Shown in pieces: positions 1-64,000 of a DNA stretch of 64,000 bases. The notes below the pieces were generated by a model. The model had not been told where the DNA came from. It ran no database searches and was given only the letters and a program-made list of their open reading frames with translations. Origin of the DNA: Gemmatimonadaceae bacterium (GTDB lineage: Bacteria; Gemmatimonadota; Gemmatimonadetes; Gemmatimonadales; Gemmatimonadaceae). Each line of letters opens with the position of its first letter. Positions within the stretch are counted from its first letter, which is position 1. A program made the translations under genes and the position numbers. The stretch lies in the NCBI GenBank assembly GCA_025934775.1, contig JAICWO010000009.1, positions 62,001-126,000 on the forward strand, in the 5' to 3' direction.

Positions 1-1
1 G

Positions 2-1150
2 GAAAATGTCGCGCTGGGCGGGCACGGGTCTTTTCACGCGAATGCCGCGCGCGCGCTGGTGGCGCGGATCGGCGCGCAGACTGGACTGGTGCTCGATCCA
101 GACGCGCGAGCGGGCGACCTGCCAGTCGGGGCGCAGCAACGTCTCGAGATCGTGAAAGCGCTCGCGCGCGAGGCGCGGTTGCTCATTCTGGATGAACCAA
201 CCGCGGTGCTTGCGCCCGCGGAGGCGAAGGAGCTTCTGCGCTGGCTCAGTGATTTCGCGAGCCGAGGGAACTCGGTGGTGCTGATTACACACAAACTGCG
301 CGAGGCGCTCTCTGTCGCTGACGACGTGACGATCTTGCGTCGCGGTGAGCGTGTACTCTCGGCGAGTGCGTCGACGCTGGACGAGAGCTCGGTCGCGGAC
401 GCATTGCTCGGAGAAGCGATGGAACGCGGCGAGACCAGTGCGCATCATCGCCACGCACCGCGCGGTGACGCGTGCGTCGTAGCCGCCGAGGAAATCGAGC
501 TGCGCGATGATCGCGATATCGTGACGATTCGGGGAGCGTCATTCGAGATTGAGAGCGGGGAAATCCTCGGAATCGCGGCCGTGGAAGGCGCCGGACAGCA
601 CGAGCTGCTGCGTGCACTCGCTGGCCGCCTAGCGCCGAGCACCGGCCGGCTTCGCATTCCCAATCGCATCGGCTTCATTCCGGAGGATCGTCATCGCGAC
701 GCGCTGGTGCTCGAGTTCGAATTGACCGACAACGTGGCGCTCAACGGCGCGGGACAACGGAGCGGCGTCATGAACTGGGGTTCGATCAGTGAGCGGACCG
801 ACGTGATGATTCGTGAATTCGACGTTCGTGGCGGGACGCACCGCAGCAGGGCGAGCGAGCTCTCAGGCGGCAACCAACAGAAGCTCGTGTTGGCACGCGA
901 GCTCGATGGGTCGCCGCCACTGGTCGTCGCGGAGAACCCGACTCGCGGGCTGGACATCCGGGCCACGGACGCGGTGCACGGCAGGCTGCGTGCGGCGTCG
1001 GTGAGCGGCGCGGCCGTCGTTGTGTACTCGAGCGACTTGGACGAAGTGCTCTCGCTGGCGACGCGCGTCCTGGTGGTGCACGCCGGCGTCGTGCGCGAGT
1101 GCCCGCTCGACCGCGAGGTGGTGGGTCGAGCGATGCTGGGGGTGGCATGA
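2..1150 (+). CDS. Nucleoside/BMP-type ABC importer, duplicated ATP-binding subunit (5' end outside window)
   Basis: This is the ATPase of a simple-sugar/nucleoside importer (the YufO/NupO-like branch) that energises the two permeases encoded just downstream. The reading frame is open from base 2, so the N-terminus and first Walker A lie outside the window. Seen in order: first-domain signature VGAQQRLEIVKAL, Walker B LLILDEPTAVL, then a second domain with the degenerate Walker A AAVEGAGQHELLRAL, signature LSGGNQQKLVLA and AENPTRGLD. The lysine-less second P-loop is normal for this family, so only the first site is expected to hydrolyse ATP. The stop overlaps the next ATG (ATGA). Confidence 0.9.
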   Translation, partial: ENVALGGHGSFHANAARALVARIGAQTGLVLDPDARAGDLPVGAQQRLEIVKALAREARLLILDEPTAVLAPAEAKELLRWLSDFASRGNSVVLITHKLREALSVADDVTILRRGERVLSASASTLDESSVADALLGEAMERGETSAHHRHAPRGDACVVAAEEIELRDDRDIVTIRGASFEIESGEILGIAAVEGAGQHELLRALAGRLAPSTGRLRIPNRIGFIPEDRHRDALVLEFELTDNVALNGAGQRSGVMNWGSISERTDVMIREFDVRGGTHRSRASELSGGNQQKLVLARELDGSPPLVVAENPTRGLDIRATDAVHGRLRAASVSGAAVVVYSSDLDEVLSLATRVLVVHAGVVRECPLDREVVGRAMLGVA

Positions 1151-2385
1151 CGTCGGCGGCACTGGAGGATCGCGTGCTGGATTCGCATCCGGCGCGCTGG
1201 CGGGTTCTCGCGATTCTGTCGGCGGCCGAGCTGCTGGGTATGTCGCTGTGGTTCGCGGCGAGCGCCGTGGCGCCGCAATTTGCCGCGCGGTGGTCGTTGA
1301 CGCCCGGCGAGACCGCCTGGCTCACCACGATCGTGCAGCTCGGGTTCGTGTGCGGCACGGCCGCGGCGGCGCTGTTGAATCTCGCCGACGTGCTGCCGTC
1401 CAAATCCTATTTCGCCATGGCGGCCGTGCTTGGCGCACTCGCCAACGCTGCGCTCGTGAGGAGCCCGAGCTACGGCACGGCGCTCGCGCTGCGCTTCATT
1501 ACCGGATTCTCATTAGCAGGCGTGTATCCGCCGGCGATGAAAATGGCGTCGACGTGGTTTCGCGCGCGCCGAGGTTTGGCGATCGGCACCGTCGTGGGCG
1601 CCCTGACGGTTGGCAAGGCGACGCCGTACCTGGTCCACGCGATTCCGAATGCGGGCGCCTCGACCGTCGTGCTCACGGCGTCGGCGTGCGCCTTCGTCGC
1701 CGCGCTGCTGGTCGCATCCATGTACGTGGATGGACCGTACCCTTTTCCGCCGCGGCCATTCTCGTGGGGGCTCGTCAGCGCGGTATTCGAGCGGCGCGCC
1801 TGGCGGCTGGCGACGGGCGGATATCTGGGCCACATGTTCGAGCTGTATTCGTTCTGGACCTGGATCCCGGTGTTCATCGGCGCGAGCGTCGCCGCGAACG
1901 GTGCACCACGCACCGTGAGCACCGACAGCGGCGTGTCGCTCATCGCGTTCGGCACGATCGCGATTGGTGGAATCGGCTGCGTATGGGGCGGGCTCGCCGC
2001 GGATCGGCGCGGACGCGAGCGGCTCGTGATGCTCGCGATGGCGTTGAGCGGGACGTGCGCCCTGCTCATTCCCTTCGCGTTCGGCAAGTCGCTCTGGATC
2101 CTTGGACCGCTCGCGTGGGCGTGGGGATTCTTCGTCATCGCCGACTCGGCGCAATTCAGCACGCTCGTCACCGAAGCCGTTCCGCCACACGCGGTGGGTA
2201 CGGCGCTCACACTCCAGACGTCGCTCGGATTCTTGCTGACGATGGTGTCGATCCAGCTCGTCCCGCCTCTGGTGGCGATGGTCGGCTGGAAGTGGGTGTT
2301 CCCGGTGCTCGCGCTCGGACCGGTGTTCGGAATCGCGGCGATCCGACGACTGCTCGCGTTCAAGCGGAGCCTCGTGACGGCGTGA
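1147..2385 (+). CDS. MFS transporter embedded in the ABC operon
   Basis: About 412 residues with a dozen hydrophobic segments and the loop pattern of major facilitator permeases of the cyanate/nitrate-like (CynX/NimT) type. One example is the charged stretch ADRRGRERLVML after the seventh segment. I chose the ATG at 1147 because it overlaps the stop of the ATPase gene; an upstream GTG at 1099 would add only a low-complexity Gly/Arg leader. The next gene begins 5 bases after the stop, so translation is probably coupled. Its position between the ATPase and permeases of one ABC system is unusual and suggests it handles the same or a related substrate. The substrate is unknown. Confidence 0.85.
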   Translation: MTSAALEDRVLDSHPARWRVLAILSAAELLGMSLWFAASAVAPQFAARWSLTPGETAWLTTIVQLGFVCGTAAAALLNLADVLPSKSYFAMAAVLGALANAALVRSPSYGTALALRFITGFSLAGVYPPAMKMASTWFRARRGLAIGTVVGALTVGKATPYLVHAIPNAGASTVVLTASACAFVAALLVASMYVDGPYPFPPRPFSWGLVSAVFERRAWRLATGGYLGHMFELYSFWTWIPVFIGASVAANGAPRTVSTDSGVSLIAFGTIAIGGIGCVWGGLAADRRGRERLVMLAMALSGTCALLIPFAFGKSLWILGPLAWAWGFFVIADSAQFSTLVTEAVPPHAVGTALTLQTSLGFLLTMVSIQLVPPLVAMVGWKWVFPVLALGPVFGIAAIRRLLAFKRSLVTA

Positions 2386-2389
2386 GCGC

Positions 2390-3436
2390 ATGCCCGCGGT
2401 GAGCGAACTCCGGATGGGGCGCCTCCTGGCGCCGACGCTCATCGCGGCGCTCGTCGTTGCGACGGGCGTGTTGCTCGCCATTGGCGGCTATGATGTTGGT
2501 CGCGCCGCCGAGGCGCTCGTCAACGGGTCGGTCGGCTCGTGGTACGCGATCGGATCGGCGACACTCGTTCGCGCCACGCCACTCATTCTCACGGGATTGG
2601 CCGTGGCGCTCGCGTTCCGCGCGGGCGTGTTCAATATCGGGGCGGAGGGGCAGTTTCTCGTCGGTGCGGCCGCGGCGGCCGCGATCGCGTTGACTCTGCC
2701 GAAGACACCCTCACTCATCCTGATCCTTCTCGCGTTGGTCGTAGGCGCGATCGCTGGTGCGGTGTGGGCGTGGATCGCGGCGGTGTTGCGGTCCCGGTTC
2801 CACGTGCTCGAGGTCATCAGCACGATCATGCTGAATTTCGTCGCCGCGTTTCTGGTGTCGTACCTCGTGCGTGGGCCGCTCCAGGAGCCGACACACGTGT
2901 ATCCGCAGACCGAATCCATCGTCGCGGCAGCGCAACTTCCGCGGTTCGGCCCGACGACGCGGCTGCATTTGGGATTCGTGCTCGCGCTGCTCGCGTGCGC
3001 GGTGGCGTGGTGGGCGGTTCGGTACACGGCGGCCGGGTTTCGCCTGCGCGTCGTTGGCGCGAATCCGAGCGCTGCTCGATCGGCAGGGAAGATCGACGTG
3101 GATCGCGTGACGACGCGCGTGTTCCTCCTCAGCGGCGCGCTCTCCGGACTCGCCGGCGCGATCGAGGTCTGCGGGGTGACGTACGCGCTTTACGAGAACA
3201 TCTCGCCAGGATACGGCTACACGGCAATCGCCGTCGCGCTGCTCGCCCGGCTCGATCCGGCGGCCGTGATCGCGACGGGGATTCTCTTCGGCGCGCTCGA
3301 GGCGGGCGCCGGAGCCATGCAGCGCGACGCGAACGTTCCGTCCGTGGTCGTATCGGTGATCGAAGCCGGAATCATCCTGGCGCTCGTCGCCGCCGACCGT
3401 GCGCGCGCCATGCGGACGAGGAGCGCCGTGGCATGA
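2390..3436 (+). CDS. ABC importer permease (BMP/nucleoside family), first subunit
   Basis: 348 residues of alternating hydrophobic helices. They contain the family hallmark RATPLILTGLAVALAFRAGV followed by FNIGAEGQ, which identifies the BPD_transp_2 permeases (YufP/NupP branch) that import nucleosides or related BMP-bound ligands. It acts in the inner membrane as a heterodimer with the next gene product. It starts 5 bases after the MFS gene and its stop overlaps the next start. The ligand-binding lipoprotein is not in view and would be expected upstream of the window. Confidence 0.9.
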   Translation: MPAVSELRMGRLLAPTLIAALVVATGVLLAIGGYDVGRAAEALVNGSVGSWYAIGSATLVRATPLILTGLAVALAFRAGVFNIGAEGQFLVGAAAAAAIALTLPKTPSLILILLALVVGAIAGAVWAWIAAVLRSRFHVLEVISTIMLNFVAAFLVSYLVRGPLQEPTHVYPQTESIVAAAQLPRFGPTTRLHLGFVLALLACAVAWWAVRYTAAGFRLRVVGANPSAARSAGKIDVDRVTTRVFLLSGALSGLAGAIEVCGVTYALYENISPGYGYTAIAVALLARLDPAAVIATGILFGALEAGAGAMQRDANVPSVVVSVIEAGIILALVAADRARAMRTRSAVA

Positions 3437-4347
3437 GCGGCGGATGGTCGGCCTTTGTCGAAGCGACGGTGCGAACAGCCACGCCGCTCGGCCTCGCGGC
3501 CCTCGGTGAGCTCGTGGTCGAGCGAGCGGGCATCATCAACATCGGACTGGAAGGCGTGATCATCGCCGGATCGTTCGGTGCGCTCGTCGGCGCGACGCAC
3601 GCGGGAATCGCCGGAGGATACGCCGCGGCCACTCTGTGCGGGGTCGGAGTCGCGTTCGCGTTCGCGATCTTCGCGGTCTGGCTGCGCGCCGATCAGATCA
3701 TCACTGGAACGGCGGTGACACTCCTTGGCCTCGGTCTGGCCGGCACGTTGTATCGCGCGATGTACGGCGCGTCCGGTGCCGCGCTAACGATCCCGACGAG
3801 CCGAGCCCTCGCGATACCAATCCTTTCAAGAATTCCGGTGGTTGGCGCGGGACTGTTCGATCAGCCGATCGTCACGTATGTCTTCTACTTGATGACGCCA
3901 TGCCTGTGGTGGTGGATGTATCACACCCACGCTGGACTTGCGACGCGTGCGGTGGGCGAATCGCCGAGCGCGGCGGAAGCGGCTGGTGTTCGCACGAACC
4001 GCGTTCGTCTGTGGTCGCTACTGTTTGGCGGCGCGGCCGGCGGACTCGCGGGCGGCACTCTCGTGCTTGCGCAAGCCGGCACGTTCGCGGAGGGGATGTC
4101 CGCGGGTCGGGGCTTTATCGCGATCGCGATCGTGGTGCTCGGCCGCTGGCACCCTCTCGGCGTTGGCATTGCCGCACTGGTCTTCGGCGCGGCGAGCGCG
4201 CTGCAATACGTTCTGCAGGCGCTCGGGCTCAACCTACCGTATCAACTCTTCCTGGCATTTCCGTATTTGCTCACGCTCGTAGCGTTAGCGGGCGTCGCTG
4301 GGCGCGTGCGCGCGCCTGCTTGGCTCGCGCGCGTCGATGAAGGCTGA
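3433..4347 (+). CDS. ABC importer permease (BMP/nucleoside family), second subunit
   Basis: 304 residues. The N-terminus reads TATPLGLAALGELVVERAG followed by IINIGLEG, the signature of the second BPD_transp_2 permease (YufQ/NupQ branch). The ATG at 3433 overlaps the stop of the previous permease (ATGA), which fixes the start; the longer open frame upstream is a shadow of the first permease. With the ATPase and first permease it forms the membrane part of the importer. The operon ends here, because the next gene is convergent and begins three bases beyond. Confidence 0.9.
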   Translation: MSGGWSAFVEATVRTATPLGLAALGELVVERAGIINIGLEGVIIAGSFGALVGATHAGIAGGYAAATLCGVGVAFAFAIFAVWLRADQIITGTAVTLLGLGLAGTLYRAMYGASGAALTIPTSRALAIPILSRIPVVGAGLFDQPIVTYVFYLMTPCLWWWMYHTHAGLATRAVGESPSAAEAAGVRTNRVRLWSLLFGGAAGGLAGGTLVLAQAGTFAEGMSAGRGFIAIAIVVLGRWHPLGVGIAALVFGAASALQYVLQALGLNLPYQLFLAFPYLLTLVALAGVAGRVRAPAWLARVDEG

Positions 4348-4350
4348 GCG

Positions 4351-5259
4351 TCAGCAGTGGCGTCGCGCGCTCGTCCAACGCGCGTGCCACATACCATCGG
4401 CTCCGCGCTCCACGATCCCGTACGATGCGCTGTCGCCAAAATCGCGCGACACCACGAGTGTCGGCGTGCGGTTCTCACCGAGAAGGACGACAGCGACGAG
4501 ATCGTGACTTTCGATCGTCTCCTCATCGCCGTAGGAGCGCTCGGAGTACGTCGTCGCGAACGATGAATCACTCCCACCAGGCTTTCTCTCGGCAATGAGG
4601 AGCGTGCGCTCCTGGAGCGGCGTGGCCTCTTGATTGATCTGGCGCGTGGTGTTGGCGATCAGTACCTGACTTCCGTCAGGTGTATCGAACCGCCACAACG
4701 CGGACACGACGAACGGCAACCCGGCGAACCGTCCAGCGGGGTCGTTCGGGAGCGCGGACGCGAGGCGCGCCACTTGAATGACGATCGCGGCGGAATCGGC
4801 ACGGGTGAGCGACTCGGTGGAGTCGAGGCGCACCGGTGCGACCACGCCGCCGAGGAAGCCCACGTTCCATGCATGGGGCGGTGGCGCCGCACTGAGCGTG
4901 GCGGTGTAACAGCCGGTGGTGTCGATCACGTTTGGCAAGTCGGCGGCCTGCACTGTGCCGCTGCGACTGAACAAGCTGACGGATGCCGGGTGCGGGAGCG
5001 CCGCGATCTCGCTCGACGCGGTCGCGCTGTCCGGGAAATAGACCAGCGCGTCTGTCGGCGAGCTCCCAGCGACGAGAAGCAGTCTGCCTGCGCTGGCGTT
5101 CCAGCTACTGGCTTGCGGGATCGTCGTGCTGCTTTCCGGCTTCGCGACTGCTGTCACGGCCGATGTCGATTCGGCGGTGCCCGGCGTCTTGGCGCGCTCG
5201 CACGCGGCCGCGAGGAGCATGGCGCACAGGATCGGATGCAACCGGCGGAAGAGCATCAT
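4351..5259 (-). CDS. Lipoprotein of unknown function
   Basis: 302 residues. The N-terminus has a short charged region, a hydrophobic stretch and the lipobox LAAAC, so the mature protein is predicted to be lipid-anchored. The rest is soluble, with repeated Ser/Thr/Ala segments and no enzyme motif I recognise. It is transcribed toward the ABC permease operon, with only three bases between the two stop codons, and diverges from the MFS gene at 5329. Secreted or periplasmic location is well supported. I cannot assign a function. Confidence 0.75.
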   Translation of the reverse strand: MMLFRRLHPILCAMLLAAACERAKTPGTAESTSAVTAVAKPESSTTIPQASSWNASAGRLLLVAGSSPTDALVYFPDSATASSEIAALPHPASVSLFSRSGTVQAADLPNVIDTTGCYTATLSAAPPPHAWNVGFLGGVVAPVRLDSTESLTRADSAAIVIQVARLASALPNDPAGRFAGLPFVVSALWRFDTPDGSQVLIANTTRQINQEATPLQERTLLIAERKPGGSDSSFATTYSERSYGDEETIESHDLVAVVLLGENRTPTLVVSRDFGDSASYGIVERGADGMWHARWTSARRHC

Positions 5260-5328
5260 TCATCGTAATTTGGACTAGCTGATGCCCCAGTCAACGCCGC
5301 GGCGCCGGAACGTTCTGGAGACCTCTGC

Positions 5329-6762
5329 ATGGCACATCCGCAACACGCCACGCCCCGCGAGCTGCCCAACGGCGAGATCCGCGCCGTCGTTCGTGCCCCG
5401 CTCATCGAGCGCCTGAGCTGGGCGCTATACGATTTTTCGAATACCATTTTCTCAATGAACGTGGCCACGCTGTATTTCTCGGTGTGGCTCGTCGAGGATC
5501 TCGGGGCATCGAACACCACCTACGCGGTGGCGAGCGCGATTGCGTCGCTGTTGGTGGTCGTCACGATCCCGGTGCTGGGAGCACTCTCCGACGTCCGGCG
5601 GCGGCGAAAACCATGGGTCGTTGGGTTCACGGTGGTATCGTGCATTGCGACCGCGGCGATCGGCGTCGCCGGCCAACGTCTGCCGCTCGTGGGGAGTGAA
5701 GTCATCGGCGGCGCGACGATGCCCGCCGGATGGCACGCGCACGCCGGTCAGCTCTTCTGGGTGCTTGCGGCCTTCGCGATCGCGAACTTCACGTACCAGG
5801 CCGCGATGCCGTTCTACAATGCGATGATGCCCGAGCTCGTGCCGCTCGAGGAGCAGGGTCGGCTGTCGGGCTTTGGCACCGCGCTCGGGTACGTGGGGTC
5901 GATCGCGGGTGTGCTGCTCGTGGTGCCGTTCTACAACGGAAAGCTTCCGCTGATCGGCGCATTGGGGGCCGGCACGATGCACGTGCTCCGCGAAGTGTTC
6001 CCGTTCACGTCCCACGGCGGCCGCGTGTCCACGTTCTTGCCGACCGGTGTGTTCTTCCTCCTGTTCTCACTCCCGTTGTTCTTCGTGTGCCGCGATCACA
6101 ACGTGGCGCCGCGAGGCGCGCGCGTCGACTGGCGCAAGGCGTTCCGCGAAGTGGCGGCCACGATCCGCGACGCCAAGCGGCACCCGGGCACACTGCGATT
6201 CATCATCACGTCGTTCGTCTATCAGGACGCGATCGGCACGATCATCGGCTTCATGACGCTGTACGCGGTCAAGGCCGTCGGGTTCGACAAGGGCGCCGAG
6301 ATCACGCTGTTCCTGGTGCTGACGATTCCGGCGATCTTCGGCAGCTACATCTTTGGCGTGCTGGTCGACCGCATCGGAGCGAAGCGAAGCCTCGCGCTCA
6401 CGCTCCTGTTGTGGATCGTGCTGCTCGTCGCGATGATCGCCGTGCCGTCGAAGGGCGGATTCTGGATCGTAGGTCTGATGATCGGTCTCAACTTCGGCGG
6501 TGTTCCAACCGCGGAGCGGCCAGTACTGCTCAGTCTCGTGCCCGACGAAGAGGCCGGCCGGTACTTCAGCTTGATGCTGCTCTCGGCGCGGGCGGCGGCG
6601 ATCGTTGGGCCGCTCATCTGGGGGCTCACCGTCGACACGCTCGAGCCGCGCCTGGGAACCGCGATCGCCTATCGGGCCGCCGTGAGCTCGGTCGCGGTGA
6701 TGTTCGTGATCGCACTCATCCTCTTCCGCGGCGTTCCGGACAAGTCAGCCGCGCGGGCTTGA
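5329..6762 (+). CDS. UMF1/Atg22-like MFS transporter
   Basis: 477 residues with about twelve membrane segments. The motif WALYDFSNT at residue 31 is the hallmark of the UMF1 (Atg22-like) branch of the major facilitator superfamily, whose substrates in bacteria are mostly unknown. GGAG lies 8 bases upstream of the ATG and supports the start. The stop is followed after one base by the acyltransferase start, so the two genes are very likely co-transcribed. That pairing hints at a role in the envelope or in lipid turnover, which is inference only. Confidence 0.85.
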   Translation: MAHPQHATPRELPNGEIRAVVRAPLIERLSWALYDFSNTIFSMNVATLYFSVWLVEDLGASNTTYAVASAIASLLVVVTIPVLGALSDVRRRRKPWVVGFTVVSCIATAAIGVAGQRLPLVGSEVIGGATMPAGWHAHAGQLFWVLAAFAIANFTYQAAMPFYNAMMPELVPLEEQGRLSGFGTALGYVGSIAGVLLVVPFYNGKLPLIGALGAGTMHVLREVFPFTSHGGRVSTFLPTGVFFLLFSLPLFFVCRDHNVAPRGARVDWRKAFREVAATIRDAKRHPGTLRFIITSFVYQDAIGTIIGFMTLYAVKAVGFDKGAEITLFLVLTIPAIFGSYIFGVLVDRIGAKRSLALTLLLWIVLLVAMIAVPSKGGFWIVGLMIGLNFGGVPTAERPVLLSLVPDEEAGRYFSLMLLSARAAAIVGPLIWGLTVDTLEPRLGTAIAYRAAVSSVAVMFVIALILFRGVPDKSAARA

Positions 6763-6763
6763 G

Positions 6764-8137
6764 ATGTACGCGTTGCTCCGCGTGCTCGCCCGGTTGGCGC
6801 TCCGCTGGTACTACCGAGACATCGACGTCGAAGGCCTGGAGCATCTGCCGTCGCGCAGACCGTTACTGCTCGCCGTCAACCATCCGAATGCACTCGTCGA
6901 CGCGCTGCTCGTCGGCTGCATCGTGCCGCGTCGCGTGATGATCACCGCGAAATCGACGTTGTTCGCGAATCCGATCGGGGCGGCGTTCCTGCGCTGGGTC
7001 AGCGTGGTTCCACTCCGGCGAGCGTCTGACGAGAGCGATTTGAGCGACACACCAAACCCGGCGCGGAATCGGGGGACCTTTGAAGCCGTGCACGAGGCGC
7101 TCCGCGGCGGCGGCGCGGTGCTCGTGTTTCCCGAGGGAATCACGCACGATGAACCGTGGCTCGCGCCGCTCAAGACCGGCGCAGCGCGCATGGCGCTTCA
7201 CTCCAAGAAAGCGGGCGACGTTCCCGAGCTGACGATCGTTCCGATCGGGCTCACCTTCGAGCGCAAGGAAGCGCCGCGTACGCGCGTGCTCGTGCGCATC
7301 GGCGAGCCAATCGCGTTAGCCGACTGGCAACCGCCGCCTGGCATCGCGGCCGCGCAGGCGCTGACATCGGAGATCGAAGCGCGGCTTCGAGCCGTCACGC
7401 CGAACTACTCGAGCACCGACGACGCCGCGCGCGCCGTGCGGCTCGCGTCGCTCATCGCATCGATCTTTGACGAAGCGCCGCGCATCACCGCGGCTGGACG
7501 CAGTCTCGGCATCGAAGCCGCGATCGCGCGACGGATCAAACGCATGGAGGACGCCCTCGGCGGAGACTCCGCGCTTCGTGCGCGCGCGACGTCGCTCGAG
7601 GAGCGCCTCGATGCGCTCGGCCGCGACATCCGGTCCCGCGGCATTCTCGTCGAGGACGTCGCTATCTCGCGCGACATTCTTCCGGGCATCAAGTTCTCGC
7701 TTCGCGAGGGCTGGCTGTTACTCATCGGCGGCCCCATCGCGCTCTGGGGCTGGATCAATCACTGGTTGCCGATTCACGCGGCGCGCGCCGTGGCGATGCA
7801 CTCCATCGACAGCGCGGCGGACCCCGCGATGCGGACGCTCGTTGCGGGATCTGCGTTCGTGCTCCTCACGTACTTCGCGCAATCGGCGGTCGTCTTCGCG
7901 CTCTGGGGCGGCTGGATGGCCCTCGCGTATCTCGTGAGCCTTCCGATCGCGGGCGATGTCAACTTCGTTCTGGCTGATCGCATCCGTCGTGTTCGCCGGC
8001 GCGCGCATGCGTACTTCGTCTTTCGCCGAGATCCCGCCCTACAGACGCGCTGGCTCGCGGCGATCGATGCGCTTCGCGCCGAGGTCGTGCGGCTCGACCG
8101 CGCGCTTGCGGACCGCTCGGAACCACCGGGTCAGTAG
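6764..8137 (+). CDS. PlsC-type 1-acylglycerol-3-phosphate acyltransferase with C-terminal membrane domain
   Basis: 457 residues. The acyltransferase domain occupies the N-terminal half, with catalytic motif NHPNALVDALL (His40, Asp46) and the phosphate-binding motif FPEGITHDEP near residue 122. The wide His-Asp spacing and the PEG motif resemble the Gpt2/Sct1-like group. The C-terminal half has Arg/Asp-rich helices and then two or three hydrophobic segments. It is expected to acylate glycerol-phosphate or lysophosphatidate at the inner membrane. It follows the UMF1-like gene by one base and overlaps by 7 bases the 3' end of the convergent small gene. Confidence 0.88.
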   Translation: MYALLRVLARLALRWYYRDIDVEGLEHLPSRRPLLLAVNHPNALVDALLVGCIVPRRVMITAKSTLFANPIGAAFLRWVSVVPLRRASDESDLSDTPNPARNRGTFEAVHEALRGGGAVLVFPEGITHDEPWLAPLKTGAARMALHSKKAGDVPELTIVPIGLTFERKEAPRTRVLVRIGEPIALADWQPPPGIAAAQALTSEIEARLRAVTPNYSSTDDAARAVRLASLIASIFDEAPRITAAGRSLGIEAAIARRIKRMEDALGGDSALRARATSLEERLDALGRDIRSRGILVEDVAISRDILPGIKFSLREGWLLLIGGPIALWGWINHWLPIHAARAVAMHSIDSAADPAMRTLVAGSAFVLLTYFAQSAVVFALWGGWMALAYLVSLPIAGDVNFVLADRIRRVRRRAHAYFVFRRDPALQTRWLAAIDALRAEVVRLDRALADRSEPPGQ

Positions 8138-8424
8138 CGCTCGCCTGAGGGTGACGGGAGCGCCGGGCCGCCAAGGTCCCAGTGCCACGCTTCGCGGCGT
8201 TCTCCGGTGCGAGGGTCCTTGAGCGGTTTGTACTGCAAGCGCTCGAGCGGAAGCCCCGCCGACCGGCCGTACTCGAGCAACAGCTCGCGGTCGGTCGAGA
8301 CCAGGTGTGCCATGCGCCGCCCTTGCCAGACGTGGCGATGCAGCCAGAGGCCGCCGTTCATGGCGTGCACCATCCCGTCGCGGCGTTTTTTGAATTCTTT
8401 GAATAACGGTCGTGCTCGCGTCAT
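8131..8424 (-). CDS. Small DUF4031-like protein
   Basis: 97 residues from the ATG at 8424, which lies 13 bases after the pilin-like gene; the longer frame upstream is a shadow of that gene. The core RMAHLVSTDRELLLEYGRSA, then GLPLERLQY, and the closing AWHWDLGG resemble the small DUF4031 fold (a W/H-rich protein of unknown function). The match is by eye and moderate. No signal peptide or membrane segment is seen. Position suggests co-transcription with the pilin gene, but nothing in the sequence suggests a pilus role. The last 7 bases overlap the acyltransferase gene tail to tail. Confidence 0.6.
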   Translation of the reverse strand: MTRARPLFKEFKKRRDGMVHAMNGGLWLHRHVWQGRRMAHLVSTDRELLLEYGRSAGLPLERLQYKPLKDPRTGERREAWHWDLGGPALPSPSGERY

Positions 8425-8437
8425 ACCGGCGCGCGAG

Positions 8438-8824
8438 TCACTGGCAGGCCACGACTCCCGCCTGGGTTGCCGGCACCACCGCGGCGGCGTCGCCCACGAA
8501 GAGCGCGCAGAAATGCGGATACGACTGCGGATTCTGCGATGTGGCCGACCACCCTGTGGCATCGGCTTGCGTCACCGTCACCACGTCTCCGTGCGACGAC
8601 TGGAACGCCAGCGAATCGAGCACGGCGCTGTACTTCGCGTGATCGTAGAAGTACGCCTCTTCCGCCGTCGTGAGGTTGTGGAGATCGCTCTTCATCGCGG
8701 CAAAGTGCGCCTTCCCCTTGGTCGCCGCGAACTTCGGAATCGCGATCGCGGCCAGAATGCCGATGATCACGACGACGATCAGCAGCTCGATCAGGGTGAA
8801 CCCTCGGCGATGGCGCATGTGCAT
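8438..8824 (-). CDS. Type IV pilin / pseudopilin-like protein
   Basis: 128 residues. The N-terminus MHMRHRRGFTLIELL is a textbook prepilin leader, with cleavage expected after Gly8, Phe9 as the methylated first residue and Glu5 of the mature protein present. It is followed by a hydrophobic helix ending ILAAIAIPKF. The globular part is short, with two cysteines that may form a loop. The length fits major type IV pilins or GspG/GspH-type pseudopilins. No assembly genes are nearby, so prepilin peptidase and motor must be encoded elsewhere. A sigma-54-like promoter sits about 80 bases upstream. Confidence 0.85.
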   Translation of the reverse strand: MHMRHRRGFTLIELLIVVVIIGILAAIAIPKFAATKGKAHFAAMKSDLHNLTTAEEAYFYDHAKYSAVLDSLAFQSSHGDVVTVTQADATGWSATSQNPQSYPHFCALFVGDAAAVVPATQAGVVACQ

Positions 8825-8905
8825 TTGACCGGCGGGAGAACGCGAACGTGGGATTGGATTCGGTCAGCGAGGCCGTGGGAAGGCCGGTCGACGTGTAGCG
8901 TGAGG

Positions 8906-8919
8906 GCAAAGCCGATGCC
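8906..8919 (-). promoter_or_regulatory. Sigma-54-like -24/-12 promoter for the pilin gene
   Basis: Read on the minus strand, this is GGCATCGGCTTTGC. It has the invariant GG and GC separated by exactly 10 bases, and the fuller GGCA and TTGC halves of the sigma-54 consensus. Transcription would start near 8894, giving a leader of about 70 bases before the pilin ATG. Type IV pilin genes are often RpoN/PilR-dependent, which agrees. The match is visual and chance occurrence in GC-rich DNA is possible. Confidence 0.5.
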
Positions 8920-9068
8920 GGACTCAGGACTACAAACATAAATGCTTATGCTATAATGACTTCAGCAGTGCGACCCGGCGACCTCGCACGTCTGTTCCGG
9001 GCGTTCGCATCCTCGAATTGCGATAAGAATCGCAAGCTGCACACCGGGCAGGATGACCGAAGGCACGA

Positions 9069-11993
9069 TCACTCGAGCTTCGTCGCGAGCCAGTTCTCGC
9101 CAATTCCGATCTCGACGAGCAACGGCACGGACAGCGTTGCGGCGTGCTCCATCTCGTGCTTCACGAGCGTTTGAACGTCCGCGAGCTCCGGACCAGGCAC
9201 CTCGAACACCAGCTCGTCGTGCACTTGCAGCAGCATCCTCGCGTTCAGCCCACGGCTGGACAGCGCCTCCTGAATGTTGATCATCGCGACCTTGATCAGA
9301 TCCGCCGCGGAGCCCTGGATGGGTGCGTTGGAGGCGACGCGTTCTCCGAACGCGCGGATGTTGAAGTTCTTTTCGCGCAGCTCCGGGATGTAGCGCCGCC
9401 GATTGAAGATCGTCTGCACGTAGCCGTGCTCGCGCGCGAACGCGACCATCGAATCGAGATACTCGCGAACCTGCCGAAAGCGCTCGAAGTACCGCTCGAT
9501 GAACTCTTTCGCCTCGGCGTGCGTGATCTTGAGCTGCTGTGACAGCGCGTGCGGACCCTGGCCGTAGATCGTGGCGAAGTTGATCGTCTTCGCGCGCGCG
9601 CGCATGTCTTTGGTGACCTGTTCGAGCGGCACGTCGAAGATCAGCGCCGCGGTCTGGCGATGAATGTCGCCGCCGGACTGGAACGCCTGCACGAACGCGG
9701 GGTCGCCGGACAGGTGGGCGAGCAGCCGCAGCTCGATCTGTGAGTAGTCCGCGGCGAGAAAGCTCCAGCCGCGGCGGGGAACGAAGCCGCGGCGAATGTC
9801 GCGTCCGAGCTCGCGGCGAATGGGAATGTTCTGAAGATTCGGCTCGTTGGACGACAGGCGTCCGGTCGCGGCCACCGTCTGGCTGAACGACGTGTGCACG
9901 CGCTCCGTGCGTGGATGCACGTATCGAGGGAGCGCGTCGATGTAGGTGCTCTCGAGCTTCGACAGCTCGCGATACTCCATGAGCAGCACCGGAAGCTGAT
10001 GCCCCTGATCGGCGAGCTGCTGCAGCACGGTGGCGTCGGTCGAGGCGCCGGTCGCGGTGCGCTTCAGCACCGGTAACTGCAGTTTGTCAAAGAGGATTTC
10101 ACGAAGCTGCGGGTTGGAGTTGATGTTGAACTCCTGCCCCGCCACGGCGTAGATCTCCTGCTCGACGCGCTTGCGCTCGCGCTCGAACCGTTCTTTGAGC
10201 GACGCGAACCACTCGACGTCGATCATCACGCCGGCCCACTCCATCTCCGCGAGCACGGCGACGAGCGGCATCTCGACCTCGCGGAACAGCCGCGCGAGCT
10301 GGAGCGCCTCGAGCTGTGGCTCGAAGACTTGGCGCAGCTGCCAGGTCATGTCCGCGTCCTCGCACGAATAGTCGCGTGCGCACTCGATCGGCACCTGATC
10401 GAACGGGACCGCATCGCGGCCTTTCCCGCAGAGCTCCTCGAAGCTCGTCATCTTGTGATTCAGAAACTCGAGCGCGAGGAGATCGAGGCCGTGGGTGCGG
10501 CGACCGGGGTCGAGCACGTAGCTCGCGATCATGGTGTCGAAGTCCAACCCGCGCAGCGTCACACCGGCGCCGCGGAGGGCGAGCATGTCGTACTTCGCGT
10601 TCTGCGCGGTCTTCTTCACGTCGGGATCCTCGAGCAGCGCCTTGAGCGGCGCAGTCTCGACGCTGTCGATCGGCGGCAGGTTGTGCACCGGATGACTGCC
10701 CTGCGCGAGCGCGCGCGCGGCAATGCTCGCGGGCTCGGCGGCCTTTTTCGCTCTGCTCTTTTTCGGCGCTGGTTCGGCGGGCATGTCACCCAGTCCGAGC
10801 TCGCCTTGCGCTTCCGCGGGTTCGCGGTGCGCGAGCGGGAAGTAATAGGCTTCGCCCGGCGCGACCGCGATCGTGACGCCGACGAGCGCGCAGCGCATCG
10901 GATCGATGTCCTGCGGCGCGGTGGGATCGATCACGGTTTCTGTATCTACCGCGATGTACGGCGCCCGGCGTGCGCGCGCGATCGCCTTTTCGAGCGCGGG
11001 GAGGGTGTCCACTGTCTCGTAGTGGGTCTCAGGACGGGCCGGCGCGGCGGTGCTTGCCTCTTCCACCGGCGGCGGCGCCGCGGCGGCCGCCTGCTTGGCG
11101 AGTCCATGGAACTCGAGCTCCACATACAGCGTGCGCAGACGGGAGTAGTCCGGCTCACTCAATCGCATTGCATCGATGTCGATCGCGATCGGCAGGTCCT
11201 GGCGAATCGTGACCAGCTCTTTCGACAGGCGCGCCATGTCGCCCTGCTCGAGCAACGCTTCGCGCGGCCGCTTCTTCGTGAGCTCCGCCGCGTGCTCGAG
11301 AATGGTCTCGACGCTGCCAAAGGAGTTCACGAGCTCCTGCGCCGTTTTCTCGCCGATGCCTTTCACGCCCGGCACGTTGTCGGAGGTGTCGCCGAGGAGC
11401 GCGAGGTAATCGGTCACGAGCGCGGGCGGGACGCCCAGCCGTTCGCTGCCGTTCTCGACGCCGACCCACTGCTCTTCCACGCTCGCCGGTCCGCCGCGTC
11501 CGGGATTCAGCAGCCAGAGTCCCGGGCGCACGAGCTGCTGAAAATCCTTGTCGCCCGAGACGACGACGACGTTCACGCCGGCTTCGACCCCCTGCCGCGC
11601 GAGCGTGCCGATGACGTCGTCGGCTTCATAACCTTCTAATGCCAGAATTGGAATATGGTACGCATCGAGAATATCGCAGATGCGCTCCATGCCGCGATCG
11701 AAGTCCGACTGGAGCTCCTCGGTCAGCTTCTCGCGCGTCGCCTTGTAGGCGGGATAGCGCTCGTGCCGGAAGGACAGTCCGGAGTCGTGCACCCATCCCA
11801 GGTAGTCAGGCTTGTGCGTTTGCAGGAGCCGCTGGAGAAAGTTGACGATACCCCACGCGGCCGAGGTGTTCTCGCCGCGACTCGTCGTGAGCGGGCGCGA
11901 GATCAGCGCGAAGAACGCGCGATAGATCAGCGCGTATCCATCAACGAGAAAGAGGCGCGGGGACGGCGGCGGGGCAACGGGCGTCGGCGGCAT
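9069..11993 (-). CDS. polA: DNA polymerase I
   Basis: 974 residues with all three classical domains. The N-terminal 5'-3' exonuclease begins LFLVDGYALIYRAFF and carries SGDKDFQQL and a helix-hairpin-helix (VPGVKGIGEKTAQ). The middle 3'-5' proofreading domain keeps its acidic residues (AVDTETV, NAKYDM, YSCEDADM), so it looks active. The polymerase palm has ADYSQIELRLLAHLSGD, the finger helix with TINFATIYGQG, and VHDELVFEV. It fills gaps and removes primers in repair and replication. The longer-than-average size reflects an Ala/Glu-rich linker between the exonuclease domains. The large antisense frames over it are shadows. Confidence 0.98.
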   Translation of the reverse strand: MPPTPVAPPPSPRLFLVDGYALIYRAFFALISRPLTTSRGENTSAAWGIVNFLQRLLQTHKPDYLGWVHDSGLSFRHERYPAYKATREKLTEELQSDFDRGMERICDILDAYHIPILALEGYEADDVIGTLARQGVEAGVNVVVVSGDKDFQQLVRPGLWLLNPGRGGPASVEEQWVGVENGSERLGVPPALVTDYLALLGDTSDNVPGVKGIGEKTAQELVNSFGSVETILEHAAELTKKRPREALLEQGDMARLSKELVTIRQDLPIAIDIDAMRLSEPDYSRLRTLYVELEFHGLAKQAAAAAPPPVEEASTAAPARPETHYETVDTLPALEKAIARARRAPYIAVDTETVIDPTAPQDIDPMRCALVGVTIAVAPGEAYYFPLAHREPAEAQGELGLGDMPAEPAPKKSRAKKAAEPASIAARALAQGSHPVHNLPPIDSVETAPLKALLEDPDVKKTAQNAKYDMLALRGAGVTLRGLDFDTMIASYVLDPGRRTHGLDLLALEFLNHKMTSFEELCGKGRDAVPFDQVPIECARDYSCEDADMTWQLRQVFEPQLEALQLARLFREVEMPLVAVLAEMEWAGVMIDVEWFASLKERFERERKRVEQEIYAVAGQEFNINSNPQLREILFDKLQLPVLKRTATGASTDATVLQQLADQGHQLPVLLMEYRELSKLESTYIDALPRYVHPRTERVHTSFSQTVAATGRLSSNEPNLQNIPIRRELGRDIRRGFVPRRGWSFLAADYSQIELRLLAHLSGDPAFVQAFQSGGDIHRQTAALIFDVPLEQVTKDMRARAKTINFATIYGQGPHALSQQLKITHAEAKEFIERYFERFRQVREYLDSMVAFAREHGYVQTIFNRRRYIPELREKNFNIRAFGERVASNAPIQGSAADLIKVAMINIQEALSSRGLNARMLLQVHDELVFEVPGPELADVQTLVKHEMEHAATLSVPLLVEIGIGENWLATKLE

Positions 11994-12066
11994 GCGGTGC
12001 AGAAGGTGCGAAGGACGAATGACGAGCGCGCACCTGAAGATTAACCATCACCCGCGACGGAGTTCC

Positions 12067-12105
12067 GGAAAACAGCACCGCCCGCCATTGCGGGCGGGCG
12101 GGTGC
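12067..12105 (-). terminator. Rho-independent terminator of the cold-shock gene
   Basis: Read on the minus strand: a strong GC hairpin closing with GCACC/GGTGC and a GCCCGC-rich stem, then TGTTTTCC. It lies 30 bases beyond the cold-shock stop codon, so it should end that short transcript before polA. Confidence 0.7.
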
Positions 12106-12134
12106 AGGGTCTTGCGTTCGTAGAGGCGGCTCGC

Positions 12135-12335
12135 TCAGACCCGGACGACGTTCGCGGCGTGAAGCCCCTTCTCGCCAGTCCGGATTTCGAACTCGACTTC
12201 CTGACCTTCGGCGAGTGTCTTGAATCCTTCCATACTGATTGCGGAGAAGTGCACGAACACGTCTTCCCCGCTGTCCTGTTCAATGAAGCCATAACCCTTG
12301 GCGTCATTGAACCACTTCACCTTCCCTCTAGCCAT
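12135..12335 (-). CDS. Cold-shock domain protein (CspA family)
   Basis: 66 residues, the standard length for a single cold-shock domain. Both RNA-binding motifs are present: RNP1 as KGYGFI and RNP2 as VFVHF. The start is [11 protein letters not shown]. It is expected to bind single-stranded nucleic acid and act as an RNA chaperone in the cytoplasm. It is a single-gene transcript, with a near-consensus sigma-70 promoter about 70 bases upstream and a rho-independent terminator just downstream. The leader is short for a classical cold-inducible cspA, so it may be a constitutive paralogue. Confidence 0.96.
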
Positions 12336-12406
12336 GCGAGCTGCCTCCTACGGGGTGAATCGATCCTGCACTGCGGTGCTGGGCAAGCCGGCGGCTTGCG
12401 GGGCCC

Positions 12407-12435
12407 TATATAGGAACACTTTGCGCATTTGTCAA
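12407..12435 (-). promoter_or_regulatory. Sigma-70 promoter of the cold-shock gene, with a 5'-terminal hairpin
   Basis: On the minus strand, TTGACA (12435-12430), a 17-base spacer and TATATA (12412-12407) match the housekeeping consensus closely. The start should be near 12400. The first transcribed bases, 12399-12383, form a perfect 7-bp hairpin (GCAAGCC/GGCTTGC, 3-base loop) at the very 5' end of the mRNA, a position that often stabilises transcripts. Confidence 0.75.
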
Positions 12436-12601
12436 GCGACCGCGGAGCGACGTCGCGCGGTCGTATGGCTCCGAATCGCTTGCCTGTTAGACGGGGCGCG
12501 CTCGGCGCGTGTCGACGTGTTTGGATTCTGTGAATCTCGTTCCGACACACAGCGCGCCGCGCTCGCTTGCTCCGGCGAGAGGCGGCAGTTAGGTTCGCCG
12601 C

Positions 12602-13522
12602 GTGCCACCACGCGAAAATCTCGTTGGACAAATCATTGCCGGGTACACGCTCGAAGGCGAGGTCGGAGAGGGCGGCACGTCCGCCGTCTATCGCGCGAGC
12701 CATCCGGATCACGGAACCGTAGCCGTCAAGGTTCTGCGCGATAAGCTTCGCCAGGACAAGACCGCCGTCGCGCGTTTCCTCCGCGAGGCGCGTTACGGCG
12801 AGCGTGTCGTGCATCCCAATGTCGTGCGCACGATCGAGATCGGCGAATCCTCGCCGGGCATGCACTTTCTCGCGATCGAGTGGGCGAAGGGCGAGATCCT
12901 CGAGAAATACGCGAAGCGACAGGGGCCGCTCCCGCTCGACGAGGTGGTCGCGATCGTGACACAGATTGCCGACGCCGTGCATGCCGCGCACACCGTCGGC
13001 ATCGTGCATCGAGACCTGAAGCCGGACAACGTCATGTACGATCCGGCGTCGCGTCAGGTGAAGCTGCTCGATTTCGGCATCGCCACGGACACCGACATCT
13101 CGCCGGAACAGCGCCTCACGCGCGCCGGCTTCTTCGTCGGCACGTTGATGTACGTCGCGCCGGAAGCGCTCTCTGGTGAGCTCGTGGGTCCGCTCGCCGA
13201 TCAGTATTCACTCGCGACCATCGCGTATTTTCTCCTCACCGGCTGTCTTCCGTTTCCCGCGAAGACGCCGCGCGAGATGTTCTCGCAGCTCCTGTCCCAG
13301 CCGCCGATCGCGCTGAATCAGGCAAAGGCTGGACTGCGTTTTCCGGCGGTCGTCGAATCCGTGATCATGCGAGGCCTGAGCAAGGAGCCGGGCAAGCGGT
13401 ATTCGGACGTCGTCGTGTTCGCCTTGGCGCTGCGTGAGGCGGCCGCGCAGCCCGACGACGACGGAAAGCACGGACTCGGTGCACGCATCGCATCGCTCTT
13501 CGGACGATCGCGAAAGAGCTGA
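12602..13522 (+). CDS. Serine/threonine protein kinase (Hanks type)
   Basis: 306 residues from a GTG start. All catalytic landmarks of a eukaryotic-like kinase are present: glycine loop GEGGTSAVY, lysine 43 in VAVKVL, catalytic loop HRDLKPDN (Asp138), DFG at residue 157 and YVAPEAL in place of APE. There is almost nothing beyond the kinase domain; the C-terminal tail is short and basic and has no membrane helix or sensor domain, so it is a free cytosolic kinase. It diverges from the cold-shock gene and converges on the histidine kinase 13 bases away. Its substrate is not evident. Confidence 0.93.
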   Translation: MPPRENLVGQIIAGYTLEGEVGEGGTSAVYRASHPDHGTVAVKVLRDKLRQDKTAVARFLREARYGERVVHPNVVRTIEIGESSPGMHFLAIEWAKGEILEKYAKRQGPLPLDEVVAIVTQIADAVHAAHTVGIVHRDLKPDNVMYDPASRQVKLLDFGIATDTDISPEQRLTRAGFFVGTLMYVAPEALSGELVGPLADQYSLATIAYFLLTGCLPFPAKTPREMFSQLLSQPPIALNQAKAGLRFPAVVESVIMRGLSKEPGKRYSDVVVFALALREAAAQPDDDGKHGLGARIASLFGRSRKS

Positions 13523-13534
13523 CCGCGCCCGCGA

Positions 13535-14737
13535 TCAGACGATCGCTTCCTCGGCGCCCTCCGGCGCGTGATGCTCTGGAGCGAGATCCGTCGGATGCAC
13601 GGGCAGCCACAACGAGAACGTCGAGCCCTTGCCGAGCTGACTCTCCACGCGGAGATCGCCGCCAAGGAGCTGCGCGAGCCGGCGCGAGATGGCGAGCCCG
13701 AGGCCGGTACCGCGCTGCATCGACTCCCCGCGCGGCCCGGCGTTCACTTGTTCGAATTCTTCAAAGATTCTTTCCTGATCTTTCGGCGCGATGCCGAGGC
13801 CCGTGTCGATCACCTGCAGGGCGACCCACACGCGGCGGACGTCGGGCGACTGCGCGGCCAACACCGGATCCTCCGGCGTATCGCGGCGGCCCGCGGCGGC
13901 CGGCTGAACCGCGCCAACGAGGCGCGCGCGCACCGCGACGCCGCCCGTGGGCGTGTACTTCACCGCGTTGCCGATCAGATTCACGAGAATCTGGCGCAGG
14001 TGCGTGGGATCCGTGCGCACCCGCGGCAGCGACGCCCCCACCGCGATCGAGAAGCTGAGCCCGCGCTCGTTGACGAGCGACTCGAGCTCGCTCGCGACGT
14101 TCAGAACGAATGCCCGCAGCACGATCGTCTCGGGATGCACCTCGAGGCGGCCCGCGGCGATCTTCGCGATATCGAGCACCTGATCGACCAGGTGCCGCAG
14201 GTGCGTCGCCGACGCGGCGATGCGGTCCACGGGCGGTACCTGGCGCGGCGTGAGATCGCCGTACACGCCGTCCTTGAGCAGCTCGACGAAGCCGACGATC
14301 GCGTTCAGCGGCGTGCGAAGCTCGTGCGAGATGTTCGCGAGGAACTCGCTCTTCGCCGTATTCGCGCGCGCGACTTCACTGTATAGCCGTTCGAGCTCGG
14401 TCGAGCGCTCCGAGACGCGAATGGCTTCGCGCCGCTCGCGCACGAGCGCGTACGCGAGCAGTCCGGCGGCGCCGAGGCTCAGCACCCATACGAGCGTGCG
14501 CAGGATCGCAACCTCGCGCCCGATCGGCGGCAGCGGCTGCGTCGCCTGAACGGCACCCGTTGGCTCGGGGCTCCGGGCCGAGGCGCGAATCACGGCCTCG
14601 GCGCGCGCCTCCGCCGCGGCCGCGTCGGTGATCGCCCGATCGCTCGCGAACGCGCCGCCGAGCATGAGCAGCAGCGCCAAGCCGAGCATGAGCGAAAATC
14701 CGCGACCGGAGATCCGCGCTAGCATCGGACCCACCAT
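13535..14737 (-). CDS. Membrane sensor histidine kinase, no cognate regulator adjacent
   Basis: 400 residues. There are two hydrophobic segments near the N-terminus (about residues 13-32 and 75-100) with a short extracytoplasmic loop between them, then a coiled linker, the phospho-acceptor motif ISHELRTPLN, and an ATPase domain with N (NLIGNAVKYTP), G1 (IDTGLGIAP), F (FEEFEQV) and G2 (GTGLGLAI) boxes. It therefore looks catalytically complete. No response regulator is encoded next to it, so it is an orphan whose partner must be elsewhere. It is divergent from pyrE with a 55-base gap that must hold both promoters. Confidence 0.93.
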   Translation of the reverse strand: MVGPMLARISGRGFSLMLGLALLLMLGGAFASDRAITDAAAAEARAEAVIRASARSPEPTGAVQATQPLPPIGREVAILRTLVWVLSLGAAGLLAYALVRERREAIRVSERSTELERLYSEVARANTAKSEFLANISHELRTPLNAIVGFVELLKDGVYGDLTPRQVPPVDRIAASATHLRHLVDQVLDIAKIAAGRLEVHPETIVLRAFVLNVASELESLVNERGLSFSIAVGASLPRVRTDPTHLRQILVNLIGNAVKYTPTGGVAVRARLVGAVQPAAAGRRDTPEDPVLAAQSPDVRRVWVALQVIDTGLGIAPKDQERIFEEFEQVNAGPRGESMQRGTGLGLAISRRLAQLLGGDLRVESQLGKGSTFSLWLPVHPTDLAPEHHAPEGAEEAIV

Positions 14738-14792
14738 ATTCTATTCGCGACCGTTCGTTGAAGTCGTTCCATCGAACCTCACCGCCACTGCC

Positions 14793-15350
14793 ATGCCCCG
14801 GCGCGATCAACTGCTCTCGATGCTCGCCACGCGATCCGCGAAACGCGGCACCTTCACGTTAGCATCGGGACGACAGTCCTCGCTATACATCGACGCGCGG
14901 GTCACGACTATGAGCCCGGATGGACTCGCGATCATCGGACCGCTCGGCCTCGACGCGATTCGCGACGCCGGTTGGGAAGCGGACGCCGTCGGCGGGCTCA
15001 CACTCGGCGCCGATCCCATCGCCTGCGCGATCAGCGTCGCGAGCGCGGAGAGCGATCGGCCGCTGCGTGCGTTCACCGTGCGCAAGGAAGCGAAGGCCCA
15101 TGGCACCGGAAAGCTGATCGAGGGCCCCTTCCGATCCGGCGACCGGGTGGTCGTGATCGAGGATACGATCACAACGGGCGGATCCGCACGCAAGGCGGTG
15201 GAGGCGGTGCGCGCGGCCGGCGGCACCGTGCTGGGCGTGCTCGCGCTCGTGGACCGCGAGGAGGGTGGGCGCGAGTCGCTGGAGAGCGACGGCTTGACGA
15301 CCGTGTCGCTCGCGCGCGCGTCGGAGATTCTTCCGCTTATTCCAGGATAG
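14793..15350 (+). CDS. pyrE: Orotate phosphoribosyltransferase
   Basis: 185 residues. The PRPP-binding motif VVVIEDTITTGGS is intact, and the N-terminal part (FTLASGRQSSLYIDAR) matches the orotate-binding segment of PyrE. It converts orotate and PRPP to orotidine 5'-phosphate in pyrimidine synthesis. I start at the ATG at 14793; the frame extends upstream to 14628, but that would run into the divergent histidine kinase gene. The stop lies 14 bases inside the convergent AraC-type regulator gene. No other pyr genes are adjacent, though the salvage gene upp lies 12 kb away. Confidence 0.95.
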   Translation: MPRRDQLLSMLATRSAKRGTFTLASGRQSSLYIDARVTTMSPDGLAIIGPLGLDAIRDAGWEADAVGGLTLGADPIACAISVASAESDRPLRAFTVRKEAKAHGTGKLIEGPFRSGDRVVVIEDTITTGGSARKAVEAVRAAGGTVLGVLALVDREEGGRESLESDGLTTVSLARASEILPLIPG

Positions 15351-16242
15351 CCGGCGCGTCCCGGAGTCCGGCGCGCGCGAGCCGCGCGCCCCACGACGGC
15401 GAGAGGGGCCGCAGCTCGCGCAACAGGCGCAGGTGCGGGAGCACCAGGGTGATGCGGAAGTGTTGCAGCATGCCCTCGCCGTCGTATCGGTCGCGGAACT
15501 GCACGGCGGTCATGCGCATGAGCATTCTCACATGGCGGCCGAAGCTCTGCGGCGACGAGTAGTCGAGGTGGTTGGCGACGTTGGCGACCGAATAGCCCGA
15601 GTTCTCGAATAACCGCGCGGCGCGCACGAGGCGGGCCATCGCGAGATACTGTTTCGGCGCCGGCAGCCGCGCGCGAAAGAAGCGGCTCATGAGGGTGCTG
15701 GGCAGAACCTCCAGCCGCCGCGCGAGCATGCGCACCGTACACACGCCCGGCGGCGCGACGAACAACGACTCGAAGAATCGCCAGCAGTCCGGCGGCACGC
15801 CCGCCAGGTCCGTGGCGAGCTGCCCGAGCGCTTCGCGCTGGATGTCCTCGCCCCGCGCGGAGAGGAGCCGCGACCGGAGCTCGCGCCAGCCATCGGCCTC
15901 GCGGACGTCGACCAGCTCCTTGAGCCCGGTCGAGCCGAGCGCGAGCATCGCGTGCGGCGTGGCGCGGTCGACCTGCGTGAGCAGCGCGAAGGTGGTGACG
16001 CGCGGAAACTCGCGCACGAGCGCGGCGACGCCGGCCTGCGACTGTTGGTCGCACCGCGCGACGGACACCAGCACGGCATTCGCGCGTTTCAATTTGAGAT
16101 CTTGTACGAGCTCGGCGACGGTGTCGCGGTGTACCGCCTGATACGATCCTTCCCCCGCGGCATCGACGCGAATGCGCTCGGTCGGGGTGAGCATCGTGAT
16201 GATCGGAACCGGCCTGCGTGGTGCGGTGGCCTGCGGATGCAT
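15337..16242 (-). CDS. AraC-family transcriptional regulator with a receiver-like N-terminal domain
   Basis: 301 residues from the ATG at 16242; an ATG at 16353 would add a low-complexity leader. The C-terminal third is a double helix-turn-helix: LARRLEVLPSTLMSRFF, then ANVANHLDYSSPQSFGRHVR. The N-terminal 120 residues look like an alpha/beta fold (RANAVLVSVARC, VTTFALLTQ, LKELVDV) whose spacing recalls a response-regulator receiver, but I see no conserved phospho-acceptor Asp pocket. It overlaps pyrE by 14 bases tail to tail and is divergent from rnpB. Confidence 0.8.
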   Translation of the reverse strand: MHPQATAPRRPVPIITMLTPTERIRVDAAGEGSYQAVHRDTVAELVQDLKLKRANAVLVSVARCDQQSQAGVAALVREFPRVTTFALLTQVDRATPHAMLALGSTGLKELVDVREADGWRELRSRLLSARGEDIQREALGQLATDLAGVPPDCWRFFESLFVAPPGVCTVRMLARRLEVLPSTLMSRFFRARLPAPKQYLAMARLVRAARLFENSGYSVANVANHLDYSSPQSFGRHVRMLMRMTAVQFRDRYDGEGMLQHFRITLVLPHLRLLRELRPLSPSWGARLARAGLRDAPAILE

Positions 16243-16392
16243 GATTCTGCCTCGCCCGGCATGATGGTGCGCTCGCGCGAGCCGTCGTCGACTCGAAGCG
16301 GGCGCAACGTATCGATCCGGCGTCATGCAGGCGTCATCGTTCGCGCGCATCACGTCATGCGGTCGTCATCCGCGTCGATTAGATTTCACTCT

Positions 16393-16777
16393 GGTCGTCA
16401 ACCGGGTGGTCGCGATTCGCTTCACGCGATTCGAGGAAAGTCCGGGCTCCATTGGGCGCGCTGCCAGGTAATGCCTGGGCGTCGGCGGCTCACGCCGTTC
16501 GATGACGGAGAGTGCCACAGAAAACACACCGCCAACGGCTCGCTTGCGCGAGTGCGGGCAAGGGTGAAAAGGCGAGGTAAGAGCTCACCGCGCGATTGGC
16601 AACAGTCGCGGCATGGTAAACCCCAGCGGGAGCAAGGCCAAATAGGCAGCGAGAGGTGCCCACCTCGATCAAGACGCTGCGGGTAGGCTGCTGGAGGGCG
16701 CGGGCGACCGCGCTCCGAGAGGAATGACCCCGGGACGGTTCGCCGTCCTACAGAACCCGGCTTACAGGTTGGCGACC
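16393..16777 (+). ncRNA. rnpB: RNase P RNA (bacterial type A)
   Basis: Catalytic RNA that trims tRNA 5' leaders, together with RnpA encoded 4 kb away. The conserved core is unmistakable: GAGGAAAGTCCGGGCTCC near 16433, GCCAGGTAATGCCTGGG, AGTGCCACAGAAAACA, GGGTGAAAAGGCGAGGTAAG, GGCAACAGT, GAGCAAGGCCAAATAGG, AGAGGAATGAC and CAGAACCCGGCTTA. I set the ends by the P1 helix: GGTCGTCAACC at 16393-16403 pairs with GGTTGGCGACC at 16767-16777, with one G-U pair. The length of about 385 nt is normal for type A. Confidence 0.95.
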
Positions 16778-16808
16778 GAACGGCGCGCTCGATGAGAGCG
16801 CGCCGTTC
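16778..16808 (+). terminator. Terminator hairpin after rnpB
   Basis: A perfect 13-bp inverted repeat (GAACGGCGCGCTC, 5-base loop, complement) begins right after P1 of rnpB. It is followed by CACACTTTACT rather than a clean T run, so it may act as a processing or stabilising hairpin as well as a weak terminator. Confidence 0.65.
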
Positions 16809-16813
16809 ACACT

Positions 16814-17467
16814 TTACTCATCGTCCAGGTGCACGCCGCCCCGGCGCTCCATGACGCGCGGCGGCTGCATCAGCCCGTGCGACGGCATCCAGCGCCCAGA
16901 GAAGACCTGGCGCAGCGCTCGCCAGATGAGACGCACCATCATCACGAGCCCGATCAGCACCAGCATCGCCAGCGCGAGCGTGATGATCGGATGATGCCAC
17001 ACGGCGATCGCGACTGCCGCGACCAGCGCGAGCTCCGTGATGTTCGCCACGCCGTTCGTGACCGGCTCGGGCGACGCGTCGATCGCGTAGCGAAGTCCCA
17101 GCTTCGTGGTGTGCGTTGTGATGGCGATGCCGCCGCCCAACAGGGCCGCGATGAGCACGATCACCGGATCGGCGTGCCAGGCCGTCGTCGCGGCGAGCAC
17201 CGCGGCCGCGGGCGGGCGGATCAGGCTGTGGATCGTTTCCCAGGCCGATGAGACACCCGGCACCAACGTCGCCGCGAACTCGATGACGTACAGGGCGGTC
17301 GCGATGCCGATCACCCACGGATTGCCGAATGCATCGATCGTGGATGGCACCTGCGTGATCCAACCGAAGCGCACGGCCAGACCGGTCACCGCGACGGCGG
17401 CGTACAGGTTCAGGCCCGCCGCGTACGCGAGCCCGAGTCCCTGCAGCAGTGTGATGAAACTGAACAC
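16814..17467 (-). CDS. DUF4126 family membrane protein
   Basis: 217 residues, mostly hydrophobic, with about five membrane segments. It begins FITLLQGLGLAYAAGLNLY and includes the glycine-rich stretch AALLGGGIAITTHTTKLGLR typical of the DUF4126 family. The C-terminal 35 residues are polar and cytosolic. Function is unknown for the family. It lies 41 bases downstream of dnaN on the same strand and may be read through from it. Its 3' end faces the rnpB terminator. Confidence 0.8.
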   Translation of the reverse strand: MFSFITLLQGLGLAYAAGLNLYAAVAVTGLAVRFGWITQVPSTIDAFGNPWVIGIATALYVIEFAATLVPGVSSAWETIHSLIRPPAAAVLAATTAWHADPVIVLIAALLGGGIAITTHTTKLGLRYAIDASPEPVTNGVANITELALVAAVAIAVWHHPIITLALAMLVLIGLVMMVRLIWRALRQVFSGRWMPSHGLMQPPRVMERRGGVHLDDE

Positions 17468-17508
17468 GCCGTCCGCCCTCCACCTCCCCGCAAGGGAGGA
17501 TGCGGCGC

Positions 17509-18621
17509 TCAGTCGAGTAAGCGCAGCGGCATGACGAGACAGAGATACGATGCCGGATCCGCCCAGCCCTCAGGCTCGAGAGTCGCCGCGCGTTCCGGCG
17601 CCTTGAACGTGAGTCGCACCTCGTCCGTCGGAATGTATCGCAAGACTTCCAAGAGGTAGTTCGCGTTGAAGCCGATGTCGAGGGGATCACCGGTGTAGCG
17701 CACCGCGAGCTCGTCGTTCGCCTCGCCGAGATCGGGCGTCTGCACGCTGAACTTGAGCATCCCGGCGTTGAATGACATCCGAATGCGGTGCGTCTGATCC
17801 GACGCGATGATCGTCATGCGCCGCAGGGCGCTCGTCAGCGCGGTGCGATCCGCGATCGCGACGCGGTTGTTGTCCTTCGGAATCACCTGCTCGTACGGCG
17901 GATACGGGCCTTCGATCAATCGCGTGAACACCGCCGTGAACGGCGAGCGGAAACCAAGGTGGTTCTCGCCCTTCGCGATCTCGAGCTCCTCGTCCTCGGG
18001 AAAGAGACGACGAATTTGCTCGAGCGCTTTCGGCGGCACGATCATGTCGCTCGCCGGCGCTCCGGTGGACTTGATCGGCATCTCCATCTTCGCGAGACGG
18101 TGCCCATTCGTCGCCACCATTCGCATCATCTCCGGACGAAGCTCCCAGAGCACGCCGTTGAGGATGGGCCGGCTCTCCTCGGTCGATACGGCGAACGAGG
18201 TGTGCGAGATGAGCTTGATCAAATCGCCCGACCGAATCCGCCAGCTCTCGTTGAACTTCACGTTCGGGAACGCGGGAAACTCGTCGCGCGGCAATCCAAG
18301 AATCTTGAAGTGCGATCGGCCGCAATCGAGCGTGATGCGCTGTTCACCCACGGCGGCAATGCGAACGGGCGCGGGCGGGAGCTCGCGCGCGATCTCGCTC
18401 AACTTCTTGGCGGGAATCGTGATCGCGCCGGTGGTCTCCACGTCGGCCGCGACTTCCGTCGTCACGGCAATGTCCAGATCGGTGCCCGAAAGCCGAATGC
18501 CCTTCTCCGTCGCTTCGACGAGAATATTCGCCAGCACCGGCAGCGTGGTTTTCGCCGGAATGCTCGCGGTCACCGCGGCAAGACCTTCCTGCAACTTTTC
18601 CCGGGAGATCGTAAACCGCAT
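17509..18621 (-). CDS. dnaN: DNA polymerase III beta subunit (sliding clamp)
   Basis: 370 residues, the normal size for the three-domain ring clamp. It begins MRFTISREKLQEGL and ends in YLCLVMPLRL, the usual C-terminal strand that forms part of the protein-binding pocket. The start at 18621 is chosen because AGGAG lies 6 bases upstream; the frame extends 7 codons further to another ATG without such a site. The dimer encircles DNA and tethers the polymerase encoded in part by holA, 16 kb away. It is transcribed away from dnaA on the same strand, across a 262-base gap. Confidence 0.97.
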   Translation of the reverse strand: MRFTISREKLQEGLAAVTASIPAKTTLPVLANILVEATEKGIRLSGTDLDIAVTTEVAADVETTGAITIPAKKLSEIARELPPAPVRIAAVGEQRITLDCGRSHFKILGLPRDEFPAFPNVKFNESWRIRSGDLIKLISHTSFAVSTEESRPILNGVLWELRPEMMRMVATNGHRLAKMEMPIKSTGAPASDMIVPPKALEQIRRLFPEDEELEIAKGENHLGFRSPFTAVFTRLIEGPYPPYEQVIPKDNNRVAIADRTALTSALRRMTIIASDQTHRIRMSFNAGMLKFSVQTPDLGEANDELAVRYTGDPLDIGFNANYLLEVLRYIPTDEVRLTFKAPERAATLEPEGWADPASYLCLVMPLRLLD

Positions 18622-18883
18622 CACGGCTCCTGTGTTGTTCAAAACCGCTCGGCTGTACTAGAGCTCTTTTTAAAGCAATTAACTAGTAGCCGTAGTAGAG
18701 GCTGTGGAGGGGTGGAAAACCGCTGGAACTTACATCGAATCAAGCAGTTCCACTATACCACCTGCTGTGGAATTCCTGTGGGGCCTTTCAGTTGTCCATG
18801 CGATCGCGACATCAATTTGCAAAAGCTCGTGAAATCCTGGTGAGAAGCTGCCGAGAGCCTGTGGAAAAAAGCGCATACCATGT
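18622..18883. other. Candidate chromosomal replication origin (dnaA-dnaN intergenic region)
   Basis: 262 bases without a gene between dnaA and dnaN. It holds TGTGGAAAA at 18860-18868 (one mismatch to the DnaA box TGTGGATAA) and, in the same orientation, TGTGGAGGG (18703), GGTGGAAAA (18711), TGTGGAATT (18766) and TGTGGGGCC (18777). An AT-rich tract (18664-18685) next to dnaN could be the unwinding element. Gene order around it is the classical origin cluster. None of the boxes is a perfect consensus, and the dnaA-rpmH gap is an alternative site. Confidence 0.55.
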
Positions 18884-20275
18884 TCAATTCCGCAGGCTTT
18901 CCAATGCCACCTGGATCTTCCCGATGCGCTGGGCGAAGCCCGGATCCTCCTTCATCATCGCCGCGACCCGATCGAGACTGTGAATCACGGTCGAGTGATC
19001 ACGGCCGCCGAATGCGCTTCCGATCTCGACGAGCTGCATGCCGAGGAGCTCGCGCATCAGGTACATCGCGACCTGCCGAGGAACCGTGAGATTCTTCGTG
19101 CGTGTCTTGGAGCGCAGGCCCTCGGTGGTGACACCCCACTCTTTGGCGACCGACTGCTGGATCACGAAGGTGTTGAGCGCGGGACCGCCAGCAGGCGAGC
19201 CGTCGTTGGGTTTGATCTTGTCGCGCAGCGCTTCACGCGCGACCTCGACGGTGATCTCGCGGTGCTTGAGCGACGCGTACGCGAGCAGCTTGATGATCGA
19301 TCCCTCGAGCTCACGGACACTCGAACGAACGTTCTCGGCGATGAAGCGTACGACCTCTTCCGGAATCGTGAGCTCCAGGTGATCGAGCAGCGCCTTCTGC
19401 CGCAGGATCGCGATGCGGTGCTCCAGGTCCGGCATCTCGATATCGGCGACCATGCCCCACTGGAAGCGGGACACGAGGCGCGCCTCGAGCCCCGGGATCT
19501 CGGAGGGCGGCCGGTCGCTCGTGAGAACGATCTGGCGGCCCGCCTCGTACAGCGCGTTGAACGTGTGAAAGAATTCCTCCTGCATCGCCTCTTTGCCCTT
19601 GAGGAAATGCACGTCGTCGACGAGGAGAAGATCGGTCTCTCGAAAGCGGCGGCGGAAATCCGGCGTCGTTCTGTTCTGAATCGCGGCGACGAGCTCGTTC
19701 GTGAACTGTTCCGTGCCGATGAACGTGATTCGGGTTTCCGGCTTGCGCTGGAGGATCTCGTGCGCGACCGCCTGCATCAGATGCGTTTTGCCGAGTCCGG
19801 TGTCGCCGTAGATGAACAGCGGGTTGTAGACTTTGCCCGGCGCTTGAGCGACGGCGTGGGCCGCCGCGGCCGCGAGCTCATTCGACTTACCAATGACAAA
19901 ATAGTCGAACGTGTATCGCTCACTTAATGGTGGCGATGTGCTGGCGCCATTCTGCTGAGAAACAGCTACTCTGTGCTGCACTGGCGGCGCGACGAAAAAA
20001 TCCATCTGCGGCCGGCTGCGGCGCTCCTCGGTCACCTTGAACACCACGGCGAGCGGGTGACCAAGCGCGATGGGAGCAAGGCTCGATAACAGATCCGCGT
20101 GCTTGGACTCGTTCCAGTCCGCCGCGAACTGGTCCGGCGCACCGACGTAGATGGTGCTTCCGTCGAGCGACAGCGCCTCGGTCGGTTCCAGCCACGTCTT
20201 GAAGGTCTGCTCGGGCAGCTCGTGACGAGCGCGATCGAGCAATCGACTCCAAGCTTCGTGAGCTGTCAGGGTCAT
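18884..20275 (-). CDS. dnaA: Chromosomal replication initiator DnaA
   Basis: 463 residues. Domain I begins AWSRLLDRARHELPEQTF. The AAA+ domain has Walker A GDTGLGKTH, Walker B LLLVDDVHFL and the sensor/arginine-finger region. Domain IV carries the DNA-binding signature GGRDHSTVIHSL. The linker domain II is short. It binds DnaA boxes and melts the origin in its ATP form. Two TGTGGAAAA-like boxes lie upstream of its start (20284 and 20324), consistent with autoregulation. It diverges from rpmH. Confidence 0.98.
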   Translation of the reverse strand: MTLTAHEAWSRLLDRARHELPEQTFKTWLEPTEALSLDGSTIYVGAPDQFAADWNESKHADLLSSLAPIALGHPLAVVFKVTEERRSRPQMDFFVAPPVQHRVAVSQQNGASTSPPLSERYTFDYFVIGKSNELAAAAAHAVAQAPGKVYNPLFIYGDTGLGKTHLMQAVAHEILQRKPETRITFIGTEQFTNELVAAIQNRTTPDFRRRFRETDLLLVDDVHFLKGKEAMQEEFFHTFNALYEAGRQIVLTSDRPPSEIPGLEARLVSRFQWGMVADIEMPDLEHRIAILRQKALLDHLELTIPEEVVRFIAENVRSSVRELEGSIIKLLAYASLKHREITVEVAREALRDKIKPNDGSPAGGPALNTFVIQQSVAKEWGVTTEGLRSKTRTKNLTVPRQVAMYLMRELLGMQLVEIGSAFGGRDHSTVIHSLDRVAAMMKEDPGFAQRIGKIQVALESLRN

Positions 20276-20283
20276 GACGGAAA

Positions 20284-20332
20284 CGTGGAAAACTGAGGCG
20301 GGGGAGCGAAGCTAGAGGCCGATTGTGGAAAA
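20284..20332 (+). promoter_or_regulatory. DnaA-box-like sites upstream of dnaA
   Basis: CGTGGAAAA (20284-20292) and TGTGGAAAA (20324-20332) lie in the same orientation 10 to 57 bases upstream of the dnaA start. They resemble the boxes in the dnaA-dnaN gap and would suit DnaA autorepression or a second half of the origin. They differ from the consensus by one or two bases. Confidence 0.45.
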
Positions 20333-20467
20333 GGCAATGCGCGGGCAAACCGCGCGATCGCCGGATAGCTGAATGCATCGCATCGCGTGCCTTGATCTAT
20401 CCCTAGGCATCTAATAGCTTTACCCGACTGTACCGCAGCTTCGTTCGTACCGTTTTTGGAGTGGTCC

Positions 20468-20632
20468 ATGGGTAAGCCGACGTATCGTCCTCGCAACAAG
20501 CGCCGCGTCAAGACGCACGGGTTCCGCGCGCGCATGGAGACCAAGTGGGGACGTGAAGTTCTCAGCCGCCGCCGCAAGAAGGGGCGCAAGCGCCTCACCG
20601 TTAAGCTCCCGAGCAAATACGCAGGCGCGTAA
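20468..20632 (+). CDS. rpmH: Ribosomal protein bL34
   Basis: 54 residues, [19 protein letters not shown] and so on, rich in Arg and Lys, with the family core [11 protein letters not shown] and [11 protein letters not shown]. It is somewhat longer than the usual 44-46 residues because of a C-terminal extension ([11 protein letters not shown]). A GGAG lies 6 bases upstream of the ATG. bL34 is a small protein of the 50S subunit. It opens the conserved rpmH-rnpA-yidD-yidC-mnmE cluster on the plus strand. Its last 80 bases appear to be shared with the 5' end of rnpA in another frame. Confidence 0.95.
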
Positions 20633-21002
20633 CGACGGCTTTGGATTTCCGCGTCGCAACCGGCTGACGCGGAGCCTCGAGTTACAGACCGTCATTCGAG
20701 AGGGGAAGCGAATCCGGACCGTGCATCTCGATGTCCGGGTCCTCGCTTCCCCTCTTGGCACTCCGCGCGTTGGCATCGTGGTTCCTCTGCATCAACACTC
20801 AGCGGTCGATCGCAACCGGCTCAAGCGCCGCCTGCGCGAACTGGTGCGCATCGAGCTCCTGCCGGCGCTCCGCGAGCTCGCCGCCGCCAGCGACATCGCG
20901 TTCCGCGCGCGGCGCGAAGCCTACACCGCCGACGTGGACGCGCTGCGCCAGGATGTCCTCACCGTGCGCGGACGCATCACCGCTGGCACCACCGCCTCCT
21001 GA
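20553..21002 (+). CDS. rnpA: RNase P protein component, start overlapping rpmH
   Basis: 149 residues from GTG at 20553. The conserved body begins [20 protein letters not shown] and includes the family signature [14 protein letters not shown] (residues 86-99), so identity is secure. It assists rnpB in tRNA 5' maturation. The start is the odd point: between the conserved body and position 20553 this frame has no ATG, GTG or TTG, so the gene must begin at the GTG inside rpmH, or at a non-canonical codon. This gives an 80-base overlap and a 30-residue Ala/Ser/Arg extension. The stop is one base before the yidD ATG. Confidence 0.9.
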
Positions 21003-21003
21003 G

Positions 21004-21213
21004 ATGCGTACGGTGCTCGTGCTCTTCGTGCGCGCTTACCAGGTGAGCCTCGGTCCACTCCTTCCCGCCTCGTGCCGCTATTATCCAAGCTGTTCCGCGT
21101 ATGCGATTGAAGCGCTGGAGAAGCACGGTGCGCTGCGCGGCAGTTGGCTCGCCATTCGCCGCATCCTTCGCTGCCATCCATTTCGGCCCGGCGGCTACGA
21201 TCCCGTTCCCTAG
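21004..21213 (+). CDS. yidD: Membrane protein insertion efficiency factor YidD
   Basis: 69 residues. The family pattern [20 protein letters not shown] followed by [13 protein letters not shown], with three conserved cysteines ([12 protein letters not shown]), is intact, and it ends [10 protein letters not shown]. It is thought to assist YidC/Sec in membrane protein insertion from the inner face of the membrane. It begins one base after rnpA and is 17 bases upstream of yidC, as in most bacteria. The longer upstream frame is a shadow of rnpA. Confidence 0.95.
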
Positions 21214-21230
21214 CGATTTTTCAGTCTTGC

Positions 21231-22922
21231 ATGGATAGACGCACCATCCTCGCGCTCGTGCTGATGGCGATCGTCATCGTCGTCACGCCGCTGCTCTTCC
21301 CGTCCACACGGCGACCGCAGCACGTTCGCGCCGACAGCGCCGCCGCGGCCGCGCCAACGGCGCAAGCGCAGAACACACCCGCGGCTCCCGTCTCGCAGCA
21401 GCCGCAAACAGCCGCGACCGCACCCACCGTGGGCGCGCCGATCATGCCGACGACGAACGCCGTCGCACCGGCGCGCGTTGCAGATTCGGCGATCATCACC
21501 ACGCCACGCGCGCGGTACACGCTCGTCAGTCCAGGCGCCGTTCCCCTCCGCGCCAAGATCGACAGCTTCATCGACCTGCGTCCAGGCCACCGCAAGGACA
21601 CCGTCGTCGTCCAACAGGTGCGCGGCCCGCTGCTGCACTATCGGTTGGCGCTCGGCCGCGACACGATCGCGCTCGACACGGTTGCCGCGGCGATTCAGCA
21701 AACCGGCGCGACGACGACGTTCACCATGGCATCGCCTGCGATGACGATCGCCTATCAGCCCGAGGCGAACGGATACTCGATGCGCGTGAGCGGAGCAATC
21801 GCCAACGCACCGGCCGGCTCCGCGCTCCTCATCGATCTGCCGCGCGACTTTCACTCCGTCGAAGCCGACACGCTCGACGATATCCGCAGCTTCGCGTACG
21901 GGTACAAGCAGCCGCTGCGCGACGTGACGTCGATCCCGTTCTCGAAGCTGGACACGGCACAGGTGCGCGCGGATACCGGCTCCATGGAGTGGGTCGCCGC
22001 GCGATCCAAGTACTGGCTCGTGGCGTTGATCAATCCGCCGACGATGACCAAAGGCGGCGCGTTCCGCGACATCTGGATGCGCGGCGGCACGCGCGCGAGT
22101 CGTACGACGCGTGACGCCTACGGCACGACGATGGCGCCGCTCACCAATGGGCAGTTCGCGTTCACGCTGTACATCGGACCGCAGTCATGGCCGGTGCTGC
22201 ATGCCATGGGTCGCGATCTCGAGAACGTGAATCCGTACGCGAGCTTCATGCACTCGATCATCCAGCCGTTCACCACGATCATCATCCGGGTGCTGCTCTG
22301 GATGAAGGCCACGTTCCACGTGAACTACGGTTGGGTGCTGGTGATCTTCGGCGTGGTCATTCGGTTCGTGCTCTGGCCACTGTATACCAAGGGCACGCGG
22401 ACCAGCATCCAGATGCAGCGGATTCAGCCCGAGCTGAGCGAGCTGCAAAAGAAATACAAGAACGAGCCGGAGAAGCAGCGCGAAGCGATGATGAAGGTCT
22501 ACCAGGCCCACGGCATGAGTCCGTTGAGCCCGATGCTCGGCTGCCTCCCGATGCTGCTGCCGATGCCCATTCTGTACGCGATGTATTTCGTCTTCCGCAC
22601 GACCATCGAGTTCCGCGGCGTGCCGTTCCTCTGGCTGCCGGACCTCGCGCTGCGCGATCCGTACTACATCATCCCGATCGTGATGGGCGTGTCGATGTTC
22701 CTGCTGTCGTGGATTGGCATGCGCGCGGCGCCGCCGAACCCGCAGACGAAGATGATGAGCTACATGATGCCGGCGGTTTTCACCGTGATGTTCATGAATC
22801 TCTCGTCGGGGTTGAACCTGTACTACGCGGTCCAGAACCTCGCCGCGCTCCCGCAGCAGTGGACGATCGCTAAAGAGCGCGCCAAGGCGGGGCCGCCTCC
22901 GGCGGCGGCGAAGAAAAGGTAG
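21231..22922 (+). CDS. yidC: Membrane protein insertase YidC (Oxa1 family)
   Basis: 563 residues. It has an N-terminal membrane anchor (RRTILALVLMAIVIVVTPLL), a large Ala/Thr-rich periplasmic domain (to about residue 340) and then the five-helix Oxa1 core: YGWVLVIFGVVIRFVLWPLY, the basic cytosolic hairpin QPELSELQKKYKNEPEKQR, LGCLPMLLPMPILYAMY, and a final helix with SSGLNLYYAVQN. The double-length form with the periplasmic domain is typical of diderm bacteria, supporting an outer membrane. The C-terminus is short and moderately basic. The start at 21231 is preferred over an upstream in-frame ATG inside yidD. Confidence 0.96.
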   Translation: MDRRTILALVLMAIVIVVTPLLFPSTRRPQHVRADSAAAAAPTAQAQNTPAAPVSQQPQTAATAPTVGAPIMPTTNAVAPARVADSAIITTPRARYTLVSPGAVPLRAKIDSFIDLRPGHRKDTVVVQQVRGPLLHYRLALGRDTIALDTVAAAIQQTGATTTFTMASPAMTIAYQPEANGYSMRVSGAIANAPAGSALLIDLPRDFHSVEADTLDDIRSFAYGYKQPLRDVTSIPFSKLDTAQVRADTGSMEWVAARSKYWLVALINPPTMTKGGAFRDIWMRGGTRASRTTRDAYGTTMAPLTNGQFAFTLYIGPQSWPVLHAMGRDLENVNPYASFMHSIIQPFTTIIIRVLLWMKATFHVNYGWVLVIFGVVIRFVLWPLYTKGTRTSIQMQRIQPELSELQKKYKNEPEKQREAMMKVYQAHGMSPLSPMLGCLPMLLPMPILYAMYFVFRTTIEFRGVPFLWLPDLALRDPYYIIPIVMGVSMFLLSWIGMRAAPPNPQTKMMSYMMPAVFTVMFMNLSSGLNLYYAVQNLAALPQQWTIAKERAKAGPPPAAAKKR

Positions 22923-22982
22923 CGCGCAAAATCCCAGACGCCGGGCGCCGCGGCCGGTCCGCATCTCGCGTCTCAGCCTGGC

Positions 22983-23771
22983 ATGAACGTCACGTACATC
23001 GGGCACGCCACGCTGCTCATCGAGATCGGTCAGGCCACGATCCTGACCGATCCGAACTTCGATCCCAAGCTCGGCCGTGTGCTGCCGCGCGTCTCACCGC
23101 CCGGCATTGCGCTCGAGGAGCTTCCGAAGCTCGACGCCATTCTCCTCACGCACGCGCACGCCGACCACCTCTCGTTCGAATCGCTCGAGCGGCTGCCGAG
23201 CGACGTGCCGCTGTTCGCGCCGCCGGTGATCGCGCGATGGTTGCGACGCCTCGGATTCGCGGCGGCGAACGATCTGCCGGCGGGAGGCGTGACAAGGATC
23301 CGCGATGTCGAGGTGCACGCCGCGGCCGCCACGCACAAAGGCAATCGCTACGGGTTTGATCGTTGGCGAAGCGATGCCAACATGTATCTGCTCGACGCGG
23401 GTGAGACGGCGTTCTTCGCCGGCGACACCGCGCTGACGCCCGACACGCACGGCCTGGTCGAGCGGCAGCTCTGGACGCACGGACGCGAGCTCGATCTCGC
23501 GCTGCTTCCGATCGGGTATGCGCCGTGGTGGAAGCCCGGATTTCGAAAAGGACATCTCACCCACGACGATGCGCTCGCCCTCTTCGAGCGGCTGCGGGCG
23601 CGGGTGCTCGTGCCGTATCATTGGGGGACGTTCCGACACGTGACGGCGACGGCGCACGATGCCATTCGCCGTCTTCGCGAGCGGCTCGCATCGCACCACT
23701 TGAGCGCCGGCGTCGCCATCATCGAGCCCGGCGAGACGCTGCACCTGGAACCGGCAACCCAGCCGCCATGA
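22983..23771 (+). CDS. Metallo-beta-lactamase-fold hydrolase
   Basis: 262 residues. The zinc motif THAHADH (HxHxDH) sits near residue 54, with further ligands in [15 protein letters not shown] and VPYHWGTF. The architecture ([16 protein letters not shown] start) resembles UlaG/NAPE-PLD-like hydrolases, which act on phosphoester or lactone bonds. The real substrate is unknown. No signal peptide. It sits inside the yidC-mnmE cluster, 60 bases after yidC, and its stop overlaps the mnmE start, an insertion not usual for this conserved cluster. Confidence 0.85.
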
Positions 23772-25162
23772 CCGAGGCAAGCGCCGCACGCCCATTCGAA
23801 TTCTCTGATACGATCGTCGCGCACGCGACGGCTCTGGGACGCGGCGCTCTGTCGATCATCCGGCTCTCTGGCCGTGACGCGCACACGATCGCGCGCGACG
23901 CGGTCGCGCATTGGCCCGCCGAGGCGCGCGTCGCCACGCTGGCTCACGTGCGCGACGAGAGCGGCGCCGTGCTCGATCAAGCGCTCGTGCTCCGGTACGA
24001 CGGGCCGGCGTCATTCACGGGCGAGGACGCCGTGGAGCTGTTGACGCACGGCGGCGCGGTGGTGCCGGCCACGATCGTTGCCGCGCTCGTCGCTCGAGGC
24101 GCACGCCTGGCGCGCCCGGGAGAATTCACGCGGCGCGCCATTCTCAACGGAAAGCTCGACATCCTGCAGGCGGAAGCGACGGGCGATCTCGTGAACGCGA
24201 GCTCACGCGCCGCGCAGCGAGTCGCGCTCCGTCAGCTCGATGGCGGACTCAGTCGGCGCGTGCTCGCGCTGCGCGACCAGGCAATCGGTCTCGAGGCGCT
24301 CATCGCGTACGACATCGACTTTCCCGAGGAGGATGACGGCCCGATCGCACCCGCGCGAATCACCGCCGCGACCGACGAGCTCGTGCGTGCACTCGAATCG
24401 TTGCTCGCGACGGCTCGATCGGGCGAGCTGGTGCGCGAAGGCGCGCTCGTCGTGCTCGCTGGCGCGCCGAACGTCGGCAAGTCCTCGCTGTTCAACGCGC
24501 TGCTTGGCGAAGCCCGCGCGATCGTGACCGACATCCCGGGCACCACGCGCGACGCGATCGAAGCGGTGCTCGATACGCCCACGATTCCGCTCCGATTGGT
24601 GGACACGGCCGGCATTCGCGACGCAATCGATCCTGTCGAGCGGCTGGGTGTCGAGGTCAGCGCGTCGTACGCAGCGAGAGCGGCCGTCGTGTTGGCGTGC
24701 GGCGACAGCGAAGCCTCGCTGCGGGAAATCAGCGCGGCTCTCGCTCCAACGACGAAGGCTCCGCTGGTGCTCGTCTGGACGAAGAGCGATCTCCTCGGGG
24801 AAGCACCGGATTTAGTAACAGAACGTATAAAATTAGCCGCCGCTGCCGTCATGGCGGTCAGCGCTGAGACGGGCGAAGGGCTCGACGCACTGGTCGCGAC
24901 GGTCGCCGCATTCGTGCTTCGCGATGCTCCGGCGGAGATGGATGCTCCGATTCTCACGCACGAGCGCCACCGGTACGCAATTGGACGGGCGCTCGAGGAA
25001 GTGCTGCACTTTCGCGAGCTGTGGGCGAGTCGCCAGTTACCGGCCGCCGTCGCCGCGGTTCACATCCGGACCGCGGTGACCGCACTCGAAGATCTGATCG
25101 GCGCGGTCGATGTCGAGGATGTTCTCGACGAGGTGTTCAGGCGGTTCTGCGTAGGCAAATGA
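23768..25162 (+). CDS. mnmE: tRNA uridine-5-carboxymethylaminomethyl(34) GTPase MnmE
   Basis: 464 residues. The N-terminal formyl-THF-binding domain begins [20 protein letters not shown]. The inserted GTPase has G1 [10 protein letters not shown]2 GTTRD, G3 DTAGIRD and G4 TKSD. The C-terminus [11 protein letters not shown] carries the catalytic-loop cysteine and the conserved end of the family (FCIGK). With MnmG it modifies U34 of several tRNAs. MnmG is not in the window. The ATG at 23768 overlaps the stop of the MBL gene (ATGA), so the two are translationally coupled; the frame upstream is a shadow. Confidence 0.97.
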
Positions 25163-25178
25163 ACGCCTGCGCCGGCGA

Positions 25179-26123
25179 TCAGGCGGTCATCGCCGAAGAC
25201 GACTGTTGCGCGGCCGCGGTGATCTCCGCCGCGCTGGCGCGGACCGCCCACGCGAGGCCGTGCGCGTCGATCGCCGCCTCGCACATGCGGGCGCCCAGAT
25301 AGTACCCCGCGCGCTCCGGCATCACGTAGCGATCCACCGTGCGTGCCGCGTCGCTCACGCCGCCAGAGAGATACTTGAGCCGAAGTCCGAGCCCGGCGTG
25401 ATCGAGATCGCCGACGATGGCGCGCGACAGCACGCTCTCGAGCTGCCGCACGTCCGCATATTGTCTGCGCTCGAAGCCGAAGTACTCCCACAACGCATGC
25501 CCCGGGCTGATCGCGCGCGACGTATGGACGGCGAGACCTTCGTTGAGCAGCAGCTCGCGAAGCGTCGCGCGGCGACCGGTATCCCAGTACGAGTAGTAGC
25601 CGCCCGACTCGCTCACGATCTCGCGCATCTCGCTGCGGCTCGTTGGCGACGTATAGCGCACGACGTGCGCGATCTCGTGCGCGAGCCAGAGTGGAATGAG
25701 CTCCGGGTCCAGTCCGAGTCCATCGGTCTGCGGGTTCGCGGTGCCGGTGAAATGCTCGAGACAGACGAACGCGACTCCGCGACCGTTCACCGCCAACTCG
25801 CCCGCATTCGCCGCGCCGACGCCGATCATGAGCACGACGTCGACATCGCAATCGACGGCGAGCAGCTCGCGGCACTGCTGTTCGGTGTTTCGCGCGAGCG
25901 ACACGACGTCCGTGCGCTCGAGCATGGTGCGCAAATCGGACCGGTCGGCAACGACACTGGATCGCGCGATGTCCACGAAGTGCGGACTGTCGGGGTCGAT
26001 CACATAGTTCTGCCAGTACGGCTCGAGAATCTGTCGGTGGGCGGCGAAGTAGCGCTGGTAGGCGGCGAGTCGATCGGTGCTATCGAGAACGGCAAAAAAA
26101 TCTGGCAGCAGATTGATCAGCAT
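25179..26123 (-). CDS. Predicted zinc metallopeptidase (HExxH, gluzincin-like)
   Basis: 314 residues from ATG 26123. HEIAHVVRY at residue 149 is an HExxH motif, and LLNEGLAVHTSR 45 residues later offers the third ligand Glu195 in the usual NEGLA context of gluzincins, as in DUF2268-like proteins. No signal peptide is present from this start; upstream in-frame ATGs would give a basic, hydrophobic leader but lack a good ribosome-binding site. The substrate is unknown. It converges on mnmE with a 16-base gap and diverges from the DUF2225 gene. Confidence 0.7.
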   Translation of the reverse strand: MLINLLPDFFAVLDSTDRLAAYQRYFAAHRQILEPYWQNYVIDPDSPHFVDIARSSVVADRSDLRTMLERTDVVSLARNTEQQCRELLAVDCDVDVVLMIGVGAANAGELAVNGRGVAFVCLEHFTGTANPQTDGLGLDPELIPLWLAHEIAHVVRYTSPTSRSEMREIVSESGGYYSYWDTGRRATLRELLLNEGLAVHTSRAISPGHALWEYFGFERRQYADVRQLESVLSRAIVGDLDHAGLGLRLKYLSGGVSDAARTVDRYVMPERAGYYLGARMCEAAIDAHGLAWAVRASAAEITAAAQQSSSAMTA

Positions 26124-26281
26124 CGACCGTGTCGCGAGGAAGGCGGCGCGTTTTGTTCGCGGACGCGGAATGATACAAGTGCCGAGAAACGCGAACAAGA
26201 GCCGCGCGTGGTGGCACATGGCATGGATTTTTCCTTTCCTCCCGTTCGGGAATGGGATGACGAACGGCGGGAGAGGGACCG

Positions 26282-26935
26282 ATGACCACGCTACAGCAAA
26301 TCGAACTCCAATGCCCCATCTGTGAGACGCGATTTCGCTCACAAACGGTGGTTTCAACGAATTCATTCGGCGGCAAGCGCACGGACTTTCACGAGCGCGC
26401 TGCGGGCACGCAGCCGCTGCCGTACCTGATTCACACGTGCAACCGATGCGGCTACTCGGGCTCGGACCGCGATTTCACCGAAGAGGCTGAAGTCTCGCCG
26501 GTTCTGAAGGAGCGCGTGTGGAACGAGCTCGCTCCGGCGATCAGCACCGGCACGCTGACGGGTTCGGAGAAGTACGAAGCGGCCGCGAAAGTTGCCGAAT
26601 GGCAAGGCATGGAACCGCGCCACGTCGCCGACTTGCTGCTGCGCGCCGCGTGGTGCTGCGTCGACGAGGGCGATGTCGAAGCGGAGCGGTTTTACCGCCG
26701 CAAGGCGGCATGGAAGTTCGAGGAATCGCTCGAGAGCTTTGACGGTGTGGCGCGTGACGAGCGCGCGGTGCTCACCTATCTCGTCGGCGAACTGTGGCGT
26801 CGCGTCGGCGACGCGAAAATCGCCGCGGCATGGTTCAACCGGGTGCCGACCGAGATCGCCGACGCACAGACGCAACAGTGGGTGATGGACGCGGCGCGAC
26901 AGCAGCGGGATTGTCCGCGAGAGTGGTTCGGGTGA
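26282..26935 (+). CDS. DUF2225 family protein
   Basis: 217 residues. Two zinc-binding pairs open the protein: CPIC (Cys11, Cys14) and CNRC (Cys53, Cys56), with the family stretch SFGGKRTDFH between. The rest is helical with tetratricopeptide-like spacing (AWCCVDEGDVEAERFYRRKA). It is a cytosolic protein of unknown role, often found in Firmicutes and related groups. Its stop is followed by a 300-base non-coding stretch with a long inverted repeat. Confidence 0.82.
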   Translation: MTTLQQIELQCPICETRFRSQTVVSTNSFGGKRTDFHERAAGTQPLPYLIHTCNRCGYSGSDRDFTEEAEVSPVLKERVWNELAPAISTGTLTGSEKYEAAAKVAEWQGMEPRHVADLLLRAAWCCVDEGDVEAERFYRRKAAWKFEESLESFDGVARDERAVLTYLVGELWRRVGDAKIAAAWFNRVPTEIADAQTQQWVMDAARQQRDCPREWFG

Positions 26936-26943
26936 CGGCCGAC

Positions 26944-27245
26944 TGGGGAGCTGACAGCGAGCTGCCAGCTCCCGGCTCGGCTGTTCGCTATCAGCGACGG
27001 CTATCCGAGGAATGCGGAACGAAGCGTTGAATGGGTAGCGTGGGACCGCTCCCACTCCGCTTCGCTGGTGTTGCGACGTCAATCCGCGCGTGCCGAGACG
27101 CCGTCGTGCCGCGCGTGGCGTAAACGCCGCCGCAAGCCGACCACCGATCCCATCTCACACTTCCAAATCCCTCTGATAGCAGTCGCTGATAGCGAATAGC
27201 CGAGCTGCGAACTTCAGCTGTGAGCTCCCGCCGTCAGCTCTCAGC
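26944..27245. repeat. Degenerate long inverted repeat filling the gap between DUF2225 and upp
   Basis: The 314 bases between genes contain two arms that are reverse complements. The best core is 26975-27005 against 27175-27205: 31 bases, GCTCGGCT and TTCGCTATCAGCGAC flanked by GCTATC, with two mismatches. Weaker similarity continues outward through AGCTGAC-rich sequence on both sides. The 170 bases between the arms show no gene. It looks like a decayed palindromic or MITE-like element; no transposase is present. Confidence 0.75.
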
Positions 27246-27249
27246 GCCA

Positions 27250-27897
27250 CTATCTCGTGCCAAACAACCGATCTCCCGCATCACCCAAACCCGGCAGGAT
27301 ATATCCGTGCTCGTTCAACCCTCGGTCGAGCGCGGCGCAATACACGACGACGTCGGGATGCGCTTCCGCGAGGCGCCGCACACCCTCAGGTGCCGCGACC
27401 AGGCACATGAACCGTATCCGTGTCGCGCCGGCGCGCTTCAGCGATGATACCGCGGCCGCGGCGCTGCCGCCCGTCGCCAGCATCGGATCGAGAAGAAAGA
27501 AATCGCGCTCGGCCGCATCGCTCGGCACCTTGAAGTAGTAGTCGACCGGCTGAAGCGTGTCGTGATCGCGATACAAGCCAATGTGTCCGACGCGCGCACC
27601 TGGCACGAGGCGATAAATCCCTTCCACCATTCCCAGTCCAGCACGCAGGATCGGCACGAGCGTGAGCTTCTTCCCACTCACGCGCCGCCCGACCATGCGC
27701 TCGAGCGGCGTCTCGACCACCGCATCTTCGAGCGCGAGATCGCTCGTCGCTTCATACGCCATGAGCATCGCGATCTCGTCGACCAGCTCTTTGAAGATCT
27801 TGGTCGGTGTCTCGCGATCGCGAAGAATGCCCAGCTTGTGCTGCACCAGTGGGTGCGACACGATGCGAAGTGTAGGAAATGCGGGGGTGGTCTCCAT
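27250..27897 (-). CDS. upp: Uracil phosphoribosyltransferase
   Basis: 215 residues from ATG 27897; an in-frame ATG 22 codons upstream would add a poorly conserved leader. The PRPP motif [15 protein letters not shown], the flexible loop [11 protein letters not shown] and the C-terminal uracil-binding stretch [18 protein letters not shown] are all present. It salvages uracil to UMP, complementing the de novo gene pyrE in this window. It diverges from the YdcF-like gene. Confidence 0.95.
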
Positions 27898-27992
27898 GGC
27901 GCGCAAAGTACTATTTTCGCGCTCATGATTGAATACCGAGCGCGAGTTTCCGCTCGCACGCACATCGGTCTGGCTCGAGCCATTTAGGCCAC

Positions 27993-28598
27993 GTGCTTCC
28001 TCGCCGAGAAACGAATTGGTGGCGGCTCGGTTGGCTGCTCGGGGCGTTCGCTGTTGGCGCGTGGCTCGCGTCGCTGGTGGGCGTGATCGTCTGGGAGCAC
28101 CGGGACACGGCGCACACGGCGTCGGCGATCGTCGTCCTCGGCGCGGCGCAGTACGGCGGCAAACCGTCGCCGGTGCTCCGCGCGCGGCTCGATCACGCGA
28201 TCGATCTCTGGCGCCGCCGCTTTGCGCCGACGCTCATCTTCACGGGCGGCACCGGGCAGCGCGACACGACGAGCGAAGCGGCCGTCGCGCAGCGGTACGC
28301 GATCGCCCGCGGCGTCCCGGCGAGAGCGATTCTCATCGAGAACTCCGGCCGCTCCACGACGGAGTCACTCGAGAACGTCGCGGCCCTGATGCAAGCCGAG
28401 CCCACGCGGCAAGTGATCCTCGTGAGCGATCCGTTTCACATGTTCCGGCTCTCGATCATCGCGCGACGCGTAGGGCTGCTGCCGAGCACGTCCCCCACGC
28501 TCACGAGCCCGATCTCGAAGAGTTGGCGACAATCGTGGAAGTACACGCTCGCCGAGTCGATCAAAGTGCCGGTGACGTTTTTGCTCGATCGGTCGTAG
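27993..28598 (+). CDS. YdcF/ElyC-like (DUF218) membrane-anchored protein
   Basis: 201 residues from a GTG start. One N-terminal membrane helix ([20 protein letters not shown]) is followed by the DUF218 domain: [36 protein letters not shown] and VSDPFHMFR. Family members such as SanA and ElyC act in envelope integrity and peptidoglycan precursor handling, with the domain in the periplasm. The biochemical activity is not settled. It is monocistronic as far as I can see. Confidence 0.85.
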
Positions 28599-28738
28599 CC
28601 GCGACCTGACGAGAATGGGGATTGCAAGATGCGCGGAAACATGAAGCGGTCACGACAAACGATCGATTCACGTGATGCTCATGCGGCGCACAGCCATCAG
28701 GGTTCCTCAGCCCGAACTGACGGTGCAATTTACGATCA

Positions 28739-30052
28739 ATGCGAATCCCAATCGAATCATTCGAGCTGGCGAACGGACTCTTCGTGACGCTGTCGGAGGA
28801 TCACACCGCACCAATCGTCGCGGTGAACCTCTGGTACCATGTGGGATCCGCGAATGAGCCGCCGGGGCGAACGGGGTTCGCGCACCTGTTCGAGCACATG
28901 TTGTTTCAGGGCTCGGCCGACGTCGCGGCCAACGAGCATTTCGAGCTCGTGCAGCGCGCCGGCGGCACGCTGAACGGATCGACCTGGCTCGAGCGCACGA
29001 ATTATTACGAGACACTTCCCTCGAATCAGCTCGAGCTGGCGCTCTGGCTCGAAGCGAATCGCATGGGCAAGCTGCTGCCCGCGATGACGCAGCAGAAGCT
29101 CGACACGCAGCGCGACGTCGTGAAGAACGAGCGACGCTGGTCGATGGACAACCAGCCGTACGGCACGTGGATGGAACGACAGACGGCTCTCTGTTTTCCG
29201 CCGAGCCACCCGTTTCATCATTCGCTCATGGGATCGATGGAAGATCTGACCGCGGCCACCCTCGGGGACGTCGCGCAGTTCTTCAGCACGTACTACACGC
29301 CCGACAACGCCGTGCTCACGCTGGCCGGCGACATCGATCCCACCGAAGCGAGGCAGCTCATCGAGCGCCACTTCGGCGCCGTCCCGCGTGGGCGCGGAAA
29401 GCCGCCGCTGCCCGACATGTCGCTGCCGCCGACGTTCGGCCAATGGAAGCGCGAAGTGGTGCCGGACGACGTGATGCTTCCCCGACTCTTTCTCGCCTTC
29501 CGCTCGCCCGCGTTCGGCACCGACGAGTATTTCCCGGCGAGCGTGTGCGGCGCGATTCTCGGACTGCGCGCCGGCAGCCGCCTTCGCCGGCGCCTCGTGC
29601 GCGAGCGGCAGATCGCGGCCGACGTCTCGGCGTTCACCTATGATCTGGCGAAGGGGAGCGACCTGCTCGTGGTGGATGCGACAGCGCGCCCCGGCGTCCC
29701 GGCGGAGCAACTCGAGCAGGAAGTCGCGTTCGAGATCGACGCGCTCGTGCGCGACGGCGTCGACAATGCCGAGGTCGATCGCGCGGTCGCCCTGATCCAG
29801 ACGATGTTCGTGAGCTCGATGCAGCAGGCGAGCGAGCGCGCCGATCGTCTCTCGCTCTATGCGACGTACTTTCGAAACTCTGAATTCATCAACGATGAAG
29901 TCGATCGGTATCGCGCCGTGACCACGGATGGCGTGAATCGCTTCATCCACGAACGCCTCGGCGAGGATAATCGCGCGAGCCTGCTCTTCGTGCCGCGCGA
30001 CGATGCCCCGGGCGAGCTCGCGGGAGCCGGCGCGGCGGAGGCGGCACGATGA
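28739..30052 (+). CDS. M16 family zinc peptidase (catalytic member)
   Basis: 437 residues. The inverted zinc motif HLFEH (His49, Glu52, His53) is present, with the downstream third ligand in DVVKNERRW, so this chain should be active. Both M16 half-domains are seen. No signal peptide is visible from this ATG, although most bacterial homologues in such pairs are secreted; the start lies 140 bases after the previous gene and could be mis-set. Its stop overlaps the start of the partner M16 gene, as expected for an obligate heterodimer (PqqL/YmxG-like). Confidence 0.9.
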   Translation: MRIPIESFELANGLFVTLSEDHTAPIVAVNLWYHVGSANEPPGRTGFAHLFEHMLFQGSADVAANEHFELVQRAGGTLNGSTWLERTNYYETLPSNQLELALWLEANRMGKLLPAMTQQKLDTQRDVVKNERRWSMDNQPYGTWMERQTALCFPPSHPFHHSLMGSMEDLTAATLGDVAQFFSTYYTPDNAVLTLAGDIDPTEARQLIERHFGAVPRGRGKPPLPDMSLPPTFGQWKREVVPDDVMLPRLFLAFRSPAFGTDEYFPASVCGAILGLRAGSRLRRRLVRERQIAADVSAFTYDLAKGSDLLVVDATARPGVPAEQLEQEVAFEIDALVRDGVDNAEVDRAVALIQTMFVSSMQQASERADRLSLYATYFRNSEFINDEVDRYRAVTTDGVNRFIHERLGEDNRASLLFVPRDDAPGELAGAGAAEAAR

Positions 30053-31428
30053 CCGCCGCTTCGGTCCCGAGCACGCGCCCGATTCCTGGGGCGCCGCGCG
30101 CGTATCACTTCCCCCGCTTCGAGCGGCGCCGGCTCGAGAACGGCATCGAGCTGATCGTCGCGCCGGTGCACAAGCTGCCGCTCGTTACGGTCGCGGTGCT
30201 CATCGACGCCGGCGCGGTGTGCGACACGGCAGGACGCGAGGGTACGGCGCAACTCACGGCGAAGCTGCTGCTCGAGGGCACGCAAACCAGCGATGGCGCG
30301 GAGCTCACGGAACGCTTCGAGCGACTCGGCGCCTCCGTCGACGCCGCGGCGGATTGGGATGCGGCGGCCGTCACGCTCACCGCGATGTCGGAGCGCCTTC
30401 CGCAGGCCATGGGGATTCTTGGCGAGATGCTGCGCACGCCGGCATTCCGACAGCGCGAAGTGGAGCGACTCAAGGCGGAGCGAATGGCCGAGCTGCTGCA
30501 GCTTCGCGCCGAGCCGCGCGGTCTCGCCGACGAGCTGTTCTCACGATTCGTGTACACGCCGGATTCGCGATTTGCCAAGCCCGAAGGCGGCGAGAGCGAC
30601 GCCGTCGAGGCGGTCGATCGCGAGCAGATTCTCGCATTCTACGAAACGCGATATCTGCCCGGCGGCACGACGGTGATCGTCACCGGCGACATCACTGCCG
30701 ATCGCGCCGAAGGGCTCGTCCGCGAAACGCTAGGCTCGTGGAGCGGCGGCGCGCCCCCGCGTGTGGTCGGCGACGACCTGCCGCGCAGCCGGGACCGGGC
30801 GGTGCACATCATCGCGAAGAGCGACGCGCCGCAGTCGGAGATTCGCATCGGGCACGTCGGCATTCCGCGCAATCACCCGGACTTCTTTCCGGTGAATGTG
30901 ATGAATGCGATCCTCGGCGGACTTTTCAATTCTCGAATCAATCTCAATCTTCGCGAGGCCCACGCCTACACGTACGGTGCGTTCTCGTCGTTCGAGTGGC
31001 GGCGGCAGGCGGGGCCGTTTACCGTCTCGACCGCGGTGCGCTCCGATGTCACCGACGCCGCGGCGCGCGAAATATTGACCGAGATCGACCGGATTCGCGC
31101 CGAGCCGATCGGGCCCGACGAGCTGTCGCTGGCGACCAGCTACCTGGATGGCGTTTTCCCGATTCGCTTCGAAACGACAGCGTCAATCGCCGCCGCGCTC
31201 GCGGTTCTCGTGACGCACGGGCTGCCAAAGGACTATTACGACAGTTATCGGCAGCGCGTCCGCACGATCACCGTCGATCAGATTCTCTCAGCCGCGCAGA
31301 CGTATCTGCATCCGGACATGCTGCAAATGGTCGTCGTCGGCGCGCCCGACGCGATTCGAATGCCGCTGGACGCGCTCGGCTTTGGGCCGGTGATGACGTA
31401 CGACACGCTGGGGAAGCCGATCGCATGA
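30049..31428 (+). CDS. M16 family peptidase-like protein without the zinc motif
   Basis: 459 residues with the M16 fold (DAGAVCDTAGREGTAQLTAK in the place of the active-site helix). The HxxEH motif is absent; only GTAQLTAKLLLEG stands at that position. It is therefore the non-catalytic subunit, paired with the active chain encoded immediately upstream (ATGA overlap). The glycine-rich loop of the C-terminal half (GGLFNSRINLNLREAHAYTY) is well kept, which in M16 heterodimers belongs to the regulatory subunit. The stop overlaps the Nudix gene start. Confidence 0.9.
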   Translation: MTAASVPSTRPIPGAPRAYHFPRFERRRLENGIELIVAPVHKLPLVTVAVLIDAGAVCDTAGREGTAQLTAKLLLEGTQTSDGAELTERFERLGASVDAAADWDAAAVTLTAMSERLPQAMGILGEMLRTPAFRQREVERLKAERMAELLQLRAEPRGLADELFSRFVYTPDSRFAKPEGGESDAVEAVDREQILAFYETRYLPGGTTVIVTGDITADRAEGLVRETLGSWSGGAPPRVVGDDLPRSRDRAVHIIAKSDAPQSEIRIGHVGIPRNHPDFFPVNVMNAILGGLFNSRINLNLREAHAYTYGAFSSFEWRRQAGPFTVSTAVRSDVTDAAAREILTEIDRIRAEPIGPDELSLATSYLDGVFPIRFETTASIAAALAVLVTHGLPKDYYDSYRQRVRTITVDQILSAAQTYLHPDMLQMVVVGAPDAIRMPLDALGFGPVMTYDTLGKPIA

Positions 31429-31997
31429 GCGCTGATCAGAGTCACGGCGTCGAGCCTGGTCAAATCAGCCACCGCCGCGTGCACACCGGGCGTATCATCA
31501 CGCTCGACACAGATACGGTGCGCTTTCCGGACGGCTCCATCGGCGAGATGGACATGGTGCACCATCCCGGCGCGAGCGCGGTCGTTCCGTTCGTGAGCGA
31601 TCCGCACGGCGAGGATCCGCAGATCCTGCTGTTGAAGCAGTATCGCTACGCCGCCGGTCAGTACTTGTATGAGATTCCTGCCGGCCGGCTCGACTCGGGC
31701 GAAGCGCCGCCGGACTGTGCCATGCGCGAGCTTCGCGAAGAAACGGGCTGTACGGCCGAACGGATCGAATTCCTCACGACGATTCTCACGACGCCGGGGT
31801 TCAGCGACGAGCGAATTCATCTATTCATGGCCATCGGCCTCACGCGTGGCGAGACGCAGCACGAGGCGGATGAGTTCATGACAGTCGAGGCCGTAAGCCT
31901 CTCCCACGCTCTGCGGTTGATCGAAAAGGGGGAGATTTCAGACGCGAAGACCGCGCTCGGACTGCTCTTCGCCGCCGGATTCCGCGCGAACCGCTGA
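31425..31997 (+). CDS. Nudix hydrolase, ADP-ribose pyrophosphatase-like
   Basis: 190 residues. The Nudix box GRLDSGEAPPDCAMRELREE with TGC following matches Gx5Ex7REUxEExGU. The preceding strand QYRYAAGQYLYEIPAGR is characteristic of ADP-ribose pyrophosphatases (NudF). It hydrolyses nucleoside diphosphate derivatives to clear toxic or signalling nucleotides. It is the third gene of an overlapping cluster with the two M16 genes (start overlap with the second, ATGA), although no functional link is evident. Confidence 0.92.
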   Translation: MSADQSHGVEPGQISHRRVHTGRIITLDTDTVRFPDGSIGEMDMVHHPGASAVVPFVSDPHGEDPQILLLKQYRYAAGQYLYEIPAGRLDSGEAPPDCAMRELREETGCTAERIEFLTTILTTPGFSDERIHLFMAIGLTRGETQHEADEFMTVEAVSLSHALRLIEKGEISDAKTALGLLFAAGFRANR

Positions 31998-32141
31998 CTG
32001 GCGCAGGAAACGCTCGGCTCGCGCCGTGTGTCAAAACGGAGACATTCGGAGACCCCTGCGCGCCCTAGTTTGTCCAGATTCGTGGACGACGCACGGTTCG
32101 ACCGAATCGCCGCTGAGCACGATAAGACGTTTTCTACCAAT

Positions 32142-32172
32142 GGGTTAACAGCGAACCGCCGTATTCGTCTAA
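32142..32172 (+). promoter_or_regulatory. Possible ECF-type promoter upstream of the sigma factor gene
   Basis: GGGTTAAC (32142-32149), 16 bases, then CGTCTAA (32166-32172). The -10 element CGTCTAA is the form preferred by several ECF sigma factors, which often drive their own genes. The -35 half does not match the common GGAAC type, so confidence is low. The sigma gene ATG is 117 bases downstream, after two hairpins (32235-32250 and about 32267-32281). Confidence 0.35.
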
Positions 32173-32288
32173 TAGGCATACGGTCTGCTTTTTCGCCGTA
32201 CCGAAGAATCTGAGAATCGGAGCACTGAGAGACGGGTCTAGTCTCTCGGGTCGTTTCCTTCTGCAGTGCCGAGGGGGCACGGGCGAAC

Positions 32289-32924
32289 ATGGCTGAAGTC
32301 GCAATCAAACGGGCGCCGTTGCCTGGACAGGCGACGAGAGAAAGGCTGCGCGCGCAGGACGACGCGGAAGTGGTTGCGGCGTTCCTGGGCGGCGAAGAGC
32401 GCGCCTTTCAGGAATTGGTCGAGCGATATCAGACGCGGCTGTTGAACTTCATCTATCGCACGATCGGCGATCGCGAGAAGGCGGAAGATCTCGTGCAGGA
32501 GGTCTTCATTCGGGTGTATCGCCACATTCATCGCTTCGATCGAACGAAGAAGTTCTCGACGTGGGTTTACACGATCGCGTCCAATCTCGCCAAGAACGAG
32601 CTCCGCAATCGCTCGCGGAACCCGCTCGTGCTCTTCCAGACCATCCGCGGTAACTGGGACGAAGAGGACCGTCCTCTGCAGTTCGAAGACAGCACCGCGC
32701 GTCCGGACGACATGTTCCGGAAGCGGCATCTTCGCGAGCTGGTCGAAGAGACGGTCGCCAAGCTCCCCGAGCATCACCGGCAAGTGTTCGTGCTGCGGGA
32801 GCTCGAAGGAAAGTCGTACGAGGAGATCGCGGAGATCACGGACTGCAACCTGGGCACCGTGAAGTCGCGGCTGAATCGCGCCCGCAACGCATTCGCGTCG
32901 ATCATCGAGCCGAAGATCGACTGA
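32289..32924 (+). CDS. ECF-like RNA polymerase sigma factor
   Basis: 211 residues. Sigma-70 region 2 spans about residues 35-100 (FQELVERYQTRLLNFIYR, then AEDLVQEVFIRVYRHI). Region 4 is at the C-terminus (LPEHHRQVFVLRELEGKSYE, then NLGTVKSRLNRARNAF). There is no region 3. This is the two-domain extracytoplasmic-function type, closest by eye to the SigE/SigW-like group. A zinc-finger anti-sigma candidate follows 240 bases later, but a terminator separates them. Confidence 0.92.
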   Translation: MAEVAIKRAPLPGQATRERLRAQDDAEVVAAFLGGEERAFQELVERYQTRLLNFIYRTIGDREKAEDLVQEVFIRVYRHIHRFDRTKKFSTWVYTIASNLAKNELRNRSRNPLVLFQTIRGNWDEEDRPLQFEDSTARPDDMFRKRHLRELVEETVAKLPEHHRQVFVLRELEGKSYEEIAEITDCNLGTVKSRLNRARNAFASIIEPKID

Positions 32925-32986
32925 GGGCCGCGGAGCGGACGTGACCGCGACGGACGTGCGGAGTCGTCAGTAGTGAGACGAAAATG

Positions 32987-33025
32987 GGAGGTCCTGGCTT
33001 GCGTCGAGCCGGGATCTCCTTTTTT
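32987..33025 (+). terminator. Rho-independent terminator after the sigma factor gene
   Basis: GGAGGTCCTGGCT (32987-32999) pairs with AGCCGGGATCTCC (33007-33019) through a 7-base loop, 13 pairs including two G-U, followed by six T. This is a strong intrinsic terminator 62 bases after the sigma stop codon and 140 bases before the anti-sigma gene. Confidence 0.85.
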
Positions 33026-33165
33026 GTGATGACGGCCTTCAGTCCGCGCTCCGCGGTTTCCGGCCGCCGCACTCGCCAGAGCGGGTTCGGTGGTGTAGTC
33101 TGGAACTGGTCCTGCGTCGACGGGTACGCAAGGTCGAACCGAGTAGCGAAGATCGAGAGTCTCTG

Positions 33166-33705
33166 ATGGATTGTCGCGAGTTTCGAAACAAACACGTTGG
33201 GTTCGTCGACGACCTGCTCCCCGCCGTCGACATGGAGCGGATGCTGCGGCATCTGACCGTGTGCTCGAAGTGCTCGCGTCAGGACACGGCGGTTCGGCGA
33301 AGCCTGTTGTTGGTGCGGAACCTCCCCGCGATCGAGCCATCGGCAGATTTCATGGCGCGGCTCAACGCGCGTCTAGGCGCCATGGGACCGGCGGCGCGCG
33401 CCGACGTCATCGCGCCGCGTGCACACCTTGCATCGCTGGGCACGTTCGCGGCGATTGCCGCTGGCTTGGCGGCGGTCGCGTATCTCTCGCTCGAGACGAC
33501 GCATTATTTCGCGCCCGATCCAATTGCGCAGGTCGCGCCGATGGTCGCGCAGGCGGCGGACACCGCGTCCGCGCCGATGGCCAACGCGGCGTACGTCGCA
33601 TCCATGTCGACCGGCATGACCGTATGGCCGGCGGTGCTCATGGTGGGGCAGGCACCCGTGCGTTTTGCGAGCCTCGAGTTCCACGACACCGAGCAGACGC
33701 GATAA
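33166..33705 (+). CDS. Zinc-finger anti-sigma factor
   Basis: 179 residues. The N-terminal HxxxCxxC motif (His29, Cys33, Cys36, in HLTVCSKC) with Cys3 upstream is the zinc-anti-sigma (zf-HC2) signature. A single membrane helix follows at about residues 88-106 (LGTFAAIAAGLAAVAYLSL), with the C-terminal 70 residues presumably outside the cytoplasm as sensor. It would sequester the ECF sigma factor encoded upstream. Unlike the usual overlapping pair, the two genes are separated by a terminator, so this gene needs its own promoter. A second terminator follows it. Confidence 0.85.
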   Translation: MDCREFRNKHVGFVDDLLPAVDMERMLRHLTVCSKCSRQDTAVRRSLLLVRNLPAIEPSADFMARLNARLGAMGPAARADVIAPRAHLASLGTFAAIAAGLAAVAYLSLETTHYFAPDPIAQVAPMVAQAADTASAPMANAAYVASMSTGMTVWPAVLMVGQAPVRFASLEFHDTEQTR

Positions 33706-33716
33706 CACGGAACGGT

Positions 33717-33739
33717 AATCGGCGACTAGCCGATTTTTT
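33717..33739 (+). terminator. Rho-independent terminator of the anti-sigma gene
   Basis: AATCGGC (33717-33723), 5-base loop, GCCGATT, then four more T (33736-33739). It ends the anti-sigma transcript. Its T-tract is immediately reused as the -35 region of the holA promoter. Confidence 0.8.
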
Positions 33740-33767
33740 GTTCCACCCCGCGGCGCGCTCGTATATT
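33738..33767 (+). promoter_or_regulatory. Promoter of holA, probably giving a leaderless mRNA
   Basis: TTGTTC (33738-33743), 18-base spacer, TATATT (33762-33767). The start would fall at or within a few bases of the holA ATG at 33774, so the mRNA would have little or no leader and no ribosome-binding site is visible. The -35 hexamer begins in the T run of the preceding terminator. Confidence 0.6.
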
Positions 33768-33773
33768 GAGCGC

Positions 33774-34841
33774 ATGCCGCCCGCCGCCGACACCAAAGTG
33801 CTGCGCGCCGCCATCAAGGAGCGGAGCTTCGCGCCCGCGTACTATCTCTACGGCGACGACGACTACCTGAAGGACGAGGAGCTGCGGCGCGTGATCGATG
33901 CGGCCGTCGAGCCGGCAACGCGCGACTTCAACTTCGAGGTGCTGCGCGGTGCCGCTCCCGATCTCGACGCCGAGACGCTCGGATCGATCGTGAGCACGCC
34001 GCCGATGATGGCCGAACGGCGCGTGGTCGTGATCCGAGACGTTGGCGCGCTCAAGAAAGATGCACGCGCGATGCTCGACAAGTATCTCCAGAACCCCGCG
34101 CCGGACCTGCTGCTGTTGCTCATCGCACCAGCTGGCGCAAAGCCGGACAAGGCACTCCTCGCCGCCACGATCCCGATCGAGTACGAGCCGCTGAGCGGCG
34201 AGCGGATTCCGCGGTGGATCGTGTACTACGTCGAGCACGACCTGCACACGACGATCACCGGAGGCGCCGTCACGCTGCTTCAGGAGGCAGTCGGGACGGA
34301 TCTGGCGCAGCTCCGGATCGAGCTCGACAAAGTCGCCAGCTTCACGAATGGCGGTGCGATCAACGAAGGCGCGGTGTCGGCCGTGGTCGGCATCCGTCCC
34401 GGCGAGACGATGGGCGATTTCCTCGACGCCGTGGCGCGACGTGACGCGGCCGCCGCGGTCGCGCTGCTGCCCGGTGTGCTCCAGCAGCCCAAAACGTCGT
34501 CGGTGCAGATCGTGATGGCGCTGGCGGCGCAGACACTCGCCACGGGCTGGGCGCAGGCGGCCCGCGAGCGCGGAACGCCTCCGTCGCGGCTGACGGGCGA
34601 TCTTTTCAGTCTGCTCAAGGAATCCGGATCCGTGATGACCGGCCGAGCCTGGGGCGAGTTCGTCGCGGCGTGCGTGCGTGCCTCGGAGCAGTGGACGGCG
34701 CGCAATATCGACGAAGCGCTCGAGGCGTTACTCGAGGCCGACGCGGCGCTCAAGGGCACGCGGCTGTCGTCGGACGAGCAACTGCTCTCGACCCTGGTGC
34801 TCACCATGTGCGGCGCCCCGTCGCGGCGACGCGCGGCGTAA
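33774..34841 (+). CDS. holA: DNA polymerase III delta subunit
   Basis: 355 residues. It begins with the AAA+-like N-terminal domain (SFAPAYYLYGDDDYLKDEEL), has the region RRVVVIRDVGALKK and the helical collar domain (QLRIELDKVASFTNGGAINE, then VVGIRPGETMGDFLDAV). Delta opens the DnaN clamp and loads it on primed DNA as part of the clamp loader. Degenerate Walker motifs are normal for HolA. I use the ATG at 33774, just beyond a promoter -10; the long upstream frame is a shadow of the anti-sigma gene. Followed after 19 bases by the SPOR gene. Confidence 0.93.
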   Translation: MPPAADTKVLRAAIKERSFAPAYYLYGDDDYLKDEELRRVIDAAVEPATRDFNFEVLRGAAPDLDAETLGSIVSTPPMMAERRVVVIRDVGALKKDARAMLDKYLQNPAPDLLLLLIAPAGAKPDKALLAATIPIEYEPLSGERIPRWIVYYVEHDLHTTITGGAVTLLQEAVGTDLAQLRIELDKVASFTNGGAINEGAVSAVVGIRPGETMGDFLDAVARRDAAAAVALLPGVLQQPKTSSVQIVMALAAQTLATGWAQAARERGTPPSRLTGDLFSLLKESGSVMTGRAWGEFVAACVRASEQWTARNIDEALEALLEADAALKGTRLSSDEQLLSTLVLTMCGAPSRRRAA

Positions 34842-34860
34842 GCGTTACGAGAATTTATAT

Positions 34861-35820
34861 ATGAATTTTGTCATTTCTAGTGCTCGCACCGGGTCGAAGC
34901 ATCGCCTGTCCGCCGGGAGGCGTGCGGTCTCGCTCGGGATGACAGCGGTCGCGCTGCTCGCGCTGTGTTTCCTATCCGCACCGCTCCATGCACAGCGCCG
35001 CGCGACGCCCGACTCGGCGGTGTTCGCGCGGGCGCGGCAGCTCGTGTTGAGCGGAAACGGCGCCGCGGGACGCTTGCTCGTCGATTCGGTGCTCGCGGCG
35101 ACGCCGGAACACACGCCCTCATACGCCGAAGCGCTGTACTGGCGTGCGTCGTTGGCCGCCTCGAGCACCGACGCCGAGGACGATTATCGGCGCCTCGTCG
35201 TCGAGTATCCGCTCTCGCCGCGCAGCGGCGATGCGCTGCTCGCGCTTGCCCAGCTCGAGGTAGCGCGCGGAGACCGCGCGTCGGCCGCGACGCACCTCGA
35301 GCGCTTCCTGCTCGAGAACCCCAACAGTCCCGACCGCGCACGCGCGAACTTGCTCCTGGTGCGCACGCTGTTCGAGCTGAACGATCTGCCGCGCGGATGC
35401 GCCGCCCTCACGCGCGCGCTCGGCGAGGTGCCCTCTGACGAGGTCGAGCAGCATAACCAGCTCGCGTACTACACGCCGCGGTGCGTGGCGCGCGACGCGA
35501 GTCCTGGCGGAAATCTGCCGCTGCCGCGCGACCGCGCGACGGCAGCGCGCGATTCCGCGCGGCAGGATTCCATCGCCAGGGCGCAGCGCGGGAAGTACAC
35601 CCTGCAGATCGCCGCGTACAAATCGCGCGCCGAGGCCGATCGGCTCGTCAAGAAGCTCGCGGCGCGCAAGATCGACGCGCGCGTGGTCTCGGGGACCCGA
35701 ATCTACCGCGTGCGTGTCGGACGGTACGAGACGCGCGCCGCGGCGGCCGCGGCGGCCAAGCAGCTCCGGGCGAGGAAGATCGACGCCTTTGTTACCGAGA
35801 TCGGCGCCGACGACACGTGA
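34861..35820 (+). CDS. Exported SPOR-domain protein with tetratricopeptide-like repeats
   Basis: 319 residues. The N-terminus has a hydrophobic stretch, MTAVALLALCFLSAPLHAQ, that is a good signal peptide with cleavage after HAQ. The true start may be the internal ATG at 34939 rather than 34861, because the bases between them belong to a dispersed repeat. The middle has TPR-like segments (ALYWRASLAASSTDAEDDYR). The C-terminal 75 residues are a SPOR domain (KYTLQIAAYKSRAEADRLVK). SPOR domains bind denuded septal peptidoglycan, so a cell-division or envelope role is likely. Its stop is 5 bases before mutS. Confidence 0.85.
   Translation: MNFVISSARTGSKHRLSAGRRAVSLGMTAVALLALCFLSAPLHAQRRATPDSAVFARARQLVLSGNGAAGRLLVDSVLAATPEHTPSYAEALYWRASLAASSTDAEDDYRRLVVEYPLSPRSGDALLALAQLEVARGDRASAATHLERFLLENPNSPDRARANLLLVRTLFELNDLPRGCAALTRALGEVPSDEVEQHNQLAYYTPRCVARDASPGGNLPLPRDRATAARDSARQDSIARAQRGKYTLQIAAYKSRAEADRLVKKLAARKIDARVVSGTRIYRVRVGRYETRAAAAAAAKQLRARKIDAFVTEIGADDT
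34869..34944 (+). repeat. Dispersed palindromic repeat, full-length copy
   Basis: A 76-base element with ends TGTCAT and ATGACA in inverted orientation and internal GCTCGC/CGCTCGGG blocks. It belongs to the same family as the copies at 43891-43919 and 58504-58547, which share the right end GCTCGGGATGAC. It lies over the start of the SPOR gene and supplies the codons for the beginning of its signal peptide. Confidence 0.7.
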
Positions 35821-35825
35821 GCACG

Positions 35826-38432
35826 ATGACGCAGACGCAGCTCATGCAGCAGTACCGGGAGATCAAGGGTCGCCATCAGAACGCGATCCTGTTCTTTCGC
35901 ATGGGCGAGTTTTATGAGATGTTTTATGAGGATGCCGAAACAGCGTCCCGCGTCCTCGGCCTGACGCTCACCGCGCGCAACAACGGCGCCGCGTCCGAGG
36001 TGCCGCTGGCCGGCGTGCCCGTGAAAGCCGCCGGCGATTACGTCCGCCGGCTCGTGCAGCAGGGGTTCCGCGTCGCGATCTGCGAGCAGGTCGAGGACCC
36101 GAAGCTCGCGAAGGGTGTCGTGCGGCGCGAAGTGATCGAAACGGTCACGCCCGGCGTCGCGTTCTCCGACGACTTGCTCGATGGCGCGCGCAACAACTTC
36201 ATCTGCGCCATGACCGCGCGCGACGCAATGATCGGCATCTCGGCGGCCGACGTGTCGACGGGCGAGGTGCGGCTGATTCTCACGTCGCCCACGGAAGTCG
36301 ATCCGATTTTCGCGCGGCTCGCGCCCCGGGAGATTCTCGTCGCGACCGGATCGAACATCGCGCTTCCCGCGTCGCGCAACGAAGCCCTCATCACCGAACG
36401 CGAAAGCTGGGAGTTCGACGAGCCGCTCGCGCGCGACGATCTCGCGCGGCAGTACGGCGTGCTCTCGCTCGACGGGCTCGGCATCGACGCCGCGGACGGG
36501 CCGGCAGTCTCCGCCGCGGGTGCGCTGCTCCGCTATCTTCGCGAGCTGCAGCCAAGCGGACTGCCACAGCTCGCGCGTCCGATCATCGAGCGTCCCGGCG
36601 GCGTCATGCCGCTCGATGAAATGACGCGGCGCAATCTCGAGCTCGTCGAGTCGCTGCGCGGCGGCGGCTCGGAAGGAACGCTGCTCTCGGTGCTCGATCG
36701 AACGAGTACGCCCATGGGCGCCCGGCTGCTCAGACAGTGGATCCTCGCGCCCCTCACCGATCGCGCGGCGATCGACGCCCGGCTCGACGCGGTCGCGCGT
36801 CTCGCGACCGACGTCGTCACCCGTGAAGCGATGCGCGACGCGCTCGAGAGCGTGCGCGACGTGGAACGTCTCGCGGCCAAAGCGGCGTCCGGCAGAAGCG
36901 CGCCGCGCGAGCTCCGTGCCCTCGGCGACTCGTTGCGCGCCCTGCCGTTCGTGGCGGCGGCGCTCGAACGCGTGGCGAGCGCAGGGCGACTCGGCGAGAT
37001 CCACGCCGGGTGGGACGGTGCCGCCGAGCTGTCTGCCTCGATTTGCGCCACGCTCGTGGATCGTCCGCCGCTCGCGATCGGCGACGAGCCGACGATCGCG
37101 TCCGGCGTGAACGCCGATCTCGACGCCCTTCGAGAGCTGCGCGACGGCGGGAAGGATGCGATCGCGCGCATTCAATCCGAGGAACGTGCGCGCACGGGTA
37201 TCACGTCGCTCAAGGTCGGCTTCAACAAAGTCTTTGGGTACTACATCGAGGTCACGAAGTCGAATCTGCATCTCGTGCCGACGGACTATCAGCGGCGGCA
37301 GACCGTGACGACCGGCGAGCGCTTCGTCACGCCGGCGCTCAAGGAGCACGAGGAGCGTGTGCTCACGGCGGCGGAGCGGATCGAGACCTGCGAGCGCGAG
37401 CTGTTCGACGCGCTTCGCGCGCGCGCCGGAGCGGAGATCGCTCGGCTTCAGCGCATCGCGCGCGCGATCGCCGAGCTGGATGTGCTGAGCACACTTGCGG
37501 ACGTCGCTGCGCGCGAGGGGTACGTGCGCCCCACGATCGCCGACACGTACGACCTCGAAATCGTCGCCGGGCGCCATCCGGTCGTCGAGCGGATGATGCC
37601 GCGCGACAAGTTCATCCCGAACGATCTCACGCTCGCGCGCGACGCGCGGATGATCATCCTCACCGGTCCGAACATGGCCGGCAAGTCGACGGTGCTGCGT
37701 CAGATCGGATTGATCGCCTTGATGGCGCAGATGGGAAGCTTCGTGCCGGCGAGCTCGGCGCGCGTTGGCGTGATCGATCGCATCTTCACGCGGGTGGGGG
37801 CGAGCGACAATCTCGTGCGCGGGCAATCGACGTTCATGGTGGAGATGTCGGAGACGAGCGCGATCCTGCACACCGCGAGCGCGAACAGTCTCGTGCTGCT
37901 CGACGAGATCGGGCGGGGCACGGCGACGTACGACGGCGTCTCGATCGCGTGGGCGGTGAGCGAGCACCTGCACGAGCAGGTCGGCTGCAAGACGGTGTTC
38001 GCGACGCACTATCACGAGCTCACGCAGCTCGCCGACGAATTAGTAGCACTTCGGAACTATAACGTCGCGGTGCGCGAGGCCGGCGATCAGATCCTCTTTC
38101 TGCACCGGCTGCAGCCCGGGGGCGCCGATCGGTCGTATGGCATCGAGGTCGGCCGACTCGCGGGACTACCGAACGCGGTGATCGCCCGCGCGCGAGAGAT
38201 CCTGATGATTCTCGAGGGGGAGCAGCTCGCGACGCATGCCGGGCGCGGCCGTACTCTTCCCGCAGAATCGACCTCTGCCTCGCGGCAGAACGACGAGGAG
38301 CAACTGGGATTTTTCGCGGTCACGCACCCGCTCGTCGAGCGGCTCGCGTCGATCGAGCCCAACGAGATGACGCCGATCCAGGCGCTGGCGATGCTCGCGA
38401 TGCTCTCCGACGAAGCGAGACGCAGCCGGTAG
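35826..38432 (+). CDS. mutS: DNA mismatch repair protein MutS
   Basis: 868 residues. The mismatch-sensing motif FRMGEFYEMFYED (Phe-x-Glu) is at the N-terminus. The ATPase has Walker A TGPNMAGKSTVLRQ, Walker B LLDEIGRGT and the signature VRGQSTFMVEMSE. The C-terminus (LSDEARRSR) is short, without an extended tetramerisation domain. It recognises mispairs and recruits MutL (not seen here). A GTG 9 bases upstream is an alternative start that would overlap the SPOR stop. An 8-bp GC hairpin (38432-38454) without T tract lies at the stop codon. Confidence 0.97.
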   Translation: MTQTQLMQQYREIKGRHQNAILFFRMGEFYEMFYEDAETASRVLGLTLTARNNGAASEVPLAGVPVKAAGDYVRRLVQQGFRVAICEQVEDPKLAKGVVRREVIETVTPGVAFSDDLLDGARNNFICAMTARDAMIGISAADVSTGEVRLILTSPTEVDPIFARLAPREILVATGSNIALPASRNEALITERESWEFDEPLARDDLARQYGVLSLDGLGIDAADGPAVSAAGALLRYLRELQPSGLPQLARPIIERPGGVMPLDEMTRRNLELVESLRGGGSEGTLLSVLDRTSTPMGARLLRQWILAPLTDRAAIDARLDAVARLATDVVTREAMRDALESVRDVERLAAKAASGRSAPRELRALGDSLRALPFVAAALERVASAGRLGEIHAGWDGAAELSASICATLVDRPPLAIGDEPTIASGVNADLDALRELRDGGKDAIARIQSEERARTGITSLKVGFNKVFGYYIEVTKSNLHLVPTDYQRRQTVTTGERFVTPALKEHEERVLTAAERIETCERELFDALRARAGAEIARLQRIARAIAELDVLSTLADVAAREGYVRPTIADTYDLEIVAGRHPVVERMMPRDKFIPNDLTLARDARMIILTGPNMAGKSTVLRQIGLIALMAQMGSFVPASSARVGVIDRIFTRVGASDNLVRGQSTFMVEMSETSAILHTASANSLVLLDEIGRGTATYDGVSIAWAVSEHLHEQVGCKTVFATHYHELTQLADELVALRNYNVAVREAGDQILFLHRLQPGGADRSYGIEVGRLAGLPNAVIARAREILMILEGEQLATHAGRGRTLPAESTSASRQNDEEQLGFFAVTHPLVERLASIEPNEMTPIQALAMLAMLSDEARRSR

Positions 38433-38479
38433 CGCCGCGCGTCCATCGCGGCGCACGGGCGGCAGTCTTACATTACGCC

Positions 38480-38902
38480 ATGCTTCGCTCGGTCCCGCCC
38501 ACGGCGCTGATGGTGCTCGCGATCGCCGGGTGCGGACGCGACGAGGCGAAGCCGAACGCGCGGCCGCGCGACGCCGGGCCCAAGCCCGACGAGCCTCCCG
38601 CGCTGGTGACGTCGGATCTGCCGTTCCGCTACCCGGCTGCGCTGTACGCAAGGCGCGCCCAGGGCAACGTGATGCTCCGCCTGTTCATCGATCGGGACGG
38701 GCACGTGGTGCCCGAGTCGACGCGGATCGACGAGCCGAGCCCGTTCGCCGCGTTCGACAGCGCGGCAGTGCGCGGATCGGAGTCGTTGCGCTTCGTCCCC
38801 GCGAAGCTGCACGGGGAGCCGATTCCGGTCGCCGTGTTGTTTCCCGTCTACTTCCGGCACCCCGAGGCCAAACCGCTTCCGGGGGATACGGTGTTGAGAT
38901 GA
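38480..38902 (+). CDS. Lipoprotein with TonB C-terminal domain
   Basis: 140 residues. The signal ALMVLAIAGC is a lipobox, followed by an acidic/proline linker and a TonB-C-like domain: FRYPAALYARRAQGNVMLRL, then DRDGHVV, SLRFVPAKLHGEPI. Normal TonB is anchored by an N-terminal helix and driven by ExbBD. This one is a lipoprotein and has no ExbBD beside it, so it is more likely a structural or periplasmic relative. Energy transduction is doubtful. A palindromic repeat follows it. Confidence 0.8.
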   Translation: MLRSVPPTALMVLAIAGCGRDEAKPNARPRDAGPKPDEPPALVTSDLPFRYPAALYARRAQGNVMLRLFIDRDGHVVPESTRIDEPSPFAAFDSAAVRGSESLRFVPAKLHGEPIPVAVLFPVYFRHPEAKPLPGDTVLR

Positions 38903-38903
38903 A

Positions 38904-38968
38904 GCGGAGGTTGGAGGCTGGCAGGAGCGGTTCAGCCAACCCCAAGTCTCCAATCTCCAGCCTCTCGC
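38904..38968. repeat. Palindromic repeat, family with AGAGGCTGGAG / GGCTGAAC blocks
   Basis: Read on the minus strand: GAGAGGCTGGAGATTGGAG, then GGCTGAACC, a short GC centre and CAGCCTCCAACCTCC. The second copy at 43078-43165 shares the same block order. Both lie directly after a gene stop on the plus strand, so they may act as transcript ends or processing signals. Confidence 0.55.
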
Positions 38969-39001
38969 AATTGATACCAGAACACCAATGATGATTATCG
39001 T

Positions 39002-40399
39002 ATGACACGCAACCGCCGCCCCTACGCCACCGTCCTCGAGACCATCGGGTGGACGCCGATGATCCGTCTCAACAAAGTGACGCGCGGCATTCGCACGCCG
39101 GTCTTCGCGAAAGCCGAATTCTTCAATCCCGGCGGCTCGATCAAGGATCGCATCGGCGGCCCGATCATCGAGCGGGCGGAGCGCGAGGGGCATCTCAAGC
39201 CGGGCGGCACGGTCGTCGAAGGGACGAGCGGCAACACCGGCGTTGGCCTCGCGATCGCGGCGGCGCTCAAGGGCTACAAGTGCATCTTCACCATGCCGGA
39301 CAAGATGTCGCAGGAGAAGGTGCGGCTGCTCAAGGCATTCGGCGCCGAGGTCATCGTCACGCCCACAGCGGTGCCGCCGGACCATCCGGACAACTACGTG
39401 ATGATGGCGAAGCGCATTGCGCACGAGACGCCGAACGCGATTCTCGCCAATCAGTTCTACAACGACGCGAATCCCCAGGCGCACTACGAGAGCACCGGCC
39501 CCGAGATCTGGGAGCAGACGGAGGGGAAGGTCACGCACTTCATCTATGCCGCCGGCACCGGCGGCACGATCACCGGCGTGGGGCGCTATTTAAAGGAGAA
39601 GAATCCTAAAATTCAGATAATCGCCGGCGACCCGGTGGGATCGATTCTCGCCGAGATGTGGCGCAGCAAGGGCGAGAGCAAGCCGGAGGGCGTGCCGTAC
39701 AAGATCGAAGGCATCGGGCAGGACAAGGTGCCGGGCACGCTCGACATGGGACTCATCGACGACTTCATGACGGTGAGTGACAAGGAAGCGTTCGCGATGG
39801 CGCGGCGACTCACGCGTGAAGAGGGCCTGTTCGTCGGCGGCTCGAGCGGCTTGATCACGCACGTCGCGCTCCACGTCGCGCGCCGCGCCGACGATCCGAA
39901 CGCGCTCGTCGTCGCCGCGCTTCCGGACACCGGCGAGCGGTATCTGTCCAAGCTTTACAACGACGAGTGGATGCGCGAGAACCAGTTGCTCGACTCCGAC
40001 CGCACGACGCTCGAGCTGGTGCTCGAGAACAAGTCGCGCCACGACGGCGATACGCCCGAGATCGTGAGCGTCGCGCCGGGAGCAACCGTGCGACAGGCGC
40101 TCAGGCTCATGTCGCAGCACGACGTGTCGCAGCTTCCGGTGATGGACGGCTCCAACTGCGTCGGCTCGGTGAGCGACTGGTCGCTCTCCGCGAAGAGCCT
40201 CGAGGATACCAAGGTGCTCGATGCGATCGTTGGGCAGGTGATGGACGGACCGTTCCCCGTCGTCGACGTAGGGCAGCCGGTGGACAGCGTGGCCAAGCTG
40301 CTCTCCAAGTCGAACCCCGCGGTGCTCGTGCGCGGCAACGGCTCGGTGCAAGGCATCGTCACCCGCTCCGACATGCTGAACTACTTGATGGCGAGGTAG
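39002..40399 (+). CDS. Cystathionine beta-synthase-like PLP enzyme with CBS domain pair
   Basis: 465 residues. The N-terminal 320 residues are a fold-type II PLP enzyme: lysine 48 in FNPGGSIKDRI, phosphate loop GTSGNTGVGLA and GTGGTITGVGRYLKE. The C-terminal 120 residues form two CBS motifs (VRQALRLMSQHDVSQLPVMD, then VAKLLSKSNPAVLVRG), which in such enzymes bind adenosine ligands. It condenses serine (or O-acetylserine) with homocysteine or sulfide; the CBS pair favours cystathionine synthesis. The ddl gene starts 6 bases after the stop. GGSSG is present near residue 280. Confidence 0.9.
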   Translation: MTRNRRPYATVLETIGWTPMIRLNKVTRGIRTPVFAKAEFFNPGGSIKDRIGGPIIERAEREGHLKPGGTVVEGTSGNTGVGLAIAAALKGYKCIFTMPDKMSQEKVRLLKAFGAEVIVTPTAVPPDHPDNYVMMAKRIAHETPNAILANQFYNDANPQAHYESTGPEIWEQTEGKVTHFIYAAGTGGTITGVGRYLKEKNPKIQIIAGDPVGSILAEMWRSKGESKPEGVPYKIEGIGQDKVPGTLDMGLIDDFMTVSDKEAFAMARRLTREEGLFVGGSSGLITHVALHVARRADDPNALVVAALPDTGERYLSKLYNDEWMRENQLLDSDRTTLELVLENKSRHDGDTPEIVSVAPGATVRQALRLMSQHDVSQLPVMDGSNCVGSVSDWSLSAKSLEDTKVLDAIVGQVMDGPFPVVDVGQPVDSVAKLLSKSNPAVLVRGNGSVQGIVTRSDMLNYLMAR

Positions 40400-40405
40400 G
40401 ACCTC

Positions 40406-41422
40406 ATGCGCATCACGGTCTTGATGGGTGGCACCTCGTCGGAGCGGGACGTGTCGCTGGCGACGGGGATTCGGTGCGGCCGCGCGCTCGAGCAGGTGGG
40501 GCACTCGTTGACGTACGTCGATCCCGCGCGCGGCGCAATGAGCGACGATGACCTGCGCCGCCTCTCGAGCGGAGTCGTGGTGCAGACGGCGCCGCCGTCG
40601 GAAGAGAAGCTGCGTCAGATGGCGCGCGAGGCGCTTCCCCGCCTGGCGACCAATCTTCCGCGCGGCAGCGACACCGACGTGGTGTTCCTCGGCCTGCACG
40701 GCGGGTATGGCGAGGACGGGACGATCCAGGCGTTGCTCGATCTCTCGGGCGTGCCGTACACGGGCAGCGGGCATTTGGGCAGCGCGCTCGCGATGGACAA
40801 GGACGTCTCCAAGCAGTTGTTCATGCAGAACGGCGTCTCAACCGCGGAGTGGCTCATGGCGCCGGCCAGCGAGAACGAAGTCGGTGTGCGGCTTGGATTT
40901 CCGGTGATCGTGAAGCCATCGAAGCAGGGGTCGACCGTGGGGTTGTCGATCGTGCGCGAGCCGGCACGGTTGCGGGCGGCGGTCGATGAAGCGTTTCAGT
41001 TCGACGACGAGGTGATGATCGAGCGCTACATCGCTGGGCGCGAGCTGACCGTAGGGATGTTGGGAGGCGAGGCGCTGCCGGTTGGCGAAATCCTTCCGAA
41101 GCACGAGATTTATGACTACGAGTGCAAGTACACGGCGGGAATGGCGACCGAAGTCTTTCCCGCCGAGCTCTCGGCCGATGAAACGGCGCGCGTGCAGCAC
41201 GAGGCGCGCAAAGCGTTTCGCGCGCTGAAACTGGGAGGGTGCGCGCGAATCGATTTCCGCATGGCGGCCGACGGAACGTTCTACTGTCTCGAGGCGAACA
41301 CGCTTCCCGGGATGACGCAGACGAGTCTCGTACCACAGGCGGCGGCGGCAGCGGGGATCGAGTTTTCGGAGCTGTGCGACCGGATCGTTCGGCTGGCCGT
41401 CGAGACGCGCGGAGGATTGTGA
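40406..41422 (+). CDS. ddl: D-alanine--D-alanine ligase
   Basis: 338 residues. ATP-grasp signatures are intact: HGGYGEDGTIQALLDLSGVP then YTGSG, VIVKPSKQGSTVG, and the catalytic end LEANTLPGMTQTSLVP. It makes the D-Ala-D-Ala dipeptide for peptidoglycan in the cytoplasm. The start MRITVLMGGTSSERDVSL is typical, 6 bases after the previous gene. The stop shares bases with the start of the QueE-like gene, an unexpected neighbour that looks translationally coupled. Confidence 0.96.
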   Translation: MRITVLMGGTSSERDVSLATGIRCGRALEQVGHSLTYVDPARGAMSDDDLRRLSSGVVVQTAPPSEEKLRQMAREALPRLATNLPRGSDTDVVFLGLHGGYGEDGTIQALLDLSGVPYTGSGHLGSALAMDKDVSKQLFMQNGVSTAEWLMAPASENEVGVRLGFPVIVKPSKQGSTVGLSIVREPARLRAAVDEAFQFDDEVMIERYIAGRELTVGMLGGEALPVGEILPKHEIYDYECKYTAGMATEVFPAELSADETARVQHEARKAFRALKLGGCARIDFRMAADGTFYCLEANTLPGMTQTSLVPQAAAAAGIEFSELCDRIVRLAVETRGGL

Positions 41423-42084
41423 TGCTGCACGCTGGGGGAGGGGGACCGACGGCGGCGCTCGCGGGAATTCCCGCGGGGCTGCAGGCGCAGGGTGTTTGGG
41501 CGGGGCGGCGTCAGCTCTTCGTGCGCTTTGCCGCCGAGGCCGAAACGGCCACGATGTACACGGCCGACGCGCTCGCGAACGAGATCAAGCGGAGCACGGC
41601 GCGCTCCTCGTTCCACTCGATCTCGATCTCCGGGCGCGACCCACTCGCCAATGTCGAATACCTCTGTGCGGCCTTCGACAAGATTGGCGACTCGTTGCCG
41701 GCGATGCTCGACTGCGACGGACAGCGACCGAACGAGATTGGGATGTTGAACGGTGTGCTGACGCTCGTCCAGGTGACACTCGACGGTCCAATGCTCGAGT
41801 CGCACGCGGAACGCGCGTGCCAGACGCTCAAAGTCTCGTCGGACGCGGAATTGCAGCACGCGCTGGCGATCAACGTGGACGAGCGCACGACGGACGCGCA
41901 GCTCCTCCGCACGATCGAGCGCGCGCATGGCGCGAGCGATCGGACACAGATCGTGGTGCATCCGAGCGCCGGGACGCCACTCGACCGCGATCGCCGGTGG
42001 ATCACGCTCTTCGAGCGCGCGGGCGCGCTGCACGGGGACATTCGGCTCGTGATCAGACTTCCCGCCCCCACGGGAATGCGTTGA
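41422..42084 (+). CDS. Radical-SAM QueE-like protein lacking the iron-sulfur cysteines (probable pseudoenzyme)
   Basis: 220 residues from ATG 41422, which overlaps the ddl stop. The pattern GIPAGLQAQGVWAGRRQLFV parallels the start of 7-carboxy-7-deazaguanine synthases (SIQGEGVWAGRxQVFVRFAGC). HSISISGRDPLANVEYL parallels HSVSLTGGEPL, LDCDGQRPNEI parallels LETNGTLP, and VQVTLDGPMLESH parallels the next strand. But the CxxxCxxC cluster motif is replaced by AAEAETATMYT (residues 37-47) and the SAM-binding GGEP by GRDP. The three cysteines present (82, 98, 133) are not in a cluster motif. It therefore cannot be a normal radical SAM enzyme. The homology call is by eye. queF lies 1.3 kb downstream. 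Confidence 0.7.
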   Translation: MLHAGGGGPTAALAGIPAGLQAQGVWAGRRQLFVRFAAEAETATMYTADALANEIKRSTARSSFHSISISGRDPLANVEYLCAAFDKIGDSLPAMLDCDGQRPNEIGMLNGVLTLVQVTLDGPMLESHAERACQTLKVSSDAELQHALAINVDERTTDAQLLRTIERAHGASDRTQIVVHPSAGTPLDRDRRWITLFERAGALHGDIRLVIRLPAPTGMR

Positions 42085-42176
42085 GGTCGCCAGGGTGACG
42101 GGAACAGCCGTGCCGCAGTCGTGTTACTAGGAATAATTTCTACTGAGCAAATCAAGCCGTCCTCCTCATAGCAGTC

Positions 42177-43070
42177 ATGTCGCAACCGGCAACATACGAG
42201 CACGACACACCGAGACTGACCACCGCCGTGCAGGTCCTCATCGCGATGAACGTCGCGGTGATGTTCGTGCAGTTCGTGGTCTACGAGCAGTTCTCGAGTG
42301 CCCTCGCGTTCGACTATCACGCGCTGCCGGTGAAGCCGTGGACGGTCGTGACATACATGTTCGCGCACGTCGGGCTCTGGCACCTGCTCGCGAACATGTA
42401 CGTGCTCTCGCTCTTCGGTCCGCGGCTCGAGCAGATGTGGGGCGCGAAGAAGTTCAGTTGGTTCTATCTCGCGTGCGGCTTGGGCGGCGTGCTGTTCGAG
42501 CTGTTGTTCATTCGCGCGGGGATCTTGATCGGCGCGTCGGCCGCCGTGTTCGGCGTCATGACCGCGTACGCGATGCAGTGGCCCGACGAAGAGATCTATC
42601 TGATGTTCGTGCTGCCGATGCGCGTGCGCACGCTCGCGGTGGGTCTCTTCGTCTTCAATCTCGTGATGGGCATCATGGCGACGACGGACGGCACCAACAT
42701 CGCGTACTTCGCGCACGTGGGCGGCGTGCTCGCCGCGTACATGCTCGTTCGCATGTCGGCCTCGCCGGGCATCGATCAGGTGAGGCAGCGCGTGGCGAAT
42801 CTGCCCGACGCGGACGAACCGCCGCGCGCGATTCCGCGCAGCATGCCGCGGCGCGAACGCGGCGACGAAGTCGATGACATCGTGGCGAAGAGCAAGGCGA
42901 TCGTCGCCAAGCGCGTGAGCTCGCTCGCGCAACGATCCAGCCGGCGCGAGGCCAAGGCCGAGGAGCTCAACCGCGTGCTCGACAAAATCTCCGAGCAGGG
43001 TCTCGACAGTCTCACGAGTGACGAGCGGAAGATCCTCGAGGAGATGTCGAAGAAGTTGAGAAACGACTGA
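42177..43070 (+). CDS. Rhomboid intramembrane serine protease
   Basis: 297 residues with six hydrophobic segments in the first 190. The catalytic dyad is Ser121 in IGASAAVFG and His180 in YFAHVGG, with the conserved HLLANMYVLSLFGP loop upstream. The C-terminal 110 residues are charged and cytosolic and end in a helical tail (LDKISEQGLDSLTSDERKIL) that is a known extension in some bacterial rhomboids. It cleaves membrane proteins within or beside the bilayer. Substrates are unknown. It starts 92 bases after the QueE-like gene. Confidence 0.92.
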   Translation: MSQPATYEHDTPRLTTAVQVLIAMNVAVMFVQFVVYEQFSSALAFDYHALPVKPWTVVTYMFAHVGLWHLLANMYVLSLFGPRLEQMWGAKKFSWFYLACGLGGVLFELLFIRAGILIGASAAVFGVMTAYAMQWPDEEIYLMFVLPMRVRTLAVGLFVFNLVMGIMATTDGTNIAYFAHVGGVLAAYMLVRMSASPGIDQVRQRVANLPDADEPPRAIPRSMPRRERGDEVDDIVAKSKAIVAKRVSSLAQRSSRREAKAEELNRVLDKISEQGLDSLTSDERKILEEMSKKLRND

Positions 43071-43077
43071 GAGCGGC

Positions 43078-43165
43078 AGAGGCTGGAGGTGGAGGTTAGA
43101 GATGAGAGACGGCTGAACGCGCGCGCTTTCAGCCGTCTCTCATCTCCACTCTCCACTCTCCGCCG
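43078..43165. repeat. Palindromic repeat with an 18-bp perfect hairpin after the rhomboid gene
   Basis: GAGATGAGAGACGGCTGA (43100-43117) and its exact complement (43130-43147) flank a 12-base loop of alternating C and G. Outside the core, imperfect pairing of GGAGGTGGAGG with CTCTCCACTCTCC extends the stem. No T run follows, so it is not a classical terminator, but it would strongly fold in RNA and could protect the rhomboid mRNA 3' end. The same family occurs at 38904-38968. Confidence 0.7.
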
Positions 43166-43167
43166 CA

Positions 43168-43201
43168 AAAAAAAGAGCCCCCCGGGCTATGCCGGGGGGC
43201 G
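43168..43201 (-). terminator. Strong rho-independent terminator on the minus strand
   Basis: On the minus strand, GCCCCCCGG, a 6-base loop, CCGGGGGGC, then TCTTTTTTTT (eight T, 43175-43168). The T run exists only in this direction, so it terminates a minus-strand transcript although both neighbouring genes are on the plus strand. Confidence 0.8.
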
Positions 43202-43275
43202 GTGCCGCCACGCCGTTCTCGCGGCGGCGATGACCAGCGCATTGCGCTGGCACCTCTCGAATATGCGAGATGGTA
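43168..43275 (-). ncRNA. Candidate structured small RNA on the minus strand, upstream of queF
   Basis: Read on the minus strand from about 43275: a hairpin (ACC-TCTCG/CGAGA-GGT arms, 43253-43275), then a 54-base block (43255-43202) whose ends GGTGCC and GGCACC pair and which contains two further hairpins (AGCGC/GCGCT and a CGCCG/CGGCG stem), then an excellent intrinsic terminator. No plausible reading frame fits the block. No minus-strand gene lies upstream within 2.2 kb, so the terminator must serve a transcript that begins between here and queF. I do not recognise the family. It could instead act on the plus strand as a queF leader. Confidence 0.45.
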
Positions 43276-43388
43276 CACGCACGCGCTAGGCCAGTTCCGC
43301 GGGCTCATGTGTGCTGCGACTGGATGGCTCCCAGTGGCTGGTCGAGGCCGCGATTGATCGTGGCAAGAGCATCGTGCATTCTTGTCCG

Positions 43389-43787
43389 ATGCCAAAGCCA
43401 GAACTTCTCGAGACGTTTCCAAATCCGTACGCGGGCCGTGACTACGAGATCGCCATGGAATGCCCGGAGTTCACGTCGCTCTGTCCCCTAGGCGGCATCG
43501 AGAGTGACGCGAACGAGCTTGCCGCGCTGAAGGGCGGCGCGCCTGACTTCGGAACCATCTACATCACCTACGTTCCGGGTGACGTGTGCCTCGAGCTCAA
43601 GAGCCTCAAGCTGTATCTCTGGAGCTTTCGCGACGACGGCATCTTCTACGAGCGAGCCGTGAATCGGATTCTCGACGACCTGTCGGGCGCCGCGAAGCCC
43701 AAATGGATGGAGATTGTCGGTGACTTCAACATTCGCGGAGGGATCAAGTCGGTGATACGAGCGAGAGTGGGGGTGAAGAATGGGTGA
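43389..43787 (+). CDS. queF: NADPH-dependent 7-cyano-7-deazaguanine (preQ0) reductase with loop insertion
   Basis: 132 residues from ATG 43389. The family body CPEFTSLCP (catalytic Cys32), PDFGTIYITYVPG (Asp53) and the NADPH motif ELKSLKLYLWSFRDDG are present, ending in the conserved GDFNIRGGI. It reduces preQ0 to preQ1 in queuosine synthesis. In ordinary unimodular QueF, Cys and Asp are seven residues apart (CPxTGQPD). Here they are 21 apart, separated by LGGIESDANELAALKGGAP, an insertion of 14 residues. No preQ1 riboswitch consensus is seen upstream. Overlaps the peptidase gene by 8 bases. Confidence 0.92.
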   Translation: MPKPELLETFPNPYAGRDYEIAMECPEFTSLCPLGGIESDANELAALKGGAPDFGTIYITYVPGDVCLELKSLKLYLWSFRDDGIFYERAVNRILDDLSGAAKPKWMEIVGDFNIRGGIKSVIRARVGVKNG

Positions 43788-45459
43788 GCGCACGCGTGAG
43801 GCTGCGCGACGGAGCATCGTTGCACCGGTCGCGACCGCTTCGAGTGGTGAGTTGCGGGTGGTGCGTTGCGAGTTGCGCTCGAAGCGCGACAGCAGACTTC
43901 TTGCTGCGCTCGGGATGACGCTGTGCATCGGCGCCTGCAGCACGGCGTCTTCCTCCAGCCGCCCCACTCCGTCGGCGGCATCGATCGCTCCCGCCCTCGA
44001 CGCCATCACGCAACCCGACCTTCGGCGCGACATGTTCGCCATGGCCAGTGATGCGATGCGCGGGCGCGAAGCCGGTACGCTCGACGAGATGCGGGCCACC
44101 GCCTGGGTTGCGGAGCAGGCGCAGAAGATCGGCCTCGAGCCGGCGGGCGACGACGGCACGTTCTTTCAGTGGTGGCCGATGGACCGCACACGGTTGAGCG
44201 CCGCGAGCAAGCTGTCGATCGGCGGACATGCGCTCCGCGTCTGGAAGGACGCGGTCGTGATCAGCGCCGGCGACGAAAGCATCGATCTGCCGATCGTGTT
44301 CGTTCGCGACAGCGCGGAGCTCGCGCGCGCGGACGTGCGCGGCAAGGCGGTCGCGATGGAGATCAACGCGATCCCGACACAGCCGCAGGACCGCTTCACG
44401 ATCCGCGGCAATTTTCAGTCGACAACGTCGCAGTACGTTCGTCAGCGTTCTCTCATGCTTGCGCGCGCCGGTGCCGCGGCCGCGATCCTCGTGTCGGATG
44501 CATCGCCGTCGCTCGATACCGCGTTCGAGGCGACGGCGATCGTCTCGTCGCGCGGGCGATACGCGATCGACTCCGCCGGCGCACCGGCCGGCTCGTACGC
44601 TCGCCCCGCCGGCGGTCGTGGAGGCGCGGGCGGTCGCGGCGGCCCGAACCTCGGCAATGTGCCCGCGTTCTGGGTTCGCCACGACATGCTCGACGCGGTC
44701 CGCGCGCCCGGCGCGCGACTCACGGCGCTCACGTTCGACGAGAATTTCACCTATCCATCGGGCAACGTGATCGGCCTCGTGCGCGGCACGGACCCCAAGC
44801 TCGCGAACGAGTACGTCGTCTACAGCGGGCATCAGGATCACGACGGCGTGCGCTATCCCGTGAAGGGCGATTCCATCTGGAATGGCGCCGACGACAACGC
44901 TTCGGTGAGCGTGGCGATGCTCGCGATCGCCCGGGCGTACGTGAAGCACCCGGCGGCTCGCCCGGTGCTCTTCATCTGGCACGGCGCCGAGGAGCGCGGC
45001 TTGCTCGGCTCCCGCTGGTACGTGAATCACCCGACCGTGCCCCATTCGCAAATCATCGCGGTGCTGAATGGCGACATGATTGGCCGGAACGATCCCGACA
45101 GCGCCGCGATCCTCGGCGTGCAGCCGCCGCACAAGAACTCCAACGCGCTCGCGGCGGCGGCGCTACGCGCGAACGCCGAGCTCACGCACTTCAAGCTCGA
45201 TACGATCTGGGATCGCCCAACGCATCCGGAGGGATGGTACTTCCGGAGCGATCACCTGCCCTATGCGCGCGCCGGGATCCCGGCCGTGATGTTTAGTACT
45301 CTGTTACATCCGGATTATCATACGCCGCGCGACGAGCCGCAGCGAATCGAAATCCCGAAGCTGCAGAAGATGGCGGATTGGATGTACGCGACCGGTTGGA
45401 TCGTCGCGAACGCGCCGCAGCGGCCGGATGTCGTGCCGGGGTTCAAGCTCGAGCGCTGA
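43780..45459 (+). CDS. M28 family aminopeptidase, lipoprotein
   Basis: 559 residues. The two-zinc site is complete: SGHQDHDG (His), NGADDNASVS (bridging Asp), WHGAEERGLLGS (catalytic and ligand Glu), NGDMIGR (Asp) and LHPDYHTPRDE (His). A protease-associated insert lies before it. The hydrophobic leader LLAALGMTLCIGAC ends in a lipobox, so it is exported and lipidated. About 38 residues before the leader look like non-signal sequence, so the true start may be an internal codon; part of this region belongs to a dispersed repeat. Expected to release amino acids from peptides outside the inner membrane. Confidence 0.9.
   Translation: MGERTREAARRSIVAPVATASSGELRVVRCELRSKRDSRLLAALGMTLCIGACSTASSSSRPTPSAASIAPALDAITQPDLRRDMFAMASDAMRGREAGTLDEMRATAWVAEQAQKIGLEPAGDDGTFFQWWPMDRTRLSAASKLSIGGHALRVWKDAVVISAGDESIDLPIVFVRDSAELARADVRGKAVAMEINAIPTQPQDRFTIRGNFQSTTSQYVRQRSLMLARAGAAAAILVSDASPSLDTAFEATAIVSSRGRYAIDSAGAPAGSYARPAGGRGGAGGRGGPNLGNVPAFWVRHDMLDAVRAPGARLTALTFDENFTYPSGNVIGLVRGTDPKLANEYVVYSGHQDHDGVRYPVKGDSIWNGADDNASVSVAMLAIARAYVKHPAARPVLFIWHGAEERGLLGSRWYVNHPTVPHSQIIAVLNGDMIGRNDPDSAAILGVQPPHKNSNALAAAALRANAELTHFKLDTIWDRPTHPEGWYFRSDHLPYARAGIPAVMFSTLLHPDYHTPRDEPQRIEIPKLQKMADWMYATGWIVANAPQRPDVVPGFKLER
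43891..43919 (+). repeat. Dispersed repeat, right-end copy inside the M28 peptidase leader
   Basis: AGCAGACTTCTTGCTGCGCT followed by CGGGATGAC matches the right end of the elements at 34869-34944 and 58504-58547. It is read in frame as ...LLAALGMT, giving half of the lipoprotein signal of the peptidase. Confidence 0.6.
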
Positions 45460-45486
45460 GCGAGCCCCTCGGCCGAGCGCACCGGA

Positions 45487-45526
45487 AACAAAGCGGGCCC
45501 GGAGAGATCTCCGGGCCCGCTTTGTT
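45487..45526. terminator. Bidirectional terminator between the M28 and TonB-receptor genes
   Basis: A perfect 19-bp inverted repeat (AACAAAGCGGGCCCGGAGA and complement) with a 2-base loop, flanked by AAA/TTT on either side, so it can end transcripts from both convergent genes. It lies 28 bases after the peptidase stop and 22 bases after the receptor stop. Confidence 0.85.
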
Positions 45527-45547
45527 GTGTGGCGTACCGCGATCGAA

Positions 45548-48500
45548 CTAGAACGAGTAGCGGAACGACAGCTGCATCGAGTAGTTCGAGAAGACGTTGT
45601 TGTACGTGAACGGGTTGAAGGCCGGATCGAAGGTCACCTTCGGCACACCGTTCGTGAGATTGGCGCTGCCCGACGCGCCACCTGGGAGCGACAAGCCGCT
45701 GCCCGAGTAGAGCGTCACCGGGTTGAAGTTGCCGCTGCTGATCTGACGGCCCCAGTTCTTGTTGAGCAGGTTGCCGAAGTTGAAGACGTCGAGTCGCAGG
45801 CTGACGTTCTGGCCGCGAATCGTCGTGATCGGCTGCTCCGCGGAGACGTCGAACTCGTTCGTCCACGGCGAGTCGCAGCTATCGCGCTTCATGATGTGGC
45901 CGCGCTGGCTGTTCAGGCACTCGTTCGAGCTGATGAACTTGTCGAACGCCGCGGCCTGCTGCGCCGGCGTCGCGGTCACCGCACCGGACGTGATGAACAC
46001 CGGCGACTTCGGATCGTTCGGACCCGTCGGAATGTAGATCGGGTCGTTGAGCGACTGATTGTCGCCGTTCAGATCGGTGGCGGAGACGTACGCGAAGTGA
46101 ACACCGCTCTGGCCCTGGTAGATCACCGACAGCGACGTCTTGGTCGGAAGCGTGTAGCTCACGTCGCCGACAATGCGGTTCGGCGTCTCGAACGACGAGT
46201 GCGCGAGCGGCGTCTCGAGCTGGCTGCCCGAGTACACGCGGCCGAAGCGATACTGCGAGCCCGCGGTGCTCGAGGTGAGGTCCTGGATCGAGTACGCCTG
46301 GGTGTAGGTGTACGCGATCGAGCCGCCGAGGTTCGTCGTGAAGCGCTTCTGGAGCTGCCCCGTGAGACTGTACGAGTAGTCCTGCGACTTGTTGATGACT
46401 TTGTAAACCGTGTTACGGCCGGGGACCTTGAGGCTCGGGCTGAACGTGCTGGTGCCGTAGAGCGACCGGCCGTCGATTCCCGTGCCGATGGGGTTGTCCT
46501 GCAGCGCGAGATTGTAATAGAAGAGAGAGTTCATCGCTTTCGTGTACATCCCCTCGAACGTCGCGACGTAGCCATGGCCCAGGTCGCGGTCGTACGCGAG
46601 GTTGCCGCGGATTTCCTGCGGGAACTTGAGATCGTTGCTCGCGTAATCGACTTCCGAACCCGCGGCGGCCGTGACGCTCGTGCGGCACGCGCGCGGTGCA
46701 CTTGCCACAGCCGCTGACGTGAAGGCCGGCGCCGCGGCCGGATTGCTGCAATTCAAGTTCGCGAAACCGGAGACGCCGCCTGAATTCTGGAACGAGTTCG
46801 ACATCCAGACGTACGCCGGAGCGCTCTGGAACACGCCGACGCCGCCGCGCACCTGATTGCGGTTGTCACCCGTCGCGTTCCAGTTGAACCCGAAGCGCGG
46901 CGAGATCTGCTTGTTGCCGCTCGGGATTTGAGAGGTGTTGATGCCGAACTGCTGTTCGACCGTTTTGTTCTCAGGCGGCTTCGTGAAGAAGACCGGATCA
47001 TCGAGACGGATGCCGAAGGTCATGTTGAGGTTCGGCGTGGCGGCCCACTCGTCCTCCGCGTACGCGGCGAACTGGCCGGCGCGGAAGCGCACGGCGCCGT
47101 CGCAGCCCGAGCCGCCGATCGTCCCATCCGGACACACCGGAACGCCGACCTGATAGGAGCGCGGCGTACCCGCGACGAGAGAGTCCATCGAGCCAAACGT
47201 CCACAAGCCGACAAGGTTCTGGCCGAAGAGATTGCGGACCTTGTACCACTGCGCCTGGCCGCCGACGGTGAAGCGGTTCGACGAGCCGATCGGCAGCGAG
47301 TAGTTGTCGGTCAGCTCCGTGATGTCCTGATCGAGCTGGTTCGCCTGCGAGGAGTTCTCTGTGCCGGCCTCGAACTGCGCGGTACCGTTCACGAAGACCG
47401 AAACGGCCGGCTGGAGCGTGCCGGGCGTGGCGCGGCTGTCGCGAATCCGCGTGTACGCCGCGATCAACTCGTTGTACGAACCGTTCGTAAAGTTGGTGCG
47501 GAGCTGCGCGACCGGCGCGTTCTTCTGCGAGTTGAACTGATAGAGCCAGCTCGTGAGCGGGAAGGCCGGTGTGGCGCTGCCGGCTGCGCCGCGCGAGAAC
47601 ACGTCCTGCGTCGCGTGTGCGTAGTTGTCGCGCAGCACGAGCGTCGAGTTGAACGGAAGCACGAAGTCGAGACGCGCGAACACGTTCGTCAACGGATTGT
47701 TGACGGGAACGCGATTGCCGCCGCCGATGTCTGTCATGCCGCGCGAGGTCAGCGCGCTGGTGAACTGATCGAGGACGGACTGCGTCACCTTGACGTTCGC
47801 GTCGCCGACGGCGATTCCCGACGCCGGCCGCGCCTGGCTTTGCCACTCGGGGTTGATGAAGAAGAAGACCTTGTTCGGAACGATCGCGCCGCCGACCGAG
47901 GCGCCGTACTGGAGCTGCTTGAACGCCGTGAGGTACGGCTGGTCGCGCTCCATGGAGCGATTGCGCCAGTAGGTGTACGCCGAGCCGTGCATGTCGTTCG
48001 TGCCGCTCTTGGTGACGGCGTTCATCGAAATACCGGCGAAGTTGCCGACGCGCACATCGTACGGCGCGAGGCTCACCTGATACTCCTTCACTGACTCGAT
48101 GCCGATCGACTTGCCGCCGGCCTGGCCGCCAGGCTGGCCGGTCGAACCGAGACCGAACAGGTCCTTCTCGGTCGCGCCGTCGATTTCAATGTTGTTATAC
48201 CGATTGTTGACACCGCCGCCCGACAGTCCCGGGCCGCTCGTCGACACCTGCGGCGTGAGCACCACGAAGTCGGTGAAGTTGCGGTTGAGCGTCGGGAGCT
48301 TGGCGAGGAGCGTGTCGGTGATCGTCGTCTGCGTGCCGCGCTGTGTGGGAGAGATGATCGCCTCCTGCGCTGCCGCGGTCACGTTCACCGCGGAGAGCTG
48401 CGTCGCCTGCTCGGCGAGCGTGAAGTTCACCGGCGTGGTCTGGCCGAGCGTGACGCGCACCGGCTGCTGCGTTTGCGGGGCGTAGCCGATGCGGCGGATG

Positions 48501-48754
48501 GAGACGCGGTACTGATCGCCGACCTCGAGGCCCTGAACGAGATAGCTGCCGTCGGCGCGGGTGGTGCCGCCGAGGGTGTGGCCCGTCTCGCCGTTCACGA
48601 CTTGCACCTGCACGTCGCCGATGCCCTGGCCCGTGCTGCCGACGACGCGGCCGCCGATGCTACCGGTGGTCGTCTGCGCGGCGACGCGCAGACTCGTGAG
48701 CGCGAGCGCTGCCATGGCGACGGCGCCGCACAATGTCAAACGTGGAATCTTCAT
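45548..48754 (-). CDS. TonB-dependent outer-membrane receptor with carboxypeptidase-regulatory-like domain (Oar-like)
   Basis: 1068 residues from ATG 48754. A signal peptide (LCGAVAMAALALTSLRVAAQ) is followed by a CarboxypepD_reg domain (GSIGGRVVGSTGQGIGDVQV; RADGSYLVQGL), then a plug domain (VNNRYNNIEIDGA, VGNFAGISMNAVTKSGTN) and a large beta-barrel ending in YSMQLSFRYSF with the C-terminal Phe needed for outer-membrane assembly. This is the Oar-like type abundant in Acidobacteria and Gemmatimonadota; substrates are usually oligopeptides or glycans but unknown here. An upstream ATG 15 codons earlier lacks signal-peptide logic. The antisense frames are shadows. Confidence 0.94.
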   Translation of the reverse strand: MKIPRLTLCGAVAMAALALTSLRVAAQTTTGSIGGRVVGSTGQGIGDVQVQVVNGETGHTLGGTTRADGSYLVQGLEVGDQYRVSIRRIGYAPQTQQPVRVTLGQTTPVNFTLAEQATQLSAVNVTAAAQEAIISPTQRGTQTTITDTLLAKLPTLNRNFTDFVVLTPQVSTSGPGLSGGGVNNRYNNIEIDGATEKDLFGLGSTGQPGGQAGGKSIGIESVKEYQVSLAPYDVRVGNFAGISMNAVTKSGTNDMHGSAYTYWRNRSMERDQPYLTAFKQLQYGASVGGAIVPNKVFFFINPEWQSQARPASGIAVGDANVKVTQSVLDQFTSALTSRGMTDIGGGNRVPVNNPLTNVFARLDFVLPFNSTLVLRDNYAHATQDVFSRGAAGSATPAFPLTSWLYQFNSQKNAPVAQLRTNFTNGSYNELIAAYTRIRDSRATPGTLQPAVSVFVNGTAQFEAGTENSSQANQLDQDITELTDNYSLPIGSSNRFTVGGQAQWYKVRNLFGQNLVGLWTFGSMDSLVAGTPRSYQVGVPVCPDGTIGGSGCDGAVRFRAGQFAAYAEDEWAATPNLNMTFGIRLDDPVFFTKPPENKTVEQQFGINTSQIPSGNKQISPRFGFNWNATGDNRNQVRGGVGVFQSAPAYVWMSNSFQNSGGVSGFANLNCSNPAAAPAFTSAAVASAPRACRTSVTAAAGSEVDYASNDLKFPQEIRGNLAYDRDLGHGYVATFEGMYTKAMNSLFYYNLALQDNPIGTGIDGRSLYGTSTFSPSLKVPGRNTVYKVINKSQDYSYSLTGQLQKRFTTNLGGSIAYTYTQAYSIQDLTSSTAGSQYRFGRVYSGSQLETPLAHSSFETPNRIVGDVSYTLPTKTSLSVIYQGQSGVHFAYVSATDLNGDNQSLNDPIYIPTGPNDPKSPVFITSGAVTATPAQQAAAFDKFISSNECLNSQRGHIMKRDSCDSPWTNEFDVSAEQPITTIRGQNVSLRLDVFNFGNLLNKNWGRQISSGNFNPVTLYSGSGLSLPGGASGSANLTNGVPKVTFDPAFNPFTYNNVFSNYSMQLSFRYSF

Positions 48755-49140
48755 ACGGTGGGATTTCCCTCTCGAGAGTGTGATGCCGAGGCCCGGCACC
48801 GCCCATGATCCACGCGCGTTGGGAGTGGAGCGCGTGGTCGTCCTGATGAAACTGCGAGTGGACTTCGACTAAGACCGCACGGTGTGGCGACGCAAATCTG
48901 AGCTCGAGCGTCAGGTGCGGCCGAACACCGAAAAACAGGTCGGATGAGCGCGCGTAATGTACGTAAAACGCGCGCGAATCGCGAGATTTTTCTGGTGCGC
49001 GCCAGAGCGGAAATTCGGTATTCGTGTATCCAACATCCGAAGGAACGCTACTCGTCACGCGAGGCGTGTTGCGCGGATGTATCGATTGTGAAAAGGAACG
49101 GGTGCGTTTGCGTGGCGCGAGCGCGCTTGCGAACGTGATG
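48755..49140. other. Non-coding region between the TonB receptor and tRNA-Phe
   Basis: No gene-like frame. It must contain the receptor promoter on the minus strand, but I see no clear -35/-10 pair. It includes an inverted repeat GCGCGCGT (48948-48955) and ACGCGCGC (48968-48975) with a 12-base spacer, about 200 bases upstream of the receptor start, which could be an operator. A weak GAGGG lies about 12 bases before the receptor ATG. Confidence 0.4.
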
Positions 49141-49144
49141 CCGA

Positions 49145-49173
49145 TTGACAGTCGCTGAGTAACTCGAATAAAT
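49145..49173 (+). promoter_or_regulatory. Promoter of tRNA-Phe
   Basis: TTGACA (49145-49150), 17 bases, ATAAAT (49168-49173). The start would be near 49180, about six bases before the mature tRNA. Confidence 0.6.
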
Positions 49174-49185
49174 TGAAAGACTTGA

Positions 49186-49258
<73 letters not shown>

Positions 49259-49372
49259 TTTCCATCGATCTCGAATCGTTTCGCGCGCACCCGCGCGCGG
49301 GGCCGCCAGCGCTTGGGCGGCTCTTTTCATATTGCCTCCCTTGAGCGCGCGCTCGTAGGTTGACGCATCAGC

Positions 49373-51301
49373 ATGAGTGATCCGTCAATCGAGGCCAGGT
49401 TAGCCAAGCTCGAGCGCCAGATTGCTGCGCTCTCGGACGAACTGACGCTCCTTCGCGCGGAGCTTCGCGGCGCGGAGCCGCCGACCAGCTCCGCCGCGCC
49501 AGTGCTCCGCGAAGAGCCTGCGCGATCCGCCGCCACCGCACGCGCAGCGCTCACCGGGCAAGATGTCGAGCGGCTTCTCGGCCGGTACGGCATGCTCATT
49601 CTCGCCGTGCTCGCGGCGGTCGCCGCGGTCGGCACGTTCCTGAGCTGGGCGATCAGCCATGGCTACATCGTGCTCGGGCCGGCGGCGCGCATCGCGGTCG
49701 GGCTGATCGCCGCCGCGGGAATCGCCGCGTGGGGACTGCACCTTCGTCCTCGTGAGCGCTCGTTCGGGTCGAGCATGCTCGGGCTCGCACTGGTGATGGT
49801 GCTCGTGTGCGCGTACGCCGCTGGCGCCGCGTTCCAACTCGTACCGGCCTGGGTCGCGTTCGCCGCGTCGGCCGCACTCTCGTGGGCGCTCGCGATCTTC
49901 GCGCATCGCGAGAACGACGAGCCCCTCTGGTGTGTCGGGTTCGGCGGCGCCGCGGCTGCGCCGTTCGTCACGAGCGACGAGAGCGGCGGCGTCTATCTGC
50001 TCGCGGCGTATGCGACCACGCTGCTGCTCGCATCATGCTACGCGGTGCGCGGACGAAGCTGGGTGATCGCCTGGCGCGTGTTCTATGCCGCTTCGGCGAT
50101 CCTCGTCCTCACCGGCGCATTCGATGCACGCGCGGGCAGTACGCCGGCGTTCATTGCGGCGTATGCGGTGCCCTTCATCGTCGCCGCGGCGGGAGTGCTC
50201 CCGAGCGCGCCGGCGTCACATTCGCGCGGCGCGCTTCGGTGGATGGCTGTCATCGCGCTCATCGCGAGCGCGATGAATGGCTTCGCGCAGCCCGCGGCGG
50301 TTTGGGAACGCTGGTCGCTCCTCCTCGCGATGCTGGCGGGATTCGGCGCGTGGATGCTGCTCATCGACATCGCGGCCACGACGCCGCAGAGCAGCATCTT
50401 CGCCGAACACGCCGGCTCTGCTCCAATCCTCGATTGGTTCGACGCGGCGCTGCTGCCCGTGTTCTTCGCGCTGCGCGCGCTCGGCGCAGCGACGATACTC
50501 GCGCACGTCGCGCCGCTCACGGCCGCGTTTGCGGTCGTGCTCGCGCTGTTCGCGTCACGGCGGCCCGTGAGCTCGGCGCGCGATGCATCCGCGTTTGCCG
50601 CGGTCCTGTTCGCGATCGGCACGATCGGTGAGCTTCACCTCGAAAGCCCCTTGGCGCGCATCTCGGCGGCGATCGTCGTCGCGCTCGCGACCTTCGCCAT
50701 GCATCGCGCGAAGCCGTCGCTCAGTTGGCTCGCGATGGGCGTCGGAATCACGATCATCGCGGCGCTCGCGTGCGTCGACGCATTGCTCCAGCGTCCCGCT
50801 TACGTGTTCACGCCATTCGCGACGAACGCCTCGGCCGCGGCGCTCGTCATGACTCTCGGCCTCGTGGCGGTTCGGCGCTTCTGGCGCGAGCTGCGCGTCG
50901 CGACCCGCACGGCGATGGGCACGCGCGACGAGTGGAGATATGCGGGCTTCGCGCGAGGACTCGTGGTCGCCGTCACGCGCGCGCCCTGGGTCTGGGTGTT
51001 CGTGTGGGCGCTGATCGAGCTGGCGATGGCGTTCAGCCCGAGCACGTCCACGCTTCTCCTCGTAGCGTATTTCGCGGCGACGGCCGTGACGTGCGTCGCC
51101 GCCGGGCGCGTGCGCCGAAAGCCGCGCACGCGCCAAGCCGGGCTCGCGCTCGGCGTCACGGCCGCGGTGACGGCGGTCTACGGCGCCAGCACGTACTTCG
51201 ACTTCGGCGCACGCATCGTCGCGTACCTGGTCACGAGCGCGTTTCTGCTCGGGATCGCGTACTGGTATCGGCGACCCGGGAGCGAAGTGGTTACATCATA
51301 G
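49373..51301 (+). CDS. DUF2339 family polytopic membrane protein
   Basis: 642 residues. A short coiled coil opens the protein (ARLAKLERQIAALSDELTLL), followed by roughly fifteen or more hydrophobic segments. The first (ERLLGRYGMLILAVLAAVAA) carries the family start xxxGxxxxxWxG-like pattern of DUF2339. Function is unknown; the family is linked to envelope processes. It begins 114 bases after tRNA-Phe. It has no partners in an operon. Confidence 0.8.
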   Translation: MSDPSIEARLAKLERQIAALSDELTLLRAELRGAEPPTSSAAPVLREEPARSAATARAALTGQDVERLLGRYGMLILAVLAAVAAVGTFLSWAISHGYIVLGPAARIAVGLIAAAGIAAWGLHLRPRERSFGSSMLGLALVMVLVCAYAAGAAFQLVPAWVAFAASAALSWALAIFAHRENDEPLWCVGFGGAAAAPFVTSDESGGVYLLAAYATTLLLASCYAVRGRSWVIAWRVFYAASAILVLTGAFDARAGSTPAFIAAYAVPFIVAAAGVLPSAPASHSRGALRWMAVIALIASAMNGFAQPAAVWERWSLLLAMLAGFGAWMLLIDIAATTPQSSIFAEHAGSAPILDWFDAALLPVFFALRALGAATILAHVAPLTAAFAVVLALFASRRPVSSARDASAFAAVLFAIGTIGELHLESPLARISAAIVVALATFAMHRAKPSLSWLAMGVGITIIAALACVDALLQRPAYVFTPFATNASAAALVMTLGLVAVRRFWRELRVATRTAMGTRDEWRYAGFARGLVVAVTRAPWVWVFVWALIELAMAFSPSTSTLLLVAYFAATAVTCVAAGRVRRKPRTRQAGLALGVTAAVTAVYGASTYFDFGARIVAYLVTSAFLLGIAYWYRRPGSEVVTS

Positions 51302-51339
51302 AACGATCATTACTCTTCGCTCATGATCGGCCGAGCAGG

Positions 51340-51501
51340 TCAGTACCGCCCGCCGCCGAAGATCGCCCACAACAGGATCAGCACCAGGATCAAGGTGAGC
51401 AGATCGCCGCCGTAGCCCCAGCCCCACCGCCGCCGGCCGTAGCCGTAGTAGCCTGGGGTCCAGAGCACGAGCAGGATGATGATGATGATGATGAGTAGCA
51501 T
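51340..51501 (-). CDS. Small DUF3309-like membrane protein
   Basis: 53 residues, MLLIIIIII at the start encoded by a run of ATC codons, then a Tyr/Gly/Trp-rich turn (TPGYYGYGRRRWGWGYGG) and a second hydrophobic segment (LLTLILVLILLWAIF), ending GGGRY. This hairpin layout resembles DUF3309 proteins. Function is unknown. It sits alone between the convergent DUF2339 gene and the ADOP permease gene on the same strand. Confidence 0.75.
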   Translation of the reverse strand: MLLIIIIIILLVLWTPGYYGYGRRRWGWGYGGDLLTLILVLILLWAIFGGGRY

Positions 51502-51595
51502 GGGCGCCTCCGGTTGCGTCCGCCGAGTGATTGGGCGGGCACATGCGCAACCATCGGGCCCAGTGGTCGAACCGGGCCCGACTCTCGATGCCGGC

Positions 51596-54343
51596 TCACC
51601 CGCCGCGAAGCGCCTCTGACGGATCTACAGCCGCGGCGCGACGGGCGGGAATCCAGCTCGCGCCGAGCGCCACGAGGAGCAGCACTGCGCACGTGCCCAC
51701 CAGAATCGTCGGGTCCGTGGGGCTCACGTCATAGAGCAGCGACTGCATGAATCGCATGACGGCGATCGCGACGGCGACTCCAATCGCGACGCCGATCGCC
51801 GCGAGGCCGACGCCGTTGCGCGAGATCATCCGCCGGACCTGCGACGGCTGGGCGCCGAGCGCGATCCGGACGCCGATCTCGCGCTGACGCAGACTGACGC
51901 CATAGGCCATCACGCCGTAGATCCCGACGGCGCCGAGCACCAGGGCGAGCGCGCTGGCGATCGCGAGGAGCAGCAGCATCTCCCGCGCACGCGCCGACGC
52001 GGCGTGTACGAGATCGCTCATCGACTTTTCCCCATACGTGGGGATCGACGGATCGAGCGAGTGGACGATGTCGCGAATCGCGGCCGTCACGGTGTTGGCA
52101 GGGAGCGACGTACGCGCGAACACGGTGAGATAGCCGGGCACAGAGACCGACGAGCCCGAATCCGGTGTGACCATCGGGAAGTACGCGATGTCGTTGGCCG
52201 GCTTGTCCAACGCATCGTAATGTGCGTCGCCGACCTCGCCGACGATCGTGTACCACCGGTCGTGGAAGGGCCGGATGCGTTTGCCGAGCGGACTCTGATC
52301 CTTCCAGTACCGCTTCGCGAAGGCTCGACTGACCACCGCCTCGAGCGATGCGCGCCGTGGATCCTGCGGGCCGAAGGACCGCCCGCTCAAGAGCGGCATG
52401 TGCAGAGTGTGAAAGTACTCGCCATCCACGGCGGCGACGAAGTGATCGTCTGGAACCGCGTTTGGCGGCAGCGGGTGATCCTCGATCTCTATGACGGTGT
52501 CATTGTGATCATCGCTCAGCGGCACCCAATCGCCGAGGCTGGCGCTCGTCACTCCGGGGATGGCTCTCACCTTGGTCAGGAGCGCGTCGTAGAACTGAAT
52601 CCGAGAGACGCCGTTCGGATAGCTCGCGTTTGGCAGCATCAGGCGCGCGATCACCACGCCGTCCGCATCGAAGCCGGGCTTCACGTGCTCGAGCCGCATG
52701 AAACTGCGCGCGAGCAAGCCGGACGCGGCGACCAGCACGAGTGCGAGCGCCGTCTGTGCGATCACGAGCGCACTGCGGGCGCGCTGATGCGGACCGTTCG
52801 TCGTGCCGCGGCCGCCACCGCGCAGCACCATCGCGATCGGCACCCGCCGCGCGCGGAAGACAGGCACGATGCTCACGAAAAACGCGCAGAACACGCTCGC
52901 GCCGAGCGCAAAGAGCAGCACGCGCGCGTCGATGCCGACCTCGTCCAACCGCGGAAGACCAAGCGAGCCGCCCACGCTGCTGGCGAGCTTCACGCCCAAC
53001 GCAGCCAGCATCACGCCGATCGCGCCTCCGGCGACCGCCAGGAGTGCCGCTTCGCTCAGCGCTTGCGCGAGAATGCCGGCCAACCCGGAGCCGAGCGCGC
53101 CGCGCACCGCCAGCTCGAGCTGCCGGCTCTCGCCGCGCACCAGGAAGAGATTGGCTACGTTGGCGCAGGCAATGATGAGCACGAGCGACACGCTGGCGAG
53201 CAAAATCCAGAGCATGCGCGCCACGTCGCCGACGAGCCAATCGCGCAGCGTGAGCACTCTCGGCTCGACGTGCGCCTGCTTCCACATGGCCGGCGGTATG
53301 CCGCTCGGAAATTCGTCGAGCAAACGCGGAAGCACGCTCGCGAGGTCGCTCTGCGCCGCCGCGAGCGTCACGCCCGCCCGCAGCCGCCCCACGCCGAGGT
53401 AGTTGAAGCTTCCCGCCTGCGCGTGCGGCGGATCCAAGGCGATCGGAATCCAGAGCTGCACCGTGGGCGAGGGGTAGCCGAAGCCGCGCGGCATCACGCC
53501 GACGATCTCGCGCGAAACACCGTCGGCGACCATGCGCCGGCCGATCACCGCGCGATCTCCGTGAAACCGCTGCTGCCAGAGCTCATATGAGAGAATTGCG
53601 ACGGGTGCCGCGCCGACGCGATCCTCGCCGGCTCGGAAGGGACGCCCGAGCATCGGCTGCACCCGGAGCACGTCGAACAGATTCGCCGTTGTCTGCGCGG
53701 TCGATACGCGTTCGGCGCGATCGCTCGTGGACGTGGGGCCAAGATTCACGTCCGTGAAGCGCGCGCCGGCGATGCCGTCGAACGCGCGGGCGTGCTCCTG
53801 ATAGAGGAGCAAGCTGGCGTCCGATTGATCGGCGTCCTTCACACCCGAGACCTCGAGCGTGTGCTTGAGCGCCACGAGGCGGTCGGATTGCGGATACGGC
53901 AATGGCCGCAGCAATACGCCGTTGACGATGCTGAACACCGCCGTCGTCGCGCCAATGCCGAGGGCGAGGACGACGATGGTGGCGATCGTGAAGCTCGGAA
54001 CGCGCAGCAGTCGGCGCGCGGCGAATCGCAGCTCGGCAAAGCGGAGCGCATGAGGCACGGCGGACATCGGAGATTCCTCTCGATCTGAATCGTGCGTCCG
54101 GCACACGATGCGCCAGACGGTCGTCATCCATTCGGCGCACGTCTGCGTGAGCAGATCGCGCAACACCGTCATCCAGAACGCGCCGGCGGGCATGCCGATG
54201 GCGCGGGCGTCGCGTCGTTGATCGCGAAACGCTTCCACGAGATCGAGCGCGAACGCGCGGCGGAACCGCGGCGGATACAGCATGAGCAGCGCGCGATAGA
54301 GCCGTTCGGCGACGTTGAGCGGCGGCAGGCGGAAATCGGGCAT
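51596..54343 (-). CDS. Large orphan ABC permease (ADOP family)
   Basis: 915 residues with two MacB-like halves. An N-terminal extension (LNVAERLYRALLMLYPPRFRR) precedes the first FtsX/MacB unit (LPSFTIATIVVLALGIGATT-like region, large periplasmic domain), and a second unit follows with VFCAFFVSIVPVFRAR; it ends RRAAAVDPSEALRGG. These duplicated permeases have no adjacent ATPase and are expanded in Acidobacteria and Gemmatimonadota. Substrate export is assumed. It is translationally coupled to the PadR gene upstream (ATGA at 54343). Confidence 0.9.
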   Translation of the reverse strand: MPDFRLPPLNVAERLYRALLMLYPPRFRRAFALDLVEAFRDQRRDARAIGMPAGAFWMTVLRDLLTQTCAEWMTTVWRIVCRTHDSDREESPMSAVPHALRFAELRFAARRLLRVPSFTIATIVVLALGIGATTAVFSIVNGVLLRPLPYPQSDRLVALKHTLEVSGVKDADQSDASLLLYQEHARAFDGIAGARFTDVNLGPTSTSDRAERVSTAQTTANLFDVLRVQPMLGRPFRAGEDRVGAAPVAILSYELWQQRFHGDRAVIGRRMVADGVSREIVGVMPRGFGYPSPTVQLWIPIALDPPHAQAGSFNYLGVGRLRAGVTLAAAQSDLASVLPRLLDEFPSGIPPAMWKQAHVEPRVLTLRDWLVGDVARMLWILLASVSLVLIIACANVANLFLVRGESRQLELAVRGALGSGLAGILAQALSEAALLAVAGGAIGVMLAALGVKLASSVGGSLGLPRLDEVGIDARVLLFALGASVFCAFFVSIVPVFRARRVPIAMVLRGGGRGTTNGPHQRARSALVIAQTALALVLVAASGLLARSFMRLEHVKPGFDADGVVIARLMLPNASYPNGVSRIQFYDALLTKVRAIPGVTSASLGDWVPLSDDHNDTVIEIEDHPLPPNAVPDDHFVAAVDGEYFHTLHMPLLSGRSFGPQDPRRASLEAVVSRAFAKRYWKDQSPLGKRIRPFHDRWYTIVGEVGDAHYDALDKPANDIAYFPMVTPDSGSSVSVPGYLTVFARTSLPANTVTAAIRDIVHSLDPSIPTYGEKSMSDLVHAASARAREMLLLLAIASALALVLGAVGIYGVMAYGVSLRQREIGVRIALGAQPSQVRRMISRNGVGLAAIGVAIGVAVAIAVMRFMQSLLYDVSPTDPTILVGTCAVLLLVALGASWIPARRAAAVDPSEALRGG

Positions 54344-54705
54344 CAGGCCAGCGCCGCGTGTCCGCGCAACGCCCGGCGCGCTGCTTCCGCGAGCGCGGCC
54401 ATGCGCTCGGCGTCGGCGGCGATCACGCGCTTGCCGAGCGCGGTGATGCGATAGTAGCGGCGCCGCTCGTCGTCGGCGTCGGGCGCGGGACGGCGTTGCG
54501 ACTCGACGACGAGCGCGTCATCGAGCATCCGCGCGAGCAGCCGGTACAGCGCGCCCGCCTGGAGCTCGACCCTGCCGCCGGAATGCTCGGCGGCTTCACG
54601 CATGATCGCGTAGCCGTGCCGCTCGCCGTGCAGGAGCACGAGCAGGACGTAGAAGGCGTCCGGTTTGAGCGGCAGGAAGTCGTGTGAATCGGCGCGAGGC
54701 GGCAT
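54343..54705 (-). CDS. PadR-family repressor paired with the ADOP permease
   Basis: 120 residues. The winged helix begins FLPLKPDAFYVLLVLLHGER HGYAIM, with the usual ELQAGALYRLLARML helix and the beta-wing RRYYRITALGKRV; the C-terminal helix is short. PadR proteins dimerise and repress the neighbouring transporter gene in response to its ligand. The stop overlaps the ADOP start. A perfect palindrome lies 22 bases upstream of its start codon, a natural operator for autorepression. Confidence 0.9.
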   Translation of the reverse strand: MPPRADSHDFLPLKPDAFYVLLVLLHGERHGYAIMREAAEHSGGRVELQAGALYRLLARMLDDALVVESQRRPAPDADDERRRYYRITALGKRVIAADAERMAALAEAARRALRGHAALA

Positions 54706-54726
54706 GGACGTCGGATGCGGGTCGAG

Positions 54727-54745
54727 TATAAACAGTCTGTTTATA
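54727..54745. promoter_or_regulatory. Palindromic operator upstream of padR/ADOP
   Basis: TATAAACAG-T-CTGTTTATA, a perfect 9-bp inverted repeat with one central base, unusually AT-rich for this genome. It overlaps the promoter region of the PadR gene (TATACT is found on the minus strand at its edge). Confidence 0.7.
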
Positions 54746-54824
54746 GACGACCGGTATATAGGACTGCCGCACCGTACGTGTCAACGGCGGCCCGGGTTTC
54801 GCGCCCCGCGAGTGCTCGCGCGCG

Positions 54825-56789
54825 TCAGCGCATCGAACGCAGCGCCGCCTCGATCCGGTCGCCGAGCACGGTCGCCTGCGCGCGGCTGAACGTCGCGGTG
54901 AGATGGTCGTCGTCGCGAAACACGACGGCGCCGTTCTGCACGGCCGAGCAGGGCGAGCGCGGGCACACGCGATCGTTCATGTCGACGATCGCGATCCGGC
55001 GAAGTCCGCGCGCGGCGTCGTTCTGTGCCATAATCGCTTCGGGCACGAGTCCGTCCGCGCGAGTGTAAACGCACGCCGGTCCGGGCCACGGCGTGCCAGT
55101 CGCGTGGCGCGAGAGACACGACGGCACGTCGAAGCCCGCTTGGGGCACGTCACGCATGGCGATGGTGCGAATGCCCGCCGACGAGAGCGCGGCATACGTG
55201 CGGCGCAGACCATTGCCCCACGATTCCGGCGAGACGTGCGTGGGACCGTCGCTCTTGTCGTGGGCGACGTAGTGGTTGTAGCTCGACAGCACGACCGCCG
55301 ACGGATGCATCGTGATGATGCGTCGGAGGCGCGAGCGACGCCAATTGGTGCATTCATCGTACGTGCGCTTGAGGCGGCCGCTCGCGAGCTCCGGCACATC
55401 GGCCACCGGGCAGCCGGGCTTCACGAGCGCGACCACTTTCCAGCCGCGCGCGCGCCCGATCGCATCGAGCGCCGGCAACCAGTGTTCGGCATGCGAGTCG
55501 CCCATCAGCACGACCGTCGTACGCGCGCCGAGGTCGCCGAATTCGCACGGCGCGGTCGCGTTCTCGAGCAGCGATCCCCAGCAGTCATGCGGCATGCCGT
55601 CATTGCGCGCCGCGACGAACTGGCGCTGCGCGGGTGCGGTCGCATTCGATTTCGCCGCGGAGAACGCGACGTGCGCGAGGAGCGCCGCGCCGAGCGTGAC
55701 ACCGAGCGCGGTTGCGTTGAAGAGGTGCGGGCGATCGCGGAGCAGCGTTCCCCGCCGCGCGGGCTCCTCGATGAAGCGATACGTGAGCTCGGCGAGTCCG
55801 AGCGCCGCGAGCGACCAGAGAAGCTTGCCGCCGACGCCGATCTGCCAGTTCATCGCGACGCCGATGCCGACGAGCGGCCAATGCCAGAGATACCAGGAGT
55901 ATGATACCCGTCCAAGCCACTGCAACGGCCGCGCGTCGAGCGTTCGCGCAACGAGACTCGCTGGCGCCTGCACGCCGCCGACGAGCAGCGCGCCCGCGCC
56001 GAGCACGGGCACGAGTGCGGGAAGTCCCGGATACGGCGTGACGTCGTGGTACACGAGCGTCGAGACGACGATCGCGGCAAGTCCCGCGGCTTGCAGGAGG
56101 CCGGTGCCGCGAATGCGCGATTGCTGCTGGAGCGTGAGCGCAATCAATCCGCCGACGGCGAACTCCCAGATGCGCGTCGGCATGCCGAAGAACGCCCACG
56201 GCTGCGCGATACGCGTGACGATCACCGCCGCGAGCAGCGAGATCGCGGCCGCGACGAGTATGGCGGCGACCAGCACCCGCCGGATCGACCGCGCTCCCGG
56301 CTTCACCCGCGCGAGAAACACGAACATGAGCGGCCAGACGACGTAGAACTGCTCTTCGACCGCGAGCGACCACGTGTGCAGCAGCGGATTTCGATCCGAT
56401 GCGTGGTAATTGATTGCATCGCGCGCGAACACGACGTTGCCGGCGTGCAACGCGACGGCGCGTGCGTTGTCGGCGATCAGCGGCTGGTCGATTGGTGCGT
56501 AGAGCCAGAGCACCGCGAGCAAGGTGGTGAGCAGCACGACGATGAACGCGGGTAGCAGCCGGCGAGCGCGGCGGGCGTAAAACTCGATCAGATCGATGTC
56601 GCCGGTGGCCTCGAGCTCGCGCGCGAGCAGTCCCGTGATCAGGTAACCGGAGATCACGAAAAACACGTCGACGCCGACATAGCCACCGGCGAGCGACGCG
56701 ACGCCGGCGTGATACGCCACCACGAGAAGGATGGCGACACCACGCAGCCCTTGAATGTCAGATCGGTATGCTGGGCGCTCCGCGGACAT
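54825..56789 (-). CDS. Acyltransferase-3 / SGNH hydrolase fusion (OafA/YrhL-like)
   Basis: 654 residues from ATG 56789; upstream in-frame ATGs lack the family start. The membrane domain opens YRSDIQGLRGVAILLVVAYHAGV, with YVGVDVFFVISGYLI and HTWSLAVEEQFYVVWPL, about ten helices (residues 1-360). The C-terminal soluble domain has GDSHAEHWLPA (nucleophile Ser) and a closing DDDHLTATFSRAQ (His of the dyad). Such proteins O-acetylate surface polysaccharide or peptidoglycan across the membrane. The native acceptor is unknown. Monocistronic. Confidence 0.92.
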   Translation of the reverse strand: MSAERPAYRSDIQGLRGVAILLVVAYHAGVASLAGGYVGVDVFFVISGYLITGLLARELEATGDIDLIEFYARRARRLLPAFIVVLLTTLLAVLWLYAPIDQPLIADNARAVALHAGNVVFARDAINYHASDRNPLLHTWSLAVEEQFYVVWPLMFVFLARVKPGARSIRRVLVAAILVAAAISLLAAVIVTRIAQPWAFFGMPTRIWEFAVGGLIALTLQQQSRIRGTGLLQAAGLAAIVVSTLVYHDVTPYPGLPALVPVLGAGALLVGGVQAPASLVARTLDARPLQWLGRVSYSWYLWHWPLVGIGVAMNWQIGVGGKLLWSLAALGLAELTYRFIEEPARRGTLLRDRPHLFNATALGVTLGAALLAHVAFSAAKSNATAPAQRQFVAARNDGMPHDCWGSLLENATAPCEFGDLGARTTVVLMGDSHAEHWLPALDAIGRARGWKVVALVKPGCPVADVPELASGRLKRTYDECTNWRRSRLRRIITMHPSAVVLSSYNHYVAHDKSDGPTHVSPESWGNGLRRTYAALSSAGIRTIAMRDVPQAGFDVPSCLSRHATGTPWPGPACVYTRADGLVPEAIMAQNDAARGLRRIAIVDMNDRVCPRSPCSAVQNGAVVFRDDDHLTATFSRAQATVLGDRIEAALRSMR

Positions 56790-57127
56790 GGCCTGCCTTA
56801 CGCGACTCTCGACGGAGAAGTTGCGACTGCCGATTCGGTTCGCTCGGGATAGTGCATGACCAGCTTCGGGCAACCTAAGCCGCACGCGCATCGCTACACG
56901 GCGTCCCTCGAGTGGACCGGCGCGCGTGCGCGGCTCCTCGGATCCGATGTTCCGCGGCGACGGATCGCTCCACAATCCAGAAGACATGCTCGTCATCGCG
57001 CTGTCTACCGGCCACTTGCTGAGCTATCTCGCGATCTGCGGGCGCTACACGACCAGGCGCACGACGAATGCTACATCGCGAGCTCGGTCAACTTCCCCGT
57101 GCGGCACGAGCCGACGGTGCGCGCCGC
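56790..57127. other. Non-coding gap before the acyltransferase gene
   Basis: 338 bases without a convincing gene; the two plus-strand frames across it have no homology features or ribosome-binding site. It should hold the acyltransferase promoter, but no clear promoter or terminator is visible. Confidence 0.4.
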
Positions 57128-58117
57128 TCACTGATACTGGATGTACAGCGGCTGCGGCGTGAGGGCGAGCACGTCGGCGGGGGACATGAGCCTCCACCCG
57201 TGTTTCGTATCGTTATGATAGAAAATCTTGAATCCGGTATATTCGACCGGATACCGATACACCCACGCCTTATACGTGTCGATCTTGCGCTCGGGTGAGC
57301 CCCACCCGTCCATGTCGACCACGATCTGCACGCGTGGATCGAGCGCGATCTTCTTGTAATTCGTGAGCATGTCGTGGGTCCAGCGGTGCACGACGAGGAT
57401 CTTGGGCGGAATGCGCTCACGCGTGACGAGATCCTGAAGGAGCGACGAGGCGTAGTTCACGTCGGCCGCGTCGAACGTGCCGATCTTCTGCGCCGGAATG
57501 GCGCCGTGCTTCATCGAGAACTCGGGGTCGATCGCGAGCTCCACGTCGGGACGCTCGAGGAACTTCGCCAGCCGCGGGAGCTCCTCCTGCAGCGTGCCCT
57601 GTCCGACTTGAATGTCGAGAAATAGAAGCGCGTGCTTTTGCTGCGCCCAGCCGTACACCTTCTCGATCAGCGCGCTGTCCATGCGCGTCCGAAACTTGCC
57701 CGCCGTTCCCGGCGTCCTCGACGCGACAACGGCAATGAGCTGCAGCGCGGGCTGCACCGGGTGCGACGGATCGGCGGCGTTCCACTTCGCGACTTCGGTG
57801 TCGAGCCTCGCGAGCATCTTCTCCGGCGGAAGCGCGCCGAGAATCCCCATGCCCTTGGATAGCGGATTGCCATAGAACGCGAGAATGCGCTTCTCCGGCA
57901 GAATGGAGCCCGGCATCAACGGCGGTACGTCGACCGGCCACTTCGGCGTGCTCGCCTTCTTCAGCGCGGAATCACCAGCGGGCTTCCGTGGATGGCGCAC
58001 GGCTTTCTTGTGCGCAGGCTTTGGCGGCGTCTGCGCGTGCGCGGCACCAGGCCACAGCGCGGCGGAGCACACGATCGCGATTCCAAGTTGACGAACGGCG
58101 CGAAGCTGCATTGGCAT
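57128..58117 (-). CDS. Secreted protein of unknown function (possible TIM-barrel hydrolase-like)
   Basis: 329 residues. A signal peptide (LGIAIVCSAALWPGAAHAQ) is followed by a Lys/Pro-rich linker and a soluble domain with strands ILAFYGNPLSKGMGILG, LIAVVAS, ALLFLDIQVGQG, VELAIDPEFSM, ILVVHRWTHDML, VQIVVDMDGWG and FKIFYHNDTKHGW. The regular strand-helix alternation and the terminal loop D/H/W residues suggest a barrel-type glycan-active protein, but no catalytic motif is certain. I recall similar uncharacterised secreted proteins in actinobacteria. Confidence 0.75.
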   Translation of the reverse strand: MPMQLRAVRQLGIAIVCSAALWPGAAHAQTPPKPAHKKAVRHPRKPAGDSALKKASTPKWPVDVPPLMPGSILPEKRILAFYGNPLSKGMGILGALPPEKMLARLDTEVAKWNAADPSHPVQPALQLIAVVASRTPGTAGKFRTRMDSALIEKVYGWAQQKHALLFLDIQVGQGTLQEELPRLAKFLERPDVELAIDPEFSMKHGAIPAQKIGTFDAADVNYASSLLQDLVTRERIPPKILVVHRWTHDMLTNYKKIALDPRVQIVVDMDGWGSPERKIDTYKAWVYRYPVEYTGFKIFYHNDTKHGWRLMSPADVLALTPQPLYIQYQ

Positions 58118-58557
58118 GAGAGCATTAATAGCGGGTCGCGCCGAGATGCGCAGCGATGTCGCGGTGTCACTCCGAGTGAGCCGACGGCGAGTCGAGTGGT
58201 TGGCCGCGCTGCGCGGCCTGAATTCGCGCGAATCGGCACGGATGGGGGGAACTACAATTGAGCGAAAGACGGCACGAATCGAACGAAAAACACCGACGAC
58301 TGCTCGCCAGGAGGAAGCTGCGGAGGACGTTCGGAAGAAAGAATGTCGCGGGCTCGTGGCGGATTGAGCTGCGCGTCCGTGTCCGTTGATTTCGTTCTAG
58401 TTCGTTGAATTGTACTTCCCCCGATTCCAAGCCGATTCGCGCGTACGCGCCCACCCCGCGAGACGGGCCCGAGCACCAAGCGGGCATCGCGCGCCACGAG
58501 CCCAGATCCCTCGACTCCCTCGCTGCGCTCGGTCGCTCGGGATGACAGGTGCGCCGT
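58118..58557. other. Non-coding gap with repeat relics before the secreted protein gene
   Basis: 440 bases without a gene. It contains the dispersed repeat copy at 58504-58547 near the 3' end of the ADOP gene and purine-rich sequence around 58260-58360 without coding features. The promoter of the secreted protein gene (minus strand) must be within it but is not recognisable. Confidence 0.4.
58504..58547 (+). repeat. Dispersed repeat, intergenic copy
   Basis: AGATCCCTCGACTCCCTCGC followed by TGCGCTCGGTCGCTCGGGATGACA. The right end GCTCGGGATGACA is the same as in the copies at 34869-34944 and 43891-43919. It lies 11 bases beyond the ADOP stop codon. Confidence 0.7.
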
Positions 58558-61293
58558 CTACTCGGCCCGGATCGCGACCTGCGGATCGATCCGCGCGGCG
58601 CGCCGCGCGGGGAGATAGCTCGCGAGCGCGGCGACGATGAGCAGCAGCGCCGCGGACCCGACGAACGCCGCCGCGTCGAGCGGGCTCACGTCGAAGAGCA
58701 GCGATTGCATGAGCCGCGTGACACCGAACGCCGCGGCGAGCCCGATCACCACGCCCACGCCCGCGAGCCGCGTGCCCTGTGCGAGGACGAGCCGCACGAT
58801 CTCGTGCGGCATCGCGCCGATCGCGAGGCGCACGCCGATCTCGCGCGTGCGCTGCACCACCGAGTACGCGATCAAACCGTAGATCCCGATCGACGCCAAG
58901 GTGAGCGCGAGCAGCGCGAATCCGGCGAGGAGCACGGTATTGAAATACCGGCTTGCCATCGACGCATCGACAACATCCGTCATGCGCTTGAGACCGACCA
59001 TCGGGAGGTCGGGATCGACATCGCGCACCGCCCGACGCACAGCGGCCATGATCGGCGCCGGATCGCCGGCGGTGCGCACGATGAAGCCCGGTCCGCGGAG
59101 AAAACCGACGCCGTTGGTCGCGGCCTGCGTCGCGGGCGTGTAGAACTCCGGCTCGGGCGCCTTGTCGACCGCAACCTGGTTCACGTCCGACGCGACGCCG
59201 ACGATCGTCAGCCACTTCGATGGCGACTCCGGGCTCCCGTTCTTGATCCGGTGTCCGATCGCGCTCTCGCTGCCGAAGTAGCGCTTCGCCATCGTCTCAT
59301 TCACGATCGCGACCGGCAGTCCGCCGGGAACGTCGCTTGGCGTGAATCCGCGCCCATCGCGCAGCCGGATCCCCATCGCATCGAAGTAGCCGTCGTACAC
59401 GATCTCGCCGATTGCGATCGGAATGCTGGGAAGCGTCTTTCCCTCGAAGCTGATCGCGAATCGCTGAGCGCTGCCTCCGGCAGCGGCGAGGGGCAGCTCG
59501 CTCGTCGCCGACGCGTATCGCACGCCGGGAATCCGGCGCAGCGCGCCGAGCAGCCGCTGCTCGACCTGCACCACACTCTCCGAGCTGGTGTATCGCGCGG
59601 TCGGGAGGCCGGTGCGGAACGCGATCGCGTTCCGCGGTTCGAACCCCGGATTCACCTCGCGCGCTCGCGCGAAGCTCCGGAGCATCAGTCCAGCCGCCGT
59701 CGAGAGCAGGAGCGCCAGCGCGATCTGCGTCACGACGAGCGTGCGGCGCGCCCGCTGCCGCGCGAGTCCGGCCGTGCTTCCGCGCGTCGAGGCATGCAGC
59801 GACGGTGTGAGCGAGTTCTGACGCGCCCCGAACGCCGGCACGAGTGAAAAGATGACGGTCGTGACGATCGCAACCGCTCCCGTCACCGCGAGGACGCGAG
59901 CGTCGACCGACACCGAATACGCATGCAGCACGTCGGCCGGCGCGTGCTCGGCGAGCAGTCGCGCCAGCCACACGGCGATGAGCACACCGCTTCCGGTTCC
60001 GATCGCGACGAGCACCGCGCTCTCAGCGAGAAACTGCTGGACGAGACGGCCGAAGGATGCGCCGAGTGCCTGGCGAACGGAGATCTCGCGCTCGCGGGCC
60101 GCGGCGCGGGCGAGCATCAGGCTCGAGACGTTGATGCACGCGATCAGCAGCACGAGCCCCACCGCCGCGAGGAGGATCAGCAGCGGCTTGCGCACGTCCT
60201 GCACGGCGTGGTCGCGGAGGGGAAATACGTCTGCGACGGTCTTCCACTCGTGGCTGTACTTGTCGGGGTGGATCGTTGGCAAGCTCGCGGCGAGGTCCGA
60301 CGCGGCGCGCTTCGCGGCGGCGAGCGAAACGCCGCTCGCGAGCCGCCCGACGAAATACGTCTCGTACGAGTTCCCGCGCATGAATTCCATGCTCGGCCGG
60401 AACTTGAACGGCACGAACACGTCGGCCGGCTGACCGCCGATCCCCGGAAGAGGAAATTGGAGTGACGCCGGCATCACGCCGACAATCGTCGCCGGCCACC
60501 CGTCGACGTCGATGCGCTGGCCGATGATGCTGGGGTTCGCGCCGAACCGCCGATGCCACAGCGCGTCGCTCACGATGACGGTCGACTCGGTCGCGGTGTC
60601 GCCATCCGTCGCGACAAAGTTGCGCCCTCGGGCCGGCGGCACACCGAGCACGGCGAGCAGGTTCCACGACATGTGCACCGTCCCGACGCGCTCCGGGTAG
60701 TCCGCTCCTCCGGAGATCGCGAGCTCCGCGGGCTCGTAGATCGCCGAGCTCGCGAAGATTCGGCCATCGAGACGTTGATAATCAGAGAACTCTGGACGCG
60801 AGATCACGCCGAAGTTGTCCGTCCCGAAGCGCGGCAATCCCTCGCCGACGAGCACGAGGCGGCTCGGATCCGCGTACGGCAGGGGGCGATAGAGCACCGC
60901 GTTGACGACGCTGAAAATGGCGGTGTTGGCGCCAATGCCGAGCGCGAGGCATGCGACCGCGGCGATGGTGAGCGACGCGTTGCGGCGCAGTTGTCGCGAT
61001 GCGTAGCGAAGGTCCGCCCCGATGCGCTGTACGATGTCCATCATCGAACGCTCCCGATTCCACTGTGAGTCGATCGCGTCGCACTGCTCGCGAACGCGCG
61101 TGAGGTCGCCGAACCGCCGCTCCGTCTCGATGCGCGCGTCGGCGGCCGACATGCCCGAGGCGACATACTCGTCGTAGCGCGCCGCGAGGTGAAAGCGCAG
61201 CTCGTCGTCGAGATCGCGGCCGCTGTCGGCGCCCCAGAATCGCAGATAGCGCCGCCAGGCCGGAACGCGGTGGCCGCTCAGCGGTTCGACCAC
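58558..61293 (-). CDS. Large orphan ABC permease (ADOP family), second copy
   Basis: 911 residues from GTG 61293, which overlaps the PadR gene by 16 bases; upstream start codons in frame lie inside padR. The N-terminal segment [20 protein letters not shown] is the typical ADOP helical extension, followed by two MacB/FtsX units ([20 protein letters not shown]; then a second with [19 protein letters not shown]), and it ends [11 protein letters not shown]. Related to the copy at 51596 but divergent. No ATPase is adjacent, as usual. Confidence 0.88.
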
Positions 61294-61637
61294 GACGGCT
61301 GCTCCGTCGACGTGAGCACCTTGCTCACCGCATCGACGAACACGCCCCACGTCGACGTCTCCGTTCGTAGTTGTTGGCGCCCGCGGGTCGTGAGCCGGTA
61401 GTACTTCGCCCGGCGATTGTTCTCGGAGAGCCCCCACTCGGAGTCGATCCAGCCGCGCTTGTCGAGGCGATGGAGCGCGGGGTAGAGGGAGCCTTCCTCG
61501 ATGCGCAGCACGTCGCCGGTGATCTGCTGAATCCAGCGCGCGACGCCGTAGCCGTGCGTCGGCCCCCAGCTCAACGTCTTCAGAATGAGCAGGTCGAGCG
61601 TGCCCTGCAGGAGATCGATCGAAGTATCAGGCGGCAT
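61278..61637 (-). CDS. PadR-family repressor paired with the second ADOP permease
   Basis: 119 residues from ATG 61637; the frame extends to 61745 but that would include the promoter. Winged-helix landmarks: [37 protein letters not shown], and the wing [23 protein letters not shown] lies 8 bases upstream. Two matching palindromes flank the promoter, so autorepression is likely. Confidence 0.92.
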
Positions 61638-61644
61638 GAGGTCT

Positions 61645-61698
61645 TCCCATAGAGCATCTCTGGGAGAGTAGAGCTCGTCCCATAGAATGTCAATGGGA
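61645..61698 (-). promoter_or_regulatory. Promoter of the second padR with twin palindromic operators
   Basis: On the minus strand, a perfect TTGACA (61693-61688), 17 bases, TACTCT (61670-61665). Two dyads of the same form, TCCCA-N11-TGGGA, sit at 61645-61665 and 61678-61698, exactly 33 bases apart (three helical turns): one overlaps the -35, the other the -10 and start region. They fit two PadR dimers on one face. Confidence 0.75.
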
Positions 61699-61914
61699 AA
61701 GATCGCGCTGCCCGATTGCGACCAGCGCGTCCCACAACCGAACACTCACGACGTGCTCGGACGGTTCGTGCGAAGCGACAAGTAACTTCTGCGCAACGAG
61801 ATCCGTAGGGACCACCGTCGGCACGCGTCTTCCTCGAACGGCAAACCATTTGGAACGACTCGCTGTCGAAGAAAGTGCGGGTCATTCGCGTTTGCTTCTT
61901 CTGGTTCTGGTCTC

Positions 61915-62880
61915 ATGGCTGCACTCCCTTTTCTCGTTGATCCCTACGCTGACACGCTCGAGCTCCCGGTCTCCGGGCAGCTCGTCGACTTGTCGCGCGA
62001 GTGGGAACGCGAGCAGCTCGCGCTTCATCTCGACAAGCAATTCCAGGTCGTCCGCGAGATCGGTCGCGGCGGCATGGGTGTCGTGTTCCTTGCCCGCGAC
62101 GTCGCGCTCCATCGGCTGGTCGCGATCAAAGTCCTACGCCGCGAATTCGCGCGTTTCGAGGATCACCGCGAACGCTTCCGGCGCGAAGCACGCATGACCG
62201 CGCGACTGAGCCACCCGAGTATCGTGCCGGTGCACGGCTTTGGTGAAGTGGACGACTTCGTGTACATCATCATGAAGTACGTGCATGGTGAATCGCTGGC
62301 CGATCGGTTGCGGCGCGAGCATCACCTGAGCGTCGCGGAATCGCGCCGCATCCTCCGCGAGCTCGCGCTGGCGCTCGATTCGGCGCACCGCCAAGCCGTG
62401 GTGCATCGCGATCTCAAGGCTGAGAACATTCTGATCGAGCGCGGCACCGGTCGCGCCATGATCACGGACTTCGGCGTAGCGCTTCAGCGTTCGCTCGATC
62501 CCGTGCACGCCGAGTCGGCGCGTGCGTTCGGGACGCCGCACTACATGTCGCCGGAGCAAGCCGCCGGCGAGCTCGACATCGACGGACGAAGCGACGTGTA
62601 CTCACTCGGCGTGCTCGGCTACTACATGTTGAGCGGCGAGCTGCCCTTCGACGCGCCGACATTCGAGTCGCTCGCCGCCAAGCATTGTGCAGAAGCGCAC
62701 GTGCCGCTCGCGACGATGCTGCCGTTCCTTCCACCCGAGGTGTGCGGGGTGATCGAGCGCTGCCTCGCGAAGGCCCGCGAGCGGCGGTGGAAGAGCGGTG
62801 CCGACATGGCCGCCGCCCTGCTCGCGCCAACGTCGCAGCCGGGCTGGATTCGGCGAGCACTGCACGCGTTGTCGCGGTAG
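61915..62880 (+). CDS. Serine/threonine protein kinase
   Basis: 321 residues. A 42-residue N-terminal helix precedes the kinase domain: GRGGMGVVFLA, Lys72 in LVAIKVL, HRDLKAEN (Asp166), TDFGVAL (Asp185) and YMSPEQA. All catalytic residues are kept. No membrane helix or sensor domain follows, so it is soluble. It lies 52 bases upstream of a copper ATPase gene on the same strand, which may be a coincidence or may indicate regulation of metal export. Confidence 0.92.
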   Translation: MAALPFLVDPYADTLELPVSGQLVDLSREWEREQLALHLDKQFQVVREIGRGGMGVVFLARDVALHRLVAIKVLRREFARFEDHRERFRREARMTARLSHPSIVPVHGFGEVDDFVYIIMKYVHGESLADRLRREHHLSVAESRRILRELALALDSAHRQAVVHRDLKAENILIERGTGRAMITDFGVALQRSLDPVHAESARAFGTPHYMSPEQAAGELDIDGRSDVYSLGVLGYYMLSGELPFDAPTFESLAAKHCAEAHVPLATMLPFLPPEVCGVIERCLAKARERRWKSGADMAAALLAPTSQPGWIRRALHALSR

Positions 62881-62931
62881 CGCGGCCGCGCGACCTTCCA
62901 GATAGGGGGAGGGGGTATATAGATTTCCGGC

Positions 62932-64000
62932 ATGAGCGCGGACCGAAGCATCACTGTTCCCGTGTCGGGGATGACCTGCGCCGCCTGCCAGGCGCGAGTG
63001 CAGCGGACGTTGACGAAGACGCCGGGCGTGGCCGTCGCATCGGTCAATCTCATGACCAACAGCGCCACCGTGAGCTACGATCCCGCGATCACGTCGCCGG
63101 AGCAGCTCGTCGACGCGATTCGCGAGACGGGCTATGGTGCGGAGCTGCCGGCACCCGATCGCACCGCTGCTGATGAGCAGGCGGCGCAAGACGAAGCGCG
63201 TACGCGCGAGTTCGTCGAGCTCCGGAACAAGGCGATCGTAGCGTTCGTGCTCGGACTCGCGGCGATGGTGGGCCCGATGCTCCTTCCAATGGAATCGGTC
63301 CGAGCCGGCCGGGCGCCGGCATCGTGGTGGCTCATGCTCGCCGCAACCGTCGTCGTCGTGCTCTGGGCCGGCCGCGACTTCTACGTTCGCGCATGGCGGG
63401 CGATCCGGCACGGATCGGCGGACATGAACACGCTGATCAGCGTCGGCACGGGCGCGGCGCTCGTCTTCTCGATCGTGGCGACGGTCGCGCCCGGGCTGTT
63501 CGTCGCCCACGGGGTGGCGCCGCAAGTCTATTATGAAGCTGTCATACTCATCATCGCATTCATCCTCGCCGGGCGCGCGCTCGAGGCGCGCGCCAAGCGC
63601 CAGACATCCCAGGCGCTGCGGCGGCTGATCGATTTGCAGCCGGCGACGGCGCGCATCGTCCGCGACGCGACGGAGGTCGACGTGCCGGTGAGCGCGGTGC
63701 GCCACGGCGACCTCGTCATCGTGCGGCCGGGCGAGCGGATCCCGGTGGACGCGGAGATCGTCGACGGCGAGACGGCTGTGGATGAATCGATGCTCACCGG
63801 CGAGTCGATGCCGGTGAACAAGCACATTGGCGACCGGGTATTCGGCGGCACGATCAATCGCGCCGGCGCGTTCGGCGCGCAGGCGACGACACTCGGCGAG
63901 CAGAGCGCGCTCGCGCGCATCGTGAAGTTGATGCGCGACGCCCAAGCGACGAGAGCACCCATCCAGAATCTCGCCGACCGGGTGAGCGCGGTGTTCGTGC
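62932..64000 (+). CDS. copA: Copper-translocating P1B-type ATPase (3' end outside window)
   Basis: At least 356 residues of a copper pump. One heavy-metal-binding domain opens it ([11 protein letters not shown], Cys16 and Cys19), followed by the first membrane helices and the actuator loop with TGES at residue 289. The phosphorylation site (DKTGT) and CPC motif lie beyond the window. Translation starts at ATG 62932; GGGGG is 15 bases upstream. An imperfect dyad GACCTTCC...GGGAGG just upstream recalls CueR/CopR-type sites, but it is weak. It exports Cu(I) from the cytoplasm. Confidence 0.9.

Follow-up and report, generated by a model that had tools for sequence, protein, structure and literature searches.

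The window analysed here (64,000 nucleotides) encodes a 220-residue protein at positions 41422–42084 of the forward strand that appears to have a radical-SAM fold and to be a descendant or a sister of QueE. In this protein, referred to here as psQueE, the loop that bears the cysteines between strand 1 and helix 1 has been lost, and so have the [4Fe-4S] cluster and the SAM radical chemistry; this step is based on computed evidence, i.e., the predicted fold, the missing loop, conservation, and selection. The gene is functional in the evolutionary sense and is under purifying selection, which has been strong at the mouth of the former active site. Rather than the remains of a dead gene, its product is probably a binding protein or an enzyme that has been repurposed. 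On balance, we favor the view that psQueE is a cluster-free protein with a QueE fold that was repurposed to bind a small-molecule ligand where the active site used to be.

The open frame is supported by homologues, predicted fold, and selection, and shows the order of motifs described in the first-pass annotation. It begins inside the stop codon of ddl (D-alanine–D-alanine ligase; 40406–41422, +), which is located immediately upstream; the claimed overlap is evident in the sequence TGATG (41420–41424, +) and comprises a single base. In most relatives, the overlap is 1 or 4 bases, and if the start codon closest to the ddl stop is used, the start overlaps ddl or is at most 17 bases away in 42 of 44 loci. 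Codon use is indeed like that of the neighboring gene (GC3 of 0.83 vs. 0.835 in ddl). The dN/dS ratios of psQueE (0.04–0.27; Nei–Gojobori method, twelve pairs) are in the same range as those of ddl and the rhomboid gene, and 26 columns are invariant across 40 homologues.

The N-terminal region carries a QueE signature (residues 19–36, GLQAQGVWAGRRQLFVRF; 41476–41529, +), in which Q21 and R35 align with Gln13 and Arg27 of QueE. It is followed by a shortened loop (residues 37–47, AAEAETATMYT; 41530–41562, +) at the site of the iron-sulphur cysteines of QueE, which is the most conserved stretch of the psQueE family. The profile alignment pairs GLQAQGVWAGRRQLFVRF of psQueE with TLQGEGANVGRAAVFCRF of QueE, then passes over the greater part of the QueE cluster loop and resumes behind it (ATADALADAV of QueE with YTADALANEI of psQueE, GGEP with GRDP, and ETNGT with DCDGQ), which indicates that the cysteine loop was deleted and not simply mutated. 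The earlier proposal that AAEAETATMYT replaces the CxxxCxxC motif is therefore correct with respect to the absence of the cysteines but does not hold residue for residue, because the cluster loop is largely gone. Neither a CxxC motif nor cluster-binding cysteines are present in any of 53 psQueE homologues, nine of which have no cysteine at all, which agrees with the claim that no [4Fe-4S] site, at least of the known kind, can form. There is also no frameshift that would restore the cysteine motif; AETA..Y is found in every relative, and purifying selection acts on the frame. As had been noted, GRDP takes the place of GGEP: the GRD (residues 71–73; 41632–41640, +), which is invariant among the homologues, replaces the GGE of this SAM-binding motif. 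A further motif, DGQRP (residues 99–103; 41716–41730, +), is located at the end of strand 3 and comprises the invariant residues D99, R102, and P103.

Radical-SAM enzymes hold the cluster and SAM at the ends of strands 1–3, and it is the ends of these strands that are lined by the new invariant residues of psQueE (AxxAETAxxY, GRD, and DGxRP). In the clean set of 53 homologues to which all conservation figures refer, the strand ends have mean entropies of 0.30 bits (strand 1), 0.42 bits (strand 2), and 0.47 bits (strand 3), compared with 1.53 bits in the helices and 1.80 bits in the far loops; the difference between the whole barrel mouth and the helices plus far loops has a P value of 0.0014. 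It is chiefly this concentration of conservation at the barrel mouth that makes ligand binding or catalysis a more plausible role than that of a pure scaffold. In the profile alignment with QueE, the equivalents of Gln13 and Arg27 are retained in 100% (Q21) and 98% (R35) of the psQueE homologues; both are substrate-binding residues in the QueE of Escherichia coli (PMC11142719), and Arg27 forms a salt bridge (PMC5347944).

The QueE-like fold and motif order claimed for the protein are supported by structure prediction and profile alignment. An AlphaFold2 model of psQueE based on 40 homologues (pLDDT 89.7, pTM 0.87) has a barrel of six, not eight, beta-alpha units, and its top VIA-align match is the QueE of Bacillus subtilis (5th5; Z 16.8, rmsd 3.3, 202 residues), followed by pyruvate formate-lyase (PFL) activase (15.5) and the QueE proteins of E. 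coli (14.2) and Burkholderia multivorans (13.7). The model of a 46%-identical homologue (pTM 0.86) gave the same first match (Z 17.5, rmsd 3.1, 201 residues), again ahead of PFL activase (16.0) and the QueE of Burkholderia multivorans (14.7). QueE ranked first only after re-alignment with VIA-align and not by Foldseek alone; it is absent from the best 50 Foldseek matches of the psQueE model, which are other radical-SAM proteins and unrelated barrels. Curated QueE models of NCBIfam (TIGR04508, TIGR03365, and others) do not match psQueE itself, and the best members of the family reach E values of only 0.065 and 0.18. Read literally, this is the first of the refuting outcomes named in the first-pass annotation; the kinship with QueE emerges solely from comparisons of profiles and of structures. 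A profile–profile comparison with QueE (23 relatives and the sequences of three crystal structures) revealed a relationship with an E value of 7e-5, albeit at a probability of only 63–64%; the score of 37.2 exceeds the maximum of 100 column shuffles (27.5) and that of the reversed profile (18.9). When the remaining 18 radical-SAM proteins encoded in the genome were compared with the psQueE profile, all had E values of 0.024 or worse, which places QueE first among 19. Among the Pfam models, psQueE has only a sub-threshold match to Fer4_12 (E 0.0057), whereas 26 of 40 members, not including psQueE itself, match Radical_SAM (PF04055) at E values up to 1 (best 1.4e-5). A phmmer search of psQueE against the PDB gave no matches.

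The gene is embedded in a conserved neighborhood. In most loci, the order is mutS, a PLP-dependent protein with CBS domains (cystathionine beta-synthase-like; 39002–40399, +), ddl, psQueE, a rhomboid-family membrane protease with a DUF6576 tail (42177–43070, +), and queF (preQ1 synthase; 43383–43787, +; TIGR03139, 148 bits), which is located 1.3 kb downstream of psQueE, as previously stated. Nearly all relatives of psQueE lie in such an operon of ddl, a QueE-like gene, and the rhomboid gene, with or without queF. The rhomboid protease with its C-terminal DUF6576 tail adjoins ddl irrespective of the presence of psQueE.

Among 298 genomes of the phylum, there are 42 intact copies of psQueE and one remnant, all in Gemmatimonadaceae, and when 84,980 species genomes were scanned, all records returned were from Gemmatimonadota, except for one labeled just 'bacterium'. 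An intact psQueE is present in 47 of 108 nearly complete Gemmatimonadaceae genomes, and one more has a remnant. Several genera contain both carriers and non-carriers, and in a tree of four operon genes, the gaps fall into several separate clades. This distribution is best explained by an ancestral presence and repeated loss within the family, although the tree is midpoint-rooted and the reading is not a formal test. The in-frame remnant between ddl and the rhomboid gene at locus L149 (G306:C106, approximately 5111–5290; also L081) consists of approximately 46 N-terminal residues fused to the C-terminal end, which would represent a loss in progress.

Together, these features suggest how psQueE may have been remodeled. 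The barrel mouth at strands 1–3 retains the substrate-side Gln and Arg of QueE and has gained the fixed residues E41, T42, Y46, R72, D73, D99, and R102. Because the mouth combines these two sets of residues, psQueE has most likely kept the ability to bind a particular small molecule at this site, where it would function as a sensor, a carrier, or a non-radical enzyme. It would be translated together with ddl and serve an accessory function that was lost several times within Gemmatimonadaceae.

Several alternative explanations have to be considered. The internally deleted, in-frame remnant in one genome could speak for a pseudogene in decay or an open frame that arose by chance, but the traces of selection (dN/dS and invariant columns) contradict this notion, which is extremely improbable; the verdict of the first-pass annotation that psQueE is not a degraded pseudogene is thus borne out. 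An origin outside QueE is also improbable. Since PFL activase scores within about 1.3–1.5 Z of QueE, the descent from QueE rests mainly on the N-terminal signature, and psQueE might instead stem from the branch of PFL and ribonucleotide-reductase activases (NrdG2 is weakly matched by 6 of 40 members) or represent a converged pterin-binding TIM barrel. The latter would be of the methionine synthase/MtrH type: an hmmsearch of the psQueE alignment against the PDB yielded only weak matches to methionine synthase (folate domain, E 0.13 over 92 residues), and one member matches MtrH (E 0.001). Both scenarios conflict with the first rank of QueE in the comparisons of both models and in the profile comparison, and the barrel has six and not eight beta-alpha units.

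It is unlikely that psQueE is a queuosine-pathway pseudoenzyme that retains its pocket, binds CPH4, CDG, or preQ0, and either regulates QueF or passes the ligand on to it, a role in line with that suggested in the first-pass annotation; binding of preQ0 or a purine as such is conceivable. Although Q21 and R35 equal substrate residues of QueE and queF is part of the same operon, the residue at the Glu15 position varies, and the SAM motif no longer has its GGE. Moreover, eight Gemmatimonadaceae genomes without psQueE have ddl followed directly by the rhomboid gene and then queF, which indicates that the co-location of queF is a property of the operon and not of psQueE. The proximity of queF, from which a link to queuosine had been proposed, is weak evidence for such a role. 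The genome also encodes a canonical QueE (TIGR04508, 346 bits), QueC at a distance of about 400 bases from queE, two proteins of the PTPS/QueD family, either of which may serve queuosine synthesis, QueF, and TGT. The canonical queE (Cx14CxxC) is located at L182 (5482–6117, −), a QueC match nearby at G000:C47:93013–93660, and the PTPS/QueD-family genes at G000:C12:132288 and G000:C6:122361. With a complete queE beside queC, CDG synthesis does not need psQueE; judging from gene content, psQueE would not make CDG, whereas the complete QueE can. Canonical QueE is equally common among carriers (45/47) and non-carriers (57/61) of psQueE, which argues against an association and rules out psQueE as a substitute for a missing QueE. 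A second queE of the B. subtilis type was not found above the cut-off in 61 genomes. Two carriers, G078 (rated 100% complete) and G271 (92%), have no match to canonical QueE. Similarly unlikely is a catalysis-free regulator that acts by protein contact, e.g., with Ddl, peptidoglycan synthesis, or division. The coupling to ddl in nearly all relatives and the precedent of the R27A variant of E. coli QueE, which makes no Q-tRNA yet continues to arrest division at the Z-ring (PMC11142719), are consistent with this possibility. However, the division activity in E. coli requires E45–W67, just behind the cluster loop, and C31/C35 (PMC11142719), which are lacking in psQueE; also, conservation is centered on the barrel mouth, and psQueE is absent from several lineages where ddl persists. 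A new, cluster-independent enzyme in which E41, D73, and D99 serve as acid/base residues at the former SAM site, alongside R72 and R102, and which acts in a pathway linked to D-Ala-D-Ala ligase is conceivable, although unlikely.

The cluster is the defining feature of radical-SAM proteins. If true, the repurposed, small-molecule-binding psQueE would constitute a fixed, family-wide lineage without the cluster loop but with a retained and rebuilt pocket, which would illustrate the uses of the scaffold without radical chemistry. A literature search with partial coverage yielded no description of a cluster-less relative of QueE or a similar radical-SAM pseudoenzyme.

With QueE (4NJG, 6NHL, 5TH5), psQueE shares the partial (beta/alpha)6 barrel, the motif order, and the QxxGxxxGRxxxFxRF start with the equivalents of Gln13 and Arg27, at about 11–20% identity in structure alignments. 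Unlike QueE, it lacks the cluster loop and its cysteines, has GRD instead of GGE, has no Mg-binding CDT, and does not conserve the position equivalent to Glu15. The PFL activating enzyme (3C8F) belongs to the same fold class (Z 15.5–16.0) but carries CxxxCxxC and is devoid of the QueE-type start. The QueE of E. coli, whose block of septation does not depend on CDG synthesis, sets a precedent for a protein with this fold acting without making CDG (PMC11142719). It keeps its cysteines and needs the E45–W67 insertion, whereas psQueE has neither and would be a natural counterpart to this catalysis-free role.
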